Position numbers and translations under genes: made by a program | The notes under the pieces: generated by a model | What the model was told of the DNA's origin: nothing | Database searches by the model: none | What the model saw: the letters and a program-made list of their open reading frames with translations, nothing else | Assembly (NCBI GenBank): GCA_001910725.1 | Contig: MJGA01000004.1 | Location: forward strand, 62,001-126,000 | DNA from: Phanerodontia chrysosporium | Lineage: Eukaryota; Basidiomycota; Agaricomycetes; Polyporales; Phanerochaetaceae | Direction of reading: 5' to 3' | DNA: 64,000 bases | Shown: positions 1-64,000 of the stretch, piece after piece | Layout of the letters: every line of letters begins with the position of its first letter | Numbering within the stretch: position 1 is the first letter of the stretch

Positions 1-438
1 GCCGTCTGCGTTGAGGCGGTACTGGACCTCGTCCATGCCGGGGATGAGTTCGTTGCCCATGTCGAGGCCGAGCTCGCGGAGTTTCTTCTGCTTCACCAGG
101 GCACGGTGCTTGCGTTGCCTCTCCCTCGCGGCCGCACGCACCTTCTCCCGGCGGGCAGCCTCGTCCGGCGAGAGTTCCTCGCCCTTCTCCTGCGGCACGA
201 ACGGCGGCTGCTCGGGCGCGGGGACGGGCTGCTCTTCGGTCGGTGGCGGGGGCGGCTGCTGCACCTGAGACATCGAGAGCAAGTTGTTCAGTCCTGCCTG
301 ACGGTCTCTCTCGCGCTTTCGCCGCTGCCTCTCAGCGGCCTTCTCTCGCTTGTTCCTCTGACTCTCGGTCTCGTTCTCGCGCGACCGTTTGCGGGACGAG
401 GTCGGCGTTGTCGAGATAGGGGCTTGATGTGGGTCCAT
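1..438 (-). CDS. Basic-region (bZIP-like) regulator, 5' part
   Basis: The first 146 codons are present; the gene continues past the left edge. The start is the ATG at 438-436, the most upstream in-frame Met; a second in-frame ATG at 273-271 could be an alternative. Two lysine/arginine-rich helical segments are visible: one around residues 28-46 (NKREKAAERQRRKRERDRQ) and a similar one around residues 95-115 with an RERQRKHRALVKQKKL core. A proline run and an acidic linker separate them. This looks like a DNA-binding basic region of a fungal transcription factor, but the canonical bZIP spacing is not exact, so bZIP is an inference. No intron is needed in this part. Confidence 0.55.
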   Translation of the reverse strand, partial: MDPHQAPISTTPTSSRKRSRENETESQRNKREKAAERQRRKRERDRQAGLNNLLSMSQVQQPPPPPTEEQPVPAPEQPPFVPQEKGEELSPDEAARREKVRAAARERQRKHRALVKQKKLRELGLDMGNELIPGMDEVQYRLNADG

Positions 439-1082
439 GAGTCGTCTACAGTGGAGGAAATACGTCTATTCGTCGCCGTCGTCGCTGTGTATGCGCACGA
501 CGAACGTTACAGGCCCGTGACTGGGCGACGTGACGGCGGGGGGCGGGCGGGAGATATCACTGTGACCGGGGTTGTGACGGTTCGAGGACAAGATGGGACA
601 AACAGTGTCACACAAAGTTTTATCGCCCGTGGCGTGAGAAATACCTGCCTCCTCCGTGCGCCTCTCACCTCCAATCTCGCCCTGCACTATAGCGACCATC
701 ATCATTCGCAGGCGGTCATGAGATAGACAGATGTGTGCTGTCATAGGAAGCTGTGACAATTGTTATGCAGTGGAAGGTTCTCGCAAGAGCAGGGTCGTAG
801 CTCAATGGACCGTGAGACTGAGCCCCGCTGCATCCAGCGATGCGCCTATGCGTACCGTAGCGTGTGCATAGTTAGGCTGGACACAGAGGATTCGCGGTCT
901 GAACAGGCCTGGCTCTGCATGTGCATCATGCCAGTTGACACCAGGTGCTAGACACTTGTAGCTATTGCTTCCCCACACAGTCAATTGCACTCCTTTTATC
1001 GCTGGTTCGCTCATTGGCGGATAGTATATTGCTTTCCAGAGGTGTGAGATAACGAATGACTTGATAGCCTTCATGGGAAAGG
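439..1082. other. Intergenic, no gene seen
   Basis: This stretch holds the 5' leader and promoter of the basic-region gene and the 3' end of COX16. Open frames here are short and lack coding character. A patch near 796-815 resembles a tRNA D-arm but has no matching acceptor or anticodon stem. Confidence 0.5.
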
Positions 1083-1545
1083 CTAAGCCGAAGAGGTCTT
1101 AGGCGGTGGTTCCGTAGGTGGCACACCCCACTCCGGAAGACCAGCTGGTCGCGGGATGCGCTTGTTCTCCCAAGTATCATCCTGAGCAGCACTGAGGCGC
1201 TATAGAAAGAGGCTTAGAATACATTGCATACAGTATGAGGACTATGACACGCACGTAGTACTCCTCCCGGATGTCAAACTTTCTCCTATTCTTCGCGAGC
1301 CCCAACTCCTGCTCTTTCGTGACCTATGCACGCTGTGAGGGAAGATTTAACGGATGACAAGGATACCTGCGCACGTTCTGAACTTTCTGGTCCTGCAAAT
1401 CATAGCGCGTCTGGGTGAAACTTTGCATACCGAACGAAGCACCGACTATGATGAGCACGAACGGAATACCGAATAACGATGGATGTTTCCGTAGGAGGAC
1501 GTGCACGGGGTTCGGGTTCAGGGGGTTGTTTTGAAATGTCGGCAT
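1083..1545 (-). CDS. COX16: COX16, cytochrome c oxidase assembly factor
   Basis: Three exons (1545-1375, 1323-1255, 1199-1083) join in frame to a 118-residue protein, the size of fungal Cox16. The family pattern is clear: an N-terminal basic stretch, one membrane segment (FGIPFVLIIVGASFG), then SFTQTRYDLQDQKVQ, the conserved F-Q-RYD motif. A charged middle (LGLAKNRRKFDIREEYYRL) and a C-terminal WENKRIPRP segment follow. Cox16 is an inner mitochondrial membrane protein that helps assemble cytochrome oxidase, acting on Cox1/Cox2 intermediates. Introns are 51 and 55 bp with GT-AG ends. It is divergent from ADE12, 342 bp away. Confidence 0.9.
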
Positions 1546-1887
1546 CCCATCCGAGGCTGCAGCAACAATTTACAAACAAGAACGTTTGTGTGTTCACTGT
1601 CCAGAGACCGTGGCCGTCAAGCAGAGCGCAAGTATGACGCCAGCGCCCACCCGAGAGGTTAGTGTTGGAGTAAGTAGCTGGATAGATAGCAAGTACAAGC
1701 AAGTAAGTGACGCCAATGAAACAGAATAAAACGCGGTAAGTAACCGGATTTATCGGACCGCGCGATCGCGATGCTAGTATAAATTGCGACTTGATCTGCT
1801 CCGATTCCAAAATGACTCCTCTGTTTTACCCCACCACCTGTCGCGAGTCGCTGGAATCGATTCTCTCGCGAGAGGATCTGAGCCAAC
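1546..1887. promoter_or_regulatory. Divergent promoter region COX16/ADE12
   Basis: The 342 bp between the COX16 and ADE12 start codons must hold both promoters. No clear TATA box or shared palindrome was recognised. An open frame crosses the region on the minus strand but has no recognisable protein character. Confidence 0.5.
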
Positions 1888-3544
<1,657 letters not shown>

Positions 3545-3773
3545 ACTGCAGGTAGTAAGCAGAGTAAACAAATACACAGCTTGTTGGTACCCAATAGAAG
3601 GGACTCTCAGGTATCGCACGCCGCGGAGCCTTAACTACAATAGCGCTTGGCACTACGCGTATTTTTTTGAGACCATGCATACAACGACATCTGGGTACGA
3701 CATTACGACCTACGTATAGGCCACGGGAACAATCTCAGTTCAAGGAGCCATGCTGTACACCTGAATGTCAAGG

Positions 3774-5241
3774 TCAAGCACGCTGTGGTCGATACCAGGG
3801 TGCAGGCAAACGCAGGTGCAGGCTCTCCGAGATTTCAGAGCCAAGGTCCCGTCCTCGATACCTGCGGTAGCGCGGAGCATCACCTGCGTCCACATCGAAC
3901 CAGTTAACTCGGATCTCGTCGCGGCCGACGATACCGATGTAGTTCGTGCACGTCCCCGCTGATGCTCTCTACCGGTGTGTGATCAGTAACTGACACTCTG
4001 ACGACAAGTGCGGTCGACGTACAGGAAACCAGGTCCGCTGATGGTCCCGGTCCCGCGCCACAACCTCACACTCGCCAGATCACCAAAGAGCTCGCGCGCC
4101 TGGACCGGGTCGTGGGGCAGCTCGTCCGCGCACATGCGGTCGGCCAAGGCGAACTGCCAGGAGGTCGCGCCGCGCGGGACGCCCTGGTCGCCGGTGACCT
4201 TGAGGGCGCGCACGGCCTGGGCGGTCCGATCGCAGAAGATATAGAGCACTTCCGTGCGGTGCGCGGCGTGCGCGCCGAGCCAGACGCCCTCGAGGCTCTC
4301 GGGGCACCAGTGGTCGTCCGCGGGGTCGTCGCCGTCGAGGACGGGGCAGCGGAGCGGGTAGAAGCGGCGGTAGACCGGCTGGGCCGAGCCGGGTGTGTCG
4401 TCCTCGAAGTCGACGTCGCGCGCGTCCTCGAGCTGCAGCCGCAACGGCGGCTCGTGCATCGCAAAGAACTCGTGCGGCGACCCCAGGATGGGGCTGAATA
4501 CGAGCGCCGCGGGCTTGCGCACGGTCGTGCGTGCCATGTACAGGAAGTACGCGTGAGGGAGGAGGTCTGGGTTCTGAAGGCTGAATGTCGGTGACGGTTC
4601 GACGGGCAGGCGCGGGAGCCCGCGTGTATGGTCGTACCACGGCATGCAGTTGGGGTCTGGGAACTCGGGGAGGCGGGCGCTGTCTGTGTATTTGCGGATA
4701 TGCAGCGACTGGTAGGTTTCGGAGAGGACGTGCATCTTCGGCATTAGACAGAACGTGCCCATCATGAGGTCCATGGCACTGTACTGGTGCCATTGTACGA
4801 CTGGCCGCCGGGGAACCTGCGTCGCAGGAAGTGAGACGGAGAAGAAGGCAAAGTATTCCGGGAGCCCAGGTTTGTTCCAGGTGTCGGCGGTGTCGTATGG
4901 GCCAGGTCGGAGCCACAACCGCCAGACTTTGCCCACGATGCCCTTGGAGCCCTCGTCATAGCGGAACTCGATAATAGATCCCCTATATGGGTGATCGCTG
5001 GCCCACAGGCCCAGGAGGGGCCGTATGTGTGGAGAACGAGTGCATAGATCTCGCGGAATGAAGCATTGTCGAAAACCGCTCGATCTTCTACTTTGTAGCG
5101 GGCGCACAGTTCTCTCCAGATGTCTTCGTCCTCCATGTGTTTGTACAAGGCTTTGCAAGTGACGAAAAGATGGGCGACATCAGAGCCGTCGATGGAAGGT
5201 AGAAGCACTCTGACGACGTCGTATGGCAATCTATGTAGCAT
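3774..5241 (-). CDS. F-box protein A (tandem paralogue)
   Basis: Two exons (5241-4023, 3966-3774) flank a 56-bp intron with donor GTACGT. The N terminus has an F-box pattern: LPYDVVRVLLPSIDGSDVAH, then a TCKALYKH core and an IWRELC segment. By family, F-box proteins recruit substrates to SCF ubiquitin ligases. The remaining ~400 residues match paralogue B but no domain I recognise; the last exon carries a conserved NYIGIVGRDEIRVNWFD stretch. The reading frame breaks by one missing base in a run of four G at 5017-5020, where paralogue B reads through. With that base the gene is 470 codons plus stop. A sequencing error or a young pseudogene are both possible. Confidence 0.7.
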
Positions 5242-5750
5242 TACTGGCCGAGCAGCACCGAGGTTGTCGTGAGGTGTTGATCAGACGACGCTAGTTGAAC
5301 CTGCTAGAAGTTCACATTTGCTCGTCGTGTCAGCCCAAGGGACGCTTACCACAGCCTCTAATGAACAGACAAGAGATGGCTGGATCGTGAGAGGGAAAGG
5401 CAGGAGAGGGGAAGGGAGAGACGAAGGGAGAGACGAGGAGAGAGACGAAGGGAGAAACAAAGGGGAGAGACGAAGGCCAGCTGGGAGAGACGGGGAGACG
5501 AAGCGTAACTCTGAGTTTGAACAGGTGACAGCAGCTAAGTCAGTAGCTCCAGCACCCAAAGAGGCAGGACGGCTTCCACGATGGACCCAGCACGCGACAG
5601 TTAGGCATAGCCCGGGCCGCCTGTCTGCGCAACGACCACAACATCAGGTGCCATTTCGCGATTCAGGGCGGTGCAACATCGCGGCGTGCAACTCTGATCT
5701 ACTCTTCGGGGACACTCTGCGGCTCAGAATGTTGATGTGCATGCTGATGT
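5242..5750. other. Intergenic between F-box paralogues
   Basis: This is upstream of F-box A and downstream of F-box B. Apart from the purine-rich repeat listed separately, no gene was recognised. Confidence 0.5.
5388..5505 (+). repeat. Purine-rich imperfect tandem repeat
   Basis: About 118 bp of almost pure A/G on the plus strand, built from variants of the unit GGGAGAGACGAA at 11-14 bp spacing. It lies 150-260 bp upstream of the F-box A start, so it may sit in that promoter. Open frames across it are low-complexity and not believable genes. Confidence 0.8.
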
Positions 5751-7202
5751 TCAATACCATGCCGCAGGAGTGCGCAGGTTCCCGTTGACGGTCTCCGAAT
5801 CGAGGTTTCGTCCCCGGTACCGGCGGTAGCGTGGAGAATAGTCTTCGTCCATGTCGAACCAATTGACTCGAATCTCGTCCCGGCTGACGATGCCAATGTA
5901 GTCAATAGACGTCTCCCGGTGCTCTTCACTAGGATTGTCATCGTCAGCGACAAGCCTCTCAGGAGAGACACGCACAACCTACACGAAACCTGTCCCGCTG
6001 ATGGTCCCGGTGCCGCGAAATATCCTCACTGTCGAGAGGTCGCCAAACACCTCTTCCGCCTTGGCTACGTCATGAGGCAGCTCGTCCGGGCGCATGCAGT
6101 CGGTCAGGAAGAATTCCCATGAGATCGCCCGCGCGGGACGTTCAGGTCGCCCGTAATCTTGACGGCACGGACAGCCTGCGCTGGCTCGTCATAGTAGACG
6201 TAGAGCACCTCGGTCCCGTGCGAGGCGTACGCCCCGAGCCACATCCCCTCGAGGCTCGCCGGGCTCCACTTGTCGTCGGCAGGATCGTCGCCCTCGGGGC
6301 AGGGCAGCGGAGCGGGTAGAAGCGGCGGCAGAACGGCTGGCCGTGGCGCGGCGCGCTCCCGCCGAGGTCGAGGCTGCGCAGGTCCCGCAGCTGCAGGCGC
6401 GGCTCGTGCAGCGCGAAGGGCTCGGGCGCGCTGGGCTCGGGCGGGGGAATGCGAGCGCGGCAGGCTTGCGCACGGTGGTGCGCGACATGTACAGGAATGC
6501 GACGGACGGGAGGAGCTCGGGGCTCTGGCCGCCCGAGGTGGGTGAGGGCTCGACGGGCAGGCGCGGAAGCCCGCGGGTGTGGTCGTACCATGCCATGAGA
6601 TCAGGATCAGGGAACTCGGGGAGACGACAGGTCCCAGAGTGGTAGCGGATGTACAGCGATTCGTCCGTCTCTGAGAGGACGTGCATCGTGGGTACGGGGA
6701 ACGAGTCGTCCGCAGGGCCGAAGTATTCGACACCGTTGTGGTGGATGTGCCAGTTTACGACTGCCTGTCGTGGAGACTGCGTCGAGGGGAGCGAGACAGA
6801 GAAGAAGGCAAAGTATTCTGGGAGTTTGGGAATGTGCCAGGCGTTTATTGTGTCAAAAACGGTTTGGCGGACCCAGAACCGCCAGACTTCGCCCACGATG
6901 CCCTTGTAGCCCTCGTCGTAGCGGAACTCGATGATTGATCCCCTGTATGGGTGGTCGCTGGCCCATAGGCCAAGAAGGGGGCCACACACATGGAGGACAA
7001 GGGTATATATCTCACGGAAAGTGGCATTGTTAAAAAGTGCTTGGTCAGTAAGGCCGTAGCGGGCGCACTGCTCTCTCCATATGCCTTCATCGCGCATGAA
7101 GTTGTACAGAATCTTGCAGGTGAAGAACAGGTGGGCGACGTCAGAGCCATCGAGAGATCGCAAGACCACCCTGAGGATGTCGTAAGGCAAGTTATGGAGC
7201 AT
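5751..7202 (-). CDS. F-box protein B (tandem paralogue)
   Basis: Paralogue of F-box A in the same orientation, 509 bp away. Exons are 7202-5983 and 5928-5751, with the 54-bp intron at the same codon position as in A. The F-box is at residues ~4-45 (LPYDILRVVLRSLDGSDVAH, TCKILY, IWREQC). Conserved blocks with A include LLGLWASDHPYRGSIIEF, TRGLPRLPVEPSPT, RRFYPLRCP and DYIGIVSRDEIRVNWFD. The frame is broken three times, each by one missing base in a G/C run (near 6443-6447, 6296-6299, 6128-6130). Adding three bases restores a 466-residue protein parallel to A. An apparent stop near 5980 is the start of the intron (donor GTAGGT). Confidence 0.65.
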
Positions 7203-7546
7203 GTCTAGCTAGTTGGACTGCTATCTGACGTGAACTTGATACGGTCATTTTCCGCTGGGATAGAGCCTGAGGTTCTGCTAACTACTTACGTGGTGATTTG
7301 ACCAAGTTATTGAAAACAGTCCTGGCTGAAATTGAGCTCTTGGATAAAAGGATCGCATAAAGAGTCCTCCAAAAGAGGCACTGGAAGAGCTCCCGTTACC
7401 ACGAGACGGTGTGAAGGTCGCACTCGGAGATGACGAACAGGGGAGAACCAAGCGTCTATCATCGGCATTGTGGCGTCTCAGATAAGATTAGATCAATCCC
7501 AATATTTTGAGGGAGCGCTGGAGTCACTGCTTTGCCACTGACCACT
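7203..7546. other. Divergent intergenic region
   Basis: The 344 bp between the F-box B and DAHP synthase start codons hold both promoters. No element was recognised. Confidence 0.4.
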
Positions 7547-9668
7547 ATGCCCGCATCGAACTGGACCCCGTCTTCCTGGCAGGATAAGCCTGCAGCACAG
7601 GTACGAACTCATTCCACACAAGTGAGGGCTGTCTTGGCTCACAGGTCCTCAGGATGTTGTCTATCCTGACCCCGATCATCTTTCAAGGTGCGAACGGCGA
7701 AAGTAGAATAGGACGTGGGCTGACGGACGAGCACAGAGTGCTCGCCAAGATCAAGCAGCTACCGCCCCTTGTAACTCCTTCTGAGGTGCGTTGTGCTGGG
7801 CTGTCTGGTGATCATATAGCTCACATAGCCCCAGATCGAACGCCTTCGGCATCAGCTCAGTCAAGTCCAACGGAATGAAGCCTTCCTTCTGCACGCCGGA
7901 GATTGCGCTGAGAGCTTCGATGCTTGCACACAAGTGCGTTGCAATTTATTCCTCACTGTAACCGACTGACCCAGATAAACCATCAGGAAAACATCTCCAA
8001 CAAGATCGGTCTCATCCTGTCCGTCTCCCTCATCCTCATCTGGGGTGCCCGATTGCCAGTCGTGAGTGGCTCTGCCAATCCTCAAGCAGTCTATATGAAT
8101 CTCAAACTTGCGTAACCACAGGTTCGGATAGGTCGTATTGCCGGACAATACGCCAAGCCGCGCAGTAGCGCGAAGGAAAAGATCGGCGACCGCGAAGTCC
8201 TCAGTTTCCGGTATAGTCTGCTGTCATTCACGTCTCTCTGTGTGGAAAGCTGAGAGTGCACTCCAGTGGCGACAACGTGAACGGGTAAGTCATCGCCCTC
8301 CGGTGGCACGTCGTTTGTTGACGCCCTTGCAGTCTCTCGCCGGACGACCGCACGCCAGACCCGGAGCGCATGCTCAGGTACGCAGCCCTCGGCATGTCAC
8401 CAACACGCCGGCTCACGTCTTTTACAGCGCCTACTTCCACTCAACGACCACGCTGAACTACATCCGCGGGCTGCTGAGCTCGGGCTTCGCGTCCCTGCAC
8501 CACCCGCGCGACTGGTCGCTGTCGCACGTGCGCTCGCCGGGGCTGCGCAAGGAGTTCGAGCGCATCACCGAGGGCCTCGAGGACGCGCTCGGCTTCACGC
8601 GCACGATCGGCCTCGGCTCGGAGAGCACGCCGTACGAGAAGGGCGGCTCGCGCGGGGTGCTTGGCGAGGTCGATTTCTACACGAGGTGCGCTCCCCTCTG
8701 CGCTCTGCCGGGCGCGCTGTGACTGACCGTATTGTGCATAGCCACGAGGGCCTGATGCTCAACTTTGAGGAGGCGATGACGCGCGAGTTTGCGCTGCCGG
8801 ACTCGAGCAGGCCCACGGGCGACGGGCCACAGCAGACGGCGTTCTACAACACGTCCGCGCATTTCCTGTGGATCGGAGACCGCACGCGGCAGCTGAATGG
8901 CGCGCACGTCGAGTACTTCCGTGGTATCCGGAACCCGATCGGTATCAAGGTCGGACCGAGTATGGAAGACGCAGAGCTCGTCCGGCTTCTTGACAGTACG
9001 TTGCGGGCCATACGGGGCGGGAGCATATGGCTGATAAGTTCCTCGCAGTTGTGAACCCGGACAAGGAGAGTGGACGTGTGACGCTGATCACGCGCTACGG
9101 TGCCGCCAAGGTGAGCCTTTCTGCTTTCCACACCTAGCACAGCACAACTTAACGTCTCACCCAGGTGGAGAAGTACCTGCCAGGACACATCGCCGCCGTC
9201 CAGCGCTCCGGCCACCCTGTCATCTGGGTCTGCGACCCGATGCACGGCAAGTACGTGCATGCCCGCCCTCCCCCCACATCAAACGACACTGACCCGCTTC
9301 ACAGCACGCTCACCTCGTCCTCGGGGCTCAAGACGCGGCACTTCGGGACGATCATCAGCGAGCTCACGGCGTGCATCCGGACGCACGCGGGCGCGGGCTC
9401 GCGGCTGGGCGGCGTGAGCCTCGAGTTCACGGGCGAGCTGTCCGACGACGGGTTCAGCGTGACGGAGTGCCTCGGCGGGAGCATGGGCCTCGCGGAGGCG
9501 GAGCTCCCGCTGCGCTACCAGTCCTTCTGCGACCCGCGCCTCAACTTCGAGCAGTCCCTCGACGTCGCCTTCCTCATCTCGAACCACTTCAAGCGCGAGC
9601 GCCTCGGGCAGTGCCGTCCCGACGCGGACGTGCTCTTCGAGGAGCTCGGAGGGCGCAGTCCTGCATAA
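7547..9668 (+). CDS. Class II DAHP synthase (shikimate pathway)
   Basis: Thirteen exons, sums in frame to 499 residues. The enzyme condenses phosphoenolpyruvate and erythrose 4-phosphate into 3-deoxy-D-arabino-heptulosonate 7-phosphate, the entry to aromatic amino acids. The class II (plant/Neurospora aro-8 type) fingerprint is visible: [40 protein letters not shown] and [59 protein letters not shown] and the C-terminal EFTGE and TECLGG motifs follow. The GDCAE cysteine and WVCDPMHG residues match metal/substrate ligands of the family. Eight of the introns lie in the first 1.2 kb. The fungal AROM-linked ARO3/ARO4 type is a different class, so this may be a second isoenzyme. Confidence 0.92.
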
Positions 9669-9884
9669 AGAGGTGGCATCGACGGTGTCTTGAACGTCTC
9701 CCACTCGCTTGTGCAAAGCCTACGCAGTGTTGTGATTTCTTCGCACCAAAAGTCAAGGTCATGGAGGAGTCCGTCTATGTCCTTGGCAGTCGATCTAAGG
9801 GTCGAGGTTCCTTTCCGGCACTGACACACTGCAATGACAGAAATATGAAAGGATATATAATAACTATGAATACAGGACCCTTCA

Positions 9885-11672
9885 CTACGCAATCTTGACG
9901 GTCTGGCCGCATGTCTCAGCCTCTGTGCCTCGAGCGAAAAACAATGGGAGCTCACCTTGGCGTATAGCGAGTCTACGACCTTGCCCACCTGCTCTAGCGT
10001 CTCAATGGCTGCGCCGTAGGTGTTCTGGGGAGGACGTGTCAGCAAACCGCTGCGCGTGTAGAAAATAAAGGTGCATACATCTGGCTGGGCCTCGTCGTAC
10101 ACGAGCAGGATGCCACGCTGCTGGTCTAGAACACCGTGCAGCACCTTGTCAAGAATCATCTGAGACAGTCTGGTGCCACCGTCGTCAGTTGAATGATACC
10201 TCAAAGACGTCACTGGAGACATACTTTTGCTCGACTGCCTGTCGGCCCTGTCCGACCTGCTGTGCTACGTACTCGACCTCGACGACAGAGTACGGCTCGA
10301 CGATGCGAAGGAGGTTCTGCTCGAGCAGGGTGTCGTACAGCGCCGAAAGATGTGTACGGATCGTGATGTCAGACGACAGCTCTACCGGAGGAGGTCAATA
10401 CAGGTCACAGGTGAAGGGATGTGGCCCACGCACCTTCCCGGTAGTCTTTGAGTGCTTGCTCGAAATCTGCCAGATTCCTGTTCTTGTGTGCACGAGCGAT
10501 TGCACGCATGCTCTCGACGTCGCGTAACTGGGCGTATTTGGTGACGAGCTTGATGGAGAGCAGCGATGTTACGTCGTCGGGCTACGATGTGTTAAAACAG
10601 GCGATACATCCGACCACAGCGTGCTTACCAGATTCAGCATAACTTTGCAGAGAAGCATGTACTTCAACGCGAGCAGCGCTTTCGGGTCGTCCTGTTGCGT
10701 CAGGTTCTCGAAGGTCTCGTAGAAGTACGAGTATGCGGTGACATAGTCCTTGTCCTCGGCGTGCAGGATACCAGACTGGAGATCGAGTTGAGCTTGAAGG
10801 TATGGCGGGCAGTAGATAGAGTTCGCGGCAGTTCGTGCTGATGTCAATGCAGCCTGAAAGCATGTTAGGATGCGATAGCCAGATGATACATACACTGGAC
10901 GCACCTTGGCCTTAGGGAAGTTCCCAATACCGCGATATACCCGACTCTCCAGCAGATGCACCTCCGTCAGGACCATCTTGTCGTCCAGCCGCTTCAGCTC
11001 GGTGAGGAGCGTATCGATACGCGCAAGTGCGGGCTTGTATTGCTGAGCCTCTAGCTGCCTAGGGCAAGGTTAGTAGGATCCGGTGAATAACGGGGGAAGA
11101 CGTACAGTCCGACAAGACGAGTCTCGAGACTGTGCTTCAGGAATATCCGCTTCTCTTGCTTGGCCCATTCAATGTTGGTTTGCAGCACCCGCATTTGAAT
11201 GTCTCTGCTGTCGGGGATGGGGTTGAAGAAATCGAGAAGTGTCCGGACTTGGAGGGATTAGCGGCTTGCATATTAAAGTCAATCGTCTTACGCACTAAGC
11301 TTAGCGGTCTTCGCCTTTGCTGTAGAAGACATAAACGTCCTTGACTTGTTGATAACCTCCGCCACGCCTTCCGCGTTGCTGTAATTATAGAGTCAGCAAG
11401 TTCGTACTCTGTTCATTACGCTGTCTGAGCATACTTCTGGTCCCGATACAGTTCTCCAAGCTTCACGAGAGCTGTCTCTTGAAAGCGCAAGCTCTCCGCG
11501 GTCTCTGCTGATGTGGCATCCTTATCAAGGGGTTTGCCTGGACAACTTCAGTGAGCATAACCCAAGCAGAGGCGGGGCACATACCGAGAATGTCGTTGTA
11601 TATCTGCTCTGCACGCTTTGGCTCCGACTTGGCCAGTTGCTCCGCCTGCTTCAACAAATCTTCTGTAGACAT
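9885..11672 (-). CDS. RPN6: RPN6, 26S proteasome lid subunit (PSMD11)
   Basis: A multi-exon gene of about ten exons. The start is [20 protein letters not shown] at 11672; a longer upstream open frame has no family similarity. Rpn6 is a PCI-domain subunit of the 19S regulatory lid that clamps lid, base and 20S core. Diagnostic segments: [64 protein letters not shown], and the C-terminal [19 protein letters not shown] plus [21 protein letters not shown] last short exon encodes TVKIA and the stop at 9885, the conserved Rpn6 terminus. It shares a 239-bp divergent promoter with RPN7, its neighbour in the lid. Confidence 0.95.
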
Positions 11673-11911
11673 GACCGTGGTTTCTTGACGTTGAAGGAGG
11701 AAGGATGATTGACGGAGGTGATTGGAGGCAAGAGAGAGCACGAGGCCTAACGCGACGGTGACGCGTCTGGCCGTGGGAAAGCACTGACGCGTCGGACCGC
11801 AATTACACTCCGTCGCGCACATCTCCCTCGACGTCGCCTTTCCCTTCTTCCTCGTCGTGCTTCGCTCTCTGCTCATCGTACACATCCCGCCACCTTTGTC
11901 AACCCAATATT
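11673..11911. promoter_or_regulatory. Shared RPN6/RPN7 bidirectional promoter
   Basis: The 239 bp between two divergent proteasome-lid genes contains two copies of TGACGCGTC, at 11759-11767 and 11785-11793, 26 bp apart. The core GACGCGTC is palindromic and holds ACGCGT, the MCB-type core bound by MBF in yeasts. Further GACGT motifs lie on both sides. A use of these copies in co-regulating the two genes is inference. The yeast proteasome box GGTGGCAAA is not present exactly. Confidence 0.6.
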
Positions 11912-13376
11912 ATGGCCGAGGAAGTCGTTCTCCCCATTCCAAACCTGGAGCTTCCGCAATATCAATTCGTCCTCTCTAAACCTCAGTTCTCGCAATTGCA
12001 CGACGATGCAAAGTCAAAGCTACTGGCGGGGATAGAGAAAGACAGTATGTCAGCCCACACTCTGCTTAATACGATCTATTGACGTGCTTGCTTCGTTCAG
12101 AGATGGCACCGTACTACCGCCTAGTGACATCCTCAGGTGCTTTGCCGCTAGAATCGTCACTTCTTGAGTCGCTTGAGAAGGCCAACAAGGAGGAGCTTGA
12201 GAGGCTGGACGAAAGACTGGCCGAGGCGGAGAAGATTGAAGGCGAGAGCGATATAGCCGACGCGCTTCGTGCGCGAGCGAACTACTTCACTCAGATCGGT
12301 GACAAGGTACGTCTTGTATCTGCTTGCACAAGACAGTCTTGACCTACGTTACCGCAGGAGAAAGCTGTAGAGACTCAGAAGGTTGCATTAGAGAAAACGG
12401 CGGGTCTGGGCTCGAAGATAGACATTGCCTTGACTCTCATCCGGATAGGTCTCTTCTTCGGGGACAACGACCTGATACAACAATATATGGCAAAGGCCGA
12501 GGAGTGCGTGACTTATACATCACACTTTACTGCATACTTATTGGCACGTTAGGATGGTTGAAAAGGGCGGAGACTGGGACCGCCGGAACCGTCTGAAAGT
12601 GTACCGTGGACTTCACCTGCTTTCTATCCGCCAATTCAAGCGCGGTGGCGAACTCCTCCTTGATGCTCTCTCTACATTCACTGCGACAGAACTCATCTCG
12701 TATAATGACTTCGTCGCGCTTACGGTCATCTCCAATGTCCTCACACTCAGTAGGCCTGACCTCAAGAAGAAGGTCTGCCCCGTTCATCTACCGAGTTCTG
12801 CGCGTGGCTGACAGTCCGAGGTAGCTAATTGGCGCGCCAGAAGTGAACCAAGTCCTTCCCGAACTCCCACTGCTCGCAGACCTCATCAAGAGCCTTTACG
12901 ACGCGCATTATGATAAGTTCTTCGTCGCTCTCGGTACATACCATCCCTCCGTACTGCTACGACATTGCTAATGCCCCGCGTAGCGAAAGTCGAACAGACA
13001 ATGCTCTTGCCCTCACGCATGTTGTCCGCCCATTCACGTTTCTACGTACGGGAGATGCGTATCCTCGCATACAACCAGCTGCTGCAATCCTATCGCAGCT
13101 TGACACTTGAGAGCATGGCGCGGTCGTTCGGCGTCAGCATCGAGTTTATCGACAAGTGCGTGATTCTTCCAATGTTTGCTCCACAGCTATTTACCACACT
13201 ACAGCGAGCTCTCGAGGTTCATCGCGTCTGGCCGGTTGCACTGCACGATCGACAAGGTCGAGGGTGTCGTCGAGACGAATCGGCCAGCACTCAAGAATGC
13301 ACAATACGATACGGTCGTTCGTCAGGGCGACATTCTGCTAGCTTCGGTACAGAGACTTAGTAAGGTGTTGTACTGA
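11912..13376 (+). CDS. RPN7: RPN7, 26S proteasome lid subunit (PSMD6)
   Basis: Seven exons (11912-12044, 12101-12306, 12358-12503, 12553-12772, 12825-12933, 12984-13155, 13205-13376) give 385 residues, the usual Rpn7 size. The order is an N-terminal [18 protein letters not shown] helix, TPR-like repeats, then a PCI domain. Family blocks include [93 protein letters not shown] and [17 protein letters not shown]. The fourth intron uses the acceptor at 12823-12824; nearer AGs would cause a stop. Rpn7 lies in the 19S lid. The gene is head to head with RPN6. Confidence 0.95.
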
Positions 13377-13763
13377 GCATGTAGGGCTGCACCGTGTAGT
13401 GTCTTAGTGTAATCTCAACTTCATCGGACTACACCTCTATGGCTGCCGATCGGGATATTGAGGCCACGGTAAGTTTTCCCTTTGATGCATCGTCCATGGT
13501 GAGTTCGTGCCCGCCTTTGCCACTCCGTTGTTGAGGCTTACACTTTGTCCTCAGGTTTGATTACCGGTTTTGTCATTCTTATGCATTGACCAGCTTTTAC
13601 CCTAGTACGTCCCACGAGGCGCGTCAGCCCTATGGTGGCGTACTGGGCCACCGTACTCTTTGTGCGATATGATTTTATATAATGCAGCGTGCGTCGCGTA
13701 CCTGGACCGAAAAACTCTTCTCTCAGTCTCTCCTCTGTGAAACTAAGCGTCTTATCTTTCGAT
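13377..13763. other. Intergenic, no gene seen
   Basis: Terminator of RPN7 and promoter of the next F-box gene. An open frame on the minus strand covering its right half is antisense to the first F-box exon and is not supported. Confidence 0.5.
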
Positions 13764-16123
13764 ATGCCTTCTGTGGCGCTTAGAATTTCTCGGCTCGACG
13801 CCCTTCCCAACGAGCTGCTGGTCAAGCTCATTTGCTACCTAGAAATCAGTGACATCCTGCGTCTACGCCAGGTAAGTCAACACTTGGCTAATGTTGGTCA
13901 GTCCTGACAAGGGATTGAACACAGACGAGCAAGTTCTTCAAGGAGCTGATCTACAGCGACGCCGTCGGATGTAGCCTGTTCGCCACGTCTCCGCCTCTTC
14001 CCCGTGCTCTCATCCGGCCGCTGCCAAAGTTGCACCACTTCGCACCCAAGAGCTGGTTCTGCCTAGTTCAACATGCGCGCTCGCTGGACGATGCCTGGAA
14101 CGACGCGGAATTGGTGCCCGACGCGTGGTCCTTCGACGCTGGGTTTCGCGTGCACGAGATGCTGCTCCTGCCTGGGTTCCGGCACCTCCTCGCTGCGGTG
14201 ACGATCCGCAAGGGCACCGAGCGGGTATGGGGCCTCGCGCTCTACCTTCTGACAGGGCTCCGCCCACCATTGCCCATGCTCTTTCACCGCACCCAGAGCC
14301 TGCCGTACGGCCTTACTGCGCGCTTCAACATGGTTGCCACGAAGGCTAAAGGGCAGAAGCCTGGCGCGCTCACCTTTGCGTATATCACCAACAACGGGCC
14401 TGAAAAGGATCGCGCGTCCTGTATGGCGGAAGGCGAGGAGGGAGAAGCTCTCGAGGAAGACTGGTTGAGGTGAGTGCCTCGCGGCTGTTCTACTCTCTGG
14501 TTTAACAAGACGGTGCGGCAGAGACGGGTTGCGCAGTTACCACGAACAAATCGCTACGGAGTGGAAGGCAAATATGCTAGGCATCATCGTGGAAGATCTC
14601 CGTGCACTGGACGCCAAGTACGGCAGCACATCTCCCGACTCTCTTGCGCTCGACGAGCACATCAAGAACATCCTCGCACCAGGCGCCAGAACTCCGTTGA
14701 TTCCGTTGATGGGCATATACTCCGATTCATCGCTCACCTCTCCGCAACTGCTTCACCTCGAGGATAGCGACCCCGAGACTATGGTCCTCGCGGTGCTTCG
14801 CGGGACACGTTTGATTGTGCAGAGCGCGTGGCTGGCGGCGGAGAACCGGAGGAAGTGGACTATCGAGTTCAATGCCGGAGACAAGAACGCTGATCTCATT
14901 GACGTAAGCCATCGGTTTACCTCTTTTACTTCGCGAGTGGCTGAGTTGACGGGATGCTCCAGGAGATACAAGCCTTCCGGCTGGTCCCGGAGACCAAAGA
15001 AATCGTTCTGGTTACACGGGAAAGGGGTAGCCGTTCCGATTTGACAGTGCCATTCAAGGCAGAGGTCCAGCTGTACGAAATTCCCCCGGAGTTGCAGAAG
15101 ACGATAGACGATATATGCTTCGATGGTCCTCTCCCGACCCGGGCATCGCTTTCTTTCAGCACCCTAATTCATGCCGACTCTGAAGCCGACATAACCACGA
15201 CAGAGGCCAATCCCATCTGGCAGTCCGAAGTGGTGCACAACGCAAGCTCTTCCAGGATGTCCGCGAAGAAAGTCACCAAAGAGCTCTCCCTTCGCAAGGT
15301 ACCTGTCGTGGCAAGGAACCTGATGAACCCGTGGACTCTGTAGCGCGCATGCCTACACTTACCGTCTCCATCAGCAACATCCCCGGCGCCCTCGCCGGGA
15401 GCCTGAAGAGGTGGACCGTGCAGCCGCGCCCTCCGCATCTGCATGTTCCTCTGGACGGCGGGTCAACCTACGAGGCCCTGCGCTACTACGTGCCGGAGCT
15501 GAAGCTCGGTCCGCGCGTATCGCACGCGCCGGGCGCCGTACCCATGCAGAATCCTCACTACTGCTGGGACGGCATGGCACGGTCGCAAGCCCGCACACCA
15601 AACGGCACGACATGGCGGTTTGTGCGGAGCTCCACAAGCGCCGGACGCCAACTCGTGTACGCAGTGGGTCCTGCTATGGGCAGGTCTCCGCCGCGCGCGA
15701 CGGGCTTCTGGAGGCTGTGCGAGTCCTCTGCTGGGCGACTTGAGCCGCGACGCCTCCCGGTTTCGATGCCGCGCTATGAGTACGGCGTCGAGGACTACTC
15801 GAATCTCGCGGTCGCGTGGGACGACTCGGTCGGCCGGATGTGCTGGACCTTCCCGGGGTCTAGCACGATCCGCGTGGTGGACGTGATACCCCTGATTGAA
15901 AGAGGTACGTACTATTATTGCTCTTTACGACAGACTCCCTGACCGCGCGAGAGCAGTGTATGATCCCTCTGATCGAGCAGTCGCTGCGCCTCCCACGATT
16001 ACGGTCAGTGGCCCAGCGGCATCGAGCTCTGGTGACCTCGGGCAGTCCCCGCCTGTCTCACAGTGTTTTAGTAAACGCGGCTCGTGGCTGACTGAGCTGG
16101 ACTTCTACTTCTGGAATATGTAG
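13764..16123 (+). CDS. F-box protein, long, C-terminal region unknown
   Basis: Six exons are proposed: 13764-13871, 13925-14469, 14522-14903, 14963-15298, about 15409-15904, 15957-16123, giving about 677 residues. Exon 1 encodes an F-box start (LDALPNELLVKLICYLEISD, then ILRLRQ) and exon 2 continues with TSKFFKELIY. The rest is a long globular region with no domain I recognise, typical of basidiomycete F-box families that likely form SCF adaptors. The fourth intron is uncertain. The obvious acceptor at 15342-15343 leaves the wrong frame, so either a later acceptor (15407-15408, 110-bp intron) is used or one base is missing near 15345, as seen in other genes here. Confidence 0.7.
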
Positions 16124-16463
16124 CTGCGCTTGATTATTTGCTTCTCTTTCGCTCTCTGTGTCTTTTACTGCGGCCCGTCAGCTGTCATAGGTAGATTGCC
16201 AGGTGTAGGGTGCACGGTAGTGACCATGTGTGGTCCAATATTTATGTTCATGCTACCACTTCCTGTGCAACGGAGATTCGCAGACGCATAAGTCTCAAGT
16301 TAATCTCGCGAGAAGCTTGACAAACTTTGTGCGTAGTGTTCGTTTGGAGTCCGCGCAGACGAGACAGTCATCGAACTATGTGAAGCGGCAGCGCGCAACG
16401 CATAGGCTTCAGCGTCGAAGCGATCATGTGTGATATAATGTTGCATGTTACAAAGTTTACAAC

Positions 16464-16536
16464 TCCCGTTTAGCTCAGTTGGTAGAGCGCGTCACTAGTA
16501 ATGACGAGGTCAGTCGTTCGAGTCGGCTAATGGGAA
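16464..16536 (+). tRNA. tRNA-Thr (anticodon AGT)
   Basis: A 73-nt cloverleaf without intron. The acceptor pairs TCCCGTT with AATGGGA, the D-arm is GCTC/GAGC, and the anticodon stem CGTCA/TGACG encloses loop CTAGTAA with anticodon AGT. The T-arm has loop TTCGAGT. A T5 run from 16540 is the likely RNA polymerase III terminator. Confidence 0.93.
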
Positions 16537-16795
16537 TCATTTTTCTCTCTCTCTTTCTCACAGGCAGAGACTGCGCACTCACTGCATGGTACCGCAAGCG
16601 GGATACCTGTCCAGAAGTTGCATCGGTGCATCAGACCTAGCAGGCAAGAGGCGCAAAGACATAGTTTGGGAATGGAGACTGTGATCGTGCGCAACACATT
16701 ATATTGTGTTTAGATTCTGGTCAAGATACACGATTCTAACAGCCAAGTCTGTAATACTCTTCACATGAACGGCCAGTGCGCGGCCCATCCAGCCT

Positions 16796-18563
16796 TCAGA
16801 CACTCCAAAACTGGTTTTTCTCTTTCAGCTCGCCGCGCAGCCATCGGTTGATCTCGCGCCAGCGCAGGTCATTGCGCAAGTGGTCGGGCAGCGGCGTAAA
16901 CTGTACCTCCGCGACATTGGGGAACGCCGCCCGAACGGCACGCGCGACGCGCCCGAGGTCGGGTTCCCTCCAGCCATCCCAGTCGACGAAGCTCTGCACG
17001 GCGTCCCAGCGGCGCAGGCGCGCGCACGGCCGCTTGGCGAGCAGCGCGCGCGTGCGCGGGTCGGCGAGGGCGAACGTCTCGACTTCGAGTGTGAGCGTGT
17101 GGACGCGCGGAAGCTGGTGCAGGAGCGCCTGCGCCTGCAGGAGCGTGCAGCGCACGAGGGGCGCGGTGAAGCGGCGCATGTGCGGCGTGCGCCGGAGCGC
17201 GAGCACGGCGAGGTCCGGGTATGCGCGCGGGAGCGTCGCGAGGAGGTCGCACGGCTCGAGGCGCAGCACGTCCATGGTGACGTCGAGCGCGGTGAGCTGC
17301 GGGAGCGGGCATGCGAGGAGGGCCTCAAAGAGGTCTGCTTGCTCGCGCTCGTCGTCGGAGTAGTGCACCACCGTGAGCGAGCGGACGTGGCGCGCGAAGG
17401 ACGCGGGACGACGCCGTTGAGGTAGATGTACTGGGGGGATACCGGCGACATTGCGTGGTATATGAAGCTCGTTGCACGAGTCCCAAAGGATAGTTCAAGG
17501 TTCTCGAGTTCGGGGCACTGGAACTGCTTGATGACCTGCGCGTGGGCCTCGAATTGATAGGGAAATTCAAGACGAAGGGACTTGAGATTTGGAAACGCTG
17601 TTTCGAGATCCGGGCGGAGATGCCATAACTGGAAAGATAGCGAGGTAATCGTGGCTGCCGATACAACATCGCTTGAGGGGAGGAATCCACTGAAAGGACT
17701 CCCTAGTCCGATGCTGACGTTTCGTAGGCTATCTTTCTGCGACTCCACAAACTCGTTGACGCCGTCTGCTATCACAGAACAAGAGAGGAAGTAGTCAGCC
17801 GGTAAACTGAGCCAAGGGCGGTCCCCCATCGTGATTTGGATTGAGAGCGAGGAGAGTGAGAGGTTCTGGCAGGAGACCCAGTCGAAGAAATGCCTGATGT
17901 TGAAGCACTGGTGCAATAGCGCTCGTGGATCCCACGAAAGCTGAAGGTGGCGAATTGACGGCCCGATGAACAGCCTGTACAAAGGAAAATGGTAGGTGTA
18001 GTTTTCCTCCCAGCAGAAAGTCCGGAGTTGAGGTAGCATGGAGATGCCACCAGACTTCAACACCATGAACAAGCCGAGTTTCGCGTCTAGGTTATCGCAT
18101 CCTGACCATCGCAGAGTTCGGACCATGTTTGCATATGACACAAACCGCGCGAACTTGGGAGTGCCAGGTGTGGTGCGTCCATAGGCAGTTGTCTACAGAG
18201 CTTCCGTTAGTCGTGGTCGATGTATACACTGTGAAGGCTCACCATGAATTCATCTAACCATGACGTTGCGTTGTCAAGATCGACCGCATGCGATAGGACG
18301 TTAAACAGCGGTCTCAGAGTGCTTTGCTCGGCCCATAGCTTCTGGAGCGCCGGTTCTGTGAAGGCCTTGGCCGATAACGCTAGGGACAGCAAGGTCTTTT
18401 GATTCTGGCCCTCGATGCACAGGTTATCGATCACTTGTCGGATGAGCTCGTCATTGAAGAGGACACGAGCTGCGGCAGCGGTACCCCGGTATCGGCGGAA
18501 GATGGAGTTGTGTGAGAGGCCCAGAAGTCCGGAGCGCTGGGCTCGTCTGGTGAGACCGACCAT
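16796..18563 (-). CDS. F-box/LRR-like protein
   Basis: Two exons (18563-18243, 18192-16796) flank a 50-bp intron. The N-terminal 105 residues look F-box-like and helical (LFNDELIRQVIDNLCIEG, LSLALSAKAFTEPALQKLW). The remainder has repeated L-x-x-L-x-L patterns (LSLSSLSIQI, TSLSFQLWHLRPDLE, FPNLKSLRLEFP, CPELENLELSF, FPNVAEVQFTPLP), as in basidiomycete F-box/leucine-rich proteins. The frame breaks once by a missing base in GGG at 17405-17407. With it the protein is 572 residues and the two halves join smoothly. No function beyond a likely ubiquitin-ligase adaptor can be given. Confidence 0.7.
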
Positions 18564-19586
18564 GGTGATATGTGGGTGACAAGGAACGCACATGTGGTAT
18601 GTTCCAGCACGGTTTATATACCAGGTGTAAGTGGCGAGGAAGTGCCATGTACGAACAACGGCCACATCCTTCACGCCACGCGCTACATTACTGTGGCTTC
18701 GTCTGGGTCATTCTTTGGCCGGGAGAGCGGAAGCGTGTGGGACCTGGATGGTATCTCAGATTTGAGATCTCAAGCACGGACGGAGACGGCTGCAATAGTG
18801 CCTCTCATTCGGAGCATCCTGGAATATCTGCAACTGTCGTATTTTTTAGTCTAGTTTTCTCAGAATTTTGAGGAGACCAACGTCTGAGCAGCCTGGCTTC
18901 AGTCGGACGTGGTGATGGTTTGTCACCTAGTAGGGCTCGGTCGGCGCTTCCCGGGCTGATGGCGCCCAAGCTAGCTCTTCGTGGCGTTCGGCCGGCATAC
19001 CGTGGCTCAGTCTCAACGACAACTTCAACGTTCATGTCCGCACGTTGTTTTCCAGAGGCGAACCGGTGTTGTATTATAGCCAGACATGTTGAACAACCGT
19101 CCGGAACCCCCGGATCGCGGGGTCTGTGCCGTGGCCCGAAATCCCGCTTCCGTCTCCATGATGTGAGCCATCTTCGCTGCCTCCTTCCAATGCTCATCTC
19201 ACAATGCCGCAGTGATATCCAGCCTGCAATTGTCTTGCGACTTGCTCCCTTTGTGGGACGCTCGGGGCGGGTAGCGGGCCCATGCACATACGCACGCTAA
19301 GCGACGCGCGCTGGTCCGTGTGGCAAAGGACGCCTCTCACTTGTCTTTGCAGCAGCAACGGACAATTCTCTCTCCTGCACGACGCTCACTTGTCCCTCGG
19401 CTATCACGTACTTGGCCATGTCGGTGCTGAAGCGTGCGGGCCACCGACAAGCAAAGGCGCGTACACGCGCTAGGCGAGCAGTGGCCTCCGACCAGGGTAT
19501 AACAGTGTGTGTCAGTGACTCAGTCTACCATCCCACATACATCCTCGTTTTATCATACCCGAAAAGAACTTCTAGATCATCGGGCC
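18564..19586. other. Intergenic between divergent genes
   Basis: About 1 kb with only short open frames on both strands. A poly-T-like ATTTTTTAG patch occurs near 18840. I see no gene or RNA here; it presumably holds two promoters. Confidence 0.5.
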
Positions 19587-20099
19587 ATGTCCTCCCTCGG
19601 CAAGAAGCTGAAGCACTCCGTCTCGCGCTCTGTCCTGAATGCCGTGCAGGGCAAGTCTTGCGTCGAGGCGCAGAGCGGCCGCTTCTCGATGGACGACTCT
19701 ACAACCATCTCTACTCCATCAACTCCAATGTCTAGCACCTTTGCGGCGTCTTCCGACGCCTCGTCGACCACGACGGTGTCCTCCGTCCCGTCGGTGCTCG
19801 CGTCCGTCGAAAATTTCGATCCCTCGGTGCGTCTTGTACCTCGAACATGCAGACGCGACCACTGACCCCAGGTATAGCTTATTGGCCAGCACATCCGCAA
19901 CCGCGCGAGCCTCGACCGCGCACTCGACGCTGAACCCATGCCGAAGTCCGCGCCGGGACTCGCACCGCCGCCGTATCACAAGCCCGAGGATGCGCAGGCC
20001 GCATTCTCACGCCGTCAGTCAACGGAACCAGACCGCTCCGCTGTCGGCCGCTGCAAATCATGCGGCGGGGCAGTGGGGCCAGGCGATAAGCACCAGTGA
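19587..20099 (+). CDS. Small protein of unknown function with C-terminal CxxC
   Basis: Two exons (19587-19826, 19878-20099) with a 51-bp intron give 153 residues. It begins MSSLGKKLKHSVSRSVLNAV, a basic amphipathic start. A Ser/Thr-rich low-complexity middle (~35-75) follows, then a charged helix (LIGQHIRNRASLDRALDA). A proline-rich part and the ending RCKSCGGAVGPGDKHQ come last. The CKSC pair could bind a metal only together with a partner. I do not recognise the family. The intron acceptor is the second AG (19876-19877), since the first would put a stop in frame. Confidence 0.6.
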
Positions 20100-20395
20100 G
20101 TGCTTTTTAGGTCTCGTGTTTGCGCAAAGCTGATGTCTACCTCACTAGATGCCCAAGGTGACGCCACGTCTTGTGTGTAGGTACAGCTTCAGCTTTGTCT
20201 GTATGTATTCTTACGCTACTGTATCTATGGTTTGTTGAGTAATTGTAGAGCTTCCCGTACCCATACTGTTGCGAAACACCCTAGTAGTGCGATTAAGCTG
20301 ACGTGTAGCGAGCATGAGTTGACTACAGCTGTGTACACAATATAATTCACAGGTCCAGGCCCAAAATGGCGCAGCTAGAAGCGGCAAAAAATTTA

Positions 20396-20499
20396 TGCTC
20401 CCTGTGAGGATCGAACTCACGACCTTAGGATTACTCACTCGATCTGAGTGATCATACCGAAGTATGAGACCTACGCTCTACCGACTGAGCCAAGGAAGC
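20396..20499 (-). tRNA. tRNA-Met (CAT), elongator-like, with 31-nt intron
   Basis: On the minus strand the acceptor pairs GCTTCCT with AGGGAGC, and the D-arm is GCTC/GAGC. The anticodon stem TAGGT/TCCTA includes a T-T pair at 31:39, as in yeast elongator tRNA-Met. The loop is CTCATA + intron + A. The intron after position 37 is 31 nt, leaving a 73-nt mature tRNA. The anticodon pairs with the intron as TCATAC-TTCG-GTATGA, a six-bp stem with a UUCG tetraloop. A second intron hairpin is TCACTC/GAGTGA. Six T lie just downstream on the minus strand (20386-20391). Confidence 0.93.
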
Positions 20500-20783
20500 G
20501 ATGTTAATTTTTAACATAGTTAATATATATACATTCAGGCAACATACTCACCTCCAGAAAAAGATAACATACGATATCAGAGACCAAAGCCACACAAACC
20601 GATCACGCGAACTGTCGGAGAGACCAAACCAGTGATTTTGGACTGAGTCTATGGCAGAAGTACAGATCTATGGGTAGCCACGCCGCAGCTAAGGGAGACC
20701 AGTGCCGGAGCGTGACCCACTGCACGATCTGGTCGATTTCTATAGCCCCGAGTGCGCCAGGAAGGTGCAATCTTTTGACATCT
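20500..20783. other. Short intergenic stretch
   Basis: 3' flank of P450 no. 1 and 5' flank of tRNA-Met. AT-rich at 20510-20535; nothing else recognised. Confidence 0.4.
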
Positions 20784-22957
20784 TCACAGCTCGCCCGCGT
20801 CGACGGCTTGCATGACGAGTGCCGCATGCGCCGCGGATCGCGGTTTGATCGAGCATTCGAACGGTTTCGGACGGCTGCAACAGTCGTGGACATCAGCGCT
20901 CCAACTTGCCACGGGCGGGCGCCGGACGTACTTGGTGAAGCCCCACTCGTACTCGCCCCTCGGCACAATCGGCACGCCGTCTGCGTCCGTCGTACACTGT
21001 ATGTCGAAGGCCGCGAGCATGCGCGCGAGCGCAAGCCACACGGTCTGGTAGCCCATGAACCGCCCCGGGCAGATGCGGCGCCCGAAGCCGAAGGCGACGT
21101 CCGCGGGGTTGGGCACGGCTGGGTCGAGGGTGACCGTGCCGTCGGGCGAGCGGCGCAGGTACCGCATGGGGTTGCAGGACTCGGGGTCCGGGTAGACGGC
21201 GGGGTCGTGCAGAATTGCCCTGTGTTGGCCGGTGAGCAAAAGTGTCCATAAGGGCAGCCAGGAACGGACCAGATGTTCGCAATAACGATGGACCCCGCAG
21301 GAATGAGGTGCCCCTCATAGATGTCGTCGGTCGTGCACCGATGGGGGAGGTCTGTCGTGCATCTGTTGGCGTGGAATCGGGATAGCCAAGAGTACGTACT
21401 CAGTGCAACGACCGGGTTCCAGCGCATAGCCTCGCGCACGACAGCGTGTACATGAGGCAACGCCTCGTAGTCAGAGAAGTCGGGCAGCCGTCCCTGGCAA
21501 ACCTCGTCGATGGACGCCTGAGCGCGGGGCAGGAAATTGGGGTTGAGTACCAGCGTGAGGACGCAGGCGGACAGTACTGAGTGCGTCTGTAAGTGCACAG
21601 GTCAGAAAGCATGTACGAAAGGACGGTGATGAGCGGACCGTATCGGCACCCGCTACAGCTTGGCGTCAGTTCTTGATGAGCCATGCACGAAAGAGCGACG
21701 CACCGAGATACATTGAGCCAACCGCAGACCTCGCGACACGTTCCATGTATACGGGGTCTTTCGCGTTGTTGACCATTTTCTCCATTAGGTCCTTTGCCAC
21801 ACAGTCAGGTACGCTTTCCACGTCGTCGACCTATCACAAATTGAGACGGTTCAACGTAATCCAGAACACACGGCACTTACTACGCGCTTCTTTGTAACGT
21901 CGTATGGTGCGTCACGTATGTACATAATCGACTTGCGCCACGAACGAGCTTTCTGCTTGAATCCTACACCCGGGAACCAATCCGGCAGGTACTTCACTAC
22001 TAGCAAGTAAGCCATTAATCTTATGAAAAGTCAGAACGACTCACAGAATGGTAAGATATCGACAAGAAATGCACCAGGAACTAAGGTCTTCTGTACACAT
22101 TCTCCCGCATGCTCTGCAGCGTTCAGATAGGGGTCGTCTTTTGCCTGCACGTCGATCGCGTATCCGACGGACATGATCAGCGCGCCCGCCATGCTGCAAT
22201 CATTCCGTCAGCGCTGCACAGATCCACGCAGATGCCGGGCATACGTACTGATGAACGTGATATTCCCATGCCGCCGGATCTGTGCAGAGATTGTGTAGGA
22301 AGCGTGACACCTCCCGGGAGAGCGCTGGGCGGTATTTCCGCACGGCATGGGCGTTGAACTGCGACTCGAAGCACTTGCGGCCGTCCCGCCATTCGGGTCC
22401 ATAACGCTGTAGACCAAAGCTCCAGCCTAGGCCACACCTAGAGGCGAGGTGAGGATGGCACAATTCATAGGAGATACTGCATACAGTTCTGAGAGCATCG
22501 TAATGCCGGCGGTTGGCCTGTGACCGGACAATACACAGCTTATCAGCCATATTGTGAGAACCATGTGGTCGACGGCTTGCCTGTCGGAATATATAGTGGA
22601 GCGCTTTTCTAGGAGGTCACTGCAGGCTCCCAGGGTGTTGAGCACGATGAGATGTGTCCCAGCCATGTTGAGATGGATAACGTCCGAGCCTTTCAACATT
22701 GCCGCGTACGTCAACAAATCGATGCACATCATCGAGTAGATGTGCGCACCATATTGCAGGCTCCAGTCCCGGAAAGTGACCCAGCTTCGTCCTCCAGGCC
22801 CCTCAGGCCCTGAGAGATGCCCAATCAGTGGATATCCCGGTGGTCCTGGAGGGTACGGAAGTCGTGAGGGTTTCGCCTGACGCAGACAAAGCTTGTAGAT
22901 GATGGTCAGGGCAGCACATAGTAGGACGGCGTCTGCAACACGCAGAAGGGACGACAT
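20784..22957 (-). CDS. Cytochrome P450 monooxygenase no. 1
   Basis: A multi-exon gene starting at MSSLLRVADAVLLCAALTII, an N-terminal ER membrane anchor followed by the proline-rich PYPPGPPGYPLIGHL hinge. The K-helix is VVREAMRW (ExxR) and the heme loop is FGFGRRICPGRFMGY with the cysteine ligand; the C terminus is RSAAHAALVMQAVDAGEL. The enzyme would be an ER heme-thiolate oxygenase of secondary or xenobiotic metabolism, of a type common in wood-decay fungi; the substrate is unknown. One intron (22580-22518, 63 bp) starts with GC rather than GT; paralogue no. 2 has GT at the same place. P450 no. 2 is divergent, 6 kb away. Confidence 0.88.
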
Positions 22958-23571
22958 TGCAAGCGACGCTACAGGCGGGCAAAGAAAGAGGATCAGTTTT
23001 GTGGGGAGCGTAGACTTCAAGGAATATATACGAACCATATTGCAGCGCTCCCCCTAATAAGCGTTGCCAGATGTTGATCACATCCGCATTTGCAGCATTC
23101 TCAGGGGATATCCTATGGTGTATTCAAGGGTCCCTGCGAACATTTCTGTCGCCAAGATCAGCTTTCATAGACGACGACGGTCGAAGAATACATGTAGTAA
23201 GCGCAGAGCACCGTCATGAGTGCAGCCCAGTGAGACGGCATTGGTTAGAGGCAAGGCGCAACCCAGAGCATAACAATGTCAAGTGCATCGTTCAAGATCT
23301 CTGAGGGTTAAAATTATCCTGAGCTTGAGAGACTCACCTCTGCACGGGAAGATGTGAATGGCACACAAGTCACAGGAGCATCGAGAAGCTCGCTTGGCCT
23401 GTGAACGTCAAACGGAGCAGCCGCTGTACACGAACTACATGACGAAATACCGGTTCGTCCATATGTTGGCCGTGCGAAGGATTCCCGATCCATACTGGGG
23501 TGCGTCCAGGTGGCGGGTTGGGATCAGAAGTGCAAACAAACGTGTATATGTGATATTGGTTACCTTCTGTC
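22958..23571. other. Intergenic upstream of P450 no. 1
   Basis: 614 bp between the P450 start and tRNA-Ala. Open frames are short and non-coding in character; nothing recognised. Confidence 0.45.
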
Positions 23572-23658
23572 GGGCACTTGGCACAGTGGTAGCGCGCACG
23601 CTTCGCACCGTTTGGATCTGCATGCGTGAGGTCGGGAGTTCAATCCTCCCAGTGTCCA
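23572..23658 (+). tRNA. tRNA-Ala (CGC), 15-nt intron, copy 1
   Basis: An 87-nt gene; 72 nt after removing the intron. The acceptor pairs GGGCACT with AGTGTCC and includes the G3:U70 pair that identifies alanine tRNAs. The anticodon stem is CACGC/GCGTG with loop TTCGCA + intron + T, anticodon CGC. The T-arm loop is TTCAATC. Seven T follow at 23659-23665. Exons match copy 2 at 51903-51988, but the introns differ. Confidence 0.93.
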
Positions 23659-24345
23659 TTTTTTTCTCGTCCGCAGGCTGTCGTCATGGATCATTATTTT
23701 TGGCTGGCCAATCATCGCGTTGATTGGGTGCCCTGGTGTATGTGGCGGTGACGACATCGCCACCGCGTTTCGTGCCTCGTCCACTGTTTCCTGTGCTGTG
23801 AGCAATCAAAGACTCTTTCCGGCGCGCAGCGGAGATAATAAACAAGAGGCCACTGCGCTCCGCTTCGTGGTTATCAGGGCAAGAGTGTAGTGTGAGACAT
23901 GTGACATAAGAAATAAAGAAAAGATAAAAGATAAACCTCCAAACAAAACAGAACTGCCCGCGCGATTCAATGAGGAGTGTGAAGGGCTGAGAGTGGCGTG
24001 AGCGCGCTGCGCGCGTCCGATGTGCAAGGTGGTCATCTCGGCCGTGAGTCTTGGGAGTCAGTTACGGAGCTGGCATGTCAGGTGGCGGTCACGAGATCGA
24101 CGATGTCAGAATGAATAGGGCACATGGATAGAGTATATAAGAAGGCGGCAGGTAAGAGGGCTGGAGGCCAAAGGATAAGCAAGAGGATAGAAGACGACTA
24201 CTTACTTTCACGCGATGTGCTTAATATATGAGATATACGGTCTCGAAGACGACATGGTCTCCAATTCTCTCCCTTCACCTGCGACATACCCTCGGATACC
24301 CCTTCCTTACGGCTCGCAAGGCCAGGCCGGAGACACCCAACTGCC
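23659..24345. other. Intergenic, no gene seen
   Basis: 687 bp between tRNA-Ala and the HKD gene. An A-rich patch lies at 23908-23950 and a possible TATA-like TATATAAG at 24134. No protein-like frame. Confidence 0.45.
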
Positions 24346-26640
24346 ATGCCTTCAGACCAAGTATACCAGCTCGCCACTTCTCAGAAGACAGTGAGCGGAG
24401 CGTTGAAAGAGGCCCTCGCGACCGACCCGAAAGCCCGGATCCTCGACGTCGCGGACAAGGTCTTTCCCGAGAAACCAGAGACCGCAACGCGCTCAAAGCA
24501 CCTTCGGACGCACGATGAGTTCACTGCCGAGGAGCTCGACATTGCGGAAAAGTGTGGGAGGTTCCCGTACACGCCAAGTGACCTGTTCCTGAAGGTGTGT
24601 CTCGTATGCTGTGGATGCTCTCGACGAATTACGAGCCTTGCGCAGATATACAGCAACGTTCTTGATACCCTCGAGCATGGCCCGCTCAAAAACATGTGCT
24701 CCCCTTGCCTTATGGGCTCTTCTGGAGTCGTGTCCATGTCTATCGTGTCCTTGTGTGTAGCATCACTTTTCCGCCACCTTGCAGTCTCCTCATTACTGAC
24801 AGAATTCCCGACATTATGCGCTACTACAAGGAGCTAATCATCAATGCCAAACACGAAGTCTTCCTTGCCACAAACTACTGGGAACCAAGCTGGGGCTCGC
24901 ACTTGTACGTATACCCTTGGTCTGGCTCCCGCAACCGCGTTCTGACGCGAAGTTAGCATCCATGACGCGCTCATTGAACTTTCACAACGCCACGCTAACC
25001 GTCCCGCAAACGAGCGACCTGTCGTGAAGCTCATCTTCGACCGCGGCAACCCGAAGCAGGTCATCCGCAATCACCAACGCGTCGAACCCTCTGACTGGGC
25101 CGGGCTCGGTCTACCTGCTCAGGAAGAACTCGGTGGCATCCACTTCGAAGTCATGAACTACCACCGCCCGATCATGGGCACCTTTCACGCCAAGTACATG
25201 GTCATCGACCGCCGCTTTGCGTGTATCTCGTCGAACAACATTCAGGACCGCGTCAACCTCGAGATGAACGTGCACCTCGAGGGCCCCGTCGTCCAGGCGT
25301 TCTACGACATGGCGCTCCTCAGCTGGGGAGAGGCCATGGACCCGCCGCTCCCTCTCATTCTCAACCCCGAGCTCAGCCAGGAGCGTGCAGGAGACGAGGA
25401 CTGCTTCGAAGAAGCGAAGCGCATGAAAGAGGAGCTCATCCGGAAAAGTGCAGACGCCATTCCAACCCATCCTGGTCTGTACTGCTCCGCGACCTTCAGT
25501 TAGGGCCTCGCTGACAGAATGTGCAGAGACTCCGAACCCTGATCAGGCGGATGCGAACCCTATTGAGACGACAGCAGACCCATCGCCGTCGCCGTCGCCG
25601 TCTCCTCAGCCGGAGGGCACCAGTGGCCAGAATACGCACAACCCTGTGAAACGCGAGCATGAGAAGCACATGGAAAAGAAGAAGGCCAAGGAGCGGACAC
25701 AGCCTATGACGGACTTTACGCTCATTCGTGCCGAGGGCTTTGAACCATTCGTTCTGCACGAGCGCCACGACCCGGTGCCGATCGCAATGGTCAATCGTGC
25801 GCCGCATGGAAGTGAGTTTGATTTCACTGTACGCTTCGTGCATACCCTGACAAATCTCCAGCACCGGGCCACGCCGACGTCGATGTGCCGCAGAATGTCG
25901 CTTGGGAGTCAGGTATCCGTCTTGCAGAGAAGAGCGTCTTCATGTACGATCAACCCTCTCTGCTGTCTCTCTCACATGGCTGACATTTGACACAGCCAAA
26001 CGCCGGACTTCAACGCGCCCGAGGTCGTCGATGCGGTGCTTGACGCGTGCCGGCGCGGCGTCGTCTGCACGCTCTACGTGTGCCTCGGGTACAATGACCA
26101 GGGCGAGATGCTGCCCATGCAAGGCGGCACGAACAGCAAGGTGTACGCGAAGATGTGCGAGGTGCTGAACAAGGAGAGCGAGGCGTCGGGCCAGGACATC
26201 CGCAAGAACCTGCGCGCATGCTGGTACGTCGCCAAGGACCGCGACCGGCCGATCGACGCGAGCAAGAAGGAGCGGAGCTGCCACGGTGCGGTCCCCTGCC
26301 CGTTCCCCCATCCATGCGTCGCTGACAGTCTTACAGTGAAGTTCTGCTGCATCGACGAGCAGGTGACGATCCTCGGAACGGGAACCAGGACGCGCAGAGC
26401 TGGTACCACTCGCAGGAGGCGAACGTGATGGTCGACTCGTCTGCGCTCGCGCGCGAGTGGCTCGCGGCGCTGAACCACAACCAGAACTCGGGCACCCTCG
26501 GCGAGGTCGGACGCGACGGCATCTGGCGCGACGCCGCGGGCAACGAGGTCACGAGCAGCGGCGGTATGGGCGGCCCCCTTAATGTCGTGAAGGGCATGCT
26601 CAATGCCGTCGCGCGCGTGCAGGGTAAGGGAGGGTTCTAG
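24346..26640 (+). CDS. Phospholipase D-family (HKD) phosphodiesterase
   Basis: A multi-exon gene starting MPSDQVYQLATSQKTVSGAL. It has both HxKx4D motifs of the PLD superfamily. The first is in TFHAKYMVIDRRFACISSNN. The second is HVKFCCID, created across the intron that ends near 26337, then a downstream NQDAQSWYHSQE block. EVFLATNYWEPSWGSHL precedes motif 1. The family cleaves or transfers phosphodiester bonds in phospholipids or nucleic acids; the substrate here is not evident. A low-complexity acidic and proline/serine linker separates the halves. The frame breaks once at 26377-26378, where two A stand for an expected three. No signal peptide is obvious. Confidence 0.82.
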
Positions 26641-27235
26641 GTGGGACCTTCGGACTGTGGAGTGTTTGAATTATTCTTAACGATGCATGGTCCGAATCGC
26701 GATGAGTTTTCAATCGTATTTAGTATGTTGGAATTCGGTTAGTTCAGGGTCCGCTGTAGGCAGCTCTCTTGACTTGCCCTGTTCAAGAGGTAGAAGTGCC
26801 TTAACCGACGGTTACCGACACGCTAACGATCATCTACGCCTGGGTAGGGTGCCCCTGCGCGACCCCCGCCGGCGCAACTTTCGGCTTCGGGAGACACATC
26901 CGCTCGGCCAGTGCTTTCTCGCATGTGAGGATAGCCTCAGTCCTCGACACTTTTACTATCGTACCAGCGGGGCACGTGAGTCTGGCAGGGGCAACAGCAG
27001 ATAGCAACTAGGGCAGGCCCTCGCTGGGGCACGCTCGGGACCACACGGCCGATGTGACAGCAGTCTAGCGGTAGGAGCCTGCTCGCGTAGAAGAGATGGC
27101 ATGGTGCAGCAGAGCACAGGATTAGTGCTACATGTCTATCATACAGTCCAACGAAACGAGTGGGCTTGGCGTGCAGTGTTCATGCTGTCGTGAAGAAAAT
27201 GTCCAGATGTCGAAGTCGTATGAGATCGCGCGTGC
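26641..27235. other. Intergenic, no gene seen
   Basis: Convergent 3' flanks of the HKD gene and Kre9-like protein 1. No protein-like frame or RNA fold recognised. Confidence 0.45.
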
Positions 27236-27806
27236 TCAGTGGAGCGGGCCCTTGATGGTGAACTGCTGACCCCAGTTGCCCGAATCGCCCCAGACTGACC
27301 GCAATTGTCAGCATTATGTGTGCATATATGAAGCTATAGTTTGGTACTCACGGACGAGGCTGTAGTCGCTGGCCGTGTAGACCTCAGGGACCTTGACTTT
27401 GGCGTGGCCGTCGCGCAGGTGGACGTTCCAAGCGAGGAGAACTAGAGAGTACCTGTCAAGACCTGCCATCGCGCAGCTAAGAGACAGATGTAACTCACTG
27501 GGCGTCTCGAAGTCTCCCGAACGGAGCGTGATGCGGCCGTCGTTGCCGCCCCCAGTGATGTTCACGGGGGCGTCCTTAGTTTCCCTGTACACACACTTGA
27601 GCTCATTGCAGCAGCGAGGAAGAGTAGAAGTCCCCCACTTACCACTTGACAGTGTACGTCTTTCCAGACTCCCAGACCGTGCCCTTGGTTGGGTACGTCA
27701 TGTGGGGAGTCCAGACGTCGCGAGTCTCGAGTTCGGCGGGTGCAGCATTGGCAACTTTGGAGACGGCGCCGAAAGCGACAACAGCGAGGATGGCAGAGAA
27801 CTTCAT
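27236..27806 (-). CDS. Kre9/KNH-like small secreted protein 1
   Basis: Four exons with conserved intron positions give about 133 residues. A signal peptide (MKFSAILAVVAFGAVSKVAN) leads into one Ig-like domain of the Kre9/KNH N-terminal type. Its motifs are WTPHMTYPTKGTVWESGKTY, NITGGGNDGRITLRS, VPEVYTASDYSLV and LWGDSGNWGQQFTIKGPL. Proteins with this domain act in or on the cell wall, in yeast in beta-1,6-glucan assembly; here there is no Ser/Thr-rich or GPI tail, so a small secreted protein is likely. Closely related to copy 2 (51090-51658) and more distantly to copy 3 (57678-58252). Confidence 0.85.
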
Positions 27807-28892
27807 GTTGAAAAGTAAAGATTAAACAGAGGTTGGATAGAAGAGTGAAATAAAGCGGTTAGTTTGAGAAGATGAAAGAAGAGTGCTGGTGGAGAATCTC
27901 ACCGCACTCTCCGTCTGCTCTTATAGGTCTGCCCACCGGAATCAATGGTATGCACGCATACGTCTCCGGCAAACGCTGACCGCGAAAGCATGCGATGCGT
28001 GGCGGAACGCAGAGCGAGGGCGGTGCGACCTGCGTAGACCCGACGCCGCTCCCGACCGGACTTTCGCGCGGAGCCGCCTTTGAGTGCAGAAAGCCGGCTG
28101 TACCTCTAGACAGAGCATATTTCACTTCTTCGCCGGAGCACAAACCATGCGTGAGCATCGTTTGCGCGACGCTTCTATTTGTGATACTTCAAATTGGGCT
28201 GGCGAGAGGTACCGGCGATATCAAGGAATTAGACTGGACAGACGCACTGTCGTCAAACGCCGCGTTCTCCCGCGCAGATATTTCGTATCGTGTCTGGATG
28301 TAACCAAGAGCCAGTGCAACGAACGATGCTATCACTGTCCTGGCAGCTCTTCATTTGTCGGGTCCTAGTGACGCAGATAGCAATGGGCCCATATGTGCGG
28401 TACACACCTCACAAATCACGCCATAGGAACAAGACTTGGAGACTTGTATTCCGCGCAGTATCTTCGTGGTGGACAGTCTTGGAAGTCGACGTTCGCGACA
28501 AAACACAGATATGGGTCTGATGCGCCGACGTGACGAGAACGTTTGAGACGTGAGACGTGATGGCGCATCATTTTTGGTCGGCATCCTGCGCGATGCCGTT
28601 CATGCTCGCCAAGGACGGGATTCCATGTTCTTGAGCGGTTGTGGTAGAGTCCTGCGCTTTCATTGCCCCAAGTCAAACATAATGATGATCTCTGGTAAGT
28701 ACGCCTCGCTTGTCCAGTCATGGTTAGCTCCTTACCCGGACCTCAAGCTTCAGAAGCCAAAACGGCACATAGAATGCCTTGAGTAGATATGCTTCTGTCG
28801 CCGAGTCGCGGCCCACATGCCCTCAGCATAGCCTTGACTCTATCTAACTCTGCCTGTTCTCGCTCCATCTCAACGTCCTCTCGCGAGAAAGT
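27807..28892. other. Intergenic between Kre9-like 1 and P450 no. 2
   Basis: Divergent region with the promoters of both genes. The part nearest Kre9-like 1 resembles the promoter of copy 2 (see the conserved block). TTATAGG near 27922 lies at a TATA-like distance from the start. The right half has no recognised feature. Confidence 0.5.
27988..28052 (-). promoter_or_regulatory. Conserved upstream block of Kre9-like 1
   Basis: A 65-bp block 182 bp upstream of the start matches 58 of 65 positions at 50840-50904, which lies 186 bp upstream of Kre9-like 2. All seven differences are transitions, four of them at CpG. Conservation of position and sequence suggests the promoter was duplicated with the gene and may still bind the same factors. 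Confidence 0.6.
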
Positions 28893-29588
28893 ATGGCCAG
28901 CACGTCCCAGACAGCGTTTGCGACGCTCGGTGCGGCATGCTTGGGTTACCTCTTCGCCAAGATATATCGGTTCGTTGCTGCAGGTCGAAACTTGCATGGT
29001 CTCAAGAAGCTCCCCGGCCCACGCGGTTGGCCGTTTGTGGGCTATCTGAAAGCTGCTAAACGCCCTGCCTGGTTGAGCTACTGGCGATGGAGCGATGGAT
29101 ATGGTAAATCAGGAGATATGGATGCGAGATGATATAGGCCCACTAACATCTACTGCTAGACTCCGATGTTGTGGCATTCGATGTCTTAGGTACAACTGTC
29201 GTCGTTCTCAACAGCCTGAAAGCTGCGACCGAGCTCTTGGAGGCTCGTTCCGCGATCTACTCGGACAGGTCAGTCTGAACCCAATCATGCGATTGTATTG
29301 CTGACACGACCAGGCCCACGTTTGGTTTTACGATGCTCCGCGAGCTGTACGATGTTCAACTCTCATCTCTCCAGAGTTTGTTGACAATATGCATAGTGTG
29401 GGCTTCGACTGGAACATCACCGTCTCAGAATACGGCCCGTACTGGCGTGACAGTCGGCGCGCTTTTGCACACGCGTTCCACCCGCATGCTGTTGCCCGCT
29501 ATCGCCCTGCGGAACTAAAGGCGACCCATCAGTTTTTACGCGATCTTCTGAACGAACCGGAAGATTTTCACGGGCGCATTAGATAGTT
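28893..29588 (+). pseudogene. Cytochrome P450 no. 2, 5' part, split by KDZ insertion
   Basis: Exons encode about the first 200 residues: an N-terminal anchor (MASTSQTAFATLGAACLGYL), the hinge KLPGPRGWPFVGYL, then TTVVVLNSLKAATELLEARS and AIYSDRPTFGFTML. NITVSEYGPYWRDSRRAF and a helix ending FHGRIR follow. Introns sit at the same codons as in P450 no. 1. Coding stops at 29588, where the KDZ transposon begins; the gene resumes at 48827. The 8-bp target duplication covers the last exon bases and the GTT of the following donor. As assembled this allele cannot make an intact P450. Confidence 0.85.
29581..29588 (+). repeat. Target-site duplication, left copy (KDZ)
   Basis: AGATAGTT, repeated at 48827-48834 directly after the right end of the element. 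Eight bp is the usual target duplication for Zisupton/KDZ-type transposons. Confidence 0.85.
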
Positions 29589-30252
29589 CACCTGGACCTC
29601 ACTGATCTTGATGAAGATAAGCAGGGCGTACGCGGGGGGTTCGCCCTGCTTGCGTGCAGGGATCAACTACGTACTCTCACTACATATGAACTATCGTAGA
29701 GTTATCGTATTATGCTTTGGGAACGGCCCCTCCAGGCCCCAGGTCCTTTGCCCGCCGCGCCTCCGGGCGCTCCCAGCCATCAAACGATGACGTGGCCCCG
29801 TCCCGCCCATCAAATGTCCGTCCCCCGCCTTCCCTCGGCTACTCCCCGTGCCGGACACCCTTCGCCATCATTCCCGCCCCCGCGCTCATCGTCCCCCGCG
29901 ACGACGACGCCCTTTCCCTCTTATCTCGGCCATTTGTAAGCGGTTTTCGAGCGGGTTTGTTTTATATCAGTTGATATAATGTATCTGGGTTATTCTACAG
30001 TATATACAGAGTATAGCATGGTGCTACTCAGTGCAAAGTGATGCGGTGGCGGCGGGGGGCAAGCGCCCGCTGGGCGGGAGGGGAGGGACAGCGAGTCAGA
30101 GGCTCGGGGATGGCCGGGAGGGACCGGGACAGCGTCGTAAGCCACGACCACGCCATCGCGCGCAGATGCCGGCCATGCCGCGGGTGCCCGAGAACGACCG
30201 CCGCGCCGCGGATGCCCGCCGCCTCTCCCCGCCGTCTCTCCCCGCCGCCCTC
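29589..30252 (+). repeat. KDZ terminal inverted repeat, left
   Basis: 664 bp matching the reverse complement of 48162-48826 with only a few differences, for example six versus seven G at 29634-29639. Near the tip is a perfect 10-bp inverted repeat, AAGCAGGGCG and CGCCCTGCTT (29619-29651). Further in is an 8-bp palindrome, TTATATCA/TGATATAA (29962-29979). The outer half is GC-rich and has no gene. Confidence 0.9.
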
Positions 30253-31722
30253 ACAATACTCAGCGGAGTGTGTGCTGACGGTTCAGTCTGGCATTGAGGC
30301 AGTGTATGGCCGTGTGCGTGAGGGCCTCCGAGTGCAAGTCGGCGGCGACGGCCGTCCTTCGTAGCGCCATCAGCGCCATCAGTGCGCCACCAAGCTTGCA
30401 CTGCACATTGGCACGCTCACGCAAGGAGAGCACAGTTGTTAGATACTAGGAATACATTTGTATGTCTACACTGCTGTGGTAGCCTGCACCCCAACCTTGT
30501 TCTTCGTCCTTGCGTTGGGACCGCGCTTCTTGCCTTTGTCCTTGCGGGGCTTCTTGGCAGGTTGCTGCGGAGCGCCGTCGATCGTGAATGCGGCCTCGTG
30601 AGTGCGCGCGAGAGTAGTTGCTGCTGCTGCTGCTGCTGCTACGTCAGGCGTGGTACCAGGTTCAGAGGCCTCGGTCAAGGGAGTAGGCCCTAGGGCAGAA
30701 GGTGGGATGTTCTCTTCATTGTGCTGCTCGTTGACGGGTGCTGCACAGAAGCGGGTGTGGCCGGTCCGCCAGGCGTTGTAGAGGGTCTTGAGCTCGGCCA
30801 TGCTGTTGAACCTTCCAGGAGCTTGGAATACCGGGAGGGGCCAGTTCACAATGACGAGACCGTACTTCTCTGTGATAGCGGTGTCAAAGCTCTCGTAGTT
30901 CATCTTATTAACACAATAAGGACGAGCAGCCTCTCCTAGCATATCATCAGCAGATTTAATAGAGCGATGTGAGGACACTCACGGAGGGCGTTGAGGATCA
31001 GACTGCCGACCTTGTGCTTCAGTTCAAGGAGATCTTGAAGTGCAGTCTTCTTCGCGCCTGCGTGACAACGGATCTGATGATAAGGATCATGAACGCAAAC
31101 TGACGAACGTACCCGAGACACCCGAGAGAACAAACGACTCCAGCTTTCCGACATAGCGCCCGAATTCCATGTTGAATGTCAGCTGGAAGAAGTCGTCCAG
31201 CATCTCATCCGTGGACCATGTATGCGGGGCCATGTAGTCACTCTGATCCCCGCGCACACTTCCTATGAAGATGTGCATGCCGGTCCGCTCGTGGAGGGCC
31301 CAAGCCTGCAGTTTCCATCAGCTTATGCGCTCCCGCTGAGGAATGTAGGGACGCACCTCGCGTTGCAGCTTCTCGAGCGTCCCACGGCTGTCGTGGAAGC
31401 AGCTGATGGCAACGTTGTGCGGTGCGTACTTCTGATTCTGCCGACGATCGCTGAGTCTCTTCACGTCATCCTTCGTGTATTCAGAACGCTCCTCCGCCGT
31501 CATCGCCTTCCATTTCTCGCTGAGCAACGCGGAGTAGTTCCCGGCTCGCTCGCGCAGTTCACCTTGTCCCGCTTTTTCTGTGGACGACGTGTCAGTATTG
31601 TAGACTCCATGATAATAGATGATCACCTTCGTTTAACCGTCGTGTCTCCATTGACAAGAACGCGTTCCAGGTGCTGACTTCCCGAGATGAGTCGGCAATC
31701 TTGCTTTGCTGCATTAGAGTTT

Positions 31723-32322
31723 TGTCACAGTTTTTCGTCTTAACCCTTAGGGTTAGGGGCAGCAGGTGACAGAAGCGATTACTCCGAACTGTGACATGCA
31801 GAAGCGCTGGAGTGACAGCCCTAGGCTCGGGGCTGGTCACGTGATACGGCGGTCACGTGATGCGCACACGTGCGGTATCCCAGGGTCACATGGTCGAAGG
31901 TCTAGAAGCAGGCAAGGGTCTGGAAGCGCCGAGACACTCCGGAATGGACTAGAAAGTCCTGGAGGTCTCTGAACAGGTCCGGACAGTGCTGGAACGTTCT
32001 GGAGGTTTCTGGGACATCGTAGGAACATTTAGGAACGTGTAGGAGAATGTAGGAATGCCTGTAGGGCACTAGCCAATAGCGTAGTAGGTATTAGATAGCT
32101 AGGACCCTGAACACCGGTCCCTGGGGACCTGGTACACATGTATATAAACCCTGAGGGCTGGGGGTGCCTCCCCAGCTTCAATCTCATCGCATCTCGCCTC
32201 TCTAGTCTCTATACCTCGTCTTCAAGCTTGGCTACACCCTTTGTAGTCCAAGTAAACCTTTGCCAGTGAGTATTGCTGGTTGGTTTGGTGTATAGGCGCT
32301 AGGGCAGCGCATTTTTGTGATA
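31723..32322 (+). repeat. 5' LTR of chromovirus
   Basis: 600 bp, begins TGTCACAGTT and ends TTTTTGTGATA, so it lacks the usual CA end. I read it as identical to 39224-39823. U3 holds three CACGTG E-boxes (31838, 31854, 31867), a telomere-like inverted repeat at 31741-31755, a GAA-n2-TTC site near 31991, and a series of GTAGGA repeats near 32018-32070. A TATATAAA box is at 32141. Confidence 0.95.
32141..32184 (+). promoter_or_regulatory. LTR core promoter and predicted transcript 5' end
   Basis: TATATAAA lies at 32141-32148. Thirty-three bases downstream, at 32174, begins AGCTTCAATCT, the exact reverse complement of the primer-binding site. The distance fits a TATA-directed start, so the RNA probably begins at or near 32174. 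A 7-bp inverted repeat (GCTGGGG/CCCCAGC) lies just upstream. Confidence 0.7.
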
Positions 32323-32324
32323 GA

Positions 32325-32335
32325 AGATTGAAGCT
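32325..32335 (+). other. Primer-binding site, self-priming type
   Basis: AGATTGAAGCT begins two bases after the 5' LTR. It is exactly complementary over 11 bases to the predicted first 11 bases of the element's own RNA (32174-32184); pairing does not extend on either side. Tf1 and related elements prime reverse transcription with the first 11 nt of their mRNA, and the two-base gap suits removal of a dinucleotide by integrase. I saw no TGG start typical of a tRNA-primed site. Confidence 0.75.
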
Positions 32336-32629
32336 AGCCAACCTACTCCACCTTTGGTGGCCTAGGTTATTGCTTTGGGTTCTGGGGGGCTTGTTTGAAC
32401 AAGTGCTTTTGCGCTTTGTTCAGTTTTCTGCCGATCCACAGGCGTAAGTGGGCACTATAGTACCTTTTTAGGTACAGACAGGGGAACGTGGTGTAACCCA
32501 CCTCAGAGGGCTTTGCCTGCGGACGAGTAACCCCTGTTGTAGTGCTGGACTAAGGGTGTAATACCCTGTCCAACCAGTTTTAGCTGCGTGGCGTGGAAAC
32601 CCGCAGTAATACCCCTTTCTCTTCGTTGA

Positions 32630-33445
32630 GGGTTGGCTGGCAGGAAAGCCTTGCGCTTTGCCTGTGTGGAGAAGTTTTCTGGCTTGTGTACACAGGCTGA
32701 CCCGTGTTTACTAGTGCCTAAAGCTGCTAGGAACCGTTTTGTCCTTGCTAAGGACGAGAGCTCTGGCAAACCCTTGCTTGAGCGCATCAAGATCTCGAAC
32801 CTTCACCGCTTCAAAGACGTTGGGAAGCCGCGCCCTGCGTACAAACCTCGCACTACACCCTACACCCCTGTCCCTGGTCGTCGTGAAAGGCTTGCTCGTG
32901 AAGTAGACTTGAACGACTTCAAGCACCAGCTTCAGCTCGAAGACTATCGCAACGAACAGTGCAAGCGCCGCCTACTCGATCGCATCGCGAACGCCCCTCC
33001 CCCTCTACCCCTCATCGAACGTATTGAACCTCCCCCTACTCCCCCTATCGAAGTCAAACCCATTCCCAAAGACCTTCGCTTTCACACCAACACTCAGGTC
33101 CATCAGCTGCGCGACTACGGACGAAAGTTCAACGGCACCCTTAACCACTTGGGTCCGTTCTTTCAGAAGCTAGACGAGCAGCGTTTTCGAGTTGGGTTGA
33201 CTGAACACGAGCTCTACACCTTGGGCTTGTTCAAGGAGAGGTTCGACAACATTCGCAAACACCTTCAGACCATCGTCGAGACGAAGGAGTACACCACGAG
33301 GGAGTGGAAGAAGATTTCGAGGGATTTGAAGAAGGCAGGCGCACATAGCTTCGCTGAGCTTAAGCCACGCTTCGCTGAGCATTGCAGGGAGCTGATTCAG
33401 GAGTTGGGTGAAGATTGGTTGTTTTTGGAGAAGAACCTCGATTAG
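32630..33445 (+). CDS. Methionine-free leader ORF (ORF0) of chromovirus
   Basis: An open frame of 271 codons, from just after a TGA at 32627 to the TAG at 33443, with no ATG codon in it. Composition is protein-like: basic N-terminal third, a proline-rich centre with ERIEPPPTPPIEVKPIP, and a long helical C-terminal part (HELYTLGLFKERFDNIRKHL, HSFAELKPRFAEHC). Codon choice resembles gag. No ATG exists in any frame between the predicted transcript start and gag, so if translated it must use a near-cognate start such as the TTG at 32633 or another route. It lies in a different frame from gag, 29 nt upstream. I recognise no domain. Confidence 0.6.
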   Translation, partial: GLAGRKALRFACVEKFSGLCTQADPCLLVPKAARNRFVLAKDESSGKPLLERIKISNLHRFKDVGKPRPAYKPRTTPYTPVPGRRERLAREVDLNDFKHQLQLEDYRNEQCKRRLLDRIANAPPPLPLIERIEPPPTPPIEVKPIPKDLRFHTNTQVHQLRDYGRKFNGTLNHLGPFFQKLDEQRFRVGLTEHELYTLGLFKERFDNIRKHLQTIVETKEYTTREWKKISRDLKKAGAHSFAELKPRFAEHCRELIQELGEDWLFLEKNLD

Positions 33446-33474
33446 TTTTTGTATCTGCGCGTTTTTGAATCAAG

Positions 33475-35055
33475 ATGTCGCTCAATTCAAATCCTGTTGA
33501 CTTTGGTTTGCGTTCTGCTGCGAGTTCAAGTGGTATGGACCCTTGGGGAGCGTTAGAACTCGGCTCTATGGCTGAGGGAGGCCCTACCCCAGTTTTGGCC
33601 GCTGCGTCGCTTTCGACCTCTTACGAAGAGTATAGCCAGTCATGGGTACAAGCCGCTCAGGAAGGACTGACTCCTGGCGACTTTAAGGCCCTCGTTGACA
33701 GCCTGGGTAACTGGGTAAAGGCTGAGATAGCTCAAGTAAGGTCGGAAATGGGTTCAGAAGTCCTTCGCTTGAAGGAAGCCCTTCGCAAACGCAAAACTGA
33801 GGCCAAGACACTTCAGGAGCAGATAGACACTCTTGAGCAGACTAGACAGCACTTGTCTGCGCAGATAGCAGAGGCTCAAAACCAAAATCGCGTTTTGCAG
33901 AACGCTATGCAGGTGCTGAAGCAGGAGAACGAGAGCTTGAAAGTGTTGGTTCAGCAAGGCACTAGTGGAGGCAACGTTGGGTTGTCTCAGTCTTTGTTCC
34001 CTACCATGAAGGAGCCTGACACCTTTAATGGTGATAAGGCTAGTAAGCTGGATGACTGGCTCGAGTCGATGGCACTCTGGTTGCGCCACCGTGGCGTAAT
34101 GGACGACGAAAAGAAGATAGAGACGGCGATGACTTACCTGCGAGGTTCAGCAAAGAAGGTCATGCAAGAGTACTTCGACAAGGTGGCAGACTCAAAGCCC
34201 CTTGGTACTTGGACCAACTTTGTGAACGAACTCCAGAAAGGATTCCAACAGACCGACAAGAAGGACAGGGCAAGGGCAGAGTTTGAGCAGCTTGTCAGCA
34301 AGAAAGGAACGAACGAGAAGACTTTCAATGAGTTTGCTGCTCGTTTCCGTTCGCTGGCTCGCCAAACTGGCTTCTCCAACGAGGAACTGTTGGTCAAAGC
34401 CTATGCCCATACCCCTCGTGCCGCCGCCGATGTACTGGCAGCCCGTGGTCGTGCTCAGTGGGCTACGACCTGGGATGGTTGGTTGAAGGATGTTCAGGAG
34501 ATTCTGCAGGATCAACGTCTCTTGACGGGCACCGTACTCTCTGGACAGCCTCAGTCGTCGAAAGACCCTGACGCTATGGATGTCGACGCCTTGAAGAAGG
34601 GCTCAGCCCAGGGCAAAGGCAAGACAGCCAAAGTTCAGAAGGTTGCCATGTCGTTCGAGGAGGCGAAGAAGAAAGGCTGCTGCGCTCAGTGTGGAGGCAA
34701 AGGCCACATCGCCAAGGAGTGTCCATCGAAGAAGAACAACTCAGGTTCTTCGACGTCGTCGAGTAAAACCACCAATGCACCGGTGGCCAGTTCATCAAAG
34801 GCTTCGTCTTCAAAGGGAAAGGAGAAGGATAAGGGCTCTCGCCACACAAAGAACAGTGTGCGCGAGGTGTACGCCAGTGACTCGGAGAGATTCCAGGAGG
34901 TAGCCTCTGACGAGGAATCGAGCTCAGATAGCTCAGAAGAAGAAGATACCCCCAAGACCAAGCAAAAGAAGAAGTCGTCTTCAAAGGAGAAGGCGCAGAA
35001 GATTAACCGCGTGGTGTTCTCAGACGATGAGGATTTTCTGCAGGGACCAATGTAG
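33475..35055 (+). CDS. gag: Gag of chromovirus
   Basis: 526 residues, intact. The start is the first ATG of the predicted transcript, with A at -3. A leucine-heptad coiled coil spans about residues 85-165. A retrotransposon-gag capsid-like region follows (DTFNGDKASKLDDWLESMAL, YLRGSAKKVMQEYF, FNEFAARFRSLARQTGFSNE). A zinc knuckle CAQCGGKGHIAKEC (CX2CX4HX4C) lies near residue 402, and the tail is serine/lysine/glutamate-rich. It would form the virus-like particle and bind the RNA. The stop overlaps the open pol frame by 25 nt. Confidence 0.93.
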   Translation: MSLNSNPVDFGLRSAASSSGMDPWGALELGSMAEGGPTPVLAAASLSTSYEEYSQSWVQAAQEGLTPGDFKALVDSLGNWVKAEIAQVRSEMGSEVLRLKEALRKRKTEAKTLQEQIDTLEQTRQHLSAQIAEAQNQNRVLQNAMQVLKQENESLKVLVQQGTSGGNVGLSQSLFPTMKEPDTFNGDKASKLDDWLESMALWLRHRGVMDDEKKIETAMTYLRGSAKKVMQEYFDKVADSKPLGTWTNFVNELQKGFQQTDKKDRARAEFEQLVSKKGTNEKTFNEFAARFRSLARQTGFSNEELLVKAYAHTPRAAADVLAARGRAQWATTWDGWLKDVQEILQDQRLLTGTVLSGQPQSSKDPDAMDVDALKKGSAQGKGKTAKVQKVAMSFEEAKKKGCCAQCGGKGHIAKECPSKKNNSGSSTSSSKTTNAPVASSSKASSSKGKEKDKGSRHTKNSVREVYASDSERFQEVASDEESSSDSSEEEDTPKTKQKKKSSSKEKAQKINRVVFSDDEDFLQGPM

Positions 35056-38000
35056 AGTCTGCGACATCTGGTCCGTTTTTAGATTTCCTTTACCCTCCCG
35101 ACTCAGTAGAATGTATTAGATCAGTTTTGGAATCGAGAAAAGTCTCTAGTTTGCCCTCTAAATCGAGCTTTATCGTTCCAGTAACTTTGAGTCAGGGTAA
35201 GGAAATCAGAGTGCAGACTACCGCGCTGGTTGATTCAGGGGCCTATGCTGTGTTCATTAGCCATCGCTTCGTCAAGAAGCATAAGCTGAAGACGAACCAG
35301 CTGGCCAGGGAGATACGCGTTTACAACGCAGATGGCTCCAGGAACAAGTGTGGCAGTATTGAGGAGTACGCTTGGCTCGACGTAGCCGTAGGGGACCATG
35401 TCTCCAGACAAGCATGCCTCATTACAGATCTGGGTGGAAAGGACATGTTCCTCGGCTTTAGCTACTTGAAGAAGCATAATCCCGAGATAGATTGGGATAA
35501 GGGCGAGTGGAAGTACTCCAGATGCCCAGATTCTTGTCGCTTTACCAGCCACAAGGCTCAAGTAGCACAAGCAGAGCTCGAAGAACCTATGGATGAGGAC
35601 TTCGAGGAGGAGGAAGAGGAGCCTTGGCTCCAGTGGGTCGACCCTTCCATCCCAGATGGCCGCGTTTTGGCATTAACTTGCCGGAAGATCGCAGCGATGT
35701 GCAGTATTCGTTCGCTGGAGGGAATCGAGGGCTGGGAGCAGCTTGTCCCTGCACAGTATCAAGACTATGGGGACGTGTTTTCGAAGCGTGCAAGCGAACG
35801 GTTACCCGTACGAAAGCCTTACGACCACGCGGTCGAGTTTATCGACGGAGCTACCCTACCTCGACCAGCTCGTAATTACTCGCTGTCGCCAGAAGAGAGG
35901 AATTCTCTGGATGAGTGGATTCAGGAGAATCTCGCCAAGGGATACATCAGACCAAGTAAATCCCCGCTGGCAGCACCAGTCTTTTTCGTGAAGAAGAAGG
36001 ACGGTTCATTGCGCTTGGTGCAGGACTACAGAAAGCTGAACGAAGTCGTTAAGAAAGACCGCTTCCCTATACCCAAGATCTCAGACCTTATAGATCGACT
36101 ATCTAAGGCTAGTATATACACCAAGATTGACCTTAGATGGGGGTATAACAACGTCAGAATCAAGGAAGGAGACGAGTGGAAGCTGGCCTTCATCACACCT
36201 TTCGGTTTATACGAACCTACAGTGATGTTCTTCGGCCTCAGCAATGCACCAGCAACCTTTCAGCGCATGATGAACCATATTCTCGACGATCTGATTCGAG
36301 AAGGGCATGTCATGGTCTACCTAGACGACATTCTCATCTTCACGAATGACTTGGACCACCATCGGCGATTAGTTCGTGAGGTATTGCAGCGGCTACGCGA
36401 CAACGACCTGTTCGCTAAGCCAGAAAAATGCTTCTTCGAGACGGATAGCATTGAATACCTCGGAATGATCATCAGCAAGGGGTCGGTTCGGATGGATCCA
36501 TCGAAGGTAGATGGCGTTTTATCTTGGCCCATACCCAAAAGGGTCAAAGATGTCCAGGCCTTCCTGGGTTTTGCTAACTTCTACCGACGGTTTATTCGAG
36601 ACTTTGGCAAGATTGTTCGCCCATTGTCAGAGCTTACCCGCAAAGGCAAAGAGTGGGAATGGGGGCCTGAGCAGCAGGATGCCTTCGATACACTCAAAAG
36701 AGCGTTCACTACTGCGCCTATTCTCAAGATTCCAGACGACGAGCACCCTTTTAGGCTCGAATGTGATTCGTCAGACTTTGCTACGGGGGCTGTACTTGAG
36801 CAATTGGGCGAGGATGGCCTTTGGCACCCTGTCGCGTTTTACTCCAAGGCGCTAGGCGTACACGAGCGCAACTATGAGATATACGACAAGGAGATGCTAG
36901 CCATCATCCGCGCACTGAAGGAATGGCGCCACCACTTGGAGGGACACCCTCTACCATTCGACATATGGTCAGATCACCAGAATTTGACCTATTTCCGCAA
37001 GGCACAAGACTTGACGAGACGTCAAGCACGTTGGAGTCTTTTCCTCACACGTTTCCACTTCAAGTTAGAGCACAAGCCTGGAAAGACGATGAAGCGGGCT
37101 GATCCAATGTCCAGGAGGCCAGATCATGAATTGGGGGTGGATTGCGACAATCGTGAAAAAGTCCTTTTGAAGCCAGAATATTTCGCGATTCGAGCCATGC
37201 AACCAACCCATTCATCGATAGTGGACGATAGCAAACTGCTAGAAAGGATCAGAAAAGCCCTGCTGGACGACAAAGTCACCAAGTCGTACAAAGATCTGAT
37301 GTTGAAAGGACCAAGAGAGTTCGGGAAGGACTTAGCGGAATGGCACCTCGAGGACGGGCTACTACTGCACCGAGGCAAGGTGTATGTGCCCAAGGACGAC
37401 AAGATTAGGGCGGATCTACTCAAGTTACACCACGACTTCCCTGGGGCTGGACACCCTGGACGATGGAAGACGTTGGAGTTGCTGTCGCGCAACTACTGGT
37501 GGCCAGGAATGTCGGTTTACGTCAAGAAGTACGTCGCAGGCTGCGAAGTCTGCCAGTCGCATAAAAACGTCAACCAGAAGCCTGCTGGCCTGCTACAACC
37601 GAACGAGGTTCCGTCGGAACCCTGGGAGATAATCTCATGCGATATGATCACGGACTTGCCTGAGTCGGACGGTTACAACGCTATCTTCGTAGTCGTTTGC
37701 CGCTTAACCAAGCGAGCACATTTCCTCCCCATCACCAAGGAGTTTTCAGCCAAGGATCTGGGAAATTTGCTCTATGAGCGTGTTTGGCCTTTGCACGGCC
37801 TACCCAGACAGATCATTTCGGATAGGGGAACGCAGTTCTCCGCAAAACTCTTCCAGGAATGGTGCAGACTCTTGGGGATCAAGTCAGCAATGACTACAGC
37901 GTTTCACCCTCAGGCGGACGGTCAGACGGAGCGAGTTAATCAGTCATTGGAGCAGTATCTGCGCTGCTACACAAGCTTCAGGCAGGACGACTGGGCGTAC

Positions 38001-39188
38001 CTTTTGCCCTCTGCCGAGTTTGCGTACAACAACCAGGCGCATGAAAGCACCAAGAACTCGCCATTCTTCGTCGAATATGGCCGTCATCCACGCATGTTCC
38101 CAGAGCAGGACCGTGTTACAAGGTTGTCAGAACTGGACGACTGGACGAAGCTTAGACAGGAGGCCCAAGATCAGGCGAAAGCCGCGCTCATGCTGGCTGC
38201 AGAGCGAATGAAGTGGTACTACGACCAGGGTAAATCAGAACCCTTGTTCAAGGTCGGAGACCGTGTTTGGCTTGACGCAAAGGATCTGAACCTTCGGGTT
38301 CCCTCCAAGAAACTGGCACCAAAGCGAGTAGGCCCTTACGAGATCGTAGAGCAGCTGGGACCGGTCACCTTCAAGCTGAAGTTACCAGCCCATGTGAAGA
38401 TTCACCCGGTCTTCCACGCAAGCAAGCTCACGAAGCACGTCGAGGATGAGGTTGCCAATCGCACGCGCAAACCCCTACCACCCATTCGTGTGGGTGATGA
38501 CGAGGAGTACGAGGTCGAGCAGATCGTAGATGCACAGCCAGACTCTAAAGGCCGTGTTATGTACCGAGTACGGTGGAGAGGCTACGATGAGCATAGCGAC
38601 ACATGGGAATACTTGCCCAATCTCAAGCACGCTATGGCGAAGGTCAAACAATTCCACAAGAAATACCCAGATGCGCCGAGGGCAATTTCCCTTCTGCAAC
38701 GCCACCACGACGAGGAGGATGAGTTTTTCGTGCGCGAACTCGCGCTACTCCAATCTTGGGGAGCAGACGACCAGTTCGAGGTCGAGCTCATGAACAAGGA
38801 TGCAAAACTTCCCTCACGTGGCTCGCCAGAAAGCGCAGGGTTGGATCTTTTCATCACGGAAGACCTTACGCTCAAGCCCCATGATCGCAAGCTAGCGCCA
38901 ACTGGCCTTCGAATGTGTACTCCACCAGGTACCTACGCTCGAGTCGCACCACGGAGTGGCCTCAGCCTCAGAGGCATCGACATAGGAGCAGGCGTTATTG
39001 ACCGAGATTATCGAGGAGAGCTCAAAATTCTACTCATCAACAACTCGCCCGACACCTTTACATTCCACAAGGGTGATCGTGTCGCTCAACTCGTGCTCGA
39101 AAGAATCTCCTACGCCGAACCAACTCCGGTTTCTCGCCTCGACTCAACCATTCGCAGCAGCGATGGTTTTGGCTCCACTGGTATTTAG
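35031..39188 (+). CDS. pol: Pol polyprotein of chromovirus with C-terminal dUTPase
   Basis: An open frame of 1,385 codons in the -1 frame relative to gag, opening at 35031 inside gag. It has no ATG before the protease, so it is presumably made by a -1 frameshift. Domains in order: aspartic protease (DSGA at 35231), reverse transcriptase (YLDD at 36318), RNase H, integrase with HHCC zinc finger (near 37430-37560) and catalytic D, D, E. A chromodomain follows (38507-38669: YEVEQIVDAQ, YRVRWRGYDEHSDTWEYLPN). A dUTPase (about 38780-39188) then shows all five motifs: AGLDLF, PRSGLSLRGI, GVIDRDYRGEL, RVAQLVL, SSDGFGSTG. The chromodomain should guide integration to chromatin; dUTPase would limit uracil in the cDNA. 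Confidence 0.95.
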   Translation, partial: GFSAGTNVESATSGPFLDFLYPPDSVECIRSVLESRKVSSLPSKSSFIVPVTLSQGKEIRVQTTALVDSGAYAVFISHRFVKKHKLKTNQLAREIRVYNADGSRNKCGSIEEYAWLDVAVGDHVSRQACLITDLGGKDMFLGFSYLKKHNPEIDWDKGEWKYSRCPDSCRFTSHKAQVAQAELEEPMDEDFEEEEEEPWLQWVDPSIPDGRVLALTCRKIAAMCSIRSLEGIEGWEQLVPAQYQDYGDVFSKRASERLPVRKPYDHAVEFIDGATLPRPARNYSLSPEERNSLDEWIQENLAKGYIRPSKSPLAAPVFFVKKKDGSLRLVQDYRKLNEVVKKDRFPIPKISDLIDRLSKASIYTKIDLRWGYNNVRIKEGDEWKLAFITPFGLYEPTVMFFGLSNAPATFQRMMNHILDDLIREGHVMVYLDDILIFTNDLDHHRRLVREVLQRLRDNDLFAKPEKCFFETDSIEYLGMIISKGSVRMDPSKVDGVLSWPIPKRVKDVQAFLGFANFYRRFIRDFGKIVRPLSELTRKGKEWEWGPEQQDAFDTLKRAFTTAPILKIPDDEHPFRLECDSSDFATGAVLEQLGEDGLWHPVAFYSKALGVHERNYEIYDKEMLAIIRALKEWRHHLEGHPLPFDIWSDHQNLTYFRKAQDLTRRQARWSLFLTRFHFKLEHKPGKTMKRADPMSRRPDHELGVDCDNREKVLLKPEYFAIRAMQPTHSSIVDDSKLLERIRKALLDDKVTKSYKDLMLKGPREFGKDLAEWHLEDGLLLHRGKVYVPKDDKIRADLLKLHHDFPGAGHPGRWKTLELLSRNYWWPGMSVYVKKYVAGCEVCQSHKNVNQKPAGLLQPNEVPSEPWEIISCDMITDLPESDGYNAIFVVVCRLTKRAHFLPITKEFSAKDLGNLLYERVWPLHGLPRQIISDRGTQFSAKLFQEWCRLLGIKSAMTTAFHPQADGQTERVNQSLEQYLRCYTSFRQDDWAYLLPSAEFAYNNQAHESTKNSPFFVEYGRHPRMFPEQDRVTRLSELDDWTKLRQEAQDQAKAALMLAAERMKWYYDQGKSEPLFKVGDRVWLDAKDLNLRVPSKKLAPKRVGPYEIVEQLGPVTFKLKLPAHVKIHPVFHASKLTKHVEDEVANRTRKPLPPIRVGDDEEYEVEQIVDAQPDSKGRVMYRVRWRGYDEHSDTWEYLPNLKHAMAKVKQFHKKYPDAPRAISLLQRHHDEEDEFFVRELALLQSWGADDQFEVELMNKDAKLPSRGSPESAGLDLFITEDLTLKPHDRKLAPTGLRMCTPPGTYARVAPRSGLSLRGIDIGAGVIDRDYRGELKILLINNSPDTFTFHKGDRVAQLVLERISYAEPTPVSRLDSTIRSSDGFGSTGI

Positions 39189-39223
39189 GCTTCACCAGGA
39201 GGTTCAGCTAGAATTGGGGGTAA

Positions 39224-39823
39224 TGTCACAGTTTTTCGTCTTAACCCTTAGGGTTAGGGGCAGCAGGTGACAGAAGCGATTACTCCGAACTGTGACATGC
39301 AGAAGCGCTGGAGTGACAGCCCTAGGCTCGGGGCTGGTCACGTGATACGGCGGTCACGTGATGCGCACACGTGCGGTATCCCAGGGTCACATGGTCGAAG
39401 GTCTAGAAGCAGGCAAGGGTCTGGAAGCGCCGAGACACTCCGGAATGGACTAGAAAGTCCTGGAGGTCTCTGAACAGGTCCGGACAGTGCTGGAACGTTC
39501 TGGAGGTTTCTGGGACATCGTAGGAACATTTAGGAACGTGTAGGAGAATGTAGGAATGCCTGTAGGGCACTAGCCAATAGCGTAGTAGGTATTAGATAGC
39601 TAGGACCCTGAACACCGGTCCCTGGGGACCTGGTACACATGTATATAAACCCTGAGGGCTGGGGGTGCCTCCCCAGCTTCAATCTCATCGCATCTCGCCT
39701 CTCTAGTCTCTATACCTCGTCTTCAAGCTTGGCTACACCCTTTGTAGTCCAAGTAAACCTTTGCCAGTGAGTATTGCTGGTTGGTTTGGTGTATAGGCGC
39801 TAGGGCAGCGCATTTTTGTGATA
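39224..39823 (+). repeat. 3' LTR of chromovirus
   Basis: 600 bp, no difference seen from the 5' LTR. A purine-rich GAATTGGGGGTAA just upstream is the likely polypurine primer site. The AGTTT target repeat follows at 39824-39828. Confidence 0.95.
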
Positions 39824-40285
39824 AGTTTGATAGTAGTACTTGGGCGGGTGGTCGCCGAGCTCTGCGGAAAGCTCCTCAGCGATAGTCCAGACCTTCTTCA
39901 AGGCAGCCTCGATCGCTTTTTCATGTTTTTCCTTGACTTCTTGTCGGCGTTGTGCCTTTGCTGCGACCTCGGCGGCGGTGAGTTGCGGAACATCGCGCTT
40001 CTTGGTGCGCTCGCGATAGCTTGTGCGCGGCGCGGTCTGAGGCTCTCGGCGGGAAAGGTTCGGGTACCGGCGAACCTCAGCTGTATGTTGCGGCAGCGCA
40101 CTGCTAGTGGGCGCTGCAGGTAGTGCGGGGGATGCTTCAGCAGGCGAGGACCCTGACATCGGACTCTGTAGACAACGTAGAATGGAAAGACCCAGGCCAT
40201 CGTAAAATTGAGCAGGCGCGTAATCACGATCATACAATCACATTGTCATTGTCATCTGTCAGCACGAGAGCTACAAGTACGTCAA

Positions 40286-41882
40286 TCATACAGGTACCAC
40301 TACTGTCCTCCTGCGCATGGAATACAGTGCCGGGTCACGATCAGGAAGCTGAGCAAAAAACCACTCAGCCTCAGCACGGGCTAAACCAAGGCCACACAGC
40401 TGCATTGTGAAGTCGCCCAGACTTGGACGTCTTACCACCACGTCGTACAGTGCGAGGATGAAGCTTGTACTCCAGCCGAAGCGGTCGAAAAAGTCGTCCA
40501 GGAACGGTGTGAACTGCGGCACTTCCACGCCTTCTGTTGACACAGGGACACGTGAAGATCCGACGACATGACCGGTGACGTCGCGGTAGTTGAGGTAGCG
40601 CACCGGGGCAGACACCCGTGAGACTGTGCGACCGGTCAGCGTGCATCATGAGATGTGAGCGTGCAGGAATACCTACCTGGGTCAATTGTTTGCTGTGTGC
40701 GGGAGGGTTGGTCTTTTCGAACAGAATGGTGGACGTCTGCCGGCCCATTAGACGAGTCTACGAAAATAAAGAAGACACCTACCAGAGCGCAGAGTGGTGG
40801 AACCGGGCTTCTTCCTTGGAGTCTTGAGCTTGGCCGGCAGGGACTCCTCGTCAGTGGAGATCTCGACAATGGTGCATTCTGGTCTAAGGAGCTTGGGGCT
40901 GCTGGGTGTCACAGGGACTGGAGCGGCAGGGCGTCGACGTTGTGGCGGCGTCGACAGACGCGGGCTATCAACAACCCCGGGTTGGTCTGCACAGGCAAAG
41001 GCAACGCCTGCCGGCGCATTCTCTGGCGTAGCAGAGGCCTGCGTGCAAGGTGATCCCGACATCGACGTGCACCGTGATTGACCGGCGGCGGCATCAGTCT
41101 GAGGCTCGCGCACGCCCGGCAAGGTGGAGATGGCTGGGATGGCCGTTCTCGTTTCCGTAGGATGCGGCGCAGCGCACGCGTCCACCTCATTGGTGCCTGC
41201 AGTAGCCGCCCCCGCATGCCCGACGCTGAGCTCTTCTAGCAGCTGGGCACACTCCTTTAGCCGAGCGGCCTCCTCTTCTGCGCTGAAGTACTCGGCCCCG
41301 CGCATGAGAAGCCACTCGAACGCTTCGAGTAGCGTGTTACACCTCTTCGTAAACGTGTCACTCCAGGACACGAAGTCGGGCTTGAGATCCGGCCTGCACA
41401 GTGTCAGGGACGGGTCACAGCAAAGCATCAGGAGCGAACTCACCAATTTGTGAAGATTGCCTCACGTCCATTGACACCGTGCAGCATCGGGTAGTAGCCC
41501 CGACGAGTGGTAGATGTCAAGATTTTCCCCAGTTCAGAGAGCCGTGGGTCGACGGCCAACGCTCGCAGCCCTTCGACGATGGCTCGAGCATCTCCAGAGG
41601 TGGCGAGGGCCTTGATCCAAGGTTGCAAGGACTGCGCGTTCCTCACGAGAGACGTTGTGGAGCAGACGAGAGTGACGGGCATTGGGTGCCCCGGGCCAGT
41701 AGGGTAGTGAGGCCAGCTATGCTGGAATGAGTGTGCGGAGTGACTCGACGACGAGGGCAGCGTACGCACCTTTCGCGAGAGTACCGCCCATCCAAGCCTG
41801 CGCTCCCCATTACGTAGTACACCAGCTTCTCCGGGGGCTTTGGTGTCCCCATCCCTTCAAACGGGTCGCGGGCGACGGTCAT
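40286..41882 (-). CDS. KDZ accessory gene B, unknown function
   Basis: A spliced minus-strand gene starting MTVARDPFEGMGTPKPPEKL at 41882 and ending at 40286. Visible segments are a globular N-terminal half (PWIKALATSGDARAIVEGLR, LDPRLSEL-like helices, SWSDTFTKRCNTLLEAFEWL). A long Ser/Pro/Thr-rich middle with basic patches (LKTPRKKPGS) and a C-terminal globular part (VPQFTPFLDDFFDRFGWSTS, FILALYDVVVRRPSLGDFTM) follow. Roughly four exons. I do not recognise the family. Its place between transposase and the HMG-like gene, inside the inverted repeats, suggests it belongs to the transposon. Exon limits are approximate. Confidence 0.6.
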
Positions 41883-43431
41883 CGTGCTAGGTCGGGGTTG
41901 AAGTGAAAGACTCAGTCGAGCGCCCGCAGGTCTTGTCGTACCGCCTTCCACTTTTGGTAGTCGTCCCCTCCTGCTCTCGTGCCATCCGTCGTTGGCTTCA
42001 TACTCCCCTCACGATGCGCAGACTCATATGAGTTGGGTGTACACAGACCGACGCCTATGCCCATAGCGACTCAGACGGTAAGTTGGACCCGGACATGTGC
42101 CAGGGAGTTGCCAGACGGTGCCTTCAGGTCCTGCGAGTTCCTCGCTCCTACAGGCTGCACGTCGCGGGGGGCTTCCCAAAGAAAGGTTCAGGGGCATATT
42201 ACGATAGGTAGCCAATGGGTTTCTAGCTCGGGGTGCGCTCGCTAAGCTTGATAAGCTCATTCTGCTCGCCCATAGTTTCGATACAATAGTTCTCAAATAA
42301 TCTTGAAAATATTGCAGCATGTAGTGTATGAATAGGAGATTGTGTACGTGAAATTCTGCGCCGCCTCTCCTTGGATTGAGTGCAGTAGGGTGTGTGCAAG
42401 GCCGATCTCAACGGTCACATGACGGGATAATTCCCTAATATAGCAAGTACCTACGCAGGTCCCTGCGTCGTAACCTCCGTTTTCCGTGTCACCTTGCCCA
42501 TCGGAGTAGGCTCGGATGCGACGGGATATGCGTTATAGTGGTATATAAACATATATAAAATATAATTATAGCTCATACGGCCAGCCACTGCCTATGGTGA
42601 TGCATACAACCCTCAAATGTAATCTTTTGGCTGGCTATGTCGACCTTGCGGACAGGATTTGAGGCTTCTACATGAGGAAAAAAATATAATATAATTGCTA
42701 TTGTGGTTCTCAGGTATCGTAGCCGATACGAAGTAATGGGCGTCACGAACAGACTAGTACAGCGTGCACAGTAATTATGAATGCCCGGTCTCGGGGTGCC
42801 ATGACTTCCCTAACATATAGCGGGATACGCAGTCGTCCTAAAATCGTGATTCATACGTCAAACAGTTTAGTTCAGCCATGGAATAAGTTCCCCGCAGAGT
42901 CCGATGCTGCTTAGCAGTATGTGGAAAACCGTGTTTTGGGCCTCGACCCAACACCAGCGAAAACCCACTGCGGTTCGATATCATACTGCCTGACCGTAGC
43001 ACATGTGTCACTGCTCATATGGCGGAGTGAACGTGTCCGCAAGAGCATCTCAGCGTCACTTCGAGGCTAGTCAGTGTTTTCCTGGGTACCTGCGTTGTGC
43101 TGATTCACGGCTCGGGGTCCGATGTGCCAGCTACTAACTCGAGATGCTGAGTATCAGCACAAGTACTGCGTACATACGCATCGGGCGAGCCCACATCTCT
43201 ATTTAATATAATCTAAGTACTGCAGTATGGTTTATCTACTGTTGTCGAGCTGGTGTGTCCCGTTACTTCCGAATTCGCAGACGAGAGGTTGGTGTGGCTC
43301 GGAGTGCGCGGCGCCACAAAGCTGAACGCGGGTCAATGAAGCTTTGAGCTTGAAGCGCCGAAGTTGACCATCGTCCCGTCCTGTCTACGGCGTCGCTCAG
43401 CGTCCTCACACGTGCTGTCTTTCCCTCTCAG
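41883..43431. other. KDZ internal non-coding region
   Basis: About 1.5 kb between the divergent accessory gene B and the transposase. It includes AT-rich patches (42540-42570, 42675-42700). No protein-like frame was seen; it presumably carries both promoters. Confidence 0.5.
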
Positions 43432-46400
43432 ATGGCGGCCGGCTCAAAATCACACAAGAAATACGGCTCTTCGCGACAAATCAAGAAGACCACCTACAGG
43501 AAATCGGTCCAGGCCAAGCTGCACCCGGAGGCCCGTGGTCTTCACCACACGGTCAGGAAGACGCTAGGCCTTAAAGCGCAGGAGCAGGAGCAGTTGATTG
43601 CAGAGAAGAGGGTTCAGGCCCTTCTCGCCGGTACGTGACTAACCTTTACACTTTGAGATAGTTTGCTGACCTGTTGCAGGCGTCTCGGAAGAAACCATTG
43701 CACTACTGCGCCATGGATCCAGCACCGACGACTATGACATGCAAGATTTCATTCCAGTCGCTCCAAGTGTAGGTGCTGGACCCAGCCAGATGGAATGGGA
43801 GGACGAAGACGTTGACGGCGCCGATGACTTTGTGGATGCCATGCGAGATGTCTCGCGCACGAGGTATGTTGGCGTTCGACGTGCCTGGGTTACTTCACGT
43901 TAACACGGGGCTTCGCGAAGATTGAAAGGGCGCCGCTACATACAGAAGCGGCACTGGAAGCTGCGCCGCATGCGAGAAGAGGCTCTATGGGGAGCCATGG
44001 TCGAGCCATTGACCGATGCCTACCTCCGATTCAAGCACGGCGGCAGTGACAGCAGTCGAGAACAACGATTGGACCATGCACACGCGCCGCCACCGACAAC
44101 CGCTCCTCCCGTACCAATATCAGATACAAGCCGACAGCCCGAGTCTCTCGCTGCCACGGAGGACGGTGGGCTCGGAGCCACAGTCGTCGACTGTGCAGAC
44201 GATCGGCAGCAAACCGCCCCTGCAGGTCCAGTGCCGTACACAGCCAGCGTGTTCTGCATGTTTACGCTGGAGCAGTCGGTTACGGTCATGCGGCCTCCAG
44301 ACAGCGTTTCGCCCGCTCTCGACCTCATGGCCAACGGATATGTGGCGAAGACACCTGCCCGCCCAAAGCATTGTGTGTCCATCCGGACGCTCGAGCTCCT
44401 CTACCGCATCCGCCGCCGCAAAGCCTCTTTCAGTATCGAGGCTTTCGCAAAACTTGTATGTGATTATTACCAGGTATGATTATAGGTTTCTCGAGCTCGA
44501 ATTCATGTCTAACAGTGCTTGGCAGATCCCTTATCGCACGTACCTTCGAAGCGTCTTCGCAGATGCGTTCGAAATCTACGTTCGCGTAATCCGAGTGGTG
44601 GACCGCCGTATTGAGGCGGTTCTTGGCTGGAATAGTCCTGACTGGCGACCGTTAAATGCGTGCCGTGCATGTTGCTACAAGGTATGCGCTATGTTAGATG
44701 CCCGCTGCTACTATACCTAATAGCATTGTTGTTAGACCAAGAACGAGCCTCCGTTGCAATACTCCCGAATATTCTGCCTCGACGGCAATAACAGCCTCAA
44801 GCGCGTTGCAACTAGTACACTTGGGGGGAGGACTGCAGCAGATACTCGGCGGCTTGACGACGCGTCGTACTACTTGTATCACAAAAATGCGCTGCCCTAG
44901 CGCCTATACACCAAACCAACCAGCAATACTCACTGGCAAAGGTTTACTTGGACTACAAAGGGTGTAGCCAAGTTTGAAGACGAGGTATAGAGGCTAGAGA
45001 GGTGAGATGCGATGAGATTGAAGCTGGGGAGGCACCCCCAGCCCTCAGGGTTTATATACATGTGCACCAGGTCCCCAGGGACCGGTGTTCAGGGTCCTAG
45101 CTATCTAATACCTACTACGCTATTGGCTAGTGCCCTACAGGCATTCCTACATTCTCCTACACGTTCCTAAATGTTCCTACGATGTCCCAGAAACCTCCAG
45201 AACGTTCCAGCACTGTCCGGACCTGTCCAAAGACCTCCAGGGCTTTCTAGTCCATTCCGGAGTGTCTCGGCGCTTCCAGACCCTTGCCTGCTTCTAGACC
45301 TTCGACCATGTGACCCTGGGATACCGCACGTGTGCGCATCACGTGACCGCCGTATCACGTGACCAGCCCCGAGCCTAGGGCTGTCACTCCAGCGCTTCTG
45401 CATGTCACAGTTCGGAGTAATCGCTTCTGTCACCTGCTGCCCCTAACCCTAAGGGTTAAGACGAAAAACTGTGACAACTTGCCGCGCGCTTTTGTCGACC
45501 GCTTCGCCACCGAGGTCCGAGGCCGGCAGCCCAAAAACCCGCCCATTCCGAGCCGCAAGCACGTACCGGGTGCTCTCTACAACGTTGACAGTGATGCGGA
45601 GGACGAATGGATGGATGTCGAGGACGACGACAAATCTGTTGAAGGGGATCCGACCGACGACGTCTCTCAGCCTGCCGACTCATCTACTGCTGCGGCTGAT
45701 CCTCAAGTCCCGACAGACACAATGTCGCCCATGGTCATGTCAACTGAGGCGGCGTTATGCTCAGCAAGCAGTGGCGTGCCAGGAACGACATCGGGTATGA
45801 CACTGGCAGGGCCTACAGCACCGTTGGCGGTGCCCACAACTGCGCCTTCTGTGTCCCCAACAACTGCTACCTCCTCCATGCCCCCGACAACCACAGTCTC
45901 TTCCATCCTCCCGGCGACCACGACCGCAGCCTCTTCCGCCCCTCCGCCAACTGCGACCGCACCCTCTTCCGCCCCCCCGGTAACCGCGACCGCAGCCTCC
46001 TCTGCACCTTCGCCGTCTGCCTCAGCCGCCTCACCTCAGGACCCTGTGCAGGCAGCACTTGCTCGCAAACTGCTCGAGCAATGCGTCAAGAACTGGAAGG
46101 CTGCCGCGGCCGATGACAAGAAGCAAATGTGGCGCATGTTCGACGAGTCCGGCCTATTTGCATCGGCTTGCCGCCACGGTCTCATGCTGTGGCTTGTTGA
46201 CATGGTCCGAAGTGGAGAACTGTATGTCTAGTCCTTTCTCCCCATAGAACAGGGCTAACTTTGTCTATTCAGTGCGAAGTATCCACTGGCCATCATGCGG
46301 AAGATTCTCGACACGTTCGAGCCGAACCCTGCAGGCGCCTATGATATCGGGTGTGTTTTCGAGACGACAATCAATCGCAGCTCACTTTGTCCCGACTACC

Positions 46401-47931
46401 GCGCGAAACTTGCACGGATGTTTGTCCCGGCATTTCACGGCTACTCCCACTCCCATATCTGTCAGCTTCAGTTTCACCCGAACGTGATCGAAGGCATGGG
46501 CAACGAGGATGCTGAATGCCTCGAGCGGGTCTTCAGCGGCTCGAACAAGCTTGCCCCGATTGTCCGCTATGCCTCGCCCTACCGCCGCATGCTTCTTATT
46601 GAGGAGTACTTCAAGCAGTGGGATGCGGAGAAGTATCTCAACCTTGGGCTGTTCATGCTTAATAATTATACGCAGGCACTTGAAATCATTGAGCAGGAAA
46701 CGGCTGCCCTGGCACAAGCTCAGCTGGCGCAGGGAGTCACGGAAGAGCTCATGCAGCAGTGGTTGCAGGAGGAGTGGGACTTCTTTGCCAACCTTGGCAA
46801 TGAACTTGATTACGACGTGCGTGCCGTGGCGTACGTCGAGCTCCTCCAGCAGCTGCAGGCGCTTGAGCCGAAGCTCACTCTCACGACAACGGCATTTCAT
46901 TCCTACATCCCGTCCAGGGCCCCCGACGCATACGACCAGGATGTCCAGCGAACCAACAAGCTCGAGGCCGACCGCCGGCATGCCATTGACCGACATGACC
47001 GGATCACGTTCGAGCTGGCGCAGCTTGAAGTTGCCATGGGAATTACACGGCGCTGGACACCCCTTGACGAGTCTTACAAGGACGCGCTGAAGTACATGCA
47101 AGATCGTGAGTACCGCCGGGCGTTGGAGAAGCTGCAAAAGCTTGTCATACAGCGCCTGTTTGAGCTTGACAAGCTCAACGTAGCTGAGACGGGTAATCTC
47201 CATTCTTGTCCTCAGATCATATGTACTGATGCAGCAATACAGGGTATAAGATGCGAACCCATCTGGCGAAATCACTTCAAGTCCGTTGTAAGACGATCCG
47301 CCGTGCACTTGATAAATACAACACCGTTGCAGCCGCTATGAACCCACCCCGTCCATCGCTTGACTGGGACAAGATTTCACACTACACATTCCTTGCGGAG
47401 TTCACACTACTCCAAGACACCCGCAACGACGTTCGCGAACGACCTTGGGCAAAGCCTGTCATCCGGGAGAGCATCAAATCGTATCGGCGACTCTCCCGCT
47501 CAAAGGAGGAGATTGCCCGGCTCAACTGCGAGGTTATCCGGGTCCACACAGCAATCCGAGATGAGTCCGTCCTTCTGCGGAACGCCCTTGCAAGTTTGGA
47601 CAGCAGCAACCCCTTACGGGGTGCCATCGCAGAGTTTGCTACCATGCGGACACGGGTAAACAACTCTATCTTGCGGCGTATCAAGCAGATATATGCGCTG
47701 CCTGGATACACAGGAAGACGAGGCCCTGGTGAGGCAGTTCGGAACATGAACCAGGACGCTCGCTTTCCGCCTCCTCCTGCTGGTTCTCAGGAGCCCATGC
47801 CTGAAAACAATCTTTACGATGCCGAGAGCGACAGTGACTCGGACTCAGATGGAGAGGGGCTGGTTGATGACGAGGCGGAAGAAGAGATGGCAAATCTCTT
47901 ACAGTTTATAGCAGGACTTGCACATGTATAG
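43432..47931 (+). pseudogene. KDZ transposase, interrupted by solo LTR
   Basis: A multi-exon gene starting MAAGSKSHKKYGSSRQIKKT and ending at 47931. KDZ hallmarks appear in order: WRPLNACRACCYK then FCLDGNNSLKR (first catalytic Asp), an acidic and proline/threonine-rich insert, and VPAFHGYSHSHICQLQFHP. MGNEDAECLERVFSGSNKL, QWDAEKYLNLGLFMLNNYTQ and a long helical C terminus with an acidic tail follow. The enzyme would cut and paste the element using its inverted repeats. A 600-bp solo LTR (44877-45476) sits between DDASYYL and PRAFVDRF; without it and one copy of the 5-bp duplication the frame is continuous. As assembled it is broken unless the LTR is spliced out. Confidence 0.88.
44877..45476 (-). 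mobile_element. Solo LTR of the same chromovirus family
   Basis: 600 bp, reverse orientation, flanked by ACTTG at 44872-44876 and 45477-45481. Compared with the intact LTRs I count about seven differences, all transitions (~1.2%), so this insertion is older than the complete copy. It reflects an insertion followed by LTR-LTR recombination. Confidence 0.93.
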
Positions 47932-48161
47932 CCTTTTTATCTTTATTATGAGTCCCTCGCTGACTTCACGGCGGCCGCGCTGCGAGGGCGCGGACGGCTT
48001 TGTGGCGTTTGATGGCAGTAGCCGGCCCAGCCAATAGGGCGTGCCAAGGAGATAAAGTCCTCTTCGCGCAGCTATCCCCTCGCCGCGCTCAACTGTGAGC
48101 ACAGAAAACTGCTCCATCTGGGCATGCTCGCTGCGGGGAAGGACAGATAATAGCAAGGCTG
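47932..48161. other. KDZ subterminal region, right
   Basis: Short stretch between the transposase stop and the right inverted repeat; no feature recognised. Confidence 0.4.
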
Positions 48162-48826
48162 GAGGGCGGCGGGGAGAGACGGCGGGGAGAGGCGGCGGGC
48201 ATCCGCGGCGCGGCGGTCGTTCTCGGGCACCCGCGGCATGGCCGGCATCTGCGCGCGATGGCGTGGTCGTGGCTTACGACGCCGTCCCGGTCCCTCCCGG
48301 CCATCCCCGAGCCTCTGACTCGCTGTCCCTCCCCTCCCGCCCAGCGGGCGCTTGCCCCCCGCCGCCACCGCATCACTTTGCACTGAGTAGCACCATGCTA
48401 TACTCTGTATATACTGTAGAATAACCCAGATACATTATATCAACTGATATAAAACAAACCCGCTCGAAAACCGCTTACAAATGGCCGAGATAAGAGGGAA
48501 AGGGCGTCGTCGTCGCGGGGGACGATGAGCGCGGGGGCGGGAATGATGGCGAAGGGTGTCCGGCACGGGGAGTAGCCGAGGGAAGGCGGGGGACGGACAT
48601 TTGATGGGCGGGACGGGGCCACGTCATCGTTTGATGGCTGGGAGCGCCCGGAGGCGCGGCGGGCAAAGGACCTGGGGCCTGGAGGGGCCGTTCCCAAAGC
48701 ATAATACGATAACTCTACGATAGTTCATATGTAGTGAGAGTACGTAGTTGATCCCTGCACGCAAGCAGGGCGAACCCCCCCGCGTACGCCCTGCTTATCT
48801 TCATCAAGATCAGTGAGGTCCAGGTG
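48162..48826 (-). repeat. KDZ terminal inverted repeat, right
   Basis: 665 bp, the inverted copy of 29589-30252. It contains the same tip hairpin, with seven C where the left arm has six G, and a few substitutions (for example at the GGACAGCG/GGACGGCG site). Confidence 0.9.
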
Positions 48827-50304
48827 AGATAGTTCGTATGCACCTTCATTCCAGGAAGTGCAGAGACTGATGATGTCCGTGTTAGCCTGGCAGGCCGACA
48901 GATCCTGCATATTGCGTACGGACTCGAAATTCGCGATCGCGCAGACCCCTGGATCACTGCCGCCGAGCATGGGGTTGAAATCGCGGTCAAGTGCATCATC
49001 CCAGGCTCGTACCTCGTGGACCTTATTCCGATACGTAGGTCCTGTTCTTATTCACCCCCGTCATTTGCTCAAGGTCTTGCAGTCAAGTACGTTCCAGAGT
49101 GGTTCCCGGGTGCTGGCTTCAAGAGGCAGGCACGTATATGGAAGAAAGAGGTCACGAATATCGCTGATGCGCCACTTGCAGCGATGGAGGTACATCTCTG
49201 GTCGATATATGCGTCGTACTCTCGACTGAAGGGATGTTTCCGTAGGCATGTGATAGCCTTCCGGACGACAGCGCTGCAAAACCTCTGTTGGAACGGATGC
49301 TTGACAGCCCAGATGACCCCGCTTACGCTCGCCATGTACTTCGAGGCACGCTCGCGTCCATGTACATCGGTATGTACCCGTCCAAGCTATTGATCTCTTG
49401 ACGGCTCACTCTGTCGCAGCTGGCGCAGACACTGTGAGTCCCTTTGGTCTGTAGGTCAGTATATATCTCTGACGCCATCCACCAGACCACAAGTACGCTC
49501 GCGACATTCTTTCACGCATTGTCGCGTCACCCGGCTGTCTTGTACGAAGCGCAGCGCGCCGTCGATCGCGTCTGCGCTGGCCGGCTGCCCACGTTCGCGG
49601 ACTACGACGCGCTGCCGTACATACATGCCCTCTTGCGCGAATGCCTCCGCTGGCGACCGGTGGTTCCGTTGAGTGCGTATGATTCCCTGATGTTCAGCTT
49701 GATAACCTGCCCCGCTAACGGCGCGTCGGCAGACTTTGCGCACCGTGCGACCAAAGAAGACGTCTACGAGGGGTACAGGATCCCCGCGGGCGCGCTCGTG
49801 CTCGCCAACAACTGGTACGCTTCTGACCACCACTACCCCTTGGCGACAATTTCGAACCCGCTGACGAGCCGCATAGGGCGATTATGCACGACCCGGCCGC
49901 GTACACGACCCCGGGAGACTTCAACCCGCGGCGCTTCCTGCGTGTGCGCAGCGGCGAAGCTGACGACGACCTCGAGCTCGACCCAGACGTGCGCGACCCT
50001 GGCATCGCGGCGTTTGGTTTCGGGCGGCGCGCGTGCCCGGGCAGGCACATGGCGTACGAGTCGCTATGGATCGCGATGGCGAGCGTGCTCGCTGTGTTCG
50101 ACGTCCTGCCTGCGGAGGGGGACGAGGGCGAGGTCGAGTATACTGACGGGTTCCTGTCGTGCGTCGCTCAGATCTTTCTTTGGAGTGTGCCCTCTGACGA
50201 TGATTGTTGAGCACAGTACACCGAAGCCGTTCCGCTGCACGATCCGCCCGCGATCGGCCGCGCACGCGAAGCTGGTGTATCTGGCGCTCGAGCTGGATGC
50301 TTGA
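48827..50304 (+). pseudogene. Cytochrome P450 no. 2, 3' part
   Basis: Begins with the second AGATAGTT copy, then the rest of an intron (donor GTT from the duplication, acceptor TTAG near 48873). Exons continue the protein: ILHIAYGLEIRDRADPWITA, YVPEWFPGAGFKRQARIWKK, K-helix LLRECLRW (ExxR), EDVYEGYRIPAGALVLANNW, heme loop FGFGRRACPGRHMAY, and the end RSAAHAKLVYLALELDA at 50304. No further break was noticed. The segment matches P450 no. 1 throughout, including the C terminus. If the KDZ element were absent, the two parts would join in frame, so the empty-site allele probably encodes a functional enzyme. Confidence 0.85.
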
Positions 50305-51089
50305 ACCTCCCGTGCGGTGTACTTCGATTCTACTCGCTAACGATGAACGATTGCAACGGCTGATGCATCCTCTCCGTCCTCTTACTGTCCAAGTATCAAC
50401 GCTGAGACATGCTCTAACTTGGCATCGCCAAAGTCCTGCCGGTACAGATCACCTTGCCATCAGGCGTTGCAGTCTAGATCCACAACAGCATCGATAAAAG
50501 CTCACCTGACCTTTCGATGAGCAGGAGTTGAGGAATCTAACCTTGAACCGGTTTTCTACGCCTGGGCCTGTGAACGTCGGGATGCTGGGATTCTGTGGCT
50601 GTATAAGCACCGCTCCGACAGTTAGATACCACTCGCAGCCCCGATTCTGTCAAGTACCTATACCGACATCCTGCCGGGCCGGTGGTCTGCAGCACGGGAA
50701 ACACACCGGCGATTTACAAGGTGCGGTCTAGCCAGTTAGCTCTCACGCACATGATTGCACCAGGCACTGCCTCCGCCACCAGGATCTTCTCGCCGGCAAT
50801 ACCTCGCTCGTCTGCGGCTGCACGCAAACATCCGAGTGCGAGCGGCGTCGGGTTTACACAGGTCGCACTGCCCTTGCTCTGCGCTCCGCTACGCATTGCA
50901 TGCTCTGGCGGACATGATTCGCCGACCTCGCAAGGATGCACACTCTGGACTCCGGTAGGAGGGGCTATAAGTGCAGACAGCCTGCATGGTGATGTTCCTT
51001 ATCAGCACTTGCAACCTCTTTCACCTTCTCCAAGCCGCCTTTTTATTCATCTCTTCTATCCAACCTCCTTTTAATTTCTACTCTCCGAC
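50305..51089. other. Intergenic upstream of Kre9-like 2
   Basis: Holds the 3' flank of P450 no. 2 and, from about 50800, the promoter shared with Kre9-like 1 in sequence. A GGCTATAAGTGC box lies near 50965 and a pyrimidine-rich leader at 51020-51085. No other gene seen. Confidence 0.5.
50840..50904 (+). promoter_or_regulatory. Conserved upstream block of Kre9-like 2
   Basis: The 65-bp counterpart of 27988-28052, 186 bp upstream of the start codon. Four of its seven differences replace a CpG of the other copy with TpG or CpA, consistent with deamination of methylated CpG in this copy. Confidence 0.6.
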
Positions 51090-51658
51090 ATGATGTTCTC
51101 TGCCATCCTCGCCGCCGTCGCTCTCGGCGCCGTCTCCCAGGTTGCCTACGCCGCACCCGCAGAGCTTGAGACCCGCGACGTCTGGGACCCGCGCATGACC
51201 TACCCAACGAAGGGCACCGTCTGGGAGTCTGGGAAGACGTACACCGTCAAGTGGTAAGTCAGATAGTCATCGCCATGTCCTCCTGTGAAGACTGACAAGA
51301 GACCTTTAGGGAGACCAAGGACGCACCGGTGAATATCACTGGCGGCGGCAACACCGGCCGCATTACTCTCCGCTCGGGCGTGTACGGCGAGCTCCCAGGT
51401 GCGTAGCAGCGCCATGTTCATCGCGACGGCTGGTATTGACAGAGTGCTCTAGTTCTCCTGGCTTGGAACGTTCATCTGCGCGACGGCCATGCGAAGGTTA
51501 CTGTCCCCGAGGTCCTCTCGTCCAACGACTACAGCCTCGTTCGTGAGTACCGAGTTATGTGCTTCGTAAGTGCATGCAGAGTACTGACTGTTCGGTTAGT
51601 CTGGGGTGACTCGGGAAACTGGGGCCCGGAGTTCACCATCAAGGGTCCGCTCAACTAA
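51090..51658 (+). CDS. Kre9/KNH-like small secreted protein 2
   Basis: Four exons (51090-51253, 51310-51398, 51453-51542, 51600-51658), same intron positions as copy 1. Two adjacent ATGs (51090, 51093) open a signal peptide, MMFSAILAAVALGAVSQVAY. The Ig-like domain motifs are WDPRMTYPTKGTVWESGKTY, NITGGGNTGRITLRSG, VPEVLSSNDYSLV and LWGDSGNWGPEFTIKGPLN. About 134 residues, no GPI tail, likely secreted to the cell wall or medium. Most divergence from copy 1 is in GVYGELP and LSSN. Confidence 0.87.
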
Positions 51659-51902
51659 TCGCGCAGAACTTGCCTACGTTGCCACCTACGACTGGGACTT
51701 TTGGACAATCACTACAAATCCAATGGACACTGCATTTCGTTGCACACACTCGTTTACTCTTAGTCTAGGCTATAGTCTCATTGTAGGATGCTATGCGAAA
51801 TGTCACCAAATATCATTTTCACCGTTGACCCTTGAGGTGTTGACTATATGTGAAAAGCTACCTGTATGACGGTGAAGCTGCAGTGGACGCAAAAACAAAA
51901 AG

Positions 51903-51988
51903 TGGACACTGGGAGGATTGAACTCCCGACCTCACGCAAGCAATTCGGAAAATGCGAAGCGTGCGCGCTACCACTGTGCCAAGTGCCC
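51903..51988 (-). tRNA. tRNA-Ala (CGC), 14-nt intron, copy 2
   Basis: The mature 72 nt match copy 1 at 23572-23658, with the same G3:U70 pair, stem CACGC/GCGTG and anticodon CGC. The intron is 14 nt and unrelated to the 15-nt intron of copy 1. A T5 run follows on the minus strand. Confidence 0.93.
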
Positions 51989-54828
51989 TTGATATCTCAT
52001 TAATATATATGTATATGTGTGTATTAACATAAATGGCTGCTAGACCTCGCACAAATCCATCTTCTCGAGTTCTTTGCAGGTACGCAAGCAATCCCATCCA
52101 CTAAAGACATACACGCGATCAGCTCAACGCTCAGCGTTCAGACTACATTCAATTTACCACGCACAACACAATTTCGGACATGCTCAGGGGTGCCCTACAC
52201 TTCCGGCGGAGGATGCGTCAGCGCCGCTCCTCTGCAGCCACGGCGTAGTCAGCAAAATGTCACGACAGCGGAGGCGAGTCGGTGGTGACTCGCAGACAGC
52301 GCTGGAGATAGGAGTGCGCGCCACAGCGCGCTCCGGCGTCCGACGCCAGCACACAGTCTCTTGCGTCGCACCGGCAAACCCCAGCGCCCTCGCTCCCGAG
52401 CCGTGCGACCCCGTGATTCTTGCATTCCTAGCGCAAAGGCAGACGTCGCGGCGTCGACACTCCCGTTTGAGGTGGAAGTGCGCTTCTCGTGTTTCCGGCT
52501 GCCCGGAGGGGTACCCGGTGCGACGCTTCGTGCGTCGGGTATCCCCTCGGGTGAGAAAGAATGGCCGTATCGAGAATGCAAGAGGCTTTATCTCGAGGCG
52601 CGTTCGGTTTGCGCCGCGTGACTGCACCCACCGTCTGGCCTAGTGTCCATTCTGTGTCTGGATAGACCGGTCCAGGGCTGGTCTATGCCATGCAGATAGA
52701 TGTAATCGGGCCTTCCGGCGCTGGCCTGCAGGCTGTGGCGCAGCTATGGAGCTATCCTTGGCTCGGGAGTCAAATGAACCATGCGAGCCTGAGAGGGTTC
52801 TCCGGTGGTGTCGGAAAGGTGCTGCACGTCGCGGGGGACGACATTTCGTCCATTCTGTGGAGACGATGCGACGTCGAGTGGGGTGTTAGAGACGGATGGT
52901 GACATTGTAGCGCTCTTGTTGAGGGCGCCCAAGGGTGCGGTCCTGATACTCAGAAGCAGCGGTAGAGTGCATCATGACGAGAACATATCGCCGCTACCCA
53001 GGTCTGAAACGAAGCGTGTGTCGCCGCACGGTTTCACGCAGAAGGAGATCTCCAGCCTACTGGGTGTTCGGTACCCCGAGTAGGCGAGCAAGATCAGACA
53101 CACCGGTCCAGCTGGCACTCTGCCACTTGCATGCGGGTGTTACGTCTGCAATGCGAGAGCTGGTGAAGGATACAAACAACAAATCTTCACCTTCAGCGCT
53201 TCAGCAGCCAGAAGGCAACATATGGGCTAAATTTGGAGCGGAATGGACAGGGGCAGCCTTAACGTGCTTGTCTTGGGGAGAATCCTGAGTCCACGTGCTC
53301 GGAATCGGCCGCGCCACGAAGCTGATGCCGCAGCCTTTTTGCGCGGGGAGACCGTCGTGACGTCATTCCACCGGGAGCTGCGCACGACACCCTGTGCGTC
53401 TCGACTGCTGCATGCCGGTATCGCTGATGCATGATGAGCTAGCCGGACACCTAGGCTACGAGACACAGCTATATCAGCCCAGCACCCACTTGAGAATGCT
53501 GCATGCAAATTATCAGCCATCTTTACGATGATAGCAAGCATGGCCACGATGACGATAGTACACACCTTCCGATCATCCGTGAGGTCAACGGCAGGGACAG
53601 GGCATGGAGTGGTAGCGTGGAAAACTTCTCATGAGACATAGTGCGGTACCGGTCCGGTGGGCCTGTCCACTTTACCTGTGCATTCCCACTCCCGCCGGGC
53701 ATACGCGGTTATATCCTGAATAACTGTTATGCAGCACATAATCCACAGTGGCGGCTGAGTCAGTTCTCACAAATCGTAGGTGGAGAGCCATTAGTCTGAT
53801 GGCGATACTTACAAAGCAAGTGAGCCACTTTACCTCCCGACATGAGTTCCATGCGGGACATCGAAACGAGTGTAGGTCTCCAAACCAAACTTGTTATTCC
53901 GAGGGACACCGGGCCGTGTCGAGGCAGCTCTGCGAACACAGCGAATGAGGTGAGCATCTGACAGAATGGGCCCCCTGTGCCTTTGATGCTGCTATGAGCG
54001 AAAATCAATATGGGGCTGCCTCGAAGTAAATATAGCTCACACAGAATTGCAGCCTCCATATGGTTGACGCGTTCGCGGCCCACGCTGAGAGGCCTCAAAC
54101 GGCGACAGGCGGGGTGGCCTTCCGTGGATAGATATGCGGCGGGATCGCCCTGGCGACGTCTGAGTCCGCGTAGGATCGCGAGGCGTGTTACGCAGCGCGT
54201 CATACGCGTGCGATGACCCATCGGCGCGCGACGGGCCCCTGTGTCGCGCGACGGAATCCGGGCCTCTCGCGATCGGATCGACGGACAGAGATAGCGGGAC
54301 GGAATGTGGGCTGGCTGCCCATGGACGCCGTCGTGGGACCGGCGCCCCCTCCCGCTGCTTGCGCGGCCGCGGATGGCACAGAGAGCTGCCCTACGACCGA
54401 AATAAGACGGGACAGAGGCGCACGGAAAGCGTACGGGGAGTCGGTGTTGGTAGACCGCACCACGGTCGCGCCGGTGCTTGCTGCGCGCCGCGCCCTGCAT
54501 GGAGTTCGCTTATGAACGAGGGTGACAGAAGGGTGCTACAGGCAGAGCTGAGGGCCTAGACCAGTAGGCAAAATAAATAAATAAATAAATAAATAGGGCG
54601 CAGCTGGCGAGGAACGAGGGCAGGCACACAAATACGAGGGCGGAGTCCGCAGCAGGGCCGGGACGTGCGGGCGAGCGCGAGCGAGCGGCCCGCCACGTGC
54701 GCAACGCCCAAACGCCAGAAAATTGGGAGGCGCCTGCGGGGCTGGTGCTCTGGCAGTTTCCGGAGTCGGCCGCACAGGCGCCAGGACCCCACGCACCCTT
54801 GTTTTCCTCCTCCCTCGTATTTCACGCC
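51989..54828. other. Gene-poor GC-rich stretch
   Basis: 2.8 kb without a convincing gene. Several long frames on both strands (for example 52074-52643, 53760-54500) are Arg/Ala/Ser-rich shadows of GC-rich DNA. Small hairpins occur: GCGAGTC/GACTCGC near 52273-52291 and a 40-bp imperfect palindrome around 52511-52551. Confidence 0.5.
54570..54595 (+). repeat. (AAAT)n microsatellite
   Basis: About six and a half units of AAAT, 235 bp upstream of the AT-hook gene. Confidence 0.9.
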
Positions 54829-56804
54829 ATGGCCGCCGTCGCTGGGAGCTCGTCCTCGGGGCCGTCGGGCGCGTCTGCGTCTGCGTCCGTGTCCGCGTCC
54901 GGGGCACACCCGCCCCTCGTCGCGCAGGGCGACTGGACGCAGAAGCTCGTCCAGCTCGCGAAGACCGCTGAACTCAAGTGCGTGTCTCGTCTTTGCACTG
55001 CCCCTGGTTTGAGTTTCCTGTGGTCCCGGCTTGGTAGGGTGGTCCTGCGGTTGCGGTGCAGACGTGCTGTGGCGTAGCTGGGCGGGTCCTCGTCCGCGTA
55101 CTCGATATGAGCGTATGCTGCACACCGTAGAAACGACATCGTTGTCGGCTGCACAGGTGTATGACCCAGCGTCGTGTGCATCCTCGAAGTGAAGCGACGG
55201 GACAGGGAACCCACCTGCCCCCTCTGCCTACAGTTTCTGTCTTGCCAATCACAGCCGCAGCCGGTTCCCGGCATTCCCGAGGCCTCTCCCCTCGCCACAA
55301 TGCCTGAGTGATACCAGTCGGCGCGGACGGCTTGCGTCGGCGCGCATCCCGCGATGCGGATGTTCGGCCGCCTTTCCGGCTCCGCGGCCGTGCACAGCAG
55401 CACCCCCGCTTCTTACTCGCCTGTCTGCGTCGTGCGTCCACTGAACGCCCAGCTGACGAACCACACTTGCGTTACCAGGAAACATGCGCTGACACTGCAA
55501 CTGCACACGGCAAACATCCTCTCCGCACACGCCGCGCTCGACGAGAAGAACAAGGCGATACAGGACGTCAAGGAGCAGAAGAACAAGTGAGTGACAAACC
55601 CCCCTCCCTCTCCCTCCCGGTGCCGCTCTGTAGCGTGGCGACGATAGTGCGGCGGCGCGCGTACGTGGCGCATGACCCCACGCTGGGTCATCTCCATACC
55701 AGACCCTAGAGCACCAGGACGTCGAGTTTGCTGCTCCGAGCCGTGTACCTTCGCCGTGCGGCGATTCCGCGGTCGGCCACCGATGTGTGCTGCCAGCGGG
55801 CCAAGGTACAGAACAATAGTTGCTCGGAGCCTGTCCCGGGTGGTCGTCCACTGCCTCCCGGGCAGTAGCAGATGTTGGCCTGTGCTCGGCGCTGGCACGG
55901 CGCCGCAAGGCATGCTAGTGCAGGCCAGAGACGCAGCTGCGTACTAGCCGCGCCTCCCATCGATAACCGCGCCACCACCCGCCCCGCCCGGGCCTGCTCT
56001 CCGTTGTTTCGCAACCAGGCGTCCTGCGGGTCTCACCGTACCGAGGTGACTGACGCGAGAGGCACCCCGCAGACTCGACAGCGAAAGGGCTCGGCTGCTC
56101 AAGTGCCTGGCAGAGGTGCGTCGCCCGCTTGGACTTGGCATCGCTGAGCGCCGCGGTTGACGCGCATGTCCGCAGGTGAACGAGGACAGAGACAAGGTGC
56201 GCAGGGCACGCACAGCCCGCACGGGCGCGCCGCTGACCCCACGCAGGCCGACATGCTCGCGGACAAGCTCGCACGAGAGTACGCCCTCCGTCTCCGTTGG
56301 TGCGCAGCGCGATGCTCATGGCATAGCAGGGCGGGCGAGCTGCAGAGCAAGATCCGGACGCTGAGCGAGGGCGAGTACGCGGCGGCGAAGCAGGACGTCG
56401 ACCGGCTGCGCAGGGAGCTCGGGCAGCCGCCGCTGCCGAGCCTGCAGGCGACGATCGAGGAGAAGAGCGCGCAGTGCGTAGTCCCCCCTTCGTGCCCCCT
56501 CCAGCCTCCAGCCCCCAGCGACTGACCCTGCCATCGAAACTGCTCCCGCAGGTACCTCGCGGAGCTGCGCACGCAGCTCGAGGCGAGCGTGCAGGCGGGC
56601 AAGCGCGGCGCGAACGACGCGGGCGACGGGCAGCCGGGCGCGAAGCGGCCGCGCGGACGGCCGAAGGGGAGCAAGAACAGCAAGAAGACGAAGGCGGAGG
56701 CTGCCGCCGGCGCCGTGCCCACGACCTCTGTGCCCTCCTCCGCTGTGCCTTCGACCTCTGTGCCAGCGGTCGCCGCGGGCGCATCGCGTGCGGGCGGGTC
56801 GTGA
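54829..56804 (+). CDS. Coiled-coil protein with AT-hook
   Basis: Seven exons (54829-54977, 55479-55586, 56073-56115, 56176-56196, 56247-56278, 56330-56473, 56552-56804) sum to 249 residues. The N terminus is an Ala/Ser-rich tail (MAAVAGSSSSGPSGASASAS). A long charged helix with heptads follows (LDEKNKAIQDVKEQKNK, LDSERARLLKCLAEVNEDRD, QDVDRLRRELGQPPLPSL). The AT-hook core is KRPRGRPKGSKNSKKTK near residue 200, and the tail is Ala/Ser/Thr/Pro-rich. An AT-hook binds the minor groove of AT-rich DNA, so a nuclear chromatin or transcription role is likely. The first two introns (501 and 486 bp) are ten times the local norm; small unrecognised exons within them are possible. Confidence 0.75.
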
Positions 56805-57677
56805 GGGCCCGAGTGCGTAGCAGAGCGGGGGATTCCGGGTGGTCGGTGTGGCGCTAGACTGCCTAAGGGGGGCGGTAGTGGACGTGGTGGCGCAGCGCTC
56901 CTGCGTGACGACTCCGGCGCGCCGCCTCTTGGTGTTAGGTTGTGCGTTCATGGGTACAGACAAGACGCAATGCGTCCTGGACACGGCCTGCGTCTGGCAG
57001 CACGTCCTCTTGGAACGCTGTCGGCGCGCAGTGCGATGCACTCGATCTCTGACCGGATGGCCGTTCACGAGACGCGGCGCCGTGGGACGCGCAGAGGTGG
57101 CAGGGGTGCGCATGGGTGAGGGTGGACAGGTGTGGCGTCTGTATCGATCGTGGTACTGCAACGACATAGATTGGTGTGCTACAATTGTAGCCTTGCAGAC
57201 GAGAGATCGTTTGACGCAATCCACGCCGGAGGCCTTTGTCCAGCGAGCAGTCCCCATCTATGCAGCGCCAAGCGACAGCCGCGCGCATGCTGTGGCTGGG
57301 CGGGCCCGCGGGAATCGATGTCCGTCGGCGCAGGCGGAGGGAGGCAGCGTGATGCCAGAGTGGCAGCGCATATCCGTGATGCGCATCACTCGGTGGCACT
57401 GCCCGAGGCCTTCGACCGCGCTCTAGAGACGAGCCGCCGCAGAGCATTGCATCACGCGTCCACGCTTGTGAGCCCTGCGGCTGCACCACACGGCGTGCGT
57501 GTCCGCGCCGCGCGAGGGCTGGTGCTCAGCGGACAGTGCTCGCCGCCGGCGCAGGCCCAACGCGCAGGTACAAAAGACGGTGCGTGTGCGAGCATTGGAG
57601 CACAGGCCCTCCTGCGCTCACCGACTGTCCTGCCCAACCTCTCAAGATCTCACGACCAGCACCTTGCACGCCCAGCC
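56805..57677. other. Intergenic upstream of Kre9-like 3
   Basis: No gene recognised. Contains a perfect 14-bp palindrome GTGATGCGCATCAC at 57376-57389, about 300 bp upstream of the next start. Confidence 0.5.
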
Positions 57678-58252
57678 ATGCAGCTCACGTCCGCCCTCGC
57701 CGCCCTCGCGCTCGCCGCCGCGTCAACGCTCGTCCGCGCCGCGCCCGTGCAGCAGGCCGCGCGCACCGTCTGGGACCCGCGGATCACGTTCCCGAGCGCA
57801 GGCGCGGTGCTCGTGTCCGGGCAGACGTACACCGTCACGTGGTGAGCGACAGTGCGGGCGCACCTTCCGCCGGGGCGGTGCTCATGTTTCTTGGGGATGG
57901 CAGGGACACGAGCGACCAGCCGGCGCACATCACGTACCCGGTCGGCGTCATCACGCTCAACTTTGGCGACTTTGGCTCCCCGCGTGCGTGCCTGTTCCTC
58001 GCTCGCCGCTGCTTAGGGTGCTGGCGCTGATGCGTTTGTGCAGTGATTCTCGCGAAGGAATTCGACATCCGCACCGGGCACCAGGACATCACCGTCCCCG
58101 AGGTCTACACCGGGTCCGAGTACAGCATCACGCGTGAGTGCCGGGCCGTGGCGTGCTGTGGGTGTATGCGCTGATTCGTTTCTGTTCTGGCAGTGTGGGG
58201 CGACTCTGGGAACTGGAGCGGTCAGTTTGAGATCGAAGGCTACAGCCCGTAG
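57678..58252 (+). CDS. Kre9/KNH-like small secreted protein 3
   Basis: Four exons at the same phases as copies 1 and 2, with a signal peptide (MQLTSALAALALAAASTLVR) and one Ig-like Kre9/KNH domain. Motifs: WDPRITFPSAGAVLVSGQTY, DTSDQPAHITYPVGVITLNF, VPEVYTGSEYSIT, LWGDSGNWSGQFEIEG. It is clearly diverged from copies 1 and 2 and more GC-rich, and its promoter shares no block with theirs. Secreted, probably cell-wall associated; exact role unknown. Confidence 0.85.
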
Positions 58253-61200
58253 GTCATGGCGGGAGCGTGCTCGGATAGTGGCTGTGATGGACAGTCCCGG
58301 AGGTGTTAACGATTGCACGAGTTTGTTACGACTGCCACAGACGTCAGCTTGGCTTCTGTAATCTATATGTACGAGATGTTCTTCTGCGGAAGCATGCCAT
58401 CGATCGCAGAAGCTCGGATGGCCGTGCTGCATCTGAGTCGAAGATGGTAATGCAAAACGTCCGGTGCTTCGGATGGGATACTATACAACATTCGACTGAC
58501 AGAACACCTCTCCACAGCCTGGCAGATGCTCATCGGGTCGTCAAGGTCTAGCTCTTCACCATGCAGGTGATGCAGTAGATCGCTATGCGTGGTGTGTATG
58601 GGTAGCACATCGTCCACAGAAGCCAATGCCAATCCTGGAACCACGCAAAGGGAACGATATGTACACGGAGATTGTCCGGTTGACAGCGCCGGCACGCCTG
58701 TGGTAGCTGAGAACACGCCGCCATGCCACTGCAGCACACGTTGTCGCTTTGCACCTACGCACAGTCCAGGTGCATCAGTGCCGTGCCAAGGGACAGATCC
58801 CCTGACACACACCTCGGGCAGCTCAATATGGTCTGTGCACACCGTATGGCGGATGAAGCCGCCCGGCGCCCATACGACCTGCAAGGCACGCAGAGCAGCA
58901 TGCTCAGGCTACCCTTCGTCGCAGGATCCGTGCCACTCTACTGCGGCGGTCGACGGCGACGCGTGGCAACCGAGGCGCATCCGGTCTTCACGGAGATCGT
59001 CGCAGCCCCGATGATGTGGCGCCACGGCAGCTATAGAGGAGGCTGTCACTAGCCGCCGAGAGAAACTCACGGCGGATGTGCAGCCCCGCGCGACTGTACC
59101 GAGCTCGCTCGCCTTGGCCTGCTGTAGTCGACTGGACGGGTGTCTGGGGGAGCCCTAGCGTCGATCGCAGCTCCTGAGTCTTGAGCCAGTTCGCCCTGGT
59201 TTGGCTGCACGGGTCTAGCCTTCGTTTGGCACGCTTGGCGGGGCAAAGTGGCCTGCTCCTATGTGCGATAAGAGGTGACCGGAGGACGTGAGAGCGGCGA
59301 CGGGAGGGTGGCGTGGCTGGGCTGGGTCTAGCGTGAGTGTACTGCTGGCTTGGAGCTGCGTGTGTACGCGGGAGATGTCCTGCTTGGGTCGAGTACTGCG
59401 CGGTCGAGACTTATATGGCGATCTTGTATCCTGGAGCGGGCTATATGCGTTGTCAAGCCCTGTGGTTTCAATGTCAATGCTGTTACGAGGGTCAGGAAAC
59501 AATGGGAGATCACCGTCGCACTACTTACGCCCCAAGACACAGATACCGTGCGCGTTCACCACCCCACAGCGCCCCGAGCGCGCCCCGGCCAACCCACGCA
59601 CGCCGCAACGACGCCATGACTGCTACAGCTGACCACCCCTCCGCGGCGCACTCGGCGTCGGAGGGCACTGGGGAGAAGCCCGCGCCCGAGGCACGAGTCA
59701 ATGCTGAAACGGCACGTGGCATGGTCCTGCGACGTTCAGCGCGCCTTATCGTTCTGGCGCGAGCGACACTCAGGAGGCGTGCCTCCATCCTCGCCAACGC
59801 GTCTTCCGGGTGGGCACAGGAAGTCAGATTGGCCAGGCGGCGACAGAGCGAGGTGTGTCGCAGCGGGTGGGTGTTCCGCGAGAGAGAGACAGGGGCGCGC
59901 GCCTCGTGCCGCCGGCTCGCGGCGACCAAGCCGTTGCCCTGGCTCCTGAACTGCCGCCTCGCGCGTGATTTCGGTGTCTCTCTGGCGATCGCGTCGGTTC
60001 GTTCACCGCAGCGTCGCGATGTCCAGAGGGCCCTGGATACCACGCGTCGCCACGAGACGATTGCTGCCCTGTTCTGCACCAGCCCTGACATGGTCGCAAC
60101 CCGCGCGCGACCCGTCTCAGGATGTCCACCTGGAATTGGCAGCGCACCGGCTCCCAGCGACGAGCCGGCCGGACGCGCGCACGCACAATCACCGTACCTC
60201 CCGAACGTGGGTGCGGCGCGGAAGGAAATCGCGCGGCGGGCGTCGCGACGTGTGTCGGCGGGCGCCACAAACCCCGGGGGCTGTCTCGCCTCGCGGCGGC
60301 CCGCGCCCGGACGCCGGAGGAACGCGTGCGGAACGCTCCTGCACGTCCGTCCGTCGCGCCCGTTTCTGGCAGAGATCTTTCGGGGGTGTGCAAGCGGGGA
60401 AACCTCGAGAGATGGCCTCGGTGTGACAGGCGCCAGAAGGAGGCCGATCTGCGTTTTTCGCACGGGCAGGGAGAAGGCAGCCCGATTGAACGGCACGCAG
60501 GTCCGCTGAAGGACGCTGCACATCATGATTTGCATCCAAAGAAGCCAACGCGCTGCCCGATGCAGAAGCTCGCCCGGGTGGGCAGTGGCGGATCCCCCGA
60601 TGGCGTGGACGCCGGTCCTGTCTCGATAGATGGCTCTAGGGTCGTTCTGCACACGCTAAAAATCAAGGGAAAATTGGTGATTCATTACAGAAAGACTATG
60701 ATCGCCGCCGAGACGCACCTTCGCATGCCACAACGGCGGACCAGGGTGTGCAGCGCGATAGACAAGACTCACTAGAACGCCGCTATCGCACTATCTCTCG
60801 CAAAGACGGCACTGCTCCCATGCCAGCCTGTTCCGCAATCGTCCAAGAAGACCTGCACGCAAGGCCGTCCTGACAGGCAGGGCATGCCCACGCGACGATC
60901 GCGTGCGAGCACAAGCCTGCTCGGCCAGCCGAAAGTGTCCGTCTGCGCGCAGCAGCAGCGCCCCGCAGGCTGCTTCGCGTCCCAGTGCAGGGTTGCCTGC
61001 GCGCGCGGCGTGCCCATGGCGCTGGCAGCACTCTCATGCCGCAATCCCGCGGTCAAGGGCCCGCCTTCGAGTCACCGCGGGGCGGGGCAACAGACGCGGT
61101 CGCAGCAGGAAAGACCCCAGACCATGGCGAAGGGCGGGTCGCGCAGCCCCGCGAGGGGCGCCGCCCCCGGCCCCGGCGCGTCCGCGTTGCCGGGGCCTCG

Positions 61201-61990
61201 AGGGGTGCATGCGCCGCGCGACAGCCCCCGCAACGACGCGCCATTGCGTTGCATGCCATGCAAGGTGTGCGCGCGAACGCCCGAGCACAAAGCGTTCCGT
61301 GGTGATGATTGCCCTCGAGCGCTCCCGCCCACGCGCGCCGCCCCCGCATCCGCGCCGGGGGCACGTTCTGCAACTGTGCGTCCCGCATCCAGCTGCTGCC
61401 GGATGCTGCACCTGCGACCCGCGCGCAGCGCGAGTTGCCGCACTTCCCTGAGCCGGACAGCGTGACCGCGCGCGGACGGGGCCAGCAGGGGCACCTTGGG
61501 GCGGTCATGTGTGGGCCCTGCGCTGTGCTGCCTACGGGCGCCGACCGCCGTACCTGTTCGAGCCATTCGGAGTCGTGGAGCCTGCGACGTCGGAACAATG
61601 GCCTTGAATTCGGATATGCGGGCGGGGCGCTATACTTGGGTCCTCGTATTCCGAATGCGAACGTGCCTCTTGTTCCGAATACGCCAGACGTCAGTGTCGC
61701 GCCCCGCGGCGCCGCTGCCGACGGCACACCCCAACCCACCCCCCCCCCCCCCCGCAGATGCCGGCCGCGCCACAAAGCCCTGCCTGCCGCGAGAGCACGG
61801 CACGCCCGGACGCGCCGAGGAGGGGCCCGTGCCGCCCGCACGGTCGGACCGTCGTGCACCGAGGAGCGGCCTCTGGCAAAGCTCGCATGTGCGGGGCAGA
61901 CCTGCACCTGCGCGCAAAAAGGCCGCGGCGCCAGCATGGCTCGCGTTCGCCCCGCGCCTGCCAGGCTCGAGACCAGCCGCCTTGGAATAG
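58253..61990. other. Gene-poor GC-rich stretch
   Basis: 3.7 kb with long but Arg/Ala/Pro-rich overlapping frames on both strands (for example 59337-60509 plus and 59525-60652 minus) and no recognisable domain or intron pattern. I consider these shadows. A C homopolymer is listed separately. Confidence 0.45.
61739..61753 (+). repeat. C15 homopolymer
   Basis: Fifteen C in a row; the length is likely unreliable in the assembly given the other homopolymer errors here. Confidence 0.8.
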
Positions 61991-62231
61991 TTACCAAGGC
62001 TCCGACTCTGCCTCTGCCCGCTCCCTCTCTGCTGCCTCTCTAGCGTCCTGGAGCTTGCGGGCCTCTTGTGCCTTTCGCCACGTCTCCAAAAACTCTTGAC
62101 TGGAGGTGTCCGGCAGAGACCGCCGAGGACGTTTAGGTGCTGGTGTGAACGGTTGGTCGGGGGGTGTAGATAGCGAACGCGTCAGACGCGTCATACTCCT
62201 TCTCGGAAGGAGCCTGATGTTTGCGGGACAT
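61991..62231 (-). CDS. Small basic protein, unknown, with one frameshift
   Basis: Starts MSRKHQAPSEKEYDASDAFA at 62231. After AIYTP the frame is lost at a run of six G (62159-62164). With seven it continues as PDQPFTPAPKRPRRSLPD, then an amphipathic charged helix (FLETWRKAQEARKLQDAREA), ending SEPW at 61991: 80 residues. KRPRR could be a nuclear localisation signal. The unbroken alternative is a 67-residue frame from 62194. I do not recognise the family; compositional smoothness across the break is the main support. Confidence 0.4.
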
Positions 62232-63013
62232 GGTGAGTTGCAAATAAATAGATTAAAGGGTGCTACATTAAGCAGAGAAGGATGAACGCGAAGAGGTGGA
62301 CGTCGAGGTGAGCGGCAGCCCCGCGCTCGGGCGTCTCGAGTTTCCTATTTCGTCTCCCGCAGAGATTGAATAGTTCGTACGCTTGGGGTGCGTTGAGTTC
62401 TACTCGGTACGTATTCCGTGCCTCCCGCACAGGAATCTCAGTGTGACTGAGTAGACTGGAGACGAGGCTACGCGCAAGCCCACACCGCCGGCACGAGCCC
62501 ACGGTAAAAGTGGGCGAGGTGCGTCACCGCGGCCGCGTCAGGAAAAACAAGATGCGCACTGCGTGTCAGCGCTGCTTACGTGCCCGGGCTCGGCTGCAGC
62601 GGGCGCCTCGGCCGAGCGGGTTGCGTCAGCCGCCCGTGCGTGCCCGGTGCGACGCGCCTTTCTCGGGGCGCGCCTTTTGAGTCGACTGCGTTTTTGCGCT
62701 GCGACTGGCGAAATTCTCTCAAAGAGGCACGCAGAGTGGGTTGGGTGGTGGAAACGGGCCCCAGAAAAATGGGTGCAAATGCATTGTGTGTGGGTAGCAG
62801 GGTGGTGTGCAGCGCGGTAAAAATACAACAGTATGTGTGTGTGTGCTATGCAACGGAAAGAGAGATGAGCGGAGGAAGAAACTCTAATGTGGGCAACAGA
62901 CTATTAGGCGAGTGGCGTAGTGTGAGGTGCGGGTACTGGTACAGACACGGAACAACAACGAGAGGTATTGCGATTAGCTTTTGGTCGTGAACGCCGCCGA
63001 TCCTCTCGCGACC
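62232..63013. other. Intergenic, no gene seen
   Basis: Promoter side of the small protein and 3' side of the cyclin gene. A short (GT)n run lies near 62832-62845. Nothing else supported. Confidence 0.4.
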
Positions 63014-64000
63014 CTATGCCGCGACGACGGCCGCGGGCGCGACCGCGGCGTGTGCCTTGTAGCGCGGTATCGACGCCGCGCTCGACGCCGCAGAGCCGGT
63101 GCTCGACACGGGCGACACGCTCGCGAGGCTCGCCGCGCTCGACGCGCTCGCCGCGTGGTGGAAGTGGGGTATCGGGAACGAGCGCAGCATGTTGCTCAGC
63201 GCGGAGAAGCGGCGGTGCGGGGCGTGTTCCGCCGCAGTGCGGGCCTTCGCGGGGGCGGCGGCGGCGGCAGGCGCGGGCATGGCGGGCGCGGCCGCCGCGA
63301 GCGGCTCGGGCGACGCGGAGAGCGCTGCGACGACCGCGGGCTCCGGCTCGGCGGGCGGCGGCGGCGTGAGCACCATCGGCGACTGCGGCGCGGAGCTGTG
63401 CTCGGACTCCGAGTCCGTGCTGTCGCTCCAGCGCGAGGGCAGCGACGGCGGCGGGCTCGCGCGGCGGCTGCGGTGGTGGTGGTGCGCGCGCGTGTGGTTG
63501 CGTGGCGACGCGGGCGCGGAGACGGTGCGGAGCGCGAGACGCGGCGGCGCGACGAGCGAGAGGAGCGCGTCGTGGTGCGAGAGCAGGTCGCTCTCGTGCA
63601 GCGTGAGCTCGTAGTCGAGCACGTCGAGGAACTCGCGCTCGATGCGCCCGATGTCGCGCTTCCCAAAGACCCCGGTGCACAGCGCCCAGTGCACGTTCTT
63701 GAGCGTCGAGTCGTTGCAGTACTGCGGGAAACGTCAGTCGTGCTGCTCCGTGGGTGAGTGCGGGGCGTGGGACGAACCTTGTTCGCAAGGATGAGCGCGC
63801 CGAGGAAGACACGTTCGCAGGCCCACTGCTCGAGGGCGATCTGGAGGTGTGGCTTTGCCCGGTCGATGTAGACGAGGGCGACGAGCAGGACCGGGACCTT
63901 GACCTCGGCCTTGGTGAGCACGTTGTTGACAAAGTGGAGGAAGCTCGTGTGGTGTGTCTGCCGCGACGACGAGCGGCCGCGGGAGGACGAGGGGCGGCCC
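63014..64000 (-). CDS. PCL-type (Pho85-class) cyclin, 3' part
   Basis: The visible exons 64000-63778 and 63721-63014 flank a 56-bp intron; the 5' end is outside the window. The cyclin box reads THHTSFLHFVNNVLTKAEVK, VLLVALVYIDRAKP, WACERVFLGALILANK, YCNDSTLKNVHWAL, then FGKRDIGRIEREFLDVLDYE. This is the pattern of Pcl1/Pho80-like cyclins that partner Pho85-type kinases in cell-cycle, polarity or nutrient control. A ~170-residue Ala/Ser/Pro/His-rich C-terminal tail follows, longer than the yeast forms. It ends with the TAG at 63016-63014. Confidence 0.85.

What the first reader, a model, noticed from the sequence alone, without database searches (positions are those of the whole stretch)
32174..33474. 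1,301-nt retrotransposon leader with no ATG in any frame, carrying a 270-codon methionine-free ORF
I read every line from the predicted transcript start (32174) to the base before the gag start and found no ATG in any frame; about 20 would be expected by chance. Inside lies an open frame of 271 codons (32630-33445) with protein-like composition and gag-like codon choice, yet no Met. This suggests selection against AUG over the whole leader. The purpose could be to let ribosomes scan 1.3 kb to gag, to allow ORF0 translation from a near-cognate codon, or both. A coding sequence purged of AUG in all frames is, as far as I know, not a described feature of chromoviruses.
Basis: seen in the sequence. 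Interest (0 to 1): 0.9.

Follow-up and report, generated by a model that had tools for sequence, protein, structure and literature searches.

The report
Gene whose start codon splicing makes
In a fungal retrotransposon the 1.3-kb leader before gag has no ATG in any frame although it holds a conserved 243-residue gene, the closest relatives of that gene almost completely avoid methionine, and splicing is predicted to assemble the missing start codon, so one RNA stretch would be a ribosome-passable leader when unspliced and likely a gene when spliced.

Summary
Window 32174-33474 has no ATG in any frame (9 expected from dinucleotides, 19 from base composition), nor has it in 29 other copies read. 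The start 32174 is supported: its first 11 nt are exactly complementary to the site after the LTR, as in Tf1 self-priming. ORF0 is a real gene: it has relatives in other fungi and metagenomes and a pN/pS of 0.17. Most relatives begin at codon 29 of the open frame (GTG, 32714). In a 12-member clade ORF0 has 2 internal Met against 40 simulated (minimum 14); sister sequences and a sibling family in the same genome keep Met. The purge is therefore real, long-lasting and clade-specific.

My reading goes further. The GTG lies at a predicted 3' splice site (CTGAC...CTAG|TG), and a U5 donor (GCCA|GTGAGT, 32266) would join to it as GCC-AUG, the first AUG of a spliced RNA that encodes ORF0 and lacks the primer site. 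Unspliced RNA would keep the AUG-free leader for scanning to gag. No RNA data were available; the splice step is inferred. Eleven loci with an apparently frameshifted ORF0, at least three beside a full-length Pol frame, suggest ORF0 is not strictly needed in cis.

The parts
31718..31722 (+). 5-bp target-site duplication AGTTT (partner 39824-39828)
   Evidence: sequence read; flanks both LTRs
31723..32322 (+). 5' LTR, 600 bp, identical to 39224-39823
32141..32148 (+). TATA box TATATAAA, 33 nt before the predicted transcript start
   Evidence: sequence; named by resemblance
32174..32184 (+). predicted first 11 nt of the transcript (self-primer AGCTTCAATCT)
   Evidence: exact reverse complement of 32325-32335; present in 30 of 30 copies
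32174..32265 (+). predicted exon 1 (92 nt, no ATG, ends in GCCA)
   Evidence: inferred
32266..32271 (+). predicted 5' splice site GTGAGT in U5
   Evidence: 30 of 30 copies; the 21-mer around it found at 227 places with up to 2 mismatches, reversed control 0
32266..32714 (+). predicted 449-nt intron; contains the primer binding site and the conserved leader motifs
   Evidence: inferred from signals, no RNA data
32325..32335 (+). self-priming primer binding site AGATTGAAGCT, 2 nt after the LTR
   Evidence: sequence; 30 of 30 copies; all 11 nt paired with RNA nt 1-11 in the predicted fold
32430..32451 (+). 22-nt leader block GCCGATCCACAGGCGTAAGTGG shared exactly with the sibling copy L069:226-247
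   Evidence: 132 places with up to 2 mismatches, reversed control 0
32585..32605 (+). predicted hairpin; pair C32587-G32603 is T-A in the same 8 of 30 copies
   Evidence: may be a single inherited double change
32697..32714 (+). predicted branch site CTGAC (32697-32701) and 3' splice site CTAG (ends 32714)
   Evidence: spaced pattern exact at 87 places genome-wide, reversed control 3
32714..33445 (+). ORF0, 243 aa, first codon GTG in DNA (AUG predicted across the junction A32265|TG32715), no internal Met
33475..35055 (+). gag, first ATG of the unspliced RNA
   Evidence: Retrotrans_gag PF03732
35031..39188 (+). pol open frame in the -1 frame: protease, RT, RNase H, integrase, chromodomain, C-terminal dUTPase
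39224..39823 (+). 3' LTR

Best explanation
The AUG-free leader is likely a dual-use segment: unspliced genomic RNA would be scanned from the cap through 1.3 kb without AUG to gag, while splicing of a predicted 449-nt intron (32266-32714) would join ...GCCA to TGCC..., create the first AUG and thereby switch on ORF0. Shown by sequence and computation: the AUG absence, the conserved coding ORF0 with its homologous start at 32714, the clade-wide loss of Met, the complementarity of the predicted RNA 5' end to the primer site, and splice-like signals at exactly the place needed. Inferred: that the intron is spliced, that the junction AUG is used, that ribosomes scan the unspliced leader, and that AUG removal was selected to keep gag translatable. 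The spliced RNA would lack the primer site and the conserved leader motifs, so it would be an mRNA only, much as retroviral subgenomic RNAs lose their packaging region (general knowledge).
For: Zero ATG against 9 expected. ORF0 is coding: pN/pS 0.17 in 30 copies (6 N, 14 S) and homologs at 69, 54 and 51% identity. In the 22-row alignment 19 of 21 homologs begin at the codon-29 column; P0014 begins two residues earlier and P0021 later. Postia/Rhodonia gene models mostly read MPK there, while this family and both Obba rivulosa models ('partial') have Val. Clade of 12 ORF0s: 2 internal Met against mean 40.5, minimum 14, in 1000 simulations; Trp control 32 observed against 27.9. With 14 members at their own lengths and Met frequency cut to 1.2%: 3 against 23.7, minimum 7. 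Four sister sequences have 9 Met in 874 residues against 3 in 3100, Fisher P=1.3e-4. Signals: A|GTGAGT and CTGAC-N9-CTAG|TG; in silico joining gives a first AUG at nt 92 in context GCCAUGC and an intact 243-aa ORF0. Of 2303 GTGs in the window, 4, this one included, have both an acceptor-like and an A|GTRAGT donor-like signal. Donor, acceptor and primer site are invariant in 30 of 30 copies, while the rival donor GTAAGT at 32444 is altered in 8 of 30. In the one sibling copy read an AG also directly precedes the ORF0 ATG (ACACAG|ATG), its ORF0 holds Met, and a strong acceptor-like TACTAAC...CTAAG precedes its gag ATG: perhaps a different way round the same obstacle. Partial copies gained ATGs (7 in 65 differences over 3 fragments) where the 30 copies gained 0 in 44 variants, one-sided P=0.023.
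Against: No RNA or protein data. The donor has A, not G, at -1 and is itself paired in a predicted stem; the intron is long for a fungus (general knowledge); a second donor-like site at 32444 would give CUG instead. The leader folds strongly (32174-32720: z -5.2, RNA nt 1-11 paired with the primer site), which would hinder plain scanning. Off-frame ATG absence in ORF0 is only mildly unusual under its own codon usage (1.85 expected, P=0.12) though P=0.0095 under gag+pol usage. First codons of the metagenomic relatives cannot be read (M may stand for GTG), and no DNA of a relative outside this genome was obtained. Eleven loci have an ORF0 span of 812 nt split over two frames, three of them in line with a stop-free 1385-codon Pol, so ORF0 is dispensable in cis or acts in trans.
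Confidence: 0.6

Rival explanations
1. ORF0 is translated from the unspliced RNA at a near-cognate codon (the conserved GTG at 32714, or one upstream in the open frame), and AUG removal protects this weak start and gag.
For: GTG is at the homologous start position; the frame is open for 28 codons upstream; AUG-free leaders favour weak starts (general knowledge).
Against: GTG is a poor eukaryotic start (general knowledge) and has C at -3; the 28 upstream residues are in none of the 21 homologs aligned, and one Obba model has only two residues before the Val; it does not explain the branch/acceptor-like sequence ending exactly at the G.
Confidence: 0.2
2. Splicing occurs but from the donor GTAAGT at 32444, making CUG (AGGCUGCC) the ORF0 start.
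For: GTAAGT is embedded in the 22-nt block shared exactly with the sibling copy; an intron of 271 nt is less extreme.
Against: 8 of 30 copies alter this GTAAGT (7 to GCAAGT, 1 to TTAAGT) while the U5 donor is invariant; gives a non-AUG start.
Confidence: 0.08
3. ORF0 protein is no longer made; only its RNA is kept as an AUG-free leader so that ribosomes reach gag.
For: Eleven loci appear to carry a frameshifted ORF0 and three of them have a full-length Pol frame.
Against: pN/pS 0.17, similar to 0.22 for the first 225 nt of gag; amino-acid conservation across species.
Confidence: 0.07
4. Chance or compositional bias; no selection against AUG.
For: AT dinucleotides are scarce here, lowering the expectation from 19 to 9; the 30 copies alone are not decisive (P(0)=0.19).
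Against: 0 of 2000 shuffles; 0 of 1000 simulations reach the clade's Met scarcity, Trp unaffected.
Confidence: 0.02

Closest known systems
dUTPase-bearing basidiomycete chromoviruses (PosPlaTy3 families of Postia placenta; PMC2864245, section 5 and passages read)
   Same: Ty3/gypsy with chromodomain; PosPlaTy3-4 has dUTPase at the C-terminus of Pol, as here; the Figure 3 legend lists an additional ORF of unknown function; Postia proteins are ORF0 homologs
   Different: the section read says nothing of an AUG-free leader, a Met-free ORF or splicing; unfused Postia/Rhodonia ORF0 models hold 2-5 internal Met
Tf1/sushi self-priming elements (PMC7175516, passages read)
   Same: first 11 nt of the RNA complementary to the primer site beside the LTR
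   Different: the passages seen mention neither an ORF before gag nor an AUG purge
Ogre plant Ty3/gypsy elements (as described in PMC1142308, passages read)
   Same: long region with a large ORF between LTR and gag
   Different: a 550-codon ORF of unknown function; homology to ORF0 not tested; [quoted passage not shown]
BARE1/BARE2 of barley (PMC3735527, passages including part of the abstract read)
   Same: separate RNA pools, spliced subgenomic RNA, and a defective subfamily that uses products of the other in trans
   Different: recalled as Ty1/copia; splicing makes a stop codon after Gag rather than a start codon

Membership tests
Chromovirus (Ty3/gypsy LTR retrotransposon) | LTRs, target-site duplication, gag and pol with RT-RNase H-integrase order and chromodomain | tested here: met
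Self-priming (Tf1-type) element | RNA 5' end complementary to the primer site next to the LTR | tested here: met
   11 of 11 nt, 30 of 30 copies; pairing in the predicted fold; the start site itself is predicted, not mapped
Self-priming (Tf1-type) element | RNase H cleavage after nt 11 and priming | not testable with these tools
   needs biochemistry
dUTPase-bearing basidiomycete chromovirus | dUTPase domain in Pol | tested here: met
   PF00692, E 3.9e-38, Pol residues 1257-1384
Met-free ORF0 clade (defined here) | homologous ORF0, near-absence of internal Met, start at the MPK position | tested here: met
   position before gag seen only in this genome
Retroelement with spliced subgenomic RNA | donor, branch and acceptor signals flanking a removable leader | tested here: inconclusive
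   signals present and invariant in 30 of 30 copies; no RNA
Retroelement with spliced subgenomic RNA | spliced RNA observed | not testable with these tools
   no transcript data reachable
Ogre-type elements with an ORF before gag | homologous ORF upstream of gag | not tested
   no Ogre sequence compared

The most novel reading that the evidence does not exclude
One RNA stretch has two lives: as the 5' leader of the genomic RNA it is purged of AUG in all frames, and as a gene it gains its only AUG from the splice itself (A|UG), so splicing is the on/off switch of a retrotransposon protein that has given up methionine throughout a clade.
Probability: 0.6. Interest if true: 0.88.

Novelty: new variant of a known kind. 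Interest (0 to 1): 0.78.

Why it matters
Retroelements must use one transcript both as genome and as messenger. If right, this clade solves the conflict by removing every AUG from a coding region and letting the spliceosome assemble the start codon, which would make RNA fate and protein identity depend on one base at an exon end. It also gives a natural test of how far ribosomes scan and of what long-term selection against methionine costs a protein, and may explain why the two Obba gene models are labelled 'partial'.

Tried and rejected
Searching IMG/VR for relatives by protein profile and by the 22-nt leader block gave none. Rfam gave one sub-threshold match outside the leader. AlphaFold models of ORF0: the first poor (pLDDT 58), the second better (76.6, pTM 0.47, helices only), but no PDB or viral match with E <= 0.001, so ORF0's biochemical role stays open. 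Pfam has no family for ORF0. A first acceptor pattern had the wrong spacing (11 N; 3 matches) and was repeated with 10 N. Inverted repeats did not reveal the sibling's primer site in L069:1-260. Considered and set aside: gag made from a spliced RNA in this family (no YTNAY branch-like site in 33430-33474; and it would not explain the AUG purge); ORF0 expressed as the full 271-codon frame (upstream 28 residues not shared). Literature searches that showed me no splice-made start codon or AUG-purged leader in a retroelement: (listings; section 5 and passages of PMC2864245, passages of PMC3735527, PMC7175516, PMC3248453, PMC1142308; one phrase search in PMC5902531, no match). Only an open-access library was searched, so this is not proof of absence. 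I recall, without a source read here, that some insect env genes borrow a start codon from the gag region through splicing.

Full report
Observation. The window 32174-33474 has no ATG in any frame; the next ATGs are at 32138 and 33475, the gag start. Base composition predicts 19, dinucleotide content 9.1; none of 2000 dinucleotide-preserving shuffles was ATG-free. The two halves are each unusual on their own (5' non-coding part 0.3% of shuffles, ORF0 part 0.4%). For ORF0, swapping synonymous codons gives 3.9 off-frame ATGs under gag+pol usage (P(0)=0.0095) but only 1.85 under ORF0's own usage (P(0)=0.12), so part of the off-frame absence is carried by codon choice.

The element. Two identical 600-bp LTRs (31723-32322, 39224-39823) are flanked by AGTTT. 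Gag and Pol carry Retrotrans_gag, protease, RT, RNase H, integrase, chromodomain and a C-terminal dUTPase; the Pol frame is -1 to gag with a 25-nt overlap. Window 32174-32184 (AGCTTCAATCT) is the exact reverse complement of 32325-32335, two bases behind the LTR. [quoted passage not shown] This supports 32174 as the RNA start, and the predicted fold pairs the two stretches over all 11 nt.

Copies. Searches of the host genome found 44 leader matches and 126 ORF0 matches, both lower bounds. I read the 30 best ORF0 copies (L009-L038; L009 is the window's own). All 30 have 0 ATG in the leader, and all 30 keep the primer site, the U5 GTGAGT and the CTAG|TGCC site; the GTAAGT at 32444 is altered in 8 of 30. 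The extra G at 32384 is in the window copy alone among the 30. ORF0 variants are 14 synonymous to 6 non-synonymous, pN/pS 0.17, against 0.22 for the first 225 nt of gag. A hairpin pair C32587-G32603 is T-A in the same 8 copies. Against 44 leader variants 1.66 ATG-making ones were expected and none seen, P(0)=0.19. Fragments of other copies that lay in the fetched loci: 47 differences with 5 ATGs (L038), 15 with 2 (L013), 3 with 0 (L019); a fourth (L034) had an indel, no ATG, and was left out of the test. Fragments against the 30 copies: one-sided Fisher P 0.023.

Relatives. ORF0 has no Pfam family. Three protein searches found 3, 13 and 31 matches at cut-offs 10, 1 and 0.1, among them Obba rivulosa, Postia/Rhodonia placenta and Phanerochaete sordida models and many metagenomic proteins. 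Of 21 homologs aligned, 19 begin at the codon-29 column of the window frame (mostly MPK...); P0014 begins two residues earlier, P0021 nine later. P0030, P0038 and P0039, not in that alignment, begin differently. Where the start residue is not written M it is Val: in this family (P0001) and in both Obba models, which are labelled partial. For other metagenomic proteins a leading M may be a translated GTG, so their start codon is unknown; P0021, whose M sits on a position where close relatives have Val, Leu or Ile-type residues, hints at this (inference).

Loss of methionine. I put 20 ORF0s in a tree, leaving out near-copies and fragments. A clade of 12 (ultrafast bootstrap 97) has 2 internal Met in all; 1000 simulations along its tree from the Met-free window protein gave 40.5 on average and never fewer than 14, while Trp was not depleted (32 against 27.9). 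That run counted simulated tips at full length, slightly too long for the shorter members. The repeat at each member's own length, with the fragments P0024 and P0037 added, gives 3 Met in 3100 residues against 43.8 expected, or 23.7 (minimum 7) with Met frequency cut to 1.2%. An earlier four-member test gave 0 against 9.2, with 0 of 1000 simulations at zero. Four sister sequences have 9 Met in 874 residues and three sibling-type ORF0s 3 to 7 each. The 2 or 3 Met of the clade lie in P0014, P0015 and P0024. Off-frame ATGs of the relatives could not be counted, since no DNA was available.

Sibling family. One copy (L069, Pol 68% identical) was read: its ORF0 is 25% identical, starts with a genomic ATG at L069:593 directly after ACACAG, and has 6 internal Met; the 1521 nt hold 22 ATGs, its ORF0 and gag starts included. 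Its RNA start is unknown. Its gag ATG follows TACTAAC...CTAAG|AAACA, a strong acceptor-like sequence. So this lineage may skip ORF0 by splicing to reach gag, while the window's lineage purged AUG. This rests on one copy and on signals only. Both share the 22-nt block GCCGATCCACAGGCGTAAGTGG exactly.

Mechanism proposed. The GTG at the homologous ORF0 start is preceded by CTGAC and CTAG, so that an acceptor would leave TGCC... at the exon start. A donor in U5, GCCA|GTGAGT, would supply the A. The joined RNA has its first AUG at nt 92, in the context GCCAUGC, and encodes 243 residues. Among 2303 GTGs of the window, both strands, 4 including this one have both kinds of signal within the ranges tested. 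The spaced acceptor pattern occurs exactly at 87 places in the genome against 3 for the reversed control; I did not reconcile each place. The predicted intron holds the primer site, the 22-nt block and the covarying hairpin, so the spliced RNA could not serve as a genome. Scanning of the unspliced leader, use of the junction AUG and the splice itself are inferences.

Against. There is no RNA evidence. The leader part 32174-32720 is strongly folded (z -5.2), and the donor is paired in that fold. Eleven ORF0 loci span 812 nt, by coordinates one base short, with the match split over two frames; three of them (C56:47034+, C102:15171-, C102:1096893-) lie in line with a stop-free 1385-codon Pol. Their sequence was not read. 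Such copies would depend on ORF0 from other copies or not need it; BARE2, which lacks Gag, is packaged by BARE1 (PMC3735527).

Known or new. The closest things known are dUTPase chromoviruses of Postia (PMC2864245), Tf1 self-priming, Ogre with an ORF before gag, and retroelements with spliced RNAs. [quoted passage not shown] My searches showed no AUG-purged coding leader and no splice-made start codon in a retroelement, within an open-access library only.

Noticed in passing
32430-32451 and L069:226-247: A 22-nt non-coding leader block (GCCGATCCACAGGCGTAAGTGG) is identical in copies of two families whose ORF0s are only 25% alike; 132 places in the genome with up to 2 mismatches. Function unknown; perhaps packaging, or a donor.
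   Followed up: partly
32585-32605: Leader hairpin with a compensatory C-G to T-A change in the same 8 of 30 copies.
   Followed up: partly
G000 C44:154018-154829, C64:283609-284420, C56:47034-47845, C102:15171-15982, C102:1096893-1097704 and 6 more: Eleven loci with an 812-nt ORF0 split over two frames (apparent one-base frameshift); in at least three the Pol frame is still full length, suggesting help in trans.
   Followed up: partly
35031-35055: gag and pol frames overlap by 25 nt with pol in the -1 frame, so a -1 frameshift or similar is likely needed.
   Followed up: no
32639-32796: No variant in 30 copies over 158 nt spanning the predicted branch site, acceptor and first ORF0 codons, in a stretch that otherwise varies at about 4% of sites.
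   Followed up: no
G000 C102:1291007, C64:242729, C80:2769, C99:26759, C58:1499556: A possible third ORF0 family in the same genome (27-30% identity to P0007 over part of it, E about 1e-3, open frames of 234-245 aa).
   Followed up: no
35031-39188: dUTPase domain fused after the chromodomain at the end of Pol.
   Followed up: partly
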